Assembly: GCA_026874595.1 (NCBI GenBank)
Contig: CM049321.1
Location: 6,380,979-6,444,978, forward strand
Reading direction: 5' to 3'
Origin: Sipunculus nudus
Taxonomy: Eukaryota > Annelida > Sipuncula > Golfingiida > Sipunculidae
Length of the DNA stretch: 64,000 nt
The notes under the pieces are model-generated. The model did no database searches. It worked only from the letters and a program-made list of their open reading frames with translations, and was not told where the DNA came from. This document shows, piece by piece, positions 1 to 64,000 of this stretch (position 1 is the stretch's first letter; each line of letters opens with the position of its first letter). Made by a program: the position numbers and the translations under genes.

Positions 1-71
1 AAGACCGGGCGGGATATGTGTTTCCCCTTGACACCCAAACCAGAGCAACCCGAAATTAAAGAAAGACTTAC

Positions 72-118
72 AAGAAGACACCCAATCAATTTGACGAATT
101 CAAGAACTGAAAAAGGGA
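72..118 (-). CDS. Possible VWD gene exon 8
   Basis: A CTACTTTCAG acceptor and a GTAAGTC donor frame 47 nt that continue the frame (VPFSVLEFVKLIGCLL). A second acceptor 12 bases inside (TTTTTCAG) keeps the same frame. The sequence is hydrophobic and not recognisable, so this may be a chance exon. Confidence 0.3.
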
Positions 119-862
119 CTGAAAGTAGCAGTGCACACATAAATGTGCCCATTAGTCTGACCAATTTGAATTGGTTCACGTGACCAATTTATTATTTGAT
201 TTAACCAATTTGTTTTGGTTGACCTCAACCAAAGTACATTGGTTGAGAATAACCAAATTATTTTGGTGAAACTGACCAAGTTTGTTGATTTAAATTATAA
301 GCTGTGTTGGTTGCTCTGACCAATATATAGGTTGATTTGACCAATACCTGTTGTTTGATTACGACCAAAATAAATTGGTTGTTTAAACAAAAAATTGTTT
401 GGACATCTTTTGACCAATTAAATTGGTTGGGATCAACCAATTTTTTGGTTGATTCAACCAATCTGTTTTTTGAGTGTAAGTCCATGACGCCACCGCCAAC
501 CACTAAAGATGCGAATGCAGAATAATTTTCCTTAGTGGATGATTTCTCAAGTTGCTCAAGCGTTACAGCACGCTCCTTCCGAGGGGAGGGGGGAATGGTA
601 ACGTGCTAGGGGTGTACACCCGTGTTGGTTGGCCAAGAAGACTTCAGGGTACTTGTAATATTGAGACACCGGATAGCCCTTTCCACATGGGGTGTTACCT
701 TGAGAACTTCATAGATAAAGATTTTTAAGATGGAGGCCGTCATCCCCAACCAAAACTTAAAAACAACGTGCTCACCTGGAATTGTCTCCCCGTGGCACCT
801 ACAATGACAAGTGTAAAATTTGGATGAATTAATTAAAAATAATAGGATACACACACGAATAT

Positions 863-912
<50 letters not shown>

Positions 913-3900
913 GGACTATACACAATTTCCACGAGCATGTGCACTGAACGTGACGGTCGTCCTCTCTGATCTAACGTTTCAAGTATTGTTATATTAATCC
1001 AAATAAATGCCGGATACTTCAGTAGGAACAGCACATCGTAAGGATATAATTCTCTTAACATCTATATAAAATACCACATTTTCTGTCGACATTATGGACA
1101 GAAGTTATTGTTAGTCGCTCCGACAGATGTCGCTATTATTAAGAGAAGTGAAGCATACTTGATTCTGTGTCTCGATGAGGCGGTACACGGGTGTATTGTT
1201 ACAGCCTAACTGAATATATAAAGTGAAACAATTGTTATAATACATCCCCCCGGACTAGTCATATGTGGTCTTAGTTCGATGTTGGTCTTATTAGAAAGGG
1301 CAGTTATGACCTATGTGAATGCTTCCGTTTCACTCAAGGTTGCTCTTACAGACAGTTTATACTCTACACATTACCTGTAAGTGTATGCTTGTCTGCGTTT
1401 GTGTGAATGAAATGATATGTTATGATATAATCTTTTCGTGAACATACCCATCCGTGACATTCCAGCTTTCGCCGAATATTTTGTACGTATCAAAGTTTCT
1501 TTCCAGGAGAACCTCGCCATCGCTAGTGACTAGATCATCAGTTTTACTACAAAAAAATGTAGCTTTCATCTCCTGAAGCTCTTATCCCACACACAGTTTA
1601 CATATTATTAGTAACATGTTTATATAAATGAATATTCGTTTTTCATTTAGACCTGATATGAGTGAACGAGAATGTTAGAGACCTTTATGCCAGAGAACCA
1701 ATCATATCAAATGAGAACGATTTTTTCTCCAGTTTAGTTTGTAAACTAAAGATAATTTATCACCTCATCATTATCTCTTTAGTATAGTGCTGTTGAATAA
1801 TCACAATGATTGAAATGTTATATTAAAATCAGCATAACATATCTTAGCTGCCACGCATGGCAAAAGGCTGTGTCTGGCAGCTAGGTAAAATTCAAATGAA
1901 CCATATCAAGATAAAATTTGGCAAAATGCAACCCGGAGATAGACTCGCATAGATCGGATTGTTGGTTATTGTGTCTATCATTGAAATGTACAAAACGTAA
2001 TTTATTCTCTCGAGAGACGTAATTGATTCGAGAACTTCTTCGCTGGCTCAAATTTATGCCTGATGTCACGAAGAGTGAGAATTAGTTGTATTATTCGCCG
2101 CCAGACTGGCTAAACTACGACCGTCCCACATATTTTCAGGTCCTTCTTATGGCTATAGTAAAACATATGGACCTGACCGGCTTAAAACTCACTCTCCGTT
2201 GTTGTTTCCACATAAACCGTTCATCTTGCTCGGATTATCTCTCCATTGATCTCCTACACAGACCTTCAAATTATAAGCCCCATGCCAAAAGATTTCCACA
2301 TCCTCAGGTATAATCGTAAACTTTATGTTTCCTCCAATGCTCTCTATGCGAATGATGCCATCATCTTGGGTGGGGAAGCCCAGGATAGGGGCAACCGTAC
2401 CGTTTGGCTGTAATGTGAATTATGGCTAAATATAATATATATCATCTTTTTATCTCGACAAATATTTATCCGAGAACGATTTGGATAACTGGATTGTTCT
2501 AAACATCTTAACAGTTCTAAGCACTCAACACAAAAACATTTCAATAATAACCCCAAGTGTACCTTCGAATTGTTTAGGAAAGTTCTGATCGATCCATGGT
2601 GTATGTATTAGGTGCACCTAGGTATAAGTATAAATATACACGGTTCTGTTTATATTGTATTTATATTTAGGGACCCTATTCCAATTTCTGAAGTCTAAAA
2701 AACTGAAGACAATCCCTTGACACCTTCACAGAAATAGGACGGAAAACCACGACCAATGCTCACATAGGCTGATTTTTTCTTTATTCCCCTGTTTTACATT
2801 TGTGGTGAACCAAAATAAACGAAGCATATTCAACAAGGTTACCTGGCACCAAGTCAGACCAACCAGAATTGCGGATGTTTTACAACTAATGATAATTCAA
2901 CATTCATGCAGCCAATCACCTAGGATACATTTTTTTGTTAACAACATTGCGGTGTTTATATACATTTTTTAAAAGCCCTTACAAACGTTAGCGAAAATTT
3001 TTAAGAATTGTTCTTGACAGGAAAGCCAAAGTTCATAAATGTGTTCGCAATTTAATCAAATAAAACTCTATAGAATAAATTGGTAAAAAGCTTGCTATAA
3101 ACAAATAAAAATAGGTCTGAGGTCTCCTCCACATATTGAGCATATTTTTAAATATGAAATGTAAATAGAGCATTTAAAAGCAACTATAAACATGAGGAAT
3201 TCCTGTTCCTCAGCTAGTATTGTCATGAATATCTTTGCATAACGTAGTCAAACTTTGTGGGTGACCAGCATTAATATTTATATTTCTATAAAATTAGGAT
3301 CACTATGAAGTAGTAGTTCCCTCTTGTAATTACCTAGCTGAGTGTAAGAATGGAAAGACCTTCTCCGCCAGTACAAAAAGTTATTTGTATTTTTATTCTA
3401 TCAAGGGGCGTTAATATATGGGGGAAATTGGTGAAGGGTTATATATTTCCCCCATATTTTACAAGGGTTGTTCAATGTAACCCCTCTCCCCCCCCCCCCC
3501 CCCACTATTCAGAGAATTCAAATGAAACATGTGGATAAATATATTGATAGACTTTGGTTCAATTTATGAGTTTACTATAACTGTTATATCTAAACCTCAT
3601 TCAGAATTTAAACTTATACCGGAATAATAATACTTTATTTTCTTAAAACCATAATTGTTATAAATTTGAAATGTAATTGAGTATATACGTTTGAACTGTA
3701 TAATACATACAAAAACTATTCTTGAAATTTGTCAGACGCAATATTTAAAAGCCTCCGTGTGTGTGCTAATGCCCCCCCCCCCCCCCACCTCCGACCCTTG
3801 AAGACAAATTGACGCAACTAATGCTATGTTTTTTAATGGAGCAGATCATATGCCGAGCCGTTTATTAAAATCCTCAACGTATTAGAAAGTGCAAACAAGA

Positions 3901-6798
3901 AACTGTGGAAAACTTAATAATCTAATTGCTGGGAAATAAAAAATATATCTTTAAAAGTAAATACGATTAAATGGGAAAACAATGGAAAAAATGGGAGATG
4001 CTACAGCTCGCCGGGAGGAGGGGGAGGGGGAGGGTACATGGATCCGCCACTGACAACTTATAAAACGTATGAACTTGAATGATTAAGCCACATGAAACAC
4101 CTTGAATATTTACACATTGTGGATGGTTTACGTGAGTTTGACGAATACACGAGGTGCAAGTAACACAGACAGGATCCGTGGACTTACATACGTTTACGTT
4201 TAGATAGTTACAAGGACATGGGGACCTGTTGGGTCCCGTAGCAGAGGACGGGTGTATTGCATCCGATTGTTTGCCCAGGCGCTTAAGGTGGCAAATTCCG
4301 CAGACGAGTAATGAAGCGACATCCAGTGTCGGATATGGAACCAACCTATATACGTCGTTGTGATGATGGGCCAAGGTAAAGGTCAGCAATGGCGAGCGCC
4401 GTGCAATATTGCAGGAATTCAATTGTTTGCAAGTGGAAGGGCCAAATTGGTATAGGTTATGTCAGTTAAGGCATATCACTGACGCTGATAGATAAAGTGG
4501 CCCACAGTCATGGACTTTTTCTGTGAAAGTTCTTGCACAAGCAAACATACAGACATGATTACATTAGTGGTAAAGAGATAGATGTGGACACGCTTCATTT
4601 TTTCCAGTAGAAAACCTTACATAAATTACCCATGCTTTCACCTTTAAAATGCATGGTCAAGTATGAGATAAACATAAGGGATCAATGTACTTGTTTTTCC
4701 CGTATATGAATTTGAAAATTAACACTTGTAGCAGATTTTATAGGATCTTTGGCGGAAACATAAGTTATACATTTTGGAATGACATGAACAATAGGTTTCT
4801 AATAAATTAGACAGAAACATTTAGAATTAAAACAAAGTTCCGACATACCAATTGGACTTCAGTGTAGTTGAGATAGTACGTCTGGCCACCATAATGAATG
4901 ATCGTACTATTTGCGAAGCTGACTTTAGGGTTATCTTTATGGAATTCAGGATCGACCCAGATTTGAAATCCTCCGTTTATGTCAGATGCAAAATTGTACA
5001 CACAGTTGCTTCTGAAATGTACACTCGGAGGATTGTCGAATTGCTTGTAGTTCCCGTTACCGCTCAGCTTGCAACATATATCTGTGAAAAAGAGACTTAC
5101 AACAGTACTAGGGCTGTCATCTGAGGGGAAACATGTATAAACAACAGGTATTCATAGGTACACACGATACCCTTCGGTTAAACTTTCATAATATCCACGC
5201 AGAAACTGTAATCCAAGTCAGTTATTGGACTGGATCCCTCTTTCATTCGGATCCACCCCAACATTATATTTTTAACAAATGGCCATTTCTAACTTAGGCC
5301 AAAGTTAATCACCTTGGCTTTTATTTGATGAATTATCATCACTAAATTATATATGTTATTATTATAATATATAAATGCAAACATTTTTGAGAATTCAATT
5401 CTACATTTTCTCCATATTTATCGTCGATATGTGCTTTTCTGCGAATTACAGACAAATACATATATCAGATTTGAAACATAATGCGACAAATATCAGATGT
5501 ACAGATTGATACCCAAATGTCGGGTATAAAAAATACTAACCTCTTGCTCCGTGAACTTCTGCCAAAACTGCAAGATAACATTTGCACATTACTAATATTG
5601 ACGTTAAATTAACATTACAAAATAACATAAATGTAAAAAGATTTTGTCTTTTTATTCATCATTGGTGGTTTTGTTTTATTTTTCACACAACTTTCAATTG
5701 AACTGACGCTTAAATAACAAATTACAGTTGATCGCCTTTTATCCGAACAAAGTCGTTGTCCCCGAGATGTTCATATTAAGGACGCGCAAATGTATATGCT
5801 TATCAAAATATGTCTCTTGGCTCTATCACACCTATTTGTTATTTGCTATTGCAAAGGCTTCTTCTTCTCTTCCCCTTGTTATGTAAATACTTGATAAGAA
5901 TTCTTGTACGAAACATCTGTCACAGGTTGTATGATTGACACCAGGTCGTGAGAAATGACGGCGGTTACCATAGGTATGTGATATACACTGTAATCTATAT
6001 ATACACAATTTTTTCTTGTGTTCCTCTTCTGTAGCCTAATTTTAAGATTTTCATATATGTACAGCAATTAATGTAATGCAAATTATTGGCCAGGATTCCC
6101 TTGAATTACAAGTCAAACATTTAGGACAACATAAACAGTTATTTCTCTCCTCTGAAACACCTGAAGCTGCAAGACTCTCATAAGCGCAATGGAAAAGAAA
6201 ACTTCAGCAGTATTGAAAAGTTAAAAATGTTCAACTTCGGCGGCCTCATTCATTATGAGCAAGTATTCCCCAAAAACCTCTCATCGGAGCATCAGCTAAG
6301 TTTGTATCAATACAGGTGCTATTGCCTCTGCAAACAGCAAACTATGCTGCAGAGCTGACCACATGAAACATACACCTGTAAACCGGTGTAATTTTAACAC
6401 TCTAATAAAGGGGAAAATAGCCACAGATTAAACGTTAAATTAATATAGGTGAAATAGTGTCAATTTTGCTATCAATGACTCATTAGTTTATTATGCATGA
6501 TACCTTTTCTCCAGTTTCTTAGTTATATCATTACATGTTAAGCAAAATAGCTTCCCTGGAACATAAATCTATGCATGAACTGTTGCAGAAGAAAGCGTAA
6601 GGAAACTTGACAAGTATTATATTTTTATTCGATAAACATTTTTATATTATAATTTTCCTAGCCACGAACATTTACTTAAATACTACATGGAGTGTTGGAA
6701 GGGGGTGGGGTTCGATGGGGAGGGAGTTGATATAGGCACTGTCCTTTGTGGTCCCCCCTCCTTAAGCCCCTGTTTAAAGATGAGACTCAAAAGTATAT

Positions 6799-6846
<48 letters not shown>

Positions 6847-9800
6847 AAATCCCGCGTCACTGAATCCAAACACACGTGAATATAGTCCATTGCGCATATA
6901 CGTAGTTTAGTCTGTCTAATGACGTTTTACAGTTTATGTGCCTGTTCAAACTGATTTGTTGTTCGGGCAAATTAAATCCCCAAATTAATTCTTAAAGATA
7001 TGGAAAACGGCCCAAATATTGATTTATTTGATGCCCTCTTTCATAAACGGATACACAATCCTATAATTTTTTAACAAGCTGGCAGCATTCCCCATTTTGT
7101 GCGCAACCTTTAATAAAAGGGAAAACTAATCGCACGTTTGTGCAATATTTTAGAGACAAGGGAATCATACTTGTTTATGTGTGTGGTCTTATATTTGAAG
7201 TAACTGGTGGATTTACCGATGGCCTCGAAAATATTTGGGAGGGAGTGGACAACTTTACTATATTGATAAATATTTTGCAATACATCATGCTGTGGGAGTC
7301 AACACAGCTCCACGATGAATGATCCTTATGAAAATTAATTCCAGGTTACATCCAGTAAAAAGCCACCTGCTGACACCGTTCAGTTACTTTTTATACGTTA
7401 AATTGGGACCGGCCCCTCTGAAATAATATGTTTCTATGGTGATCCAATGCATTTACGGATAGACAACAAAGGGTAAAGTATCTGAAAACATCTTTTCATC
7501 TCCTGATGTTCTCGGGGGACCCTCGAGATTTAGGTCCCGATATATGGTATATAGATATATCGCCCTAGGATATGACCAAAGAATGGGTATTTTCTGCGCC
7601 GGATGTATAGGGACTACAACCACGGTTTATAATACACTTCATAACGAAGGATTAATATACAAGAAGTGTGTAACATTTACAAACATTGTGAAATTCTTTT
7701 TATAAGCGCTATAATAGGGTATTATTTCGTGCTGCACGGCGTCTTCAAGTATACATTTGCAACGGGGTGAAGAGTACACATCAGGAGAGCAAGGTTCACG
7801 CCAGAAAGGGCGACTTTTTGCGTCATCTTTATCATTATACAGCAAAACTAGGCGAAACTATCTTAATGCAAAACATGCATAACTACAAGAAATCTAAGAG
7901 TCTGTCATCATATATTCCTTAAACAAAATCAATAATATCAATAACATGCAGAGCGTGTCTCTTAAAATGTTGGTTTGTTTGGATGGCACGGAGATGCTGT
8001 CTTGAACCTCTCTGCACAAATACTTTCGGGGGCAATATGGCTGCGTCCTAGATACGTCCGAGGTTAGAATACGAATTCAGCCGAGGAGTTTCGAGTGAGT
8101 AAAATATCATACCTCCCGACACCTGGCGGAGTTATAATCACAGAAGACTATGTCCAGGATTGGCGATTTAGTGGGCGATTCTGTTTGCACCTATATTTAG
8201 TTGGCGGTTGTTCACAGCAGACATGGGGTAATCGTAATCAGTAATCGTAATCGATTAGTATTGGTTATAGCCCAATGAAATGTTATGCAAGCCGTGAGGT
8301 TTGCGAGGTTTGTGTCACATTACAGGCGAGCCGTTTAGGCCCGCCTGCCATAATTGACACAAGCCGAGCAAATCTCAGGGCTTGCATAACATTTTATTGG
8401 GCTATAACTGATTTGTCCCACATGCCCCGCCTCCTTGGTCGAAGTTCACGCGTGTTATTTTTTTTTTTGGCTACGCACCAGTTCTTTGCCATATTTGGAA
8501 AGTCGCCATGCAACTTCACTTGCATGGTCACTTTTCATGACCCTGTGATGCAAGCAGATTTGAACGTACAGTTAGAACAAAGGAAAATACGCCGCATGTA
8601 GGACAACAATTGATTACATTTTTAAAGTAATCGTAATCGTAATCGATAACATTTATTTTGAAAGGAAAGTAATTGTAATCGTAATCAATCACTCTCCCAA
8701 TGTAATCGTAATATTAATAATTAGATATGATAACGTTGATTACTTTTGTGTTTTCTAATTTAAAGCAGCTACAGTTAATGTTTCCTAAATCACCTATCTT
8801 TCATGTTTAACACTGATTAAAAAACCTCACTAAGAGTGAAGTATGCAGCTGTTGTGACTCCTGACAGCTACCATATCATACTTAGGTAGTAGATGTATCT
8901 AATGGAAGCAAGGAGGACTGTTTGTGTGAGCATTTTGAAATGAAATAAGTGAGGAATAAATAAAATCAGCATTTAAAATTAAATTCTGATTATATTTAGT
9001 ATAGTCATCATAACTTTGTTAAAGACCATGATGAAGTGCTCAAGTGAGCAGATATAGAAAGGTAGGTAATATCCACCTGCTAATTACCTCCTGAGCAAAT
9101 CACTTTATTAGTATATCAGGAAAGACTTTGAACCTTGTCATGATTAATTGCTTAGCTAATTAGCTGGAAAGGGGGAAGGGTATGGTACTTTAATTGAGAT
9201 TCTCCATGAAACTTCAGAGGGAACCCAGGTCTTATCCAGGAGGTGTACACAGAGATAAATATCGAAAGCCCATGGCTTCTATGTGGCATGCAGTGTTTGC
9301 CAATGTAGTGCTTTAAAATAGCTACTGGACTTTGGCAAATCCTTGAGGAGATAACCTCAGCCTTTGTGGGTTAAGCAAAGCTATATCCAGCTGGTGACAA
9401 GGCCGGATGCAGCCCCTGTAGTGGCTAATATAAGGTCACAGGTAATCATACTGGTGCTCTCCTCTACGCCTTGTTATGTAATATGTGAGACTGGCCACAA
9501 GTTTAAGCCTACAGTACTGAATAATCTTAAAGTACAACATTATGGGCAGTTACATTTGTACAACATCTTGCCCAGTGGAGCCGGCAAACACGAGTCTGTC
9601 GAAAAATAAGAGAAATAATATTTCATGAGCATTTTATATCCAAAATTACCTCAGAAAATTGAATAATCGAATGAACATGAACAGACATGGACATTAGATT
9701 CTGGTAAAGGTGATCACGGTTACTACAACCTTATTTTTGGCTCGCAGAAGCCCACTTTCAAACATGTAGCCCGCCCTGCCCCGTATATACCAGCATTTAG

Positions 9801-11717
9801 CCCGGACCCGCCCTACCACCCAGTTGAAATTTCTTTGACTCTCCCTCCAAATCATTAAATTAAGACTATGTTAATAGTGTGCAACAAGCATTTGAAATTA
9901 TTTAGATCGTTTTCAGTTATTCTTCTGACTCTTTTATCTGTCTCATATCTTGATGAGACTGATTTTTGGATCCGTATACTATGTATTTTTATTCCTTAGA
10001 TGCATTGAATAAAGGTTAGAGTATATAATTCTTGCATAACCTTATGACAATATAAATTTTAGTTATCGTGGCTGTAATCATGATTACTTTTTGAAGTAAT
10101 CATAAAGTAATCGTTTTCGTAATCGATTACATGAATTCATTTTGGTCATCGTAATCGTAACGATTGCATATGTCAAGTAATCACCCTTGTCTGGTTCACA
10201 GTCCGATATTATTCCTTATTATTATTTGATTGTGCTCTTGGCCTTCATTAAAAATGGCACCTCTGTGTGTAGGCAGTTAAGGCCGTTTCCATAGGTGCAC
10301 ACGTTATAGACGTTTTACTGCAGATAGATAGATAGATAAGACAGATAGATATATTTATTAGTTTTTATTATCGTGATATGTTTATTATGTTGTAAAAATA
10401 CAGATCCATATGTTCACACATTTTGATGTGTACACAGTTCTCTTGTACTTATATATTACCAGTTAATTCACAGACTTGTATAACATATACACAAAAAAAA
10501 ATAATTACTCTATATATCACTTGCATAACGAAGCATTATTTCTAGTTCGTTATAATAAGGTGTATTTCCATTCGCGAAACGTTTTTCATGAAGGTGAATA
10601 TTCTTGGTCCTTTGCAAATTCGGATCCCCCCCCCCAACCCACTCTATCAAGCAGCGGATACGTAGGATTTTAGTAATGAATGGAGTATAAAAGCTTTGAG
10701 TAAAGAGTGATCACAGCTGATCAAGAACAAATTATACACTACGCGGCACGATTAACGTAAAGGAATAAATTTTATTTACGGATATATTATAACATATGAA
10801 ACTGCTTCGTAATTATGAAATGACTTACTGCCTAATATGAAATATGCAGCCAACCCATTTCTTTTAAATCGCTATCCCTTTCGTATTCCTTCAATTGTCC
10901 TAGGTTATCTTAGCCTTATTTATTATGTATTAATGTAATCAGTATTTCTGCCAAATCATGTCAGTAAGCTTGTTGGTCCATTTCCGCTCTTAGTACACCT
11001 GCATAACCAGATGACTATAATTTTCTTATTATATATTTAATTTTAATGTTTTAGTTTACATATCTTCAAATGAGTTTCACTATATGCTGCAAACGTTGTT
11101 TTATCTTTCAGTTTATCAGTATTTTATTGATGTATTTTGCTCCTGGCACGGGCCACGCATAAAACAAAGCATTCACCTGATACGATGGCACTGGAATAAG
11201 TAACGATACATGTCATAATAAATAAGTTATTAATTGAGCCAGCAGTGTGCTGAGAGAGCACTGACCTCCGCCAAGGCAGCTGACTCCCCTCAAATGGCTT
11301 TGTCAAAAATGCAGCATAGTTCTTAACAAGTGCGTGTATCCAGGTGGTGAGGAGTCCCGTTGAAACCAAGCACACTCATGATACACGTACTGCCACCTTG
11401 CGTGTGATCAGTAAACAAATCAGATCATCATATGGGGTACTGATGGGGGTTAACTGATCTCACACCAGATTTCAGAGTTAAAATATATAAATATTTTATG
11501 TATCAATCCTGAAGCCAGTTGGTGATCCAGACCACTCATAACATTATCCTAAAAAAATCATCAAAATCGTTTTTTATAATTTTTTTTAATGTTGCTAACA
11601 AACAATCAGACAAACAAAATAAACAAACAAACCAACAAACAAACATAACATGGCGGGTGTAATAAATTACTCACATGACAGCACGGAAAGGAGGAGAAAC
11701 GTCCCTTTGTACATCAT
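72..11717 (-). CDS. Secreted von Willebrand factor type D (VWD) domain protein, multi-exon gene, 3' end probably outside window
   Basis: I joined coding exons at 11717-11675, 5567-5541, 5120-4849, 2407-2193, 1546-1448, 798-776 and possibly 118-72. All junctions have AG/GT borders and all phases match (1, 1, 0, 2, 2, 1). The product begins with a signal peptide (MMYKGTFLLLSVLSF then LAEVHGA) and continues into one VWD domain. Family hallmarks are a GNGNYKQFDNPPSVHF segment, a Cys followed by VYNFASD, the NGLCGNNNGDKTDDL signature and a closing FGESWNV followed shortly by Cys. VWD domains occur in secreted extracellular proteins (mucins, zonadhesin-like, coagulogen and matrix proteins), so the product should be exported and disulfide-bonded. 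I see no second domain before the edge, so the exact family member is unknown. The domain call is strong; the exact last exon is weak. Confidence 0.85.
160..472. repeat. Cluster of imperfect palindromes of TTGGTTGA / TCAACCAA type
   Basis: At least eight copies of a short dyad, TTGGTT, 5-7 spacer bases, then AACCAA or GACCAA, occur 25-45 bases apart (for example near 170, 212, 240, 264, 308, 376, 421 and 445). The spacing is irregular, so this is not a simple tandem repeat. It lies just outside the last predicted VWD exon. Open frames here on both strands are by-products. Confidence 0.7.
776..798 (-). CDS. VWD gene exon 7: 23-nt microexon supplying the Cys after SWNV
   Basis: It sits between TCATTGTAG and GTGAGC. 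With the two bases carried from exon 6 it reads GCHGETIPG, placing a Cys where VWD domains usually have one after the SW motif. The phase fits (2 in, 1 out). The exon is tiny, so support rests on splice signals, phase and the Cys position. Confidence 0.55.
865..910. repeat. TA microsatellite
   Basis: A pure run of alternating T and A, about 23 units, in the intron between VWD exons 6 and 7. Confidence 0.95.
1448..1546 (-). CDS. VWD gene exon 6: end of the VWD domain
   Basis: The acceptor is TTTTTTTGTAG and the donor GTATGTT. It is 99 nt, phase 2 in and phase 2 out. It encodes KTDDLVTSDGEVLL followed by IFGESWNVTDG. This matches the canonical tail of VWD domains, where a DDF/DDL segment is followed by a short linker and the SWxV motif. 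Confidence 0.85.
2193..2407 (-). CDS. VWD gene exon 5: C-terminal half of the VWD domain with the GLCG motif
   Basis: The acceptor is CATTACAG and the donor GTGAGT. It is 215 nt, 71 codons plus two bases. It contains GGNIKFTIIPEDVEIFW, LKVCVGDQWRDN and the diagnostic NGLCGNNNG. Reading through the donor would give an immediate TGA, which supports splicing here. The last two bases plus the first of the next exon restore the Asp of the family's CGNNxGD motif. Confidence 0.88.
3400..3800. repeat. Dispersed repeat with C-tracts, related to 54,600-54,960
   Basis: The block contains two poly-C runs (near 3487 and 3773) around an AT-rich core. The core TATCTAAACCTCATT and the following stretch to about 3650 match 54,790-54,850 with scattered differences. 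The flanking GGGGGAAAT and CCCCCATAT pieces resemble 54,625-54,690. It lies in an intron of the VWD gene. The family is unknown. Confidence 0.5.
4849..5120 (-). CDS. VWD gene exon 4: N-terminal half of the VWD domain
   Basis: The acceptor is CCCCTCAG and the donor GTATGT. The exon is 272 nt, two bases plus 90 codons. It carries the opening of the VWD fold: Cys-Cys in TDICCKLSG, then GNGNYKQFDNPPSVHF, a third Cys before VYNFASD, then alternating hydrophobic strands (GFQIWVDPEF, KVSFANSTIIHY). N-glycosylation sequons are visible (NST, NYT). It ends in phase 0. Confidence 0.85.
5541..5567 (-). CDS. VWD gene exon 3: 27-nt microexon
   Basis: It lies between TTGCAG and GTTAGT on the minus strand. 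It contributes TT plus eight codons (LAEVHGAR) plus G, finishing the signal peptide with a likely cleavage site after HGA. It ends in phase 1, and the following exon starts with AT, making Asp. The GTTAGT donor is somewhat weak. The intron upstream is about 6.1 kb and carries the hAT element. Confidence 0.7.
6799..6844. repeat. TA microsatellite
   Basis: An uninterrupted TA run of about 22 units in the long first coding intron of the VWD gene. Confidence 0.95.
8218..10193. mobile_element. Non-autonomous hAT-type DNA transposon with perfect 8-bp target duplication
   Basis: The element starts CAGACATGGGGTAAT and ends ATTACCCTTGTCTG-like (plus strand GTAATCACCCTTGTCTG), giving CAGACA(A/T)GGG inverted ends. 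It is flanked on both sides by the identical octamer GTTCACAG (8210-8217 and 10194-10201). CAG-type ends with an 8-bp duplication are the signature of the hAT superfamily. Both subterminal regions are rich in TAATCGTAATCGATTA-type repeats. No open frame resembles a hAT transposase, so mobility would have depended on a helper. The intact duplication suggests a fairly recent insertion. It lies in the 6.1-kb intron of the VWD gene. Confidence 0.85.
8263..8409. repeat. 147-bp near-perfect hairpin inside the hAT element
   Basis: The first 31 bases (GGTTATAGCCCAATGAAATG onward) are the reverse complement of the last 31 with one mismatch. The similarity continues inward (GTGAGGTTTGCGAGG against CTGAGATTTGCTCGG), so nearly the whole segment can fold on itself. 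It could be a nested foldback MITE or the hAT element's own subterminal structure. A 108-codon open frame here simply crosses the palindrome. Confidence 0.8.
11597..11647. repeat. CAAA microsatellite
   Basis: An imperfect run of ACAA/CAAA units just 3' of the signal-peptide exon of the VWD gene. Confidence 0.85.
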
Positions 11718-11731
11718 AGCGGCGTCTGTAC
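11675..11731 (-). CDS. VWD gene exon 2: start codon and signal peptide
   Basis: The acceptor is CTGCAG and the donor is GTGAGT. Two adjacent ATG codons (11717 and 11714) open the frame MMYKGTFLLLSVLS, a basic start followed by a hydrophobic core. The exon ends in phase 1 (a single T). The TT that opens the 27-nt exon at 5567 completes a Phe codon and the signal peptide. Confidence 0.7.
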
Positions 11732-11933
11732 CTGCAGTTAATAATAACAGCCGTCGATAATTACACTAAAAGTATATGTTAAAATAACTAATTTAGCAAC
11801 CTGACGAAAATAACTTCCAAAGCTATAAACACTAAACAGATGAAATAAACACTAAAAAATATTATAAGTTTTAAGATTAAATATGTTAATATTAAATTTT
11901 CCTAATATTGTACCAATAATTTCAACATGCTAC

Positions 11934-12010
11934 TTGCGACATCCATTTTTTAAGTGTGTATGCAAAATGGCAGCCCCGACGGTTTCAAGAAGCGGGGAAA
12001 TTAACCTGAG
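11934..12010 (+). repeat. Dispersed repeat copy related to 48,346-48,440 and 51,637-51,730
   Basis: The segment GCGACAT, then about 25 variable bases, then AAATGGCAGCC, CGGTTTCAAGAA, GGGGAAATTAACCTG is shared with two places in the right-hand duplication. The short frame MAAPTVSRSGEINL opens in this copy, but the other copies break it. I treat it as an old repeat rather than an exon. Confidence 0.5.
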
Positions 12011-13303
12011 AAGCGTCCAGAGAGAGTCCGGTGCGGAGGTAATTTGGTTGTAAATAATGTTTGTAACTACTGGCTGTTGTTCCGTGTTTAACATCAATTT
12101 GTGGATGAACAAGCTCATACCACATTTACAGAGGCGTGATGAGAAAAATTATTAGCACGAATTACCCAGATATATTGGTACATACCCAAAGTAAGTCAGA
12201 AATCACATAACCAAAGCAACTGTATAGTTTTCCCTACCCTTAAATAAAATCTCATAATTTCAAATTGCAAATAGAATTTCATCAGAAAAAAAACTTTTTT
12301 TGTTTGGTTTAACGGCTATGATTGCTGCTTTTAAGCTGCCATATTACACTTACATACTAGTAACAAATAACCGGAGAGCAGTCAGAGACTACAAACCTGC
12401 GCAAGGACCCTAATGTAAACACGCTTTGTGTTACACAAAATATTCGTAAGGGTCAAACGGACTTCACATATCAGGTTTGATCAATAGCCAAGAAAGACCA
12501 GTGCGTCCATTTGAAAATGATTATGACATCTGCCAATAGTTCAAACCATCTGTTTACTCCTGTACACCAGTGCAAATATATTAAGCTAGCACGGTGATCA
12601 GTCACGACAACATTAACATAGCGTACACACTGCCTGGTAGCAAAATCGGCGCAATTGCACAGTTTGAGAGTTGCATTTCTTCGGTGTTTCATTTTATATG
12701 TTCACTTTCCTTGTTTGGAGTTGCGCGCATAAACACGATGGAATTATGGTTTGATCAAGGTCAGCTATAAAAAGGCTGTTCCTAATACCAGTGGACTGAG
12801 GTCGTCCAGGACATCCTTTTATGTAACCGCTGCTTTGTGTGGCAAGGAAATCTGGGCTTGAAATCCATATTGCGCACAGAGGACTGAATTGTAATCAGAT
12901 CACTAAAAAGCGTGGTATTGAGTTGTGCATTCAACTCAACATTTAAAAACCGCGATACCCGGTCTCGTTTATCAGATAAAACCGATTCTATCATGGGTCT
13001 TTAAATCTGACTAAAGATAGGTTGTATCCCGGTGTGATAAAAAAAATCGAGACTCGCTGGATTTTGGCTGGATTCCCAATGTAATACCACGTACGCTTTC
13101 AGTGCTCCAATTACAGTTCTCTATGTTCACCCTGCAGTTTGAGCCTGGCAAAACGTGCCATGCTAAGAAGCTGTTACACGAAAAAAAATTCTGGACGACT
13201 TCTGGCACAACATACTCTAAGTTTACAAACAAGTAACAAGTAAATTTGTGTAAGATCAATACTGTGTTTAAGTTAAATATAATGAAATGTCTGTTTCTCT
13301 TAC

Positions 13304-13333
13304 CTTGTCAGTTATAGTGACTTCCTTCTCCGT
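13304..13333 (-). other. Putative non-coding first exon of the VWD gene
   Basis: The right border is set only by the expected distance from the TATA box. The left border is a consensus donor (AAG then GTAAGAG on the minus strand). No ATG is present. The next acceptor on this strand with a good polypyrimidine/AG context is CTGCAG at 11732-11737, giving an intron of about 1.57 kb. Confidence 0.4.
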
Positions 13334-13355
13334 GCTCAGGCCCAGTTCTTTGGGG

Positions 13356-13364
13356 CTTTATATA
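13356..13364 (-). promoter_or_regulatory. TATA box of the VWD gene promoter
   Basis: The minus strand reads TATATAAAG, about 50 bases upstream of a strong splice donor (GACAAG followed by GTAAGA). A start of transcription about 30 bases downstream would give a short non-coding first exon. Its splice partner would be the signal-peptide exon near 11.7 kb. The assignment is inferred from spacing. Confidence 0.5.
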
Positions 13365-13699
13365 TCTTCTTCATAGGCAGGCGTGGCACACGTGCACATG
13401 CGCAACAAATAGGTGTGACAAACGTGGAGCTAGGTGTGTAGGAATTCAGTTAATGTATCACTTGTTCACCTATACCTGCGTTCTGCATGGCTCAATAACA
13501 AATGAAGCACATGGATGATTTATATGATTTCTAATACTATATCGCAGACACCATGCGCTTTGTCTGTGAGCTCCATCCGTTCCCCGAAAAAATACACCTT
13601 ATCAAATTAAGCAAAGTTATTTTGTTAAATAGAAATATATATCATCATCGGTGTACATTGGAGTTGGTAAATTTTAAAAGTCTGGGGAATGGGATTTAT

Positions 13700-14150
13700 C
13701 CTGTTTGACAAAAGGAGGTAAATTTTTAGCGAGTGTCGGGGGTTCTAGCGGCAGTCCTTTGCATTGTCCCGTTAGATTATTATCTCGGGGTGGCGTGGAG
13801 GTCTTTGGATAATTGTCTGTTGGGGCAACTGTCTGTTGGCAGTTGTCTCGGATGGAGGTAATTGACTTGGGACGGGTTATTATCCGGGGTATTTTTTCGG
13901 TGGGAGGTAATTGCTTCATGTTTGGTGTCTGTCTTGCTGGTTACTGGGACGTAATTGGCTGGGGGGGGGGGCGGGATCCGGGCGGGGTATTGTCTCGGGG
14001 AAATAATCTGGGTGGAGCTGATTGACTGGGGACAAATTATCATTGAGGTATTTGGAGAAGATTGTCTTGGTTTTAACTCTTCTGGAGTAATATTCCGGGG
14101 GTATTTGTCCGGGCAGGGGTTGCATAATTATGTGGAGATGTGGATCTTGT
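13700..14150. repeat. Degenerate G/T-rich minisatellite near the VWD promoter
   Basis: Degenerate units of the form GGAGGTAATTGACTGGGGAC, then GGGTTATTATCCGGGGTATT, recur on the plus strand with strong G/T bias and G-runs, including one of ten G. All three frames of the opposite strand are open over parts of it (proline/threonine-rich translations), which is what a compositionally skewed repeat produces. It ends about 340 bases upstream of the TATA box. G-rich repeats can form quadruplexes; that is inference only. Confidence 0.65.
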
Positions 14151-14247
14151 CGGGGGGAGGGGGTACGTCATGTTGCCCCTCATCTTCATTTAAATCCAAA
14201 ATATTATTATTCCATTGGCAGATACAAGACATGAGAATGATGGGGTG

Positions 14248-14263
14248 GGGGGGGGGGGGGGGG
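14248..14263. repeat. Poly-G tract
   Basis: A run of about 16 G. Similar C or G runs occur at 3487, 3773, 16,074, 21,978, 32,213, 34,437, 40,484, 49,765, 50,200, 53,507, 54,925 and 55,841. They are frequent and of uncertain length in any assembly. Confidence 0.85.
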
Positions 14264-14929
14264 TTAACGGCGACCGTAAGGTTATCCCCTTATATGGTGT
14301 AGAAGAAAAATTTAAGTTTAAGAATTGAAGGCACAGTATAAGGCAGTTTAAAATACCAAATTCGGCTTTGTGTTTTAGTAATAAGTGCCGATTGTATTAT
14401 ATTCCATATTTTTAGGACGATAGAAAGTATATTCATCAAAAGGTCAAACAACTGAACATGACCTTTAAACATTTTCTTTAAGCAGTTCATTATTTTACTG
14501 TATGGAGACCGATCTGATTTTACATATCTATTTGGCATGCCTGCAATTTGTAATATTTACCATGTCCCATAAAGAACACCCATGAATATCTTGAACGATG
14601 TTCTCTAATGATATATTGTTTTGACGTTCGAAATATAAGTTCGGAATGTGCTATGCAACCACCGAAGCCATGAAGTAAGTGAAACTACCATTAAATATAT
14701 CAACAAACAATTATCATCACAACATAAATCATTCTCTTTAGGTTTCAGGGTGCCTTTTTATTAAATAACTGTTTATTAACAATGAAGCTTTCCTGGGCTG
14801 CACAGAACAGGGAATATCAAAATAGCAGTTAAACTACCCATCCTTTCCGATACACTATACGTTTTGATTCTGAGTTAGATAAGTACATATTAATTTGTTT
14901 ACGGCCCCCATATGTGATGTTTACTTCAG

Positions 14930-15013
14930 GTAACTGGTCTTCCTAACGTGTTTGGTATTCTCCACGAAGCAGGAAATATTCCGGAAAGCGTCGATTATCC
15001 TGCCACATCGGGG
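14930..15013 (+). CDS. Isolated exon candidate of unknown gene
   Basis: An 84-nt stretch with acceptor TTTACTTCAG and donor GTAAGA is open in phase 0-0. It reads VTGLPNVFGILHEAG then NIPESVDYPATSG. GC content and sense are clearly unlike the AT-rich flanks. I do not recognise the protein, and no neighbouring exon on the plus strand could be joined to it. It could be a real internal exon or a leftover of a mobile element. Confidence 0.35.
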
Positions 15014-17570
15014 GTAAGATTTTCTTTCGGATAAGTAATTAAGGTCCATGTTTTGTTGGTGGCATTGTCTGCCGAATAAGACGGAAAGTATTTATAAGAT
15101 ATAATGCAAAAATCTATCCTTCTGGATATCAGATTTTTATTTTGAACAAAGATAGGCAAAATCACAATATAATATCTTTACTAGAGACTTTAGAACAAGT
15201 TCCATTGACTATGAGGCTCTGTTCAGACGAAAAGCCAGGGTGAAGAAATTACGAAGAAATATGGGCATACCCATATAGTAGATGGAAAATCAGATGGGGT
15301 AGGTGGGTCAACTTTTTAATCAATTACATGAATAAAATACCAATTGACCGGATGTCTAGATCGTCATAGTACCCAAACAGGTTTGATTTATAATATATGT
15401 TGCACATCACATTTGCTTAATTTAATTTAACACTATCAAATATTAATTTCATTAAAAAATATAGGTTTCATTATTTGCGCCCTGGATGCCGCCTTGCCGA
15501 ACAGAAATGTAGATAGCCAATTTGGAAAAATGGGATCACCCCCCGCAATCCCAAGTTTGCCAGTAATTAATTCCACAAGGGCTACGCTAGTTTTCACTTG
15601 TTTATTCGTATTAACCATATAGCCGAGAGCAGGGGCGTAGCTGTGATTTACGCGAAAGGGGTGCCACAGGGGTTGTAGGGGTGGGATGAAGGATACCAGC
15701 TGACGGATGAGGGCATTAAAATAAGAATCAGTCTAGAACACAAAAGAAATCTAGAACTCAAGAAGACACGTATCAAGAGTAATGATTATTTATCAATCAT
15801 TTCCTTGGAAGGTTAGAATCATTATCTTCAGTTTCTTAGTTATCCCATAATAATTTTAGAAATAACCTGTCCGAGAACTGTCTCTTTTTTTTACATACAT
15901 TGTAACCTGCAGTGGTTTCTGAACAGTTTACTGTAACTTTGTTGCTTTCATGGTTATTTGACTAGTTACACGTTTTAAAAAATTACTCACATACATAATT
16001 TTCTAAACAGATATTTTGGTTCCCGCAGTTTCGTCCTCAATATAACATGAAAAGTGGGATATGGGTGGGTGCGTGGGGGGGGGGGGGGGGGCTAACTGAG
16101 GAAACCCCTTGCCACGCCAATGCAGAAGTAACGAATTCAGCAGAAGTATATATGTTGTAATTGCCGTCCTGGGAAGGTTAAAAATCATATTTACTTAAGC
16201 ATACACAACTTAAAATTAAATTAAACAATGGTTGACTACTGATCTACTGATTGTTTTGTCATTTTTTGTTTTCCTAAATACATTTACTTATGACATTTTA
16301 GTTTTCGAGGTTAAAGCCCTGTAATATATAATAACATACCCATTTGGCACTGCAATCAGGCAGAAATAAAGAGGTTGTATGTTTTCGAAAAAGGTATGAT
16401 AGAATTTGCCACATTTGTGCTACCAAAATTCCAAAATAGGCCACCTGGCTCATAGACTTAGGTCCTATGATTGCTCAGGCAATATGCGAGAAACATCGGG
16501 CAATGTAGGATCACCCTACTGATTGAAGAATTTTTTTATTAATGTTTCAATGCCAAAAAATTATCTTATGATTTGTACCTGTTATGAAGGTTGATGAATT
16601 ATATTCATTTTTCACAATTTAGAACTAGACAATATTTTGAATATTGAATTAGTGAATTCATACTTAATTTGTTCAAGCTAACCTTGTCAACTAGCCCATA
16701 CTCAATATAAAGCATGACAATACAATCTACCTAAATTGGTATCAATCAACTTTTTGCCATGACTTTTACTATCGTAATGACAATAAAAATGATGAATACC
16801 CCAGACATTAAAACTACTAGAATGAAGGAAATGTTAAACGGGTTAACCCTCTGACTCTACATGCATAACTCCCTTTACCCATGATGATTTACAATATTAA
16901 TGATGAAAAATTACTATTATTTTGCGTGGTCTAACCTCCCTGCCAAATTCCTCATTACCTCCCCCAGTAAAAGTTCACTATAAAATTCTAGGACATTATT
17001 CAAGCTTAATTCATTTAAAGCATAATTCTGTCCTATTTTCGAAAAATGTTTTGCAAATATTTTGTCACTCTCTGATGCTTTAATTTTATTTAAACTGCTC
17101 TCAACAAACAGAAGATACTCAATGGTTAATGGGGTAAAAAAATTATATAATAAATGTCACACATGAGACACGTCTTAAGATGTTTCCTTCTTTAATGTTA
17201 CTATTTAAACCATTTGTTTAGCTTAAAGCGCATATTTTTCCCATGTATAATAGGGGTAACGCCTTTTTCATCGATGCAAGTCACCTATGAGCCGTATTGA
17301 GACATGCTTCACATTTTGAGCAAAAATTATAATATTTGAAAAACAAATCTGCATTTGATTCGTGTCTCAAAATTATCTTTACACTTCCCTGCCAAGGACG
17401 GGCATGCACGTCATATATTGGTTTTCCCTTTGCCATGCACATACTTCCACGTCATTAACAAACAAGTATTTTTTTCTAAAATATACATTTTTCAGCGTTA
17501 TATTTGATGGTGAATAACATCACGGGAGATGTAGGGGTATATTTAACCATATATAACTAATTAACTGTAG
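15014..17570. other. Intergenic, no gene recognised
   Basis: AT-rich unique-looking sequence with a G-tract at 16,074-16,091. The open frames here are short, lack splice context and show no family resemblance. Confidence 0.5.
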
Positions 17571-17576
17571 ACAAGC

Positions 17577-17718
17577 GTCATTCCAAAGCAAGTATAAGCA
17601 AGAAGACGCGGAACACACGACGCCCGAATTTTACGGTTGCGGACGTTAACGAAGCGCCACTCCATGGAGTCAAAATCGAGTCAGAAAGCTCCGGGGATAA
17701 CAAGGAAAAGTGGAGACG
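17577..17718 (+). pseudogene. Possible Myb/SANT-like DNA-binding exon fragment
   Basis: The frame reading SKKTRNTRRPNFTVADVNEA followed by SSGDNKEKWRR resembles the start of a Myb/SANT-like domain. Such domains open with a basic (K/R)xxNFT..EV segment and later an NK..KW segment, and are common in Harbinger transposons and NAIF1-like proteins. A GTAAGA donor follows directly. The helix between the two motifs is short, and nothing downstream continues it. Weak, partial match. Confidence 0.25.
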
Positions 17719-17829
17719 GTAAGACAAATTACTATTTTTTTTTTTTCTTTCTGCACCTCTTTTGGTCCAGCATGGTCCAGCAAGTGCATACTTGGTGTGA
17801 CATATCACGCTCGAGGTGTGACTAAGAGA

Positions 17830-18557
17830 TAAGCCGGGTGTGAACTCGTTCTTCTCGCGGCAGTGGTAGCCTGGGTTTATTATGATTATATTAGTAACTG
17901 ATCTAAACGTATCTAAAATTTGTATTTACGGAGAACGATATATAGACAAATCAGCAGAATTTGGTGGAGAATGATCCATGATCTGTGTAGCTTTAGATTC
18001 TTCTAAACACTGTATACTCGGATTAATGTAGGCCTGGCAAATTTGAAACCACTGCGGTCCCGAAATTTCCGCAGAGAAAAGCTTCCACGCTGTCGTATAA
18101 AATAATATAAATATATATTACTATAATATATTATATTACTGATGCAGTATAAAATGAAATCAATGGCGTCGGATACTGTGCTTTACACACAGTTATAGGT
18201 AACGAAAACCTGAATCATGCCAACATTTGTCAGCTAACAACTGATCGTAACAGGAGCGTAATGTTGGGAATATACCTTAGCGTCGTACTGTGCGTATAGC
18301 ATTTCCCGAAGGAAGAAGTACATGTTTCCGTAATAACTTATCTCTGTAAGATGTGTTATCTTAGTAGTTTTAGTTTTACAATAATAAAAAATAAATTGGT
18401 ATTCAATGACTTTTATGACCATTTATAAATATTTTATTTTTTTCCTAACTGTATATCGTAGTTTGATTATTTATTCCTACATTTGCTTATTTGCTAATAT
18501 ATGTATTATGTAGTCTAATAAATTTAAATATACATGGCATATACCTATTGCTGAAAG

Positions 18558-18618
<61 letters not shown>

Positions 18619-18720
18619 CTCATTCACATATTTATACATATATCTTATATGTCCTATATATAGATAAGTATGGTATTTATTTATTTTGTATTTGTTAAAC
18701 TGGTAAAGGCTGAACTGGCA
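17830..18720. other. Intergenic AT-rich spacer
   Basis: No gene seen. It contains a long TA microsatellite at 18,560-18,614 just before the lower LTR candidate of the gypsy element. Confidence 0.6.
18560..18614. repeat. TA microsatellite
   Basis: About 27 TA units without interruption. Confidence 0.95.
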
Positions 18721-18721
18721 T

Positions 18722-19170
18722 ACATACATATGTACACTATAGAAAAGTCATAAACCCTGTACTAATATCTATTAAAATAAGATACATACTATCACTAGAG
18801 AGGCGCTCCCTTTTCACCAACAATGACTATAATCACATTATTACACAGAGTCTAATCATGACGGCAGACAAAAATGTTCCTGATCACTCGGTCCTTAACA
18901 ACTTTGCCACTCCGCTCACACGTAACATCGGGATGTAAAACTGCCCTGTATTCACGGAGTTTCTATAATCCTGAACCCCTCGCTGTGTTTACACGTTTCA
19001 CAGTCCACGTACCGCGGACAGACTATTCTTTATGAGCGTCGAATCGTAGTCTTTCGCAGCTGATGTCTCCTGGAATCATCCAGATCTTGTACCCGAATAA
19101 GCTTCACAACAGCAATATCCTGTACATCTAAGGTAATGTGTATATATCAAGTCCTCGGTCTGTTCCTGGA
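18722..19170 (-). repeat. LTR candidate, 3' side of the gypsy element
   Basis: It matches 23,590-24,031 in the same orientation over several blocks: GAGGCGCTCC, CGGGATGTAA, GGAGTTTCTATAATC, TCCACGTACC and AAGTCCTCGGTCTGTTCCTG. Indels between blocks are frequent, so the pair is old. On the minus strand the block opens near a TATATA motif. Exact ends and target duplications could not be found. Confidence 0.55.
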
Positions 19171-19860
19171 AGCGCTTACAAAAAGTCTCATTCCGCCATA
19201 TTACCAGTCCTACGGCAAAATCCGTTATTTGCTCTGAAGTTCTTTACAGAGAAATCACTTCTAATTATTCGTACCGTCACTCACTGCGCGAACATTATTA
19301 AGGAAACGCCCCTATGAACAGAGTGTGACAAAGCCAAACTTACACAGGTGCACATATTGAATTCCTCCGCAAAAACAGAGGCGTCACCGTATAAATTAAA
19401 CCGTCACTATATCTCACAATATTATCAAAACATTATATACCTTATTAATGCACAAAAAAATAATCAGAACAATCATCGGCCATTATCCCTACAAGTATAT
19501 GTCACACAATACCAAAGCTCTAGCTCCCTGGTGACATCATCCCCCCCCCCAAAAAAAATACACAGTATTTGCTCGATAAGCAGAAGCAATCTATTTCAAG
19601 ATATGTAAAGACATTATATAATACTGATCCGTAACATCTTATGCGAAAACAATATACATCATTTTATATACACACTTTCTTGATGAGGATCCACAATATA
19701 GAATCTTAGTGCAACACCTGCTTAAAAAGTGTGGTTCATGGCTGCGTTTACCAGAAACAGCCTGTACCTCAAATATAATCTCAGGAAACACCAAAGCCCA
19801 TCTGAGACATTATTTTTCACGCACTTGGCTTTGCTAATACACCTGAGGATTTATGAACTA

Positions 19861-20190
19861 TTTGAATCTTGAATGGTCTCCATGACAAGTACATATCCAA
19901 TTTTTTACCTGCCCAAACAATTGCAAAACCGTCCTCTCAATGGTAGAGTAATTTCTCTCTCTAGCCAGTAATTTTCTGCTAGCATAAACTATCGGTTGCA
20001 TTATCCTTTCGTGTTCCTGCATTAGAATACTTCTGATATCGATATCCGACGCGTCGCATTTCAGGTAGAACGGCTTACTGAAATCTGGCAGTCTCAGAAT
20101 CGGGTGATCAGCCAGCTTTGGTTTAAGCAAGTTCTACGCATTATCATGGACTTCCTACTTGATCCGATGTCCTTTCTGCTTAAGGTCCAA
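19861..20190 (-). pseudogene. Gypsy RNase H fragment
   Basis: The frame runs from an RT-connection segment (LADHPILRLPDFSKPFYL) into the RNase H start KCDASD, then MQEHERIMQPIVYASRKL and NYSTIERTVL. These are standard Ty3/gypsy RNase H landmarks: the DAS catalytic Asp, and the second acidic residue in TIER. The sequence stops soon after a corrupted WxxxxF segment, so the C-terminal half is lost. Confidence 0.8.
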
Positions 20191-20250
20191 CAATAGCGGT
20201 TCCGCTATTTTTTGCGCTTTGAATTTTATTCAGGAGGGATGGGTTTTTAG

Positions 20251-20694
20251 CTAGGTATCCGGTCCAGACTGTAATAGCCTACGAATGTTTTGCTGGTTTT
20301 GCCGCATGTCGCTGAACAGCTTCCGCTTCATGCGGGTACATACTGTCGCTGTCGTGACTGATCCGAATGGCATTACCCTGAACGGGTAATGTCCGTCAGG
20401 CGTTACATATGCCGTTTTGTCTCTAGATTCCTCTGACATTGATATCTGACAGTAGCCTTTCGTCATATCGATCGTGCTAAAATACCGTTTATTGGCTATT
20501 CCCGCGGGCAGTGTTTCCGGCATCCGTCCTGGTTCGAATACGACTGACTGGTTTAACTTTCGATAATCGATCAGGAATCTGATCTTTTCGTCCGGTTTAC
20601 GTAGCATAATACAAGGTGACGCAAAACTTGACTCCTACTTCTCGAAGATGCCTAACTCTAACATCTCGTTGATTTGCGATCGCCTGGTGTCTCT
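20251..20694 (-). pseudogene. Gypsy reverse transcriptase fragment without the YxDD box
   Basis: Recognisable motifs in order are INEMLELGIFEK, FASPCIMLRKPD, FLIDYRKLNQSV, YFSTIDMTKGYCQI (first catalytic Asp), TAYVTPDGHYPFRVMPFG. The frame then degenerates, and the block carrying the YxDD catalytic pair is absent: only about 60 bases separate it from the connection/RNase H piece. At least one frameshift (near 20,697) and one stop separate it from the upstream linker. Confidence 0.85.
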
Positions 20695-20996
20695 TAACCA
20701 AACGGAACACGATACGGTTTCGACTTCACTGGAGTATCATAGGTGAGCCGAATATTACATTCGATAACATGGGTGAGTTTGAGGACATCTGTAAATACTT
20801 CCCCGTAATATTTCAACAGATCGTGAATCTCGCGCCATTGTCGCTTGCCTAGCTCGACATGAACCTGTATGTCACTCTCAGTTTGGCTGCGCACCATTGG
20901 TGGCAAATATACGTGGAAGGTTTCGTCTACTCCCTCGGGGTTAAGTTTTCCGACTAAGGGAGATTCGGTTTCACGGTCCGGATTATCCGGTTCTCG
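20694..20996 (-). pseudogene. Gypsy linker upstream of RT
   Basis: Same frame as the integrase fragment after one stop. It contains REIHDLLKYYGEVFTDV and PVKSKPYRVPFG, the conserved run that precedes RT in gypsy polyproteins. The frame is lost by a one-base shift at the Gly after PF. Confidence 0.7.
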
Positions 20997-21240
20997 TTAG
21001 GATTCGTTTGTACTCAAGGTGACCGCTGCGCAGACATGCTGAGGATCAGCACTGGTAATGCAAATGGGACACAATATGCAAAACTTTACAATGTCGCCGT
21101 GCATTTCCTTCCATTTGAACTGGGAACTTATACGTTCGTGTGGTAGACCTACGCCATGATGACCCGCCATAATCGCCTCATGGCCAATCTTCATAACATC
21201 AGTCCGTAATGACCTGGGTACCAGGAACCTTGATTCATAG
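20997..21240 (-). pseudogene. Integrase zinc finger fused directly to the post-integrase linker
   Basis: An HHCC zinc-binding module is visible: His in KIGHEAIMAGHHG (two of them), then CILCPIC. Only eight residues later comes QHVCAAVTLSTNE, a segment that in related elements lies after the whole integrase. The catalytic DDE core, several hundred residues in intact relatives, is therefore deleted. It lies upstream of RT, which supports the INT-RT order. Confidence 0.65.
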
Positions 21241-21585
21241 GATCACCGCGTTTGTCTCGCGCAATACGGACTAAGAAACCGACCTTAATCCATAAAGTGC
21301 TATCCCTTCCGCTAGTAGACTTAGGAAGCTTCCACTATGGAGCTAACGACGGATCTTATTTCGGCACCTTCAAAATTCGACCGAACTTATAACAGCGACT
21401 GGACTAGCCACATGCAAATTTCGCGTCAGCAATTTCCGCTAACGTACAGCGGAACGCGTCTCTACTGCGGACGTAACTTCCAGTGATGACATGACATTGT
21501 CACGGACTCTGTCTGGATTTCGATCAGACTTTTACGTAAGATTCGGATATGTTTCCAAGAGTTTAGTCGTAAAATGCACCGCCGA

Positions 21586-21950
21586 CTACCATCCCTCGAT
21601 AGTTCCCGCAAAATAAGAAAAATCTACATTAATCATTGCCGTGGGAACACGTCTCCCAGATCCATCAAATAACCGACATTCGACGTTGTGTCCGCTGTAC
21701 TGGTCCGGATCTACGTATATTTCACGAACTCCTACTGAAGAGCAACCGGAAACGCCTAACACCTTGGCGGCCTTACCAATTTTTCCCGAATCGGACTCCG
21801 TAATCGTCGTTGACTTCGACTCATGCTCAAGATTTGGTCTAGCCCCCTGACTACTACTCGGTTTAGCCCAACACTGTTCAAAAGATTGGTACAACGCTTG
21901 TGGAGTAGACCTGGCCCTGATCTGTTTACGTTTACGCCCCTTATGCCCAA
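21586..21950 (-). pseudogene. Gypsy protease-region remnant
   Basis: The frame continues from the zinc knuckle into ALYQSFEQCWAKP, then YVDPDQYSGHNVECRLFDGS and RRVPTAMINVDFSYF. In related pol proteins a stretch like this sits at the protease end of pol. No DTG/DSG catalytic triplet is visible in the readable part, so the enzyme itself looks lost or displaced. Confidence 0.45.
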
Positions 21951-21969
21951 AACCATTTCATATAAAGCA
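21931..21969 (-). pseudogene. CCHC zinc knuckle with two ruined cysteines
   Basis: The minus strand reads CFI-stop-NGFGHKGRKR. Against the CX2CX4HX4C knuckle the first Cys, the Gly and the His are in place. The second Cys codon has become TGA and the fourth ligand has become Arg (CGT from TGT). Each is explained by a single base change. Confidence 0.6.
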
Positions 21970-22005
21970 ACGTCAGCCCCCCCCCCCCCCCCCCCCCCCC
22001 CATGG

Positions 22006-22260
22006 CTACACTGACTGCTCATGTGATCCGCGATCTACGTCGCGTTTCTCTCTCTGCTGAGATGCTTGATGCCCTGCACGGGGCGCACTAATACGGGAAC
22101 TCCCCGTAAAACTGTGTAAGCCGTGGGGCTCGGTATACTGCTCGGCCATCTCGACCATGCTATCAATATCGGGACACTCTCTCTCTCTTTCAAAAACACA
22201 CAGAAGTCCTTGCTGCAACAGTATAAGTACTGTTTCCGCATCGGCAATTCAACCAACAGA
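22006..22260 (-). pseudogene. Gag C-terminal remnant
   Basis: Overlapping frames contain CPDIDSMVEMAEQYTEPHG followed by a basic RREKRD-type stretch shortly before the zinc knuckle, as in gag proteins. A 23-base poly-C tract (21,978-22,001) lies between it and the knuckle. Confidence 0.5.
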
Positions 22261-23256
22261 TTGAAGTCATCACCTATGCCTGCTATCTCGATGCAATGGA
22301 CAATTTATCCACTAGGCCGTACCGCGAACTTACTGGTTTCGAGTTTCGTCACGCTTTGACCTACAAGTACGAAACTTGTTACGATAGAAAGAGCTACCTT
22401 TAGCTTATCATAGTTCATAGGTTTACTAACTGCCATCTGCGATTATCTGAAGTATAAAGCACCTGACCACGCAACAAAGGTTTTAAGTGTAAGGCCAAGT
22501 GTCGTAGTTTTGACACAGTGCAAAACGCTGAAAACGTCTCAAGAACGCGTCTAGTTTATCGCGCTTCTACTCAAATACAGGGAGCTTGAGTTTCGGGACC
22601 TACTCCTGTTTACTATCACCCACATCGCCCCACTAAACCCGATTTCAACTTCAGCACCTTTATCTAGAGGGCGCTGGCTTCACATTCACGCGGTATTGCT
22701 TCCTCTTTCACTTCACGTGCACCATCTGCTGCTTCGCGTTCACGTTATATCTCTCTCTGTTCACGTTCTGTCTATCTCCGTCTAACACTTTCATCGCGCT
22801 CGGCGTCTTCCCGCTGCTTGGCTTCTGAAGCCTCTGAACGCTTGTTAACAATACTTACAGAGCATCGTCTGTATGCCCTGATGCTTAGTCACATTTGATA
22901 ATTGACGCCATAACTTCAACGACTCTATGGTAACGGCTTTACTAACCGACTATAGAACTGATCCGTGTAACATACACAAAATTCCGCAAACGCTAAACGC
23001 TAAACAGTGAACGCTAACAAGGTTAAAAGGTGGTATCCTTACAAGCACACGTGGACTGCACCGAAGATCAAAAGACGCATGGACGGACGGATGAACATCA
23101 AGTATATGTTTTCAAAGTCTAAGTACAAACCAAAAAAAAAACACTTGCCTGTCGTGTGACCTCGCTTTGCAAATTACCACAAACCAAGATAATTAAATAA
23201 AGAGTTCTGTCAAACCTCTACTCTGAGTAATCATCAAACGTATATTCAGTGGTTTA

Positions 23257-23325
23257 CCCTTTCACTGAGTATGAAAAATAGTTTCCCACTTCCCTTTCAC
23301 TGAGCATGAAACAATAGTGTACCAC
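23257..23325. repeat. Two-copy 35-bp direct repeat
   Basis: CCCTTTCACTGAG then T/C-ATGAAA occurs twice, 35 bases apart, between the 5' LTR candidate and gag. Confidence 0.7.
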
Positions 23326-23589
23326 ATCCAAGTATCAACCTGCATTAATTATACGTGGAGTGTGTATGTATCAAGTCGCAGTAGTGACTTTTAATTTCAA
23401 TTATAACAAAACATTTAACAGTTCGAAGAATTTATATCAATAATCAGTATTAAAATTTCACCCAATACTCAGGAAATAAATTTCAGGACAGGGTGTTTGC
23501 TTTCAAACGGCTGAATTAATCCTGAGAGCACGTTCGCTATTTAATGTCACACTGTTAAAGATTTGAACGTCCAAGTTTTTTTTTAATCA

Positions 23590-24031
23590 AACATACAGGA
23601 TTAACACACACATGCGTACACTCCAAAAAGGAATAAGCCCTGTGTTAACAAAACAAAAATATATATTAAAGTTAGTTACACACATGCTGTTGTGAGGCGC
23701 TCCATTTACACAATCAATCAATGTAATCACATAAATACACAGATTCCAATCATGACGCAAATAGCTTAGTTCCTTATCAGTCAGTTCCTAACCACTTGGC
23801 TACCGCGCACAAACGTAAAACCGGGATGTAACACTGTCCTGTATTCATGGAGTTTCTATAATCTTCAATATGTTGCTGTGTATACACGTTTCATAGTCCA
23901 CGTACCACACACAGGCTATTCCTTCTGAGGGTTGAATCACAGTCTGGTATCAATATAAGCTTACAAACAACAATGTTCAGTACCACTACGGCAACGCGTA
24001 TATATAAAGTCCTCGGTCTGTTCCTGTAATA
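23590..24031 (-). repeat. LTR candidate, 5' side of the gypsy element
   Basis: Partner of the repeat at 18,722-19,170. Its position 5' of the gag remnant on the minus strand and the shared blocks fit a 5' LTR of about 440 bases. Confidence 0.55.
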
Positions 24032-24772
24032 TTGCCCCTTGTGTTATTGGCAGCTTACCAGGTAATTAGCACTGAGTCTGAATACCACTGCAGCTCTCGG
24101 GGTTGCCTGGGTCCGTGTGTATGATCCTTGCACTTTGAGTGAATATGTGCCTGGCAGTCAATGTGTTAAAAATGAAATCATGATGTGTTTTTGAATATTT
24201 CGAGTCAATTGTTTATTGTTTTGGTTTGTCGTTTGACGTCAATTGGAACCATAAAAAAACATGAAAAAAGGCAGTCCTGAAGCAGCCATTAAAATTGTAT
24301 TGTGAACAATTAAACAAAGCACTAGACAGGTAATGTTTATAGTGTTTACGGTTTGATAAATATTTCCTGAACCATTATAATACGATTGCCTTCAAAATGA
24401 CTGTTTCATTATGATAATTAAATTAGGAACTCTTGTCTCAGAAGACGAAAAATATGTTTGCATCAAAATGTTTTACTTCGACAAAACACGTTTCTTTTTT
24501 TGTCCTTGACTTATACAACATTTTGATCAATTTAAACATGCTACGATTTGGTATAAAATGCAGAATGAAAAATGTAGACTTACTTCAGTAATGATAATGT
24601 AAAATAAAGTTTTCAGTATGTACACACTTTATACTGTCATTATAGAGGCAGTCATGTACATAAATGGCAGCCTATTTATTATTATATGACATATATGAAT
24701 TTTTGTAACAGTGCTGAAGTATGATATAATTTTGAATCTACTCAAATATCTGTTTCCAGCATTTCTCGTTTA

Positions 24773-24904
24773 TCATGACAGTACTGAATGCATGGAACTG
24801 GCCTTCTTGCCTTCCTCAAATCTATAAGGCCGGTTTGATTTCAATGCACACTGAAATGTCATCGCGCTAGAAACCAGCAAGCATAAAAGCACATTGACCA
24901 GCAT
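24773..24904 (-). CDS. Possible 43-residue secreted peptide or first exon
   Basis: From the ATG at 24,904 the frame reads MLVNVLLCLLVSSAMTFQC, a classic hydrophobic signal peptide, then a basic tail with SNRPYRFEEGKK, and ends at a stop. Upstream in-frame ATGs exist (to 24,982) but would place charged residues before the signal. There is no homologue I recognise. It could equally be the first exon of a split gene or a chance frame. Confidence 0.3.
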   Translation of the reverse strand: MLVNVLLCLLVSSAMTFQCALKSNRPYRFEEGKKASSMHSVLS

Positions 24905-25504
24905 TTTTTCATATGCTCCATTCTTTTGCTCATTCTGAGTCGCTGTCAAATTATTAATTGACTCAATTTTAGTATTCATCAAATATTATAGTACTCTTTA
25001 AATACATATCCAACATACGTTTCTGGATTTGTATTTTTTTTAACTTGAAAAAAAAATCGGGATTATTACCTATTGGGCAAAACCTTCCACAAAGAAATGT
25101 AAGGTACATAATATTGAGGTCAATTAGATCAAAGTGTAAATTTTCTATTTTCCATTCTTTTTTTTAAATAGGACCGACAAGTTCCGTAATTTCAAAATTG
25201 TTTTTAAATAGGACCAACAAGGTCCGTAATTTCTAAAGGGAAAATTAGTGAAAAAAGAAACAAGGACAAGCGTCAGTAATACGTTAAGAATTGTTAATTA
25301 AACATGCAGACAAATTTTTCATGCCAGACAAAGTAGAAGTGCACTAGAACTCATGTAATACGGCCACCCTTGGGACTGTCATAAACGTGGCCTTAGTATC
25401 TGAAGTGACTGGGCGTGATGATTTGATTTTAGACATGAAGCAAAATTATTACTCAACTTTTTTAACAACCAATAACATATATACAAATTGAATGCAAGTA
25501 GCAG

Positions 25505-25506
<2 letters not shown>

Positions 25507-25559
<53 letters not shown>

Positions 25560-25672
25560 TATACATAATGTACATTGTAAATATACATATATAAATATAA
25601 AATGTACATTGTAAATATTTATATACATAATGTACACTCCAGATAATTTATACACATAATGTGCATTGTTTA
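25507..25672. repeat. TA microsatellite grading into ACATAATGTACATTGTAAAT minisatellite
   Basis: About 24 TA units are followed by four imperfect copies of ACATAATGTACATTGTAAAT. Confidence 0.85.
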
Positions 25673-26589
25673 CATCCGCTGAGAGAGTGTGGTTATGGAG
25701 GACCAAATTCACAATGTCCTGCTTATATGCTAGTTCTAGTTTACTGCGGTAGTTGAACTACCACTCAGTCCCTTCTTCACTGAGAACAGCTTCAGTTGCA
25801 GTGCCCGTTTCAGTGCCTCCGATAAATATATGATGCTACATTCATCTAGCACGTCTTGTTATGTTCTGTTATCTTAATTACGAACAATGTTTGTCGGTTC
25901 AATGGCCTCTTATATCAATTCTCGCTCCTAGTTTTCAGTCATCCTTCTTGTCAACCTACGCACAAGATCCACTGAGGCACTGACAGGCCCCTGCAATTGC
26001 TTGTTCACCCGGCACAATACCTCAGCGTCCTTGACTGACATTGACCTACCTACTGTAAATCACTATCTCGGCCGAGCGGTCGTTATCCAGTCACCCAGCT
26101 GTAAACATAGACTTGTTATGGCGGTACCTTGTGCGTATTAATTATGCCAGATGATGTCATTCTATATGCCAGTCACCGGTACAGGCCGTAATCATGTCGA
26201 AAACTGGCCATCCGAGGTCCAGTATATAGCCTTAATAAGGATGAGAGTAATGATCATAATTGATAACAATTGGATCATGAAATATAGCCTTGTAAAAATC
26301 AGGACCAATACTTTTGATCGCCATAAAAGCTCTGACCGTTATTCAGGTGTGGCCGAAATCAGGGGTTGTACTGTATAGATAAATATACGTTCATTAGAAC
26401 AAAGGTAATGTTGAATGAAAGCTAAGAGAAACAAGATATATTTTTTTCATAAAATTTCCATACTGAAATATTGCATTTACTCTAATGATATGGTCGATAT
26501 TATTTGTGATTTTTAACTTTAAGCTATTTTAGTTGATTACATTGGGACACCTGCACTCGTTGGCCTGAATATTTCCCTGTGCCATGAAC

Positions 26590-26745
26590 GGTGTCATCAT
26601 CCAAAGGGAGCGGATGTCGCATGTTTAAAATCTGGAGCTGAATGCAAAATGCGATACCACTTTCTCATTGTTCTATATATAATTCCTTTCTCTGTGTGCA
26701 CCTTTGTGTTCTTATCTATACAAAGCAGCGGTTAAAGAAAAAGGA
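26590..26745 (+). repeat. Diverged repeat shared with 47,140-47,290
   Basis: CGGATGTCGC, TGGAGC, ATACAAAG-AGCGGTTA and other blocks align with the second locus in the same order and spacing. One frame in both reads C-hydrophobic-SGA-C and ends in AIQ(S/R)SG-like residues, hinting at an old Cys-rich coding exon. The present frames carry stops or differ strongly. Confidence 0.4.
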
Positions 26746-26889
26746 AACCCTGGACGACTGCAGTGTATAACCGCTGCGTTGGGAGCGTAGTACAAAAACA
26801 TAATGCTTTTACACTGCACCAGTTTCAAGACATATCTTAATGGAGTCCAGGAAACTGACACCTTCTCCCTTTGTGAAGCTTTGGTTCTA

Positions 26890-27001
26890 CACTCTTAGAC
26901 ATGGCTGTAGTTTCACGGTAGAATACCGTAGAATTTAGACAGTACTACTGTGTTTTTACGTCCCCGCCGTACTTTGCCTAAAGAACGGTAGAATACCGTG
27001 A
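26890..27001. repeat. Left terminus and subterminal repeats of the EnSpm element
   Basis: After the inverted end, ACGGTAGAATACCGT occurs twice (near 26,914 and 26,984). These dyads are likely transposase binding sites by analogy with CACTA elements. Confidence 0.75.
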
Positions 27002-27179
27002 ATTGGACCAGAGCCTCCGCGATAACAGCGACCCGGGGTCATCTGGTCATTAAGGATCAGCCCGAGTATCCCGCGCGCGCGTGTATTCCTTTGTTAAGCA
27101 TCCGGGCATTCAGTACTGGACCAGCATTTGACCAGCACTTGGCCGCCATATTGACTGTTTGTACAGCTGCTCATCTTTA

Positions 27180-27195
27180 TGGTTCCCTGTTTCGA
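27180..27195 (+). other. Possible donor end of a non-coding transposase exon
   Basis: A strong donor (TTCGA then GTAAGTTT) lies inside the element, 605 bases before the acceptor of the first coding exon (GTCCTGCAG at 27,791-27,799). The exon's 5' limit is not defined. Confidence 0.35.
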
Positions 27196-27824
27196 GTAAG
27201 TTTACCCTTTAGCAGAAGTTTTATGTATTATTTGTAATATATCAGGATAGTTTTCAAATTACTGAGATTGGGCAGCTTTTGTTTGATTACCTTTGCTACT
27301 GACATACGCCAATATTAGTACAATAGTAAAATTGTTCACTGACACCGTGAGTACAGACCGTATCTTCACGAAAGCCCACATACTTGTTAGTATGTCGGCT
27401 CTGTGCTTTGCCAGTCGCATCCAGCCTACTAAATATCACATTTAGTGCAGATTTTTAATAGTGTTTAGTCTTTCTTACTATATTTAATGCAAATTTACCA
27501 TCAAGAGGTTATATATGTTAACAAATGCCAGTATATAAATTAGATTAAAAGCGTATTTTTGGCCTATTTTGTTTTATATTTGTTTTATCAATAACTTGTT
27601 TTCAGGTCCAAATAATATCGGTCCAAATTATGAAGGGGTTCCACAGGAAATGTGTATATGCAAGTACAAATTATTGACAGGTGAAACAATTCTGAGCCAT
27701 AATCCCTCTTGTGTGTATTTATAGTTTATCAGTTTAGATCGAATATTCGATTGCTGTTCTATACCATAACTCATAACTTTTCATTGCTTTGTCCTGCAGT
27801 ACGTGTCCCTGTTTAACACTCAAA

Positions 27825-30531
27825 ATGTACAAATGCACACTCTGCGCGCACGAATCTAAAAGTTTAAAAGCCTATGTAAACCATCACCAACTACATAAAG
27901 ACATTCCAAATGCTAAAATTCCATGTGGTGCGTGTGAACACCATGTAGACTCATATGATGCATTGAGAAGTCATGTTCTACTTTGTCATGGAGGGAGTGT
28001 AAAGGTTCAGTCAAGGTCAATGTTAGAAGAACAGGTTTCCTTAAAGTGCCATGTTTGTTTTTGCCAGGTCTGTTGATGGTCTGTCTGAGTTCATTACACA
28101 TTTAAGGTCACATATGGATAGACATGGAGAAATTTCCTGTCCCTTTAAAGGATGTGATACACCAAGCCCCAAATACAAAAATAATATTACATTTTCATCT
28201 CATTTGTCACGAAAACATCCAAACTCTGCCCTTTCAGACGTCCATGATGATGTTATAATGACAACAAGCATTTGTAACAATACATCATCAAACAATGACA
28301 TTTATTCCCAAGAATTGAGGAATAGTAATGACTTGTCAAGTGACAATTTGCAAATGTCACCCACATTTTCATTAAGTGGAGACAAACACTGTGATACTGG
28401 TGTCACAGAGGATTTAAATGTGAAAAGTTTAGCATTGTTTATTATCAAACTGCAAGCGAAACATTTAATTCCTGCATCTACTGTACAGGCTATTGTTAAT
28501 GAGATAAATGTGACAAATAATATAGGGCATAATGTCATATGTCTTAAAATGAAGAGACAACTCGAGGGCGAGGGTATTGAACAAGAGAAAATAGAAAACA
28601 TTATGAGGGAAATGGCTAATTTTAATGTTTTAGATAGGGCAACTTCCGGGCCGCTTCGCTCTGAACGAACCAGAATGACATATTTTGATGAAAATTTCTA
28701 CTATATTAAACCTGTTGAGATAAAACTAGGATTAGATGAGGATTTTGAAGAAATGTCCGCACAGTATGTCCCCATTACCAACTTCATTAAGGAACTATAC
28801 AGAAAGTACTGCGACAAGTTCAATTTTAGAACCAGTGGAGATACTGAAAAATCTGAAGTTCTCGCTGATCTACATGATGGTATTGTTTTCCAGTCAAATG
28901 AGTTGTTTAAACAAAAGGGCTTTCAAATAATATTATATCAAGATGTCTTTGAGGTAGTAAATCCTCAGGGATCGGCAAAGAAAAAAAACACAACGTTATA
29001 GCAGTATACTATACCCTGGCAAATTTTGAAGCCCATTCCCGATCAGCAATTGACCATTTTCAGTTAGTATTACTTTGCAAGGAGAAACATTTCTCCGTTT
29101 CAAATCTGAGGGCTTTCAAAAAGTATTTGCTCCCTTGTTACATGATTTGAAGTTTCTCGAAAATAGTGGTATTACCACTGAGAACGGTGACGTTATAAAG
29201 GGTACATTGGTTTGTATCACAGGGGATAACTTAGGGTCTCACACCATTGGGGGTTTCTTTGAAAACTTTAGCAATGCTCCCTACATCTGTCGCTTTTGTG
29301 ACCTCACTAGGGTTGCATTTAACGATTCTCCACTTTCACTGGGAAATGATAGGACAATTAAGTCTTATAAAAAATGTATAGAGAATCTACATAAAAATCC
29401 AGATGCGTCTGGAGCTTGTAACGGCATTAAATTTGACTCATTTTTTAATGCTCTTAAATCGTTCCATATATGTCTACCAGGGCCTTCCACATTGTATCGG
29501 GCATGATTTATTTGAGGGCGTTGTTTCCTATGATATGATGTTGATAATTAAATATTTTGTGCAAAAGCAAAGGCCGTCCTGGTTTACTCTGCAACAATTA
29601 AATAGAGACATAGCAAGAACTGAATATAAAGGTAACGACAGCAGAGACAGACCCTGTGAAGTAAATCTCAAATCAGAAAAACTGAGTGGTCACGCTGTGC
29701 AAAACTGGGTGTTTGTCAGATTATTTTCTTTATTTATTGGTCAGTACATACAGCATTTTGATGATCCTGTTTGGCAAATGTATTTGAAATTGAAAGAAAT
29801 TGTAGAAATTGTCTGTGCTCCTAGAATTTCTATGACTCAGGTTGTCTACTAAAAAATGTGTATTGAAGATTACATGCAGGACAGAAAAGATATCTTTCCA
29901 GATGTTAATTTGCGTCCAAAACACCACTACATTTGCCATTACCCTGATTTAATTGCTAAGTTTGGGCCACTGATCAGACTGTGGACGATGAGATTCGAGA
30001 GCAAGCACTCTTATTTCAAAAGATTTGCTAGAGTTCTCCAGAATTACTGTCTGCTAGTCCTTAGCAGTTAAACATCAGGTGTTGCAAGCATATTACAGTG
30101 AAGGATCATTGTTCCCAAGTGTGCTGCAAGTTCATAATTCGTTACCATATCACAGGGACATTTTCAGCATAGAAGTGCTAGACCCAATGTCTAAATACAA
30201 CTTCAGTGAAACAGACACAGTTGTATCCAGTTCTATCACGTATAAAGGGACCCTTGATAAGAAGAATCAATTCATTTTAGTGAGCAATGGTGACGATGGC
30301 TTAGTTATTGGAAAAACAGTTTTGATGCTCGTGCAGGACAACACGGAAGTCTTTTTTAATTTGAATCTGTACAAAACATTAAAGATTGGGGATTATGGCT
30401 CTCATATCTTAGACAATTTTCATGGATATTATTGTGTCCCTTTCAGTCGTTTGTTGGACTATCATCCAATTGATAATTTCTGCCAAACATGGGAAAAAGT
30501 GGTTTTGACTGCACCATTCATTTTATTTTGA
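27825..30531 (+). pseudogene. EnSpm transposase (zinc-finger/DDE), broken by frameshifts
   Basis: N-terminal C2H2 fingers (CTLCAH, CGACEHH, then CHVCF and HLRSHMDRH) are followed by the DDE region. That region contains YQDVFEVVNPQGSA (first Asp candidate), CITGDNLGSHTIGGFFENF (second), NAPYICRFCDL (the C2C pair typical of CMC enzymes), and GHDLFEGVV or MRFESKHSYF (Glu candidates). The C-terminal part includes LRPKHHYICHYPDL. Breaks: one extra T in a T5 run near 28,058; one extra A in an A8 run near 28,980; shifts near 29,085, 29,482 and 30,055; and TAA at 29,850-29,852. Several lie in short homopolymers, so sequencing error is possible for those. No continuous protein exists as given. Confidence 0.85.
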
Positions 30532-30694
30532 TTTTGTTCTTAAACTTCACTAGCCATGGTAAAGTCTAAGTGTACATGATTAGTCCACTTTTTTCAATTT
30601 TTAAGTTTTGATTCATTTATAAATTTAAAAAAGATACATTGCCCAGATCAATGGCAACAACAAAGATGAAAAATGTAGTCAAGTGTAAAATTTT

Positions 30695-30917
30695 ATGAAC
30701 ATTATCAGTTTAGAAATGGCCATCCCAGTCTGCATAACTGAAGAAGTCAGGAAAGTAATTGATGCTGGTGACAAGCTGGATGACCTTTGCTTGGCTATTC
30801 ATGAAGCTGGTGTAACAAAGAAAGAGGAGCTGGAGTTTCTTGAAGAGGGAGATCTGACTGTTTGCATCAGCGAAATCCAGGCCAGGCAGCTGATAAAAGC
30901 ATGGAAATCAGGACAAG
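30695..30917 (+). CDS. SAM gene exon 1: SAM-like domain
   Basis: The donor is GTATTT after GGACAAG. The in-frame read-through continues only 39 codons before stopping, whereas splicing to 32,466 restores a long frame. Confidence 0.75.
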
Positions 30918-33900
30918 GTATTTTTTCCTATTCTCAGTTCTATCTGTACATCACAACCATAAGGCAGTATATAAAGTTCTATGATCAAAGTCTAGATTAT
31001 ATCAGTAAAAGGCCTAATGTGTACATAACATAACAACTTTCAATCTTACACATGTTAAGGTGTTTGCAATAACATTAAATCTACCATACAATAACCAGCT
31101 GGTCTTGATAACATGAGAGAAAATGTCTCCTTTGTATATCAAGGTGAATGAAAATCCCCATTTACACACACCATGGGGGTCTGAACACAGCATGTGTGGT
31201 GGCTGCTGAAAGCACCATACAAGCAAACATGAATCAGCCGGAAGTTGTTAATTGCATTTCAGCCAGCCTGTCCAGCTACTGGCATAATGAATGTTGGGCT
31301 ATGATACCTTATTGAGCATTACAATTTTTTTTTTAAGTTTTCTGACTCCCGCATGTCAGGAATTCTACTGACATAATATGAATTCTCCTTTTTGTTAGCT
31401 TTTACGTAAGGGTTTAAATATAGATATGTGTATCGTCAGCCTATTCAGATTCAAACATATTGCAATACACTTCTGGTGATTCCCTATTGACGATACTTTG
31501 TGTCACATTTCTTCAACCCTTCTGTTTACATTTTATTGATAAAAGTATAAGCTATACTTTTCTGTGTCATATAATAACATATTATGCGTATAATTTCAAT
31601 AACAAGAATCTTATAAAGTTTACAATGGTATCAGGGCTGTTAAAAATCGACTTTTGTTTAATGAAATCATGATTTTTTACCTTTTTTTATTTAAATCGAC
31701 TTTTATTGATTTAAATCAACTAATGAGACATTAAATGATAAATTATTAATATCTTCGATTTTTATTAAATAAATTGACAGTATTTGTAATAGAGATTATT
31801 ATGACAGTATTCCAAACTAAAGAGTAATGGTAGCATTTTATTTAATGACCTCATAATTTAATGGTAACAATATGTAAACTGATCTCGATTTCATGAACTA
31901 AGAGTAAAGTAATGCACCTGTATTTATTATTACTCAGACGCGCTGGATTTTCATAGAAACACCGTATCGATCATATGGCAATACGTTTGTTCATATTTGC
32001 TTTAGCTTGGTAAAGTAACAAATACATATCGGATATAGCTTTATAAATAACTTAGGTTATAGTTTAGTTAAGAGCTGAATCATTAATCATTTGCAGTCAT
32101 TTTTTCTCTTCGATACGACAATATAGCATGCTAAGAATATTGCGAACTGCATGTATCGTCATAACGTATTGATACGAAGTATCTAATAGTCATTAACGCC
32201 GTAATTAACTTTACCCCCCCCCCCCTATCCGAAATATATTCATCTAACAGAAGCCTAGTAAATATAATAATACACAAACACAAACTCTAGGTCTACAACG
32301 AGCCGTGAACTTAGCTTTCAGACTCATTTGGTTATTCTTAGTTATATATTTATCTAATTCTATGTCTCTTAAATTTGCTTTTCTTAATTTAATTGAAAGC
32401 GACAAATATGATGTGTTAAGTGTATCATTCAATTACTAACGCCAACGTTATTATATATATTTCAGCGTTAACAGCCACGCCGACAAAACCAAGTGGCGAG
32501 TGTCCTGCAACGCATGATCAAACGAATGAACGGCTATACCTACGAAGTATAACGAGCCCTTCGAACATTGACCTCGCCTGTGCTAACAAATTCGAGGTTC
32601 CCTGGGGGAATATGCCACTATCCTTGACAAACAAGTTAAAGAAAGGTAAAACACTGGACAAAAAAGCCAGGAAGGTGCTCGTTAGCACCATCTTGGACAA
32701 AGTTTTGATAATAAACCCAAGACTGGGCAAGAAAGACCTTGAAGTAATTGCGAAACAAGTAGTTAATACATATCCAGATTCGCTTGAGGATCGCTTCAAC
32801 CATGAGCGCATGGAAAGAGGATTTGACATCATGTTAAATCAGATGATAAATCGTCGGGACAATGAGGTGAGACCGAAGGAAACTGCTTCCCCAAAAGTCA
32901 AGCGTAAGCTCCCAACTGAGCCTGAAGGATCTCCACTCCGCAAAAAAATAGACATTGGCAGAGACGCCTATGGGTGTGTCAAGTGGCAAATCGACCCGTC
33001 TTATTTCAAAGAGGGTACCAAAGAACACACATTCGCCCTACAGAGGCAAGACATCATCTCTGGTATCCAGGTACCAGAGTTAAAACAGATGTGGCCAACA
33101 TTCTTCGTTACTGACGAATACCTCGCCCATGCGGACGAGGTTATAGGTATACCTGCCATCAGAATTATGACTGAAGCCCTAAAATTGAAGGGAGGGAGGC
33201 TACTTTCCTTTATGCAGAAAAACCACCGAACAGAAGCCCTCATGGAGGACATCAGCCAGGCATTGGAGGAAGGAGACAGCTGCAGGGAGATGCTACCCGC
33301 CATACCGAAGTGTCTTGCGATGTACTTCAAAGAAGACATCAAGTTGCTATTCGCTGAAGTAGAGGTGAATAGATTTATTGTATAACTAGTCCGATTTTCT
33401 TTATTTAGAAAACGATACCTTCACACTGTTAAAGGACTAATTTTTTTTTCATTTATTGTTCTGAAGAAATATAGCTTATAGTAACACTTCTTAAATGCAT
33501 GTAAATACATTTGTCAAACAGGTGTAAACATCACTCAACGAAACAATACTACTATTAAAACAAATAATTCAACATAACATATATATTTTAAATCACAACT
33601 TGCAGATTAAAGGTTGCAGGTAACATGGCCACTGACTGGAAGCATTAATTGTAGCATTACATTATTTATAATCATATTTAGAGGAGCTTATTTTTATATG
33701 GTTACTCTTCTGTAGGAAGCTGTAACTGTAAAAGTAATTCAACTTTCTGTTAACAGGAAACAAGTACACCAACGGATGTTCTCCAGATGGACCTTCCCTC
33801 CACTCCGTGCTTAGCTGTTTTTGGTGAGTAACCTTTTCTTTAAAGTTCTCAGTTTATATGTAGAAGTTAGAAAATAAAAAATATAATAAAATTGATTCTA

Positions 33901-35305
33901 AAATACCAGCATTAAGCATTAAAATCTAGCATCAAGCTACTTTTTTTAGCTCATCTGACTATAAGTCATCTGAGCTATAGTCGTGGTCCATTGTCCGTCG
34001 TCCGTCCGTCTGTCCGTCCGTCCGTCCGAATTATATCTGTGTGCATAATGTGATGTTACCTGACTAAAATAATTATAAATATTGATGCAATTTAGATTCA
34101 TGAATCAATTTAAATATTCAGATATATATATATATATGATATACTGTTAAAATATAGTAAAATTTATAAACCTAAAAAAAAAATTACTTAACAAAAGAAA
34201 AAATAGGATATAATGCAAATATTTGTTCATTATTTTCCTGTCTCGGTAGAATGAAATTAAAGTTATTTGCTTTGTTTTCCATCTCTCTGCCTGTTTTTAA
34301 ATATTTAAAAATAATTGCATTTAAATTAAATTTTATCTTTTACGTATATACAGAGGTGCTGTAACTCCCACCAGTCCCTGTAAGCACCATTGAATTTAAT
34401 TCCGTATTCTTTATTTATATCCAAACGTGTTGAAACCCCCCCCCCAGTCATTGAGCCCTAGTTCCTGAGCACTGGGGATTGTATTTTTATTACAACTTCA
34501 AAACATCTATGGTGATCCAGTTATAACTGTCACAATCAGCTGAGCGCCGTGACCCATGGGTCCCTTGTTCATATGCTTTTTGAAAATTCGAGAAAAATAA
34601 CAATTTTAGCCAGTATAAATATCAATTGCAACAGTATCACTGCTTTCAAGTCCCGATACTTTTTAATGTCTTTAATGTTTATTCACACAAATAGTGCCCA
34701 CTTGAGAACACAAAATGATAGCAAGATATTTATATGTTCTTCTACATTGTTATTTTAGGAGACCTTCTAAAAGCAAGCCGCTTCATGCTGTCAATTGGTT
34801 GGTGCATCGTCAACGATGAAATCTGTGGTTTCATCCCTGCATTTGAACGGAAGGTGTAAGGGCGACATGGCATTTTAATCAGTGTCCAATAAACTAACTG
34901 CCGTCTGCTCTCATTCACTTTATCCTGATATATTATAGGTACCTCACCTAGACCAAGAATTTTATTCAAGCAGGTGTCCACACCAGAATGTGAATTACTT
35001 AATCATATTTAATGATACACATTGTAAATAATTACTTTCATGTTTTAAAATTCCCCTGTCTTCTATCCTTTTTGCAAATTGATATAAAAGAATCTGTTCA
35101 CACAAAGCTTCAATGCTAGACAAGACTGGATACCTAACAGGTTTATCACAAAGTAAATAAAGCCTTATACAGTTCAAATCACTAACAATGTTTTTATCTG
35201 TATTCCAGATGTTTCATGGGCATCAACCCCACTTCAGGGTCGAAGGCAGAAAAATCAGTCAGGAAGGAAACATTCATCACCAATCCGCGAGTCTTAACCT
35301 TATAA
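30716..35305 (+). CDS. SAM-domain accessory protein of the EnSpm element, five exons, 453 aa, intact
   Basis: I joined exons 30716-30917, 32466-33364, 33757-33823, 34759-34855 and 35209-35305. Every intron is GT/AG, phases match (1, 0, 1, 2), and the total is 1362 nt, exactly 454 codons with one terminal stop. The N-terminus (about residues 1-65) looks like a SAM domain: alternating helices with GVTKKEELEFLEEGDL and QARQLIKAWK. The C-terminal half carries YGCVKWQ, QMWPTFFVTDEYLAHADEV and a final INPTSGSKAEKS...NPRVLTL segment, as in SAMD3-like proteins that I associate with EnSpm-like loci in animals. SAM domains oligomerise, so a role with the transposase is plausible but unproven. An upstream ATG at 30,695 would add seven residues. 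Confidence 0.8.
31629..31735 (+). repeat. Possible hAT-like terminus in an intron of the SAM gene
   Basis: CAGGGCTGTTAAAAATCGAC followed by repeated AAATCGACTTTT and GATTTAAATCAA blocks resembles the end of a hAT MITE. I could not find the other end or a target duplication. Confidence 0.35.
32466..33364 (+). CDS. SAM gene exon 2: linker and conserved core
   Basis: Acceptor TATTTCAG, donor GTGAAT (non-ideal). It is 899 nt. It contains a PWGNMPLSL motif, a basic proline-rich linker (SPKVKRKLPTEPEGSPLRKK, a possible nuclear localisation signal) and the conserved YGCVKWQ region. Confidence 0.8.
33757..33823 (+). CDS. SAM gene exon 3
   Basis: 67 nt between TTAACAG and GTGAGT, reading ETSTPTDVLQMDLP then STPCLAVFG. 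Phase 0 in, 1 out. Confidence 0.75.
33946..34569 (+). mobile_element. Short Helentron-like element nested in intron 3 of the SAM gene
   Basis: Left end TTAGCTCATCTGACTATAAG then TCATCTGAGCTATAG is a terminal hairpin, followed by GTCCGTCC repeats. The right end is GCTGAGCGCCGTGACCCATGG then GTCCCTTGTT, with the palindrome GACCCATGGGTC. Both ends match the longer copy at 59,907-63,067. Similar ends are common in mollusc genomes; the Helentron assignment is inference from the terminal stem-loop and T-T borders. Confidence 0.6.
34759..34855 (+). CDS. SAM gene exon 4
   Basis: 97 nt between TATTTTAG and GTAAGG. Two donors overlap (GTGTAA and GTAAGG, two bases apart). Only the second keeps the family-like C-terminus in frame, and it is also the better consensus. 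Confidence 0.75.
35209..35305 (+). CDS. SAM gene exon 5 and stop
   Basis: The acceptor is TATTCCAG. It reads VCFMGINPTSGSKAEKS, then NPRVLTL and TAA. This lysine-rich NP..L ending fits the family. Confidence 0.75.
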
Positions 35306-35852
35306 ACGAAGCTTGGTGAGATGGAATGGACTGGCTGAAGCAATAGAGCTTCTAATGACTAATATTATTATTGTGATAATCAGTGATACTTCAAATTAAT
35401 GATCCAGTTCATTTTGTACTGTCATTATTTATTTATTTATTTTTTTGTGATGTATTACTTTGAGAGTGTTATATAAAAGAATAATATTTCCGTTATAAGG
35501 CTAACAACCACATGGTGCTATGCCATTTATTGGTCAAAATCTTAAAATGATTTAAATGGATAAGTATTGATTACATAATTGGCCCTTAATAAACGCAGTA
35601 AATTTAATTACTGAACACGGCTTCACTTATTATTCTCATGTACTTGCAAACATTCAGATTTCATGCTAGGACACCCAGACCAATATGTAATTAATTGCAT
35701 AATTTTAATATTTGACTTGCTAGTAAGTCATCAATAGTCATAAATGTTATATATATATGTCTATAACTATAACCTGTTAAACTGTTTTATAACCTGTTAC
35801 AAAGAACACCGTTTGGTGTGGATGGATAACATTTTTGCTGTTTACTTTGATA

Positions 35853-35892
35853 CCAGGAGCAATAACAACATTATTCCAAACTAGATGACAGG

Positions 35893-35939
<47 letters not shown>

Positions 35940-36072
35940 GACAGATATTGATTGTGTTATTCTTTTTCAAATGTCATGTTTATATCAGGAGCAATAACAA
36001 CATTATTCGAAACTAGATGACAGGCAAATATAGCGGTCTATATATATATATACGGTGTGTGTGTGTATATAT

Positions 36073-36126
<54 letters not shown>

Positions 36127-36225
36127 TATGAAAGATGTCGGTTGTGATGTTCTTTTTCAAATATCATGTTTATACCAGGAGCAATGACATCATTATTCGA
36201 AACTAGATGGCGGGCACTTAAAGCG

Positions 36226-36309
<84 letters not shown>

Positions 36310-36430
36310 TCTTTGAAACATGTTGATTGTGTTTTTTTTCTTCAAATATCATGTTTGTACCAGGAGCAAAAACAACATTATTTCATTAGCTGGCAGGCAC
36401 TTATAGCGGTCATTATATATATATGGCGCC

Positions 36431-36486
<56 letters not shown>

Positions 36487-36540
36487 TCTATGTTGATAGT
36501 GTTATTCTTTTTCGAATATCATTTTTTTCATAACAAAGTG
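35853..36540 (+). repeat. Tandem array of TA-bearing units, about 130-190 bp each
   Basis: CAGGAGCAAtaACAaCATTATT followed by a TAGATG/GCAGG segment starts near 35,854, 35,986, 36,176 and 36,360. Each unit contains its own long TA microsatellite, then TGTTGATTGTG-TTCTTTTTCAAATATCAT. A fifth, truncated unit ends near 36,530. It lies between the SAM gene and the right terminus. Confidence 0.85.
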
Positions 36541-36707
36541 TTTCATTCATAATCTATTTCTTCCTTTTTGCCTTTCTTTAATGAACGAACATATAACAGT
36601 AATTACACGATTTTTCTGTCGATCAGCGTAAAGATGCTGGATCCCGCAATTTCAAGGTATGATACCATACCATTATGATATATGAATTAATTATAAATAG
36701 TTTTAAC

Positions 36708-36986
36708 GGGACTTTACGGTTATTATACGTTATAACGTACTTTTACAAGTACGGTAGTCTACCATAATTTAACGGCACGCCGTACATTCCTAAATACGGT
36801 AGTCTACCGTAATTCAACGGCATACCGTACCTTCCAATGTACGGTAGTCTACCGTAAAACAAAGGCCTGCCGTACCTTTCAAATTACGGTAGTCTACCGT
36901 AACTTAACGTCCTACCGTATTTTAAAGGATTCGGCCTACCGTTATTTATCGGTATACCGTAAAACTACGGCGCGTGTCTAAGAGTG
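36708..36986. repeat. Right terminus and subterminal repeats of the EnSpm element
   Basis: ACGGTAGTCTACCGTAA recurs four times at about 43-base spacing (36,752, 36,796, 36,840, 36,884; the first with CCATAA), followed by the degenerate ACCGTTATTTATCGGT and the inverted end. Confidence 0.85.
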
Positions 36987-37189
36987 TACACCGTCTAGTC
37001 TCTCTGTATAAATCTTCTTTGAGTTCTAACATATTTCTGAAAAATGGATAAGCTAGTTTTTTTTCTGCCATATTGTGCTATATAATAGTTCAGTTTTACT
37101 AAAAAAGAGAAAATAGAATGACGTGTCAGCCAAACACAAGAGAAAATGATTTCATGCGGCCGCATAGCTCATGAGAATGGACTCTTCAA

Positions 37190-37700
37190 GTGCGTTTTTT
37201 AGTGATTTGTACAATGTGGAGTACATACATTATCCCTGCAGTTGCCTGTGGTTATAATACTCCATACACAATTCTGCAATTTAACATATTTCTATTGATA
37301 AATGTTCAGCACATCCATGTGTATTGAATATGTAGCAATGGAAAAACATAACTGTCTATTCCCAGCACTATTTGGCACACAGGAAGTGTGAATATATACT
37401 AATAGTACACAGACCTGGTGCATGATAAAGGACTGCTGCAAATGCAATATGTCTACCGGGTTGTTGATGCTTCAATTTGCTCTGGGCATGAAAATCAGTT
37501 ACTGATGTTAAATGTGCTTCATGTTTTCCAGAATGGGAACATTTGATTACAGGCCTTTCGACATTCAAATTAATGTAACTATTTAAAGGTTTCAACCATA
37601 CGAAATATTTGTATTCAATTTCCTTTAGGGTAACAGCTCGTTTCATGCTATATAGTCCCAATTAACCCTTTGGTGGCCCGGCGATGCAACAGACACTAGG
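37190..37700 (+). repeat. Diverged dispersed repeat, partner of 59,210-59,700
   Basis: Shared blocks in order include TAGTG-TG-ACAATGTGGAGT, CAGCACTATTT-GCAC, TAGTACACAGACCT, CATG-TA-AGGA and a closing CCGGCGA-G-AACAGAC. About 500 bases, strongly diverged. Both copies lie upstream of tRNA-like SINE pieces. Family unknown. Confidence 0.6.
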
Positions 37701-37924
37701 AAACTGTTGCGTCTCCGTCTACGGCTAGAAGCTGCATTGAATATACCCTGACATTAGTGATCTATTGACACAAATCTAACTCAATTATAATAACTATTTT
37801 TTCATTTGCATACTTTTAAAAAATGAAAATGTTCACTTCTCGCATTATATTTTAATTAATTTTAAACATGGTCACATATTGATGATATTATAATAAGAAC
37901 AATGACTATGATGATATTATAAAA

Positions 37925-38158
37925 CAAATATAAGGAATGATTTCATAGGAGACATCATCTGACTACCTCGACCTCTCATTTTTACGCTGTCACTATTAGC
38001 TTGTGGTCCAACATGCCAAGGTGTAGAAACCGGAAAACCAGGAGAAACCAATGAATTTTGAGAGTCAACTTTACGAACAAGTGTCATGGTCACGCCGGGG
38101 ATCGAACCCGTGTCGCCTACGGAGAGGGCCGAGCATTTTACCCCTCGACTGTCCAGAC
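37925..38158 (-). mobile_element. tRNA-derived SINE
   Basis: On the minus strand a tRNA-like head (GGACAGTCGAGGGGTAAAAT to GGGTTCGATCCCCGGCGTGA, with a perfect B box GGTTCGATCC) leads into a non-tRNA body (CCTGGTTTTCCGGTTTCTAC) ending near 37,925. The head lacks a foldable acceptor stem, so it is not a tRNA gene. Confidence 0.6.
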
Positions 38159-38719
38159 TATTTCTATATTTTTCTACGAAGCCAAAATGCACAAAATATA
38201 TTATGTTGGCATTTTCATGGATCAGTCCACAGCATCACCCCCTCCCCCCTTTAACAAAATTTTGGATCCTACCCTGAAAAGGAACAGGCATTTTAACAAA
38301 AAAAGTTATAAACTTGTCTATGTGATTAAAATGGATCTGTTGCCTAGCTAAATTTTGGTGCCAAAGAAATGTTAGATAAGGCATGTTCTAAGTGTTCAAT
38401 ATTTATGGACAGTTGGCCAATGTGACCTGGAGGTTTTGACAAGTGAATCCAAATCGACAGGCTTCTTCCCCTTTTGCTCTATGAGCTATATGTGCAAGAT
38501 GGCAGAAGTTCGGTGTAATTATCTAAAATTACTTTCAGCTTATCCCTAGGGTATTCTGAACCTAACTTAAGGTTAAATAAAGTAAAATTAAAATTGAATT
38601 CATTTATTAAATTTGTTGAGACTGTTAAAATATATGAAAAGTTCAAAACGGTCCTTAACTGAGTTGCTATTCATGCATAAGAAAGGTCCTCAAACAAATT
38701 TAATTGGGATTTCATTTAA

Positions 38720-38805
38720 AAGTAATTGTTATTGTAATCGATAACTTTTAATAGTAATTGTATTTGTAATAGATTACTTAAAAAGTATTTGTTTCTAGCT
38801 CTGCT
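38720..38805 (-). repeat. Terminal fragment of a hAT-like element
   Basis: The minus strand reads CAGAGCTAGAAACAAATAC followed by TAATCTATTACAAATAC-type repeats like those of the 8.2-10.2 kb hAT element. No partner end was found. Confidence 0.4.
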
Positions 38806-41800
38806 GTGAACATTGTACAAATCTTAACGTTGTTATACCCACATGAGAGAATAAAGAGGACTCTGTATATTATGTATATTAAACACACATACCAGATACA
38901 AGGAAGCTACTTTTCTTTGAGTGTATGGCATAATGTTATGCGTCGATCAAGTTCAAAACTGATGTGAAGAACAAAGGACGTGTGTATTTTGGTTTCTAGA
39001 TATGATCAAAGATGTCACCACACACCATACATATTCCACCAACATATGGAGTGCTTCTTGCAGTTCCATCCAATAAGAATATAAAGGCCAACAATGAAAA
39101 TGAATCTTTATTGTTTAAAAGCCTCCTGTATCCCACATGGTTAAGGTATCATTATTGTCAAAAACTCTATATTTATAATCAAACAAAAGTTGTTTGAAAT
39201 TCATAAAAGACCCCGAAAACTGTGCATTATTTTAAACAGCATACAGTAATTTTCTTATGATATACGGGTTGGTGAACTTCTCATTAATTTTTACATGATT
39301 TTATAAAACTCAATTTTTTTCTCATTTTTTCTTCTTATACGCTGTTTTTACCACCGGTAACAGTAAGCCACTTTCAAGTAGACTAATATAGAACGACATA
39401 TCAATATCAACAAACGAGTTTTTTTTTTTTTTTTTCCTCTACCATGATACTAGCTACCCTATATATGAATTTTAAAGTTTTGATTCAATGAAGAATTTAA
39501 AATTTAATTTTTCAACAAGAAAGACACATAGTAGAGGAAAAACAAACAACATTTGTTATCAGATTTTTTTCATGATATGATAATGATAACCTAACAAGGA
39601 GTATACCCTCAGAAATTAAATATCAATTCATATGCCGTGCGGTGTTAATCGCCCAATGAAATTAATTAACGAAGTGACCTTACCCGGAAATCGGTTATAG
39701 TAAACGAAAGACTCTATAGATAGTCAGATTTGTCCCTCTTGGTACAAAGGGTGATGCAGCAGGGCCACCGAACTCCTTGTATTCCTTAAAGATGATTATA
39801 CCACCCATGGACACTTGACCTTCATGGAATAATCATGGTATTTACAATCACCTGATTGGTCGCTGTTCTTGCAGAAAATTCCCATTCTCGGTACGACATT
39901 GTATTCCTTGAAAAAACAAATAACCCAGTTTAAAATATGAAGTCGGTTCATGTAAACACTAAGTTTTGCTATCTTTCAATCGATCTGTAGAATGCATTTT
40001 AATGATATACATTCGACGTACAATTATAACCAAGGTTAAACTGACCATGGATCACGATTTTGTATTTTATTCTAAATCTGTAATGTGATATAACACGTTA
40101 TTCATCCGACTACTAATTGCGACAATTCATGTAAAAGATGTTGACTTAGATTGGCAGGTTTCTTAGAGCGCTATGTACCAGTTTATTGAAACATCCCCCT
40201 CAAATAAAACTTATAAGAAGTAAATGCTCTGTTCTCTCTTTTATAATGTACTTTCACATCATACAAAGATCAGGAATACCAAGAGGTGCTATGGTTGGGA
40301 GCCGCAAGACGCAAACTCCCCGCCGTGTATTCAAAATACAGTTACATGAATCAACCAGTGTACGAATACATTGAAAAGAAAAAAAAATTAAACGTGTTGC
40401 CCCCGCCACCACCTACACTAAAAATGACCAGCGTGGCCGACTAACGACACATGACGACACGTGTGTGCATGAATACTCATTAACCCCCCCCCCCCCCCCC
40501 CGGCTGCGAACCTTCCCAGTGTATAACGGTGATCAGGGTGTCAAGGTGCATTCCATTATACCTGTATAACGGGACTGCATTCCCATAATACCTTCTGTAA
40601 AATCGATTACATCATCTCGCTTCGAAGAGCAAAAGATCATATCACTTAAGAGAAAAGGAAAAAAAATCTTTAACTCAACCAACATTCAACTGTCACTGAC
40701 GGGACTAGTGAATATGCAGCGGCTTGAGATTTCCACGCTGAAACAAAAATGTAATTTGATTATCGGGTTAGTTTAATGCTTATGGGACCCCTTATCCATT
40801 CATTAAGTGACCTGTGGTTCCTGATATTTGATTGTGCATGGTTATTTATGAAGATCTGTTGGCATGACCAATCGTGTGTTTATGTCAGCCTTCAGACCGG
40901 GTGCTAAATAAGAGTATGAGTGGGAGATGCCAAGTAGAATAAATGAAACGTTTTAAGATTTATGTCGAGGTGATTGTGGTATGTTTTATGTTTGAATATT
41001 TGATCAAAGGTCCTATCTGTATCTGTGTTGGGACAGTCACGGATCTCCCCCCCACACACACACACAGCCTCCCTCCTCCCCCTCGGAACAAGACCCCTAC
41101 CACTTAAGGAACAAGTGAAATTGTGTAAAACAAATGAAATATGGCCGTTGATACTCGTGTTTTCAGAAAGAAGCTGAAAAATGCTGACGTCACATTTTTG
41201 TAATTTGCAGATCATTCAAAAACTGTTTAAGATATCGTTACCACTCGTTGCACTCCTACGTTATAACGGCCATAGGTCTAGGTCATAAGGGTTATCATTA
41301 CACGAAGCCTAACAACAAACACGAGTCACCTATCCCTTTCGGTTAAGCGCCCGTGGTCCGGGACTGCTGTTCTTCCTAATATACGGCGTAACGGCCAGAG
41401 ACACCATCATTAAACCGTGTTCATACTACACCCGAATACAATACGTAATCGAACACCTTTTTACTACATCTGATCAACGTTCGGATAACACTACACAGTC
41501 CTCATTCGCTCTGTTACCTTATTCACTTGCATCAACGCAGTGTGAATACATGTTAAAAATATACCTGTTGGATACCGTTTCCCCAACGCATACACAATAG
41601 GAAGTATATGTACTGGCGTATGCCATAACTACGCACATTAAAAGTGAATGGAATACCTTTTCAAATATGGTACCGAATACGCTTTGTCTGTTTCAGTCTG
41701 AAAACGTACTGTATGGAATGATGTTTGTTGAATGTGTATTCGAAAAACCGTATTCGTCACAACTGTACAGTGCAAACGGCTTTAGTTAATTAATCTGACA

Positions 41801-43497
41801 CAAGATGGAGATATCAACCGAAGGAAATGCAATTTAGCCATGTGGAAGGGGATCGGACATTCTCCACACAGAAGGTGTGTCTGTGAATGTCAAGGATAAA
41901 CCTCCTGCTCGCATTCATTTACTCAGCACGCTTTTACGCCGAAATCGAGCTATTTCGCATGGAATTTGTAAATTAGTATAATTAAGTCAATGTAGACTGG
42001 CCCAGTCAATGAAATAGCTCTTAATTGTTGCCTCTGACAGAGAAACCAAACGTTCTCTCACTGTATCGCACGTATAGTGTCGGTACTGCCACCTCTCGGT
42101 TACTTCTGTAACTATTTACCACTCTCTGACCCTCTTATTTCATCGACTGGTAAATTTGGGCCGTACCGGACAGTCAGTGCCATACATCACCGCCTCGCTG
42201 AACTAAGGTCTTTCCCAGTGAAGTAGGGAGTAATTATAGTGGTCTTTCTTTCCCAGAATATTTTTTTTTCAAAACCAACATGGGTTATCCAGTTATCTCC
42301 TATTGTGGGCTTCCAGCTTGCTATTTATATACCCATTTAATCAGTCTTAATATTTTAAAGTCCTTAACTATTTTGAGTACGGCAAGACTTTCAACACTAT
42401 TTATCCAACACACCCTCAGCCTCAGTGAGTCAGTGTGTCACCTTTTATCAGACCATCGCTTTTCAAGGCAGGCCGGTTCGCCAAGCCAGCCAATTAGCGT
42501 GAGATATTCAGGTTCACACGAACTCAGTCATGTACCGGCTGGCTGAAACGATCACGGCGATCAGCGTGTTGGCAACTTGACAGGGGCAAGACTTTCAAGT
42601 GTAACTTGAAAACTAACAAATACATCGTACAAAATATATGCGACAGTGTCTACAATGCACTTTCATTTGGCCCATGGACCGTATAGTGTTCGAACAGCAG
42701 AGATATATCATAGGACACGAAGGTCCGTGTATGGACTTTCTGAAAACATGATTTCAGTGCGAATGTTACCAAGCGAGTTGAACTGTCTATTGCAATTGGG
42801 ACCGCTGCTAGCGTCCACATAGCAACGTTGCCATCCACAGGAGGCGTGACGGCCTGTTATGCAAATGCGAGGAAATCGTCAGGTGCCTTGTAACGCCCTA
42901 ATATGCAAATATCAGGGATTCACGATACGGACTTTACAGGGCTTTAGTGATAAGAGTTGGCACTGAGTTACGTCTATCGGTACATTGAACAACGTTTTAT
43001 TTTAAGCATTTTAGTAGGTAACATAAATACACTAAAGCCCAGGCAGGGTTAAAGTCAGTGTTGCAAATATAGGGCATTGAAAACATTAATTCCAATATAA
43101 CTGGAATTAAGGATATCATGGTCTTTTTTTATGGAAAATGGACAAAACCAGGGGATCCACATAGCAACGCGATATCGGTGACGTGGCTGTGTAAATGTAT
43201 TCAAACAAAACCACGTGCCACTCGGTTTAAGTACGTGTTTGGTAAATGGGTGCCATTCTGCGGTGGCGTCCAGGTCCGAGCGGTCCTCCATGTTTGTATA
43301 TGGTGGTTGCCTCAGCAAATAAACGAATGTCAGTCAAGGCCACTGAAGTACTGTGCCGGGTGAGCAAGCCTTGATAGGGGACTAACGTTTATCTCAATAG
43401 ATCTTCCCCCTGTGCGGAGGTTGGAGAGGGGTAGGTCTTATCAGCTCTTCAGGATGTACTAGTCTTTGTTAGTGTAGGTTGGCCCATCTTTTCTTAC
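38806..43497. other. Intergenic, no gene recognised
   Basis: Contains poly-T (39,420), poly-C (40,484-40,501) and CA (41,055) simple repeats. No exon of the serine-protease homologue could be recognised here, although that gene must continue in this direction. Confidence 0.45.
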
Positions 43498-43596
43498 CTG
43501 AACAAGGGGGCAGTCACCTTGGTTAGGAAAAAGATCCCCAGCAGGAGTAGAAATTTCTTCTTGGATGCAGATAGGTGGAGTTTTCCCGCAAGGAGT
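43498..43596 (-). CDS. Serine-protease homologue exon 6
   Basis: 99 nt between TTGCCCAACAG and GTAAGA, 33 codons. It reads [20 protein letters not shown] then [13 protein letters not shown]. Four Cys suggest the start of a further extracellular module, possibly a second protease-like domain. The donor shows that the gene goes on, but I found no next exon. Confidence 0.65.
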
Positions 43597-45418
43597 CTGT
43601 TGGGCAACAATAAAAAACATAAAGACAAAATAAACTGCCTTTGTTATGATTATATTGTAAGACATTAGACCTACCCACCACTCCTCTTAACCATAAGTGG
43701 ACTTAACAATTAATATGTTACCCCTTATGTAAAGTAGGCTGGCGTTGGGGTCAGGGCATGAGGGGGCCTCATTTTTTCCTGTGTGCTTGAGTGCACAGAC
43801 ATGGACTTAGGGTGGCACTTATGCATGTCACATTGAAATGAGTAGGACATAAATATTTTTAAAATCATTTAATAGGGAATATGTTGATAATATTATTAAT
43901 TTTTAATATGTTATCAGCATGGTGATGTTTGGTATATATCTCTCTTGATCAGAAGTAACAACCCTGACCATAGCACCTCATTCCTGGATGTCATGTATGT
44001 GTTATATCCGGAACAGTCCAGAACAATAATAATAAGAAGAAAAAAAAGAAGAGGAAGGTGAAGAAAAAAGAAAATGAAAATCAACAAAATAAAATAGTTA
44101 TAATAAAAAACGAAGAAGAAGAGAAAGAAGAACAAGCAAAGGGAAAGGAAGAAGCAACAGAAGAAGAAAAAGAATGGAAGTGGTTGAAATGATTGTAGTA
44201 TTCATGAAAATGGTCATTAATTATATAATTCGTCTATTATTACTAATACTTTTGTCATTTTTGTTATTGTCGTTATTTGTCTTAATATCATGAATACCAT
44301 TTTCCTCTTTACTGTTATGCTTTGTCTTAATTATTAACTTATACTGACCGGATCCATTTCGTCCCAGCGCTCGACAGATCCCCAGTTGGTCACGCCGCTC
44401 TCATTGATCGTCTCCGACCACATTCCTGTAAATTACCATATGCAAATTAGCGTCATCAGAAAATATTAATCGTAGGTAGATAGGTCGTAGATATATAGTA
44501 AGTAAATATTATTGCAACACTTGTAGACGTTTACATACAATGAGCTGCATTTAAAACAAGAATATGATATTAAGATAATTGATAATCACAGAAAGACTAA
44601 GATACCCTGGTGACTTTACTTTCGCTTGGTTAAAATTTCGCGATTTTTACTCCTAAAGTGTATCACGTAGGTACATTTTTCACGATATGTCCAATACAAT
44701 TACTTAAATTAACAATATGTTCCCACTTTTATGAGAATACATTTTATATGATAAGTATATGGATATTGGGACCGAAGGTACATTGAATGATTTGAAATAA
44801 CTTTTCACTTCGGTAGATATTTGTAAAGATCCTTGATTTACGGGTAACATACAAGCCTTAATATCATTAATAATATCAATCTCTTGCCTATGACAGGCTT
44901 TCAAAGATGGAATCTCTTGTTCACTACGGTTTTGTGTTCTTGATAACTGTGCTTTATCGAATATCGCAAAGTCAAAACCCTCCTGAATAAAAAGGCTATG
45001 TGAATGTATAATGTTGAGATAATTTAAGATGACACAACACTGAGATAAGTTAAGGTGTAACATCAACATAGTGAATATTCATAGAAAAACTAGATACGTA
45101 AAGGCGCAAGATTAACATATTTAATTTTCACAGAAAAACTTAGATATGTAAATTTACTATAAGAAATGATATATGACAGCTGATAGAATTTTGAGAAGTA
45201 AAAATGCAAGGTTTGTTTTTGTCAAAACGAGTAAAATAACCTAATTGTCTTTACAGTACATAAAAAAATAGAAAAAAAGTTTGTGACTTGAGTTCAGACC
45301 TGTAAAAATGTTTTTAATTAACAAAATATCTCTGCGCCGATAGCGCCTAGGTGGTTTAATGTCTGCTGACAAGGAAAGCATAGGAGGATACTTCTGAGTG
45401 CTCGTTGTTGGTAGGGTA

Positions 45419-45482
<64 letters not shown>

Positions 45483-47927
45483 TTATATATACCTTTTTGG
45501 CTATTTGACACCTTTCAAATATATTACAATTAAGTATAAGGTTTTAAAAAAAGGTATTATATTTCCCTACAGGTTAGTTCTAAACCAGGTTTAGACATGT
45601 AATATTTCATCATAAACTCAGCATAATACAGTTTGTTATTCTAATATATTAATAACTCAGCAGTATGTTGTTCTAGTATATTAATAACTCAGCCTTCTAT
45701 TATTCTAATTATTACTATATTTCATTTCAAATATATAACTTTATTCTCTGCATAGCAGGGTGACTATAACATTTTCCGTCATCCTTTGGAAAAAAAGTGG
45801 GGTGGCAGGATATATACCCCCATCTCTCTGACTTTGCCTTTGCATTAGACCATTATGTCACAGCTGATATGCATATTCAAGTACAGACCTACAAATTAAC
45901 CGGTAGCTTATTTGCAAGCCACTCTTCTTCAGTTGCTTTAAGTAATATAATCTGAGCTCAACTCTGGTTTTTTCCATACGTGTGCATCATGACAGGTTAC
46001 TCGCGGTCCACACGAAAATACTTTTAAAGTACTAACACTTCCTGTACTCTTTCCGTCGGGCTGGAGGGGCTTGTAGCGGCAACCTCTCACCCAAACGTTG
46101 ATTTTTATTTAACTGAAGACGTTTAGGTGACAGAGGGCTTTCATGCTAAAGGGTTCGGATCAAATCTTCTATAACTAAATGTGCACGCCATTTCTAAAAG
46201 AACTTTCATTTTCCCGAGGTAAGAAAAAAAGGGACTTTTTTCCCGTTGGGAATATCAATAAATTACATTCCCGGTTGACTTGCGTGTATTGATGCAGCAG
46301 TTGGTAACAACGAGGATTGTTTTACTCGGAAAACCCGTCTCTCCGTCCGTCAGTCAGCGGAAACTGAGGTTGCCGAAACCGTTTCAAACTTCAATTCTTG
46401 CCGCTATTGTCACCTGACTTATTTTGTATAACATTTTTTTCATAATTAATTAAATAAAACATGACAAAATAAGCCTCTGATGTCAAATTTGACCACACAG
46501 CAAATATTTTGATGCAGCCTATGAAATCGGTGTTCTATTATGACTTGTATCATGACTCGCAGGCCCCGGTCACTTTATTTTTAAGGTCTAAATTTCATGT
46601 TGTCAAACTTTTTAAAATTACTTTTGTCTTATGACCGATTAACACATCTGTATACATTTTCAATAAATAGATAAATATAATAAAACATTAACTTCTGAAC
46701 TCTCTATACTCTATTTCAATTCCTAGCAGATATAAAGTCGTAATAAATGTTAGATTTCAAAAGGGTTTCTTGTATGAATAAAAATTATTCCAGCTTTTAC
46801 AGTATCATCGTGTTGGAAAATTTACTGATGAGCTTTAATATGGGGCAAAGATGCTTTTCCGGTTTTCTTTAACTGAAATGGTCTCCCACGACGCAAGTAT
46901 CCTGTGTAACCCTTCTCCTTAAGCGAATCCCCAAAGTCGTATGTATCCCATCTGATTATAACCAGGGCTTTTGGGAGTCCATTAATTTTTCTTGATGAAT
47001 TAGGTGTGGCTCCCTCCAAATGGTCCTGTGTTACTTTACTAGTCAATGAAGGGGCTTCATCTTGTTTACGCTCCCACGACACGGTTTACTCTGCAGTTGT
47101 CGGTAGACTCCTTTTACTTTTAACCGCTGTTTTTTATGGCAAACAGGTCACTGAGAACGGATGTCGCTTGTATCAAAGTGGAGCAGGATGCACAAAGTGA
47201 TACAATGCTCTCATTGGTCTGATTTGCCCTGTGCCCTGTTGTTCAGACATAGAGAACCTTGCCATACAAAGAAGCGGTTATAATAAAAAGATCTTGGTTG
47301 AGAGTTTCCAAGGACATAAGAAAATGTTTGAAGATGTACCATGTTCTTAAACTGAAGTAATTGCTTGATAAAATGTTTAGTCAAAAAGGGCCCGGACTAA
47401 GCAGGAGTTTAAGACCCAATAAATTGATTGAAAATGAGTAAACTCCTTGGACAAGTTTAGGTAGTTCAACATGGATTGGCAAATCTGTCGGACTGATACT
47501 TGGTTAAAGTTAATAGCCGTATGTTATGTTGGGACGAGAACAACTTCCATCCGAACTTATATTTATTTGCTATTTGTGTGGCATTTGTTTATATACAGTA
47601 TATATGTTAGCATGTAACACTCATACGAATATATGGGTGATCACAAAATCAAAACAATATCATACATAGTGGAAGATGTTGCTTATCTGAGGTCAAATTG
47701 TTTAGGCCTTTAACCTATATACAGCTGTGACTTGATAATCCGACACTAAATTTAATACCCCAATTTACGTCGGCTGTCGGATTGTCAAGTCACGAAAGGT
47801 GACGAAAGGTACCTTCTTAGTATGTGTTATTAATTTATGTTAGATTAAACTATATTCATATTTAAAATTGCTATGATTTATATGAGTATTTTTTTTGTTT
47901 CATATCTATAAACACACATGAACATAT

Positions 47928-47982
<55 letters not shown>

Positions 47983-49697
47983 CATATATATATCTTGTCG
48001 TATATAGGATATGTATACTATATACGTAGTATTTATATGTACACTCTATAATTACCACTGAGCTGACTTTCGCAGCCGATCTCTGCATACTTCCGGTTTA
48101 CTCTCACTACGCGGATAAATTGCCCCTTGTTACCGTACTGTTGCGAAATGAACCCAAATATGTACACAGCTCCATCGTGCTCAAACAACAGGGGAGATCC
48201 CAATTCAATTTGACCATTCGGTGAAGGTATAACCTTGTAATAAAATATAGAAAGAACATTTAAATTATAAATATATCACTATATTCTAGTTTAATATCGA
48301 TGTTATAACATTATTACAATACCTAACGGTATCTCCCTAATTGCGACATGCGACCTGTGACATCCGAGTTTGAAATTGTACCAAAAATGGCAGCCACCAT
48401 GAGCGGTTTCAAGAAACTAGGAGAAATAAACCTGTCAGGGCTCGATATGCGGATGCAAAATGCAAAAAAAAAAATCTAGGACAGAAACTATCGAGCTCTG
48501 AGAGTTTGGTGGCTAGGAGACGTGTATCGGCAAAGGGAGGAGCTGGAAAACTGTGTTTGACAAAGCCCAGCTCCTTGAATGATAGAAGGATTACTTTGAA
48601 TATTACCAACTACGACTCTTACAATAAGCATCACGACTGCATCTCCCCGTTAATTTCGATTCGCACTTAAAATTATTTAGGTGATATAAAGTATATCAAT
48701 TTATGCTTATTACGTAGAGTAAACACATATATAAGATGTAAATAGATCTAAGTCACCATTAAGGCTATTTCGGCTATCAGAGGTCATTGAGATCGAGTTT
48801 CGCTATGTTTGTTTTATAACCCCATTTAGTACATACAATTGTTAACCATATTAAATTATCTATCTAATGAAATATAATTTCATTCCGGATTTTCCCAACG
48901 ACGTTCGATTTTTATATTTTATTAAACATTTTTTTTTGACAAAACGGGTTATTTCCCACAAGTCGTAGCAGGTCGCAAAGTTTCAATAGGCCCATGTAAA
49001 TAAAAATATCCCCAAGGCATTTTTTAGTGACCCATCATGTAATTTTTATGACTGAAATGCAGTTATAAAGACATGCTCCTAGATTAGAACTTTTCATTTG
49101 ATAAAAGAAGCCTATAACTTATTTAAAGAAATGATTTGGAAAAGAAAGAAAGGAAAAGAAATAAAACAAAAATATTTGACTTTGTGGTAATGATATTAGA
49201 ATTGAATGTGATTGGTCGTTACTGAGAAATATCGATTTAAAACTACCAGCCCATCTTATACATACCTTCATGCATGTGTATAGATCATCATCATCCAACT
49301 CGCACCTCATCCGGCCGGCGTTCACTAAATCTGTTCCCGCGTCGCCTGGGTGTTGGTACAGACAGGGGCTGCCATGTTCTTCGGATCCAAGGTACGAGAC
49401 GCGTGGAATGGTTACTGGTTTGTCGGCTGTGATTTCTAGGAATTCGGCGAAAGTCATATCAACCTCTGACGCTTGAAAGTTTGGATCGATTGGACTACTT
49501 TGGAGACTGATGATAGTGAAACCGTCAGGCCCAAAAACGCTCATACCAGCGGGTGACGGAGTACTCACTCCAAAAGGAGTGACACTGTAAAGAAAATGAT
49601 AACATAATAAAGATATCTAATAGATACCATTAAAAAAGGTATGTCACACTATATCGCAACTTCTATGTTATTTTTTAATGTATATCACGATAACAAA

Positions 49698-49753
<56 letters not shown>

Positions 49754-50389
49754 ATATATATAACCCCCCCCCCCCCCCACGAGGGTCCGCTGGGCAGACT
49801 TACCTGTTCAGGTAGTTGTTCTCTCACAGTGATGAGGGACATGGCGTTACCACTACATCATGGTGAGTTTACCGAGTTGATTGCATTTGGTATGAGTAAA
49901 GTATGGTATATTTGCCTTTTATATTGTATATTTGCCTTGGATATTGTGTATTTTCATAGTATATGTGAATTTTTATCATATGAATACTACTGATATGTTC
50001 ACTGCTTCCAAGACCCTATCAGAAATCAGTTCAATATGCTTAATTGAGCATCCTGGTATATATCTTTGTATTATATATAAAATTTACAACAATAAATAAC
50101 CTCTTTGCCCCGCCCTGTTATGTTCCAGTATCGCACGTGTACCCCGACCTATCCTGTTGTGCACCCGAGGACAATAGGATCAGTGTCGGTCTTTCACATG
50201 CCCCCCCCCCCCCCGCCCCGAAACGCACAAAGCATAATCTCGTAATATCGTAAAGCCTCGGCTTTTCAAACCACGGCGTTAGCTTCATTCTAACCACATT
50301 CACCTGATGATCGGGTCGCATCCTGTGAAACAGACTGTTGTGAATAAACAGTGTTGTTTTTCTTCAGAGTTATATATATATATATATAT

Positions 50390-50434
<45 letters not shown>

Positions 50435-51206
50435 GATTATATTATTAAACATTGACAAGGTATTGATAATGATATTGCTAAAACCAGACTCGCAGGTTTA
50501 GAAAGTAAATCATATGTACATTTTTTTAAAACCAGAAACGCTACTAAAATGTCACCTTAGGAATATATCCATTATGTGGGGTACAAGGAATTGTTGGAAG
50601 GCAATGAAGCAATTTAGAACAAAACGTAGTGTATACTTCCTTAAATACAGCCGACCTTTATACATTCACACGAGTGACTTTTTCACATATGACTTGATTG
50701 ATTGATTTTTCATGTAATCCATCATACACGACTATACTTGAATCCAATCGATATAATGCAGTGATATAGTCCAATCCAGACCACCAGAGTGCAAGTCGGA
50801 GTCCAGATCACTCGAGCCCAAGTTCGAGTCCCAGAGGTTCAAGTCCAAGTCTACCTCCAACGATTCCTTGTTTATATACAGTATATATGTTAGCATGTAA
50901 CACTCATACGAATATATGGGTGATCACAAAATCAAAACAATATCATACATAGTGGAAGATGTTGCTTATCTGAGGTCAAATTGTTTAGGCCTTTAACCTA
51001 TATACAGCTGTGACTTGATAATCCGACACTAAATTTAATACCCCAATTTACGTCGGCTGTCGGATTGTCAAGTCACGAAAGGTGACGAAAGGTACCTTCT
51101 TAGTATGTGTTATTAATTTATGTTAGATTAAACTATATTCATATTTAAAATTGCTATGATTTATATGAGTATTTTTTTTGTTTCATATCTATAAACACAC
51201 ATGAAC

Positions 51207-51261
<55 letters not shown>

Positions 51262-52981
51262 CATATATATATCTTGTCGTATATAGGATATGTATACTAT
51301 ATACGTAGTATTTATATGTACACTCTATAATTACCACTGAGCTGACTTTCGCAGCCGATCTCTGCATACTTCCGGTTTACTCTCACTACGCGGATAAATT
51401 GCCCCTTGTTACCGTACTGTTGCGAAATGAACCCAAATATGTACACAGCTCCATCGTGCTCAAACAACAGGGGAGATCCCAATTCAATTTGACCATTCGG
51501 TGAAGGTATTACCTTGTAATAAAATATAGAAAGAACATTTAAATTATAAATATATCACTATATTCTGGTTTAATATCGATTTTATAACATTATTACAATA
51601 CCTAACGGTATCTCCCTAATTGCGACATGCGACCTGTGACATCCGAGTTTGAAATTGTACGCAAAATGGCAGCCACCATGAGCGGTTTCAAGAAACTAGG
51701 AGAAATAAACCTGTCAGGGCTCGATTTGCGGATGCAAAATGCAAAAAAAAAATCTATGACAGAATCTATCGAGCTCTGAGAGTTTGGTGGCTAGGAGACG
51801 TGTATCGGCAAAGTGAGGAGCTGGAAAACTGTGTTTGACAAAGCCCAACTCCTCGAATGATAGAAGGGTTACTTGGAATATTACCAACTACGACTCTTAC
51901 AATAAGCATCACGACTGCATCTCCCCGTTAATTTCGATTCGCACTTAAAATTGTTTAGGTGATATAAAGTATATCAATTTATGCGTATTACGTAGAGTAA
52001 ACACTTAAATATAAGATGTATATAGATCAAAGTCACCATTAAGGCTATTTCGGCTATTAGAGATCATTGAGATCGAATTTCGCTATGTTTGTTTTATAAC
52101 CCCATTTAGTACATATAATTGTTAAGCATAAAAAAATTATCTATCTAATGAAATATAATTTCATTCCGGATTTTCCCAACGACGTTCGATTTTTATATTT
52201 AATTAAACATTTTTTTACAAAACGGGTTATTTCCCACAAGTCGTAGCAGGTCGCAAAGTTTCAATAGGCCCATGTAAATAAAAATATCCCCAAGGCATTT
52301 TTTTAGTGACCCATCATGTAATTTTTATGACTGAAATGCAGTTATAAAGACATGCTCCTAGATTATTTAACTTTTCATTTGATAAAAGAACCCTATAACT
52401 TATTTAAAGAAATGATTTGGAAAAGAAAGAAAGGAAAAGAAATAAAACAAAAATATTTGACTTTGTGGTAATGATATTAGAACTGAATGTGATTGGTCAT
52501 TACTGAGAAATATCGATTTAAAACTACCAGCCCATCTTATACATACCTTCATGCATGTGTACAGATCATCATCATCCAACTCGCACCTCATCCGGCCGGC
52601 GTTCACTAAATCTGTTCCCGCGTCGCCTGGGTGTTGATACAGACAGGGGCTGCCATGTTCTTCGGATCCAAGGTACGAGACGCGTGGAATTGTCACTGGT
52701 TTGTCGGCTGTGATTTCTAGGAATTCGGCGAAAGTCATATCAACCTCTGACGCTTGAAAGTTTGGATCGATTGGACTACTTTGGAGACTGATGATAGTGA
52801 AACCGTCAGGCCCAAAAACGCTCATACCAGCGGGTGACGGAGTACTCTTTCCAAAAGGAGTGACACTGTAAATAAAATGATAACATAATAAAGATATCTT
52901 ATAGATACCATTAAAAAAGGTATGTCACCCTATATCGCACCTTCTATGTGATTTTTTTTTCATGAATATCACGATAACTAA

Positions 52982-53061
<80 letters not shown>

Positions 53062-53679
53062 TAACCCCCCCCAACGAGGATCCGCTGGGCAGACTTAATT
53101 TACCTGTTCAGGTAGTTGTTTTCTCACTGCTCTGCAGTGATGAGGGACATGGCGTTACTACTACATCATGGTGAGTTTACCGAGTGGATTGCATTTGGTA
53201 TGAGTAAAGTATAGTATATTTGCCTTTTTATATTATATATTTGCCTTGTATATTGTGTATTTTCATTGTATATGTGTATTTTTTATAATGTATACTACTG
53301 ATATGTTCACTGCTTCCAAGACCCTATTAGAAATCAGTTCAATATGCTAATTGAGCAGCCTGGTATATATCTTTGTATTATATATAAAATTTACAACAAT
53401 AAATAACCTCTTTGCCCCGCCCTGTTATGTTCCAGTATCGCACGTGTACCCCGACCTATCTATTGTGCACCCGAGGACAATAGGATCAGTGTCAGTGTTT
53501 CACATGCCCCCCCCCCCCCCCCCGCCCCGAATCGCACAAAGCATAATCTCGTAATCTCGTAAAGCCTCAGCTTTTCAAACCACGCCGTTAGCTTCATTCT
53601 AACCACATTCACCTGATGATCGGGTCGCATCCCGTGAAACATACTGTTGTGAATTTACAGTGTTGTTTTTCTTCAGGGG

Positions 53680-53731
<52 letters not shown>

Positions 53732-56119
53732 GATTATATTATTAAACATTGACAAGGTATTGATAATGATATTGCTAAAACCAGACTGGCAGGTTTAGAA
53801 AGTAAATCATATGTACATTTTTTTAAACCAGAAACGCTACTTAAATGTCACCTTAGGAATATATCCATTATGTGGGGTACAAGGAACTGTTGGAAGGCAA
53901 TGAAGCAATTTAGAACAAAACGTAGTGTATACTTCCTTAAATACAGCCGACCTTTATACATTCACACGAGTGACTTTTTCACATATGACTAGATTGATTG
54001 ATTTTTCATGTAATCCATCATAAACGACTATACTTGAATCCAATCGATTTAGTGCATTGATATAGTCCAATCCAGACCACCAGAGTGCAAGTCGGAGTCA
54101 AGATCACTCGAGCCTAAGTTCGAGTCCTATAGGTTCAAGTCCAAGTCTACCTCCAACGATTCCTTTTTATTTAGAAGTCCAAATCAAAGTTCAATACAAA
54201 TACCCCTAAAAAGCTATTTCATATGGAAATTCAGATTGCCTTGTAAATATCTACCATACATTTATTTTGATGCTTAATTATATCTGTAGCTCCCGTTGCT
54301 GAAAAAAAAAATTGGTATATAAAGTGTTATTATTGTGTAATATTATGTTGGTAGTTCACACATGTACATAATATGTGAAATGATTCTTTTCTGGAAATAT
54401 CATCGGAGAACGTTTGTGTGGTATCCCCGCGCCCTTACCCGAACTCTACAGGTACATCTTCACTATAATACTTTACCTCACGCCATTAGTTCATTACAGC
54501 AAAATGCAAGAGTTTCCTAGCAAAATAGCTAGACTTTCAAGTTCCAATACATGTGTTTTACACCTTGTAATGAGTCTGTTAGTGAGTAAACACAGATCAC
54601 GGTTCAGGGGCCGTCAATATAGGGAGGGGGGATGGGGGCATATAACCCCCCACTCTTTAGCAAGGGGGGATGGTCAATGTAATCATCCCCCTTGATTTTA
54701 GAGAATATTAATTATATATTGGGAATAAAATATATTAATAATTACAATAATAGACCTTAGTTACATTTCTGATTTTATTATGAAATATTTTATATCTAAA
54801 CCTGATTTAGAATTAACATATACTGGAAAAATAATATTTGAAATGTGTCACACAGACAATAAAAACGTATATAAATATATGAGCGTGTGTGTTTCGGTTT
54901 TTGAAAAAAAAGTAAGGAGTTACCCCCCCGCCCCCCCCCCCCCCCCCCACCCCCCACAGCCACGCATGTTTATTTCATAACATGACTGCCTAACCAAAAG
55001 AACTATGTTGCGCATGCGCGACAAACCCAAAACGAAGAGCTATCACATAGAAGAAGGAACTTGGAATAAATACTGGGAAGCTTGATAAATCTCAATTTGT
55101 GAAGTCCCGCGGGACGCCACCAGGTGACATGCTCGCCATGTTTATATTTTGTACTACTGATCGTGCCTTTTGCAAGCCATCTACACCTTATCTACAGGAG
55201 TTTTACAACTGTTTTTAGAATGAAAAAAATGGAGGATAACACCATATTTTAAAGCCTAGTTTCAAGAATCCCTTATTTGTGGCTGCAATTTTGCTTAAAC
55301 ACTAAACTGTCTCATGACACATATTGAAATTAGGGGTTTACTTGGTAATTTCCAAATCTTGATTTCAGCGTAAGCTTGTCGGATGGTAGACTGGTACCCT
55401 GCTCTATTTTGGACCTCACAGCCAAGCATGATTGGCCCAAAGCGGCGGTGCCATAATAGAGCGGGTACCAGTCTAGTCGGATGGATGGAATGTTATCGTC
55501 TGTCACACCTAGATGGCGCCAGTGTTTGCCGTGTTGAACACGTAGTGTGGGACAGTGAAAGCGAACACCAGTGTTTACCATGAACATCAAAGGTATATAT
55601 AATTACTCACGTGATTTTGCCTGGTTCCGTATCATGATGAATACACTCCTCGACAGTCAACACATGGAATCGTGATAACATCACACCTACACACACCTTG
55701 TCCCCGTCATAATGAATGTCAACGATGGTGCGGCTCAGATCAAGATCTTCATTATTGTTAACGGCCTGGCATTCTGTGTTGGAAATATCATATGAGCACA
55801 AGGGCGTGGAGTAGGGGTGTACTGTGGATGGGTTCGCACACCCCCCCCCCCCCCCACTATTTGCTGGGGGAACTGTTCTCTTTATAAACATGATAAAAAA
55901 TACACGCGTTTATATAATATAATCAAATATAACATATTACATTACATTATATTAAATTTAGGCCAATATGAATATTCTTTTGCGTGTATATTAAAAAGAA
56001 CAGTCTTGGTAAATAGTCCGAAATGGGCTCGAACGCAACGCCCCGTGGCAAGACCACGCTATGCCCTGACACTTGTAAATTAACTTGTATGTGTATATAT
56101 ATATAACCATATATATATA

Positions 56120-56165
<46 letters not shown>

Positions 56166-56311
56166 TATATACGCATACGCAAATGATAAATTTATATACA
56201 TATTATACATTAACATAAAAATTATCTCCTCTATCTCATTCCTCGCACTCTCTCTTTCCCTCATTCTCTCTCTCTTATTATTATTATATATATATATATA
56301 TATATATAAAT

Positions 56312-56343
<32 letters not shown>

Positions 56344-56680
56344 TGATTGATTGTTCTAAGTAGGTTCTAGTGTTTGCAGTATAGTGCTCGATACAGCTAA
56401 TTAACAGATTACATAAATGTTAAGCCGGTTGGGGCATCGTGTTATTTTTCCGAGATTTACGCTGTTTCCGTTATCAACAGCCGGGTGATCATCAGTTAAC
56501 TGAGCTCTTACTGTTTCTTTCTCTTTGCAAGGTTCGGTAGTTTCGGATGTGGGCATTTTGAAACTGAATACCTACACCTGTTAAATAAGATTATTGACTT
56601 GTCGCTTTTTTTGATGTAATATGCTGTATTTCTCCTACATTCAAAGGTTGAGTAAACCATTGAGTAAACTTCCAAACGTG

Positions 56681-56748
<68 letters not shown>

Positions 56749-56838
56749 AATCGATTACATACCTGAGGGTTCATCATCGCCAAAAGCAGTTGCAAACAGG
56801 TTTCCGATTATGAGAACAACAATCACACGGACCTCCAT
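43498..56838 (-). CDS. Secreted serine-protease homologue (catalytically dead chymotrypsin fold) with duplicated exon pair; 3' end not found
   Basis: Exons: 56838-56763, 55773-55611, then exon 3 (copy B 52865-52547 or copy A 49584-49266), exon 4 (copy B 51512-51335 or copy A 48233-48056), 44425-44349, 43596-43498. All borders are GT/AG and phases match. The product has a signal peptide ([20 protein letters not shown]). The [17 protein letters not shown] segment aligns with the LTAAHC motif but has Glu for the catalytic His. SEVDMTF fits the catalytic-Asp region. [13 protein letters not shown] fits GDSGGPL with Leu for the catalytic Ser. Such homologues act as regulators or binding proteins in extracellular, often immune, pathways; the role here is unknown. 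304 residues are visible. Confidence 0.75.
44028..44180. repeat. Purine-rich low-complexity tract (GAA/AAT)
   Basis: About 150 bases almost wholly A and G on the plus strand, in the intron between exons 5 and 6 of the serine-protease homologue. The F/L-rich open frame on the other strand is a by-product. Confidence 0.85.
44349..44425 (-). CDS. Serine-protease homologue exon 5
   Basis: 77 nt between TTTACAG and GTCAGT. It reads [20 protein letters not shown] then DEMDP, phase 1 in and 0 out. The segment matches the C-terminal helix region of the fold. Confidence 0.65.
45421..45477. repeat. TA microsatellite
   Basis: About 28 TA units. Confidence 0.95.
47140..47290 (+). repeat. Diverged repeat shared with 26,590-26,745
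   Basis: See the partner. In this copy a plus frame reads [14 protein letters not shown] then a stop, and beyond it [19 protein letters not shown]. The pattern hints at a former Cys-rich coding segment. Confidence 0.4.
47720..47800. repeat. Hairpin resembling a pogo/Tigger-type MITE (also at 51,003-51,083)
   Basis: CAGCTGTGACTTGATAATCC and, 50 bases on, GGATTGTCAAGTCAC form a 17-bp-plus stem. The CAG...TAATCCGA style is reminiscent of pogo-like ends. It is duplicated with the 3.28-kb unit. Confidence 0.45.
47924..47991. repeat. Interrupted TA microsatellite (duplicated at 51,204-51,262)
   Basis: TA runs broken by TAAATA and TTTATATACA. Confidence 0.9.
48056..48233 (-). CDS. Serine-protease homologue exon 4, copy A
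   Basis: 178 nt, phase 0 in and 1 out. It joins in frame to exon 5 at 44,425. It encodes [20 protein letters not shown], then [14 protein letters not shown] and [19 protein letters not shown]. Confidence 0.8.
49266..49584 (-). CDS. Serine-protease homologue exon 3, copy A
   Basis: 319 nt, same borders as copy B. The first base completes the Thr codon opened by exon 2, so either copy can follow exon 2 in frame. Confidence 0.8.
49703..49778. repeat. TA microsatellite followed by poly-C (duplicated at 52,985-53,072)
   Basis: The TA run and C run differ strongly in length between the two duplication units, as expected for slippage. Confidence 0.95.
50370..50431. repeat. TA microsatellite (duplicated at 53,684-53,728)
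   Basis: Interrupted by TACATACA in the first unit and uninterrupted in the second. Confidence 0.95.
51335..51512 (-). CDS. Serine-protease homologue exon 4, copy B
   Basis: 178 nt between ATTACAAG and GTAATT. The protein sequence is identical to copy A; the only difference seen is GTA for GTT in the first codon. It carries the altered GDSGGP region (IELGSPLL). Confidence 0.8.
52547..52865 (-). CDS. Serine-protease homologue exon 3, copy B
   Basis: Acceptor TTTACAG, donor GTATGT, 319 nt. It encodes [20 protein letters not shown] onward to [16 protein letters not shown]. It differs from copy A by one residue (Lys for Val at the sixth position) and a few silent changes. Confidence 0.8.
54600..54960. 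repeat. Dispersed repeat with C-tract, partner of 3,400-3,800
   Basis: It carries a GGGGGGATGGGGGCATATAA / CCCCCC segment, the TTATATCTAAACCTGATTTAG core and a long C-rich tract at 54,925-54,954. Confidence 0.5.
54961..55377. other. Intron sequence, nothing recognised
   Basis: Lies in the intron between exons 2 and 3B of the serine-protease homologue. No exon or known repeat seen. Confidence 0.5.
55387..55475. mobile_element. 89-bp MITE with 9-bp target duplication
   Basis: The ends TAGACTGGTACCCTGCTCTA and AATAGAGCGGGTACCAGTCTA are inverted copies with a one-base gap. The nonamer GTCGGATGG flanks both sides (55,378-55,386 and 55,476-55,484). A 9-bp duplication points to Mutator-like (MULE) elements, though 8 bp (hAT) cannot be excluded. 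Confidence 0.75.
55611..55773 (-). CDS. Serine-protease homologue exon 2: ruined LTAAHC motif
   Basis: Acceptor TTCCAACACAG, donor GTGAGT, 163 nt. It encodes [20 protein letters not shown], then [17 protein letters not shown] and [12 protein letters not shown] poly-C tract lies at 55,841-55,855 in the intron upstream. Confidence 0.8.
56090..56343. repeat. Two interrupted TA microsatellites with a CT-rich spacer
   Basis: TA runs at 56,090-56,162 and 56,286-56,343 flank a pyrimidine-rich stretch (CTCTCTTTCCCTCATTCTCT). Confidence 0.9.
56689..56741. repeat. TA microsatellite next to exon 1 of the serine-protease homologue
   Basis: It begins 20 bases downstream of the exon 1 donor, inside the first coding intron. 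Confidence 0.95.
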
Positions 56839-56850
56839 TCTTGAAACTGC
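56763..56850 (-). CDS. Serine-protease homologue exon 1: signal peptide
   Basis: Acceptor TTGTTTCCAG at 56,851-56,860 precedes a 12-base leader and the ATG at 56,838, so an untranslated exon should lie upstream. It reads [20 protein letters not shown] then DDEPS. Donor GTATGT, phase 1. Confidence 0.75.
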
Positions 56851-56860
56851 CTGGAAACAA

Positions 56861-59206
56861 ATAGGTGGCAGTCATCACTTTATTATTGGAACTTGCGGTC
56901 TGTGGGTTGTGAAAAGGAGTTCTTATCGTTAATTTTGATATGAGCCAAGCTTCGGTATTACCGTCGGCCAACACCCAGAGTGATCTCTATGCAGACGTAA
57001 TGGTTACGCCATGCTCCATGTCAGAGTGCATCTTATGGCATTATGGGACTTTGACCTAGGCTTGGGGATGATCAAACACACAGACCGTTTGGAGGAAAGA
57101 GGGGAAGGGGCAGTAAAAGTTGGCTGGTAGTATTATACGCATCGATCAAGTGAACATTAAAAAGCGAAACACTTACCGCCAACAAAACTATTAATTAAAA
57201 CATCTATAGAAACACCTGAAATGTGTGAAGTGCGTTGGATATAGGTTAAATTTGACGTTTCTCAGTCTCTCCATTTTTTTTCGTCTTGTTTTTCCTTTTC
57301 CCTATGGTGACAAGCTGAGACGAAAAGCTAGCACATTTATATATAGCAGGGAACATTTAAAGGGTTTTTTAGTGTATATAATATATACATGTTATCAATT
57401 AGCTATTCGTTGCAAATGTTGTTAACTGTAGAGAATCCTGGCTATTAAGTGGAGACATAAATATGGATAAAATATTTAGCTTTTTTTTTACTTTCTCGGC
57501 TGAAACAGTTAACTTTAGTTGTATCGTACAGTAAGCCGACCTGTGAAGGTTAAAGTAACAGTCCGCTTCCGTATTTTGTATTTAACGAGTTTTAAACATC
57601 CACTAGCAGTCACATAATTCAATAATGTGCTTTATAAATTTCATTTATTATATTTTCCGTTTCAGGCCGTAAAGTTACCTTATCTAGAAGGGTTAAACCC
57701 CCTTCACATTAAAAGAATCCTCACTGCGTCCTAAAAATGTCGATGAAGACATCTTGGACGGGACCAAAATAAAACGATGAGTAGTTTGTATGTTCATACT
57801 ACGTCATTACAACCTCCTTGTCAAGTGCTCTTTGCGTTTGACACGTTTTTACCACGAGTATGATCATGCCCACCACGTTCAAGTCATTTATTCTCAAAAC
57901 GTTATTTTACGAATAGTCAGATTGCACAACGGGCTTACCATGCGCTTATCCAGATTCCACAGCGTCCGTCCGGTTACGGACGTTACGAAGTCAATACCGT
58001 CGTACGTCAATGCGTCCTTATTAATCTTACTGCGTGCCGATTCGACCGCGTCATAACGACATATCCTTAGAACATGTCCAAAGTTCTACCATAGCCTCCA
58101 TGGAGGGGGGTTTAATAGAGAATGGACGTTGAAGAGATGGATACACTGGAAATCTCTACCATTTTTTTTTTAGCATTTATTGTTCTAAATATTAAATTTT
58201 CATCCATACACCTTCTCATAAAGATGTGAAAGGAGATATCTTATATATTAGGGGAAACGCCCGACAAGACTTATGAAGAAATAAGGGATATCTCGCTGAT
58301 GAATGATTAGACACGCCGGGAATCGAACCCAGTCGCCAGCAGAGATGGCGGAGCGTGTTGCCAGTCGACTGTCCAGGCTGTAGAGTACAAACAGCGGTAG
58401 GCACGGTAAGAGCTATACCGTAAACATCTAACGGACTTAATCCTTGACGGGGAAGAGGGGCAGCAGAAGTGATGTTAAGACCTTGGGTTAGGGTCCATCT
58501 ATGTTTTAATATTACTTCAAACAGATGACTTTCACATAAAAAGCTATGAAAGGAAATAGTGTTGAACAATATCGCCGCAAAATGTCAAAACGCGAGCTCG
58601 CACGAAAACGATACGTTTTGGCTTCCACTGTGAATTTTAGATAAAATAAGGCAACGATTAAAGTAAAATTTTAAAACGATCGACTTAATTGTTTCTTGAA
58701 ACTCTTCTGGTCAAGACGAAAAATCTGCAATGTTTTGAGAAGAATAACAAAATGTTTGAATTCTTCAATTAAAGTGCAAAGCAAGTTAAACTAAGCATGA
58801 TCCAGTCCCATACATTATCTCATGATTTTTTAAGGATGGCGAAAGCAGCACAAAAAGAAATTTGGGCTCACTAAAAACGATCCGTTAATAATATGTATAT
58901 ATGTAATTTGTTGGCCTATCGTTAAACCTCAAGTTTGTGCCAGACTTGTTTGCGTTTGTGTGTGTGTAACTGGGACAAAAAAAAAAACAAACGAGTTCGA
59001 GCCTGGGTAGCCTGGTTTACATACGCGTCCAGAGGTCTCGCCATTCCCCAATCAAGCAAGTTACACTGACAACTAGTAGGGCCGCTTTGAACATGCACGT
59101 CACATTCACTCCCTTTCTGGAGACGTTCTCTTCCATAACTCATGACGTTCTGTTTCTAAAACGAAGACCAACCGTCGCCTGACACTAACTAGCCCATAAA
59201 AATGTA
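56861..59206. other. Intergenic spacer upstream of the serine-protease homologue
   Basis: The untranslated first exon and promoter of the minus-strand gene should be here but are not resolved. One SINE copy is listed separately. No other gene seen. Confidence 0.45.
58240..58378 (-). mobile_element. tRNA-derived SINE
   Basis: The minus strand carries GGACAGTCGACTGG, then GGGTTCGATTCCCGGCGTGT with an intact B box, then a non-tRNA tail. The head shares CTGGACAGTCGA and CCCGGCGTG with the copy at 38,158, so both belong to one family. Confidence 0.6.
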
Positions 59207-59209
59207 CTC

Positions 59210-59700
59210 CGCATTTTCTTTTTTTTAGTGGCTGGTGCTATGTGGAGTCCATAGATTGCTCTACAGCTCTTTCTATAACTCTATTCACAACTGTGCGATT
59301 TAGTAGATTTCCATTGAACATTGTTCAGTACATGTTATTTGAACACTGAAAAAGAAAGTATTGTCCTATTCACAGCACTATTTTGCACCGAGAAAGTGTA
59401 CACATGTACATAATAGTACACAGACCTAAAGCATGTTATAGGATCTTCGTCATATACAAGATAGCTACTTGCTGTAGGATTTAATACACTCTGGACAAAT
59501 AAATTTAATGTTGCAAGTGCTGGATGCTTTCCAAAATGGTTATCTGAGATCACACAGGTATTTCAACATGTATATGTTGGTATATTACAACGATATTAAC
59601 TATTATTATACCATTTTTCCAGAGAGCAAAGATCATTTGGTGCTATAATCCCATGCAGTAATTCCTTTGCTGGACCGGCGACGAAACAGACTTAATATAT
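59210..59700 (+). repeat. Diverged dispersed repeat, partner of 37,190-37,700
   Basis: Same block order as the partner copy. Confidence 0.6.
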
Positions 59701-59789
59701 TAAATAGAGGAAATCGAACCCATGGTCTTCTGTGACGTCACTTCGCTGGTTACTATAAATGTGTGCAAAAACACGGAGGGGTTGGGGAT

Positions 59790-59858
59790 CTGTCGTAGTT
59801 TAGTGGTTAAACATCCGACACAAAATCGGAAGATCATGGGTTCGACTCCCATCGGCAG
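59790..59858 (+). mobile_element. tRNA-like SINE head
   Basis: CTGTCG...CGGCAG can pair as an acceptor stem, TAGTTTAGTGGTTAAACA resembles an A box and GGTTCGACTCC is a B box. The anticodon arm CCGA-CACAAAA-TCGG folds, but position 33 is A instead of the invariant T and the acceptor has only six pairs. I therefore call it a SINE or tRNA pseudogene. Confidence 0.6.
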
Positions 59859-59906
59859 TGACCCGACTTTTCTGTGTGTTCTAGCTCTCTCTTTAAATAA
59901 ACCTCA

Positions 59907-62900
59907 TTAGCTCAGCTGACTACAAGTCATCTGAGCTATAGTCGTGGTCCATTTTCCGTCGTCCGTCCGTCCGTCTGTCCGGATGTCCGTCCGTAAGACT
60001 GGCACGTTTTGACACCGTTGGACCTACGAATCTGAAATTCGGCACACAGTTTGATGTCCCCAAAATCTCCTTCCATGCAGAAAATAGGATCAATAGGACT
60101 TCGTTCCTTCGAGATATTAAGGAAAAAACCTCAATTTTTTTATTAGAAATCTATTTTTACACTTCAGGACTGCCTAATATCAAAACCACTCATCTGGGTT
60201 TCTTCATATTTACCATAAATATTCCTCTATATAATTCCTATGTACATGCCAAAAATTAAGTCAGTATTATTTAATTTTAAAAAAGTTATGGGCCCAAACA
60301 TAATGGACTTTGTAAACAAATCAGGAAGATATTTGGTCACTAAGACCAAAATTGTTAAAGGTAGGGACTTTTATTCAGTAATACAACTTTAATCAATCAA
60401 AATTTAATTGTATACCAAAAATTAGATCAAAATCTGTTAATTTTTTTTAAATATTGGCAAAAAAATATAAAATTGGTACCTTAAATTTTGCCCAACTTTG
60501 GCCGCGGCACGTTTTTTTCCTGTAAATACTGTGGATTTAATTTTCACAGCATGTACACATAAGGGGTTAATCTGTTAAAATCTGAAATTTGAAAATAAAA
60601 GCTGCAAAATTAGGCTAGTTATTGAATATTTTTGGAGGCTCTTGTTGTATTCCCTTATATTGTCAACCAGTCCACTTTGATGACTGTAGGTCATTCAGTG
60701 CACATCTCTATGCTCCCCAGGCTGTTGGTATAATTTTAGATGTCCCCAAAATCTCCTGCCATACCGAAAATTGGGTCATTAGGACTTCGTTCCTTCGAGA
60801 TATTAAGGAAAAACCTCCGTTTTCCATAAAAAAAAACCATTGTTACACTTCAAGGCTGCCTAATATCAAAACCGCTGATCTGTTTTTGATCATATTTAGT
60901 ATTCACATTCTTTCAAATATTTTCTATGAACATACCAAAAATTAGGTCAATATTGGGTATTATTTTGAAGTTATGGGCCAAAATATTGTGCGATTTTTGA
61001 AAAATCAGGAAATATATTTACTCACCTAACATGAGAATTGCTGAACCTAGAGACTTTTTTCAGGAATATAACTTTATTTAATCAAGATTCAATTGTTTAC
61101 CCAAAATTGGATCTGAATTTTGCAATTTTTTCAAGTTATTAGCGTAAAATAAAAAATCAATACCTTAAAATTTGTCCAACTGTGGCACTGTTGATTTAAT
61201 TTTCTCAGCATATATACATAATGATTTAATCTTTTAAAATCTGAAATTTCAAATCAAATTTATTCACGTTTTCATACACCATGTCAAGTGTTGTTTACAT
61301 CTAGCCCACCTAGTAGTACAGCCTTCACTTGCATTATGTAACCCACCCCAGGCAGCTTGCCTTGGCTCAGCTTGGCCACTACCAGCAGGCTACCCCTCTC
61401 CCCTGCACTCCCCCCCCCCCCGATGGTGCATAAACTAGATGAATGTTATTATTTTCTGTATTTGATTCATTCTTATTCTAGGCTATGCTATATTTTAGAT
61501 TTTGTATTTTACCACCAAGGTTACAATGATTAAAGTGTACATTTAATTGTGTCCACAAAGTGGTGTATTTCTATGAAAGTGTGGATGTTCATTAGATAAG
61601 TAATTCCTTACTTCAGAAGAGTAAAAACTTCACCAGGTGTGAAATTGACTATTAATTCCAGTAATAAATTAAAACTGGGATAGTAATTAGCACAATGATA
61701 TTGTTTGTCCCTCATTCAACCAACAGTGTGTATACTTTATTTGAAAAGATGTTTTATTTTATCAAATTTACTGAATCTTTTATTTTATTTTGGTGAATAA
61801 AATTAAGCATGTACTGAAAACTGCAATGTACAAAACTTTTTAATAGTGATTCAAGGAATATTCTTGTAGATGCCATGTAATAGATGGCATTATTTTCTTT
61901 TAAATTCAGTTAAAACATTTATGATTTAAAAATAATAAAATATATTTGTATTCATAATATGACCCAATATGAGCTACACTCTGGATATATGATGATTGCA
62001 ACTTTTGCAAAAATTCTAATATTTTAACTTATAGTTTCAGTTTTTTACTCTGTATATATAATGATTGCAACTTTTGCAACAATTCTAATATTTTTAATGA
62101 AAAAAATGATTCAAATAAAAACTTCTTAATGGAAAAACTGGATATGCTTTAAAAAAATTGGCTTATATATAAACTTAAATGCATTATTCCCAAGAAAGTG
62201 AAATAAAGGCATTAGTCCATTCTGTCCACTTGCCTGTCCATCTGTAAATTTTCATATGCATCACAGTATCTCAAAACGTTTACTGTTTTTCTTCATGACA
62301 GTCTTGTCAGAGTATTAGTTTGCAATCTTATATTTAGAACTTTACTATAACCAAGTAGGAGGGCCCCTTTCTTCTTAGCTTTTCATATTCTTATATAAAT
62401 GAAAAACATAACAATAGATTATTTCTACATCCACCTTCGTGCTGCCCTCACTTTTCCCTTCTCCGAACCCCATCCCAAAGTCAGCCTCAGTAAGCAAGAA
62501 CAAGATGAATCAGATATATTCATACTTTAATATTTTGTATAACTATTCGTCCATAGGATCCTATGTACATGCAAGAAATTATGTCAATATTGTGTAATAT
62601 GTAGACATAGTTGGCATCACAATAATGTAACTTGTCAAGACTAAAGACATATTGTGTCATACAGTCACAAATTCATAAATCACTTCATCAGCATAGTTAA
62701 TCAAAACATCATATCTGTCAAATTGAAAGCTTGAAGACTACCATACACTTTAGATCCTTCAACAAATTGCCTTATCATCATTCTACTACTGCTTATTACT
62801 GCTGTCATTGCATTCATATTTGCGCAAATATATTACAATTTTCAACCCCTCCTAAATAAATAAAAAATAAGCCACTTTATTTTACTCTATTAATCCATCA

Positions 62901-63067
62901 GTCAGGTATTTACATTTATCATTTACTCACATATTACATTACATTCCTTCTTAATACCCCAACATGTCCATGAAATTCATAAGCTTTATCGACTTAGTAT
63001 CACAGTGGAGAAACATTTATAGTCCAATCACGTTCAGCTGAGCGCCGTGACCCATGGGTCCCTTGTT
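59907..63067 (+). mobile_element. Helentron-like element, about 3.2 kb, non-coding
   Basis: The left end TAGCTCAGCTGACTACAAGT then CATCTGAGCTA is a hairpin followed by GTCCGTCCGTC. The right end has GACCCATGGGTC then CCTTGTT. Both ends match the 0.6-kb copy at 33,946-34,569. No Rep/helicase frame is visible, so it is non-autonomous. Two internal direct repeats occur: a 686-bp offset duplication (60,053 and 60,739) and a 60-bp duplication (ATGATTGCAACTTTTGCAA near 61,990 and 62,059). Confidence 0.6.
60053..61260 (+). repeat. Two-copy internal direct repeat, offset 686 bp
   Basis: GATGTCCCCAAAATCTCC and ACTTCGTTCCTTCGAGATAT recur at exactly 686 bases, followed by similar but diverged sequence to the TCTTTTAAAATCTGAAATTT motif. 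Confidence 0.75.
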
Positions 63068-63106
63068 TTACAGTTTAAATCAAATTGTTAATGCTGATCT
63101 TGAGAT

Positions 63107-63110
<4 letters not shown>

Positions 63111-63164
<54 letters not shown>
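63111..63164. repeat. TA microsatellite
   Basis: About 26 TA units. Confidence 0.95.
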
Positions 63165-63168
<4 letters not shown>

Positions 63169-64000
63169 ACGTTTTTATAAACCAGAAAACAGGGGCTTAT
63201 AATCTAAACTATTGTATTCTTAAAATGTAACGCACAAGGAAAGTATAACATGTCATTCATCCATGGAAGAACAGGATCACGGGAGCAACAGAAGGCAAGT
63301 CCTACTCACCGTACAGACCAGCGCAGTATGAAGGGCATGTAACAGACACGTAACTGTTTTGCATTACTTATGGGATGGAAAAGATGCATAAGATAGAGAC
63401 ATACAGCTGTCCAGGTCGTTAGGTAACATCCTCACAAGCAACACAGGTACAAAGTTTATTAGAACAGGAACAAATAAAATATCAATATCAGACAGTGGGG
63501 GTTGAACACGGCAGCTCAAGCAAACAACGTTGCGCAAGATACGACTCTATATATTTCCGGTAGTATTGTTTGAGAAAGTGCTTGAATATGACATAACTCA
63601 AACATGAATCCGTATGCTTATTAGGGAGTATGGACAGACGTTTGGGATGAATTATTCATGTAATTTCGATGAAAAGATATGTAACTGCCCTTGTATAAAA
63701 CCTCTTTTTTCAAGAAGTCTGCTCAACATATTGTACCATATGGTACTAATTTATTATCGCATTTGCTTTATATGAATGTATAACAAAGACGGGAGGCATT
63801 TTTTGTCACACGTTTGCATAATATTTGGTCGGCAGGATGGTTCTATTGTATTTGAATCCTGCTCCTTTCGCCCAGCAAAGGAAGATGTGTCTTCATCCGT
63901 GTTTGTATCTGTTGTCTCTTTTTTAGAAGATTTACACAAAATGACCTATACTATGCGGAATGCGTAGGAATACACCATTATCCGTGGATGAGGATCCGGA
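63165..64000. other. Right edge, nothing recognised
   Basis: Two overlapping 61-63 codon frames on opposite strands have no supporting features. Confidence 0.5.

Follow-up and report, generated by a model that had tools for sequence, protein, structure and literature searches.

Positions 26890-36986 of the window, that is, of the whole 64,000-nucleotide stretch analysed here (C16:6380979-6444978 in a 1.43-Gb genome assembly, against which all genome-wide comparisons were made), are occupied by one EnSpm/CACTA-type element. This is probably a decayed, low-copy, two-gene animal element, in which a zinc-finger transposase gene was followed downstream by a multi-exon gene with a SAM-like N-terminus; the second protein would have acted in a TnpA-like manner, and both genes would have been decaying since the transposase failed. 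Its lineage, most likely a CACTA lineage with two genes, would be one that has been little described.

Structure of the element

The element is bounded by 12-bp terminal inverted repeats beginning with CACT, namely CACTCTTAGACA at 26890-26901 on the forward strand and its reverse complement at 36975-36986. EnSpm/CACTA target-site duplications measure 2-3 bp; here, TA lies directly outside each end, and a 3-bp match is absent. TA also adjoins two of the six related left ends inspected, out of 28 other places. Subterminal motifs are repeated at both ends: palindromes ACGGTAGAATACCGT lie at 26915-26929 and 26985-26999 on the left (within 26915-26999), and an array of approximately five 45-bp units containing palindromes spans 36706-36930 on the right. 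In particular, the palindrome ACGGTAGnnTACCGT has six sites in the window (five exact and one with one mismatch), two at the left end and four at the right. With at most one mismatch allowed, the window yields 12 strand matches to this palindrome against 0.03 expected, all of them close to the element ends. The CACT inverted ends and the palindromes bear out the EnSpm assignment made in a preliminary description of this DNA.

Transposase gene

The zinc-finger transposase gene (forward strand, about 27825-30531), pieces of which match other genomic loci, is broken. Three-frame reading of this interval revealed frame changes near 28063, 28986, 29090, 29480, and 30058, together with an in-frame stop (TAA at 29850), in agreement with the five breaks and one stop described previously. 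The breaks are not introns, since two homologues have the gene as a single exon with one uninterrupted frame, of 823 aa in L037 and 843 aa in L038. The ORF listing confirmed open-frame lengths for these two only; another frame that matches the transposase, 2249 aa long, runs through N letters and was set aside. In copy L023, at C12:20.68 Mb, reading of the frames shows none of the six lesions but breaks at two other places. A Pfam search with the window transposase pieces gave no transposase match; L037 and L038 match Transposase_21 (TNP2) with E values of 5.4e-05 and 0.0083, respectively, and these matches, like the zinc-finger matches of both proteins, fall below the gathering score.

Second gene

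The second gene lies on the forward strand and comprises five exons separated by GT-AG introns: the SAM-like exon 1 (30716-30917), exon 2, which is the main conserved part (32466-33364), exon 3 (33757-33823), exon 4 (34759-34855), and exon 5 (35209-35305). Together, they encode 453 aa plus a stop (454 codons); an alternative ATG at 30695 would add seven codons. The frame of exon 5 is supported by a conserved motif, GINPxxGSK, that recurs at C12:68.6, C4:40.1, C15:31.6, and C6:26.2 Mb (E 0.003-0.013 each), in each case about 1.5-1.8 kb 3' of exon 2. Three of these relatives extend exon 5 about 7-13 codons beyond the position of the window's stop, ending in EWTI (C4), DWTI (C12:68.6), and LREM (C15), while the C6 copy is out of frame there. 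Because the relatives run on and the window's codons past the stop (TKLGEMEWTG) resemble the C4 tail, the TAA at 35303-35305 is probably an early stop, and the loss of the C-terminus looks like a late truncation. Thus, the codon and intron counts of the preliminary description stand, but its view of the gene as intact must be qualified by a stop that probably comes 7-13 codons too soon.

The same description termed this a SAM gene. Exon 1 is indeed weakly similar to Pfam SAM_TNK (E 0.11-0.14), but the score is 13 bits against a curated cut-off of 25, and the gene is therefore called only SAM-like here. Three of five related exon 1s also match SAM, the best with an E value of 0.0046, which is below the Pfam cut-off. 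A PDB search with exon 1 alone gave no match, and searches with alignments gave nothing below E 0.4 and no SAM structure. The exon-1 alignment contained five exon 1s, with C16:37.65 left out; that of exon 2 contained six of the nine loci then known, the relict at C16:37.595 (see below), C16:37.65, and C6:26.2 being left out. The second gene may resemble the predicted SAMD3-like proteins found in fish and invertebrates, in which a conserved body presumably likewise follows a SAM-like N-terminus.

Association of the two genes in the genome

The search with exon 2 of the window (10 matches) and exon 2 of the C15 copy (27 matches) gave, after merging, 22 second-gene loci among the matches listed; two transposase queries gave at least 148 matches, merged to at least 90 loci. 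At 12 of the 22 exon-2 loci among the matches listed, the same strand carries a transposase match 911-7254 bases upstream, whereas 0.007 such loci would be expected. The second gene is therefore not a passenger in the element. The remaining 10 of the 22 listed loci, which have no transposase match within 10 kb upstream, count against a partnership of the two genes; they are C16:37.595, C12:68.6, C15:31.6, C13:5.8, C6:38.1, C12:35.6, C4:39.2, C10:73.9, C3:27.2, and C4:75.2 Mb. A second element, at C6:26.2 Mb, has inverted ends TACACTGTGAAAA with both genes between them; in an end search at C12:20.68 Mb, only the 5' end was found. The occurrence of related second genes beside a transposase at many places in the genome is more notable than the open frame of the window copy.

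The 11 other transposase/second-gene pairs among the matches listed all have stops, frame breaks, or merely partial transposase matches, and a full-length open exon 2 is kept only in the window and at C12:20.68 and C15:31.6 Mb (22 loci among the matches listed). Judged from these sequences, the lineage with the SAM-like gene seems to have died out in the assembly, completely or almost completely.

Other families carry ORFs at the corresponding place. L037 and L038 have ORFs 3' of the transposase that resemble a different second gene. In the 823-aa family, a 103-aa ORF, a candidate gene by its position and a weak match to DUF5537 (E 0.00027, below the cut-off), occurs at 12 loci (13 matches, 10 with 100% identity) and at all 12 lies 1,994-2,054 bases downstream of the transposase match. 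Such uniform spacing is expected if the 12 loci are copies of one young element, and the identity of the copies likewise reflects the youth of the family. The transposase is open in seven of these 12 copies and interrupted by stops within the matches in five; the 103-aa ORF is open in all seven of the former and in four of the latter. Hence, an interrupted transposase accompanies an open downstream ORF in 4 of 12 young copies, although this is a weak control, the ORF being just 309 bases long. When the second genes of other families were compared with the SAM-like body, no firm threshold was reached (E 0.0036 and a probability of 9% in hhalign with the L038 exons), and the comparison between L037 and L038 gave an 11-residue match (E 0.12). 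We regard as tentative, and rather doubtful, the broader proposal that animal CACTA elements form a two-gene class in which a zinc-finger transposase is accompanied by a fast-evolving second protein, the N-terminal module being swapped between families (SAM-like here, other in the 823- and 843-aa families) and a W-P...LP body being kept, as a counterpart of plant TnpA that assembles the ends by oligomerisation.

Decay and selection

In an active element, the second protein may have bound the subterminal palindromes, as its gene's position, the palindromes themselves, and the plant precedent suggest. It would have oligomerised via its N-terminal domain, paired the element ends, and presented them to the transposase; the standing of the SAM and Transposase_21 matches below the Pfam cut-offs counts against this mechanism. 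Upon failure of the transposase, both genes would decay. That the second gene is still open would be due to its length, half that of the transposase gene, to the recency of the failure, and to luck.

The preliminary description took the open frame beside a broken transposase as a hint of selection, i.e., of domestication, in which the host, once the transposase was dead, would have retained this copy's second gene for a function of its own. A five-exon open frame with GT-AG introns is what such retention would leave. However, the contrast in lesions between the genes (6 per 2,707 bases of transposase against 0 per 1,380 bases of second gene, a length set by hand where the spliced gene measures 1,362) gives P = 0.084, and if the early stop is counted, so that one of seven lesions falls in the second gene, P = 0.26.

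A further argument for retention comes from a high-copy repeat inserted in intron 3 (34028-34569), which is absent from the sister relict. Compared with a consensus built from 16 other copies (out of 38 scored), it diverges by 4.0%, with 21 substitutions over 534 bases and four gap runs. If the repeat was identical to the consensus at arrival and 80% of indels shift the frame, neutral change since the insertion would be predicted to leave 10.5 lesions in the second gene (0-1 observed) and 20.7 in the transposase (6 observed). This clock may run fast, since the window repeat is the farthest of 17 from the consensus of the other 16; scaled to the transposase lesions, it predicts 3.1 lesions in the second gene, with P(0) = 0.047. 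As fewer lesions are observed than predicted, the two frames were probably maintained during some of the period after the insertion, which speaks against plain decay. On the simplest view, transposition was still going on when the repeat inserted; perhaps the frame was kept only during this activity.

Comparison with the sister relict at C16:37.595 Mb, which keeps intron 1 through the right end without the transposase, bears on the same question. The relict's exon 2 is damaged by two stops and nine indels (two of which are multiples of three), whereas that of the window has no stop, a further point against plain decay. The dN/dS between the two, a check proposed in the preliminary description, is 0.58 over 277 codons; the point estimate lies below 1, as domestication would have it, but the relict itself is decaying and the bootstrap interval (0.36-1.02) reaches beyond 1. 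The two copies are 89.5% identical in exon 2, 89.6% in exon 3, and 82.1% in exon 4, and their introns are 81.7-88.7% identical, excluding the first, short part of intron 4, which aligns poorly. With C11:37.54 Mb as the outgroup, exon 4 has six changes in the window and three in the relict; three of the six, and none of the three, are silent, and this silent share also favours retention. The same outgroup assigns 8 changes in intron 3 to the window and 12 to the relict. In exon 2, 26 of 52 nonsynonymous codon differences were polarised by outgroup identity, 10 to the window and 16 to the relict. The window's share of amino-acid changes in exon 2 (10/26) is thus like its share of changes in intron 3 (8/20; Fisher P = 1), although few changes could be polarised and the outgroups for exon 2 are distant, at 25-30% identity. 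Moreover, the window has changed two conserved residues of exon 2: W39, which is W in the relict and in all four outgroups that have a residue at this position, and P87, which is P in all five outgroups and in the relict. Since the nonsynonymous split resembles the intron split and both residues have changed, the window copy is not clearly spared from change. Taken with the probable C-terminal truncation, these observations make domestication of this copy unlikely, while they and the six transposase lesions agree with decay of both genes.

Mobilisation and assembly

Trans-mobilisation, also raised in the preliminary description, would make the element a non-autonomous carrier that keeps only the second gene and is moved by another transposase. 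Consistent with this, the left end of the window element is common to the 28 other places, at 27 of which it recurs over 62-125 bp only; one related element, extracted whole, measures 3.7 kb and has no long frame, and the sister relict retains second-gene exons and the right end without a transposase. On the other hand, the genome search found no near-identical copy of the element body, the best other matches to the second-gene region (inserted repeat excluded) being only 80-86% identical, and the best other full-length match to a window transposase piece shows just 39% amino-acid identity. The latter makes trans-mobilisation at present by the element's own subfamily unlikely, whereas past movement of related ends by this route is plausible on sequence grounds. 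As an account of the window element as a whole, persistence as such a carrier is improbable.

Finally, it is very unlikely that, as the preliminary description allowed for breaks in homopolymers, the transposase lesions are assembly errors in a nearly intact element: two of the five frame shifts do sit in runs of 5 and 8 bases, but the other three have no run of at least 4 within 15 bases, the stop likewise lies away from long runs, the same assembly contains the homologous 823- and 843-aa frames without interruption, the genome search yielded no close intact copy, and the 11 other listed pairs are similarly broken or partial.

Relation to known elements

A decayed two-gene element of the kind described above resembles plant En/Spm (CACTA) elements in its CACT ends, in its subterminal repeats near both ends, and in having a transposase and a second protein, which in plants are TnpD and TnpA (background in PMC1636069). 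Plant TnpA is thought to pair the element ends by binding the subterminal repeats. In contrast to plant En/Spm, the second protein here would be encoded by its own multi-exon gene, located downstream and SAM-like at the N-terminus; its proposed likeness to TnpA is one of function.

Among animals, PMC1636069 describes SmTRC1 and other TRC elements, which are related to CACTA and have Transposase_21; 7 of 14 copies have a 2-bp direct repeat, and a TnpA-like role has been proposed for a protein without the transposase domain. The terminal inverted repeats of these elements start with CCC rather than with the CACT of the window element, and the second protein of the window element differs in coming from a separate gene that is related across subfamilies. 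A literature search judged by titles and the openings of abstracts found no SAM gene in EnSpm/CACTA elements; both terms co-occur in PMC11760641 and PMC7070046.

An open accessory gene next to a broken transposase is thus, alone, no sign of domestication. The second gene, being associated with a transposase at 12 of 22 loci (among the matches listed) across diverged subfamilies, is a testable candidate for end pairing. It bears on the question of how the ends of animal CACTA elements are paired without a recognisable TnpA.

Probable relatives of the element and of its second gene

L055, a 3.7-kb element of the same genome (G000:C11:42558000-42561850), is likely a non-autonomous relative of the window element. 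Both of its ends are approx. 79% identical to the left 116 bp of that element, each arm yields the same 77-aa reading, and no frame longer than 114 aa is found within its 3.7 kb. A 33% transposase match at G000:C17:50611761-50612666 carries six TGA stops, which may reflect CpG decay.

Intron 3 of the window second gene contains a high-copy repeat (34028-34569), for which at least 38 further copies have 88-93% identity (38 scored among many more candidates). In the stretch that separates the second gene from the element's right end, long TA repeats alternate with related units of approx. 180 bp (35895-36490).

ORFs also lie 3' of the transposases of two other families, at 4814-5122 in L037 and 3077-6035 in L038. 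They may represent second genes whose N-terminal domains differ from SAM; a likeness to PB1 was judged by eye only, and no Pfam match above the cut-off was obtained for them.

Exon 2 of the second gene is also present, open over 311 aa, at G000:C15:31606625-31607557 (L032:625-1557), together with the conserved exon-5 motif, GINPxxGSK. No transposase match occurs within approx. 9 kb upstream of this exon, and the C15 second gene is perhaps a better candidate for domestication, i.e., retention by the host after transposase loss, than the window copy.
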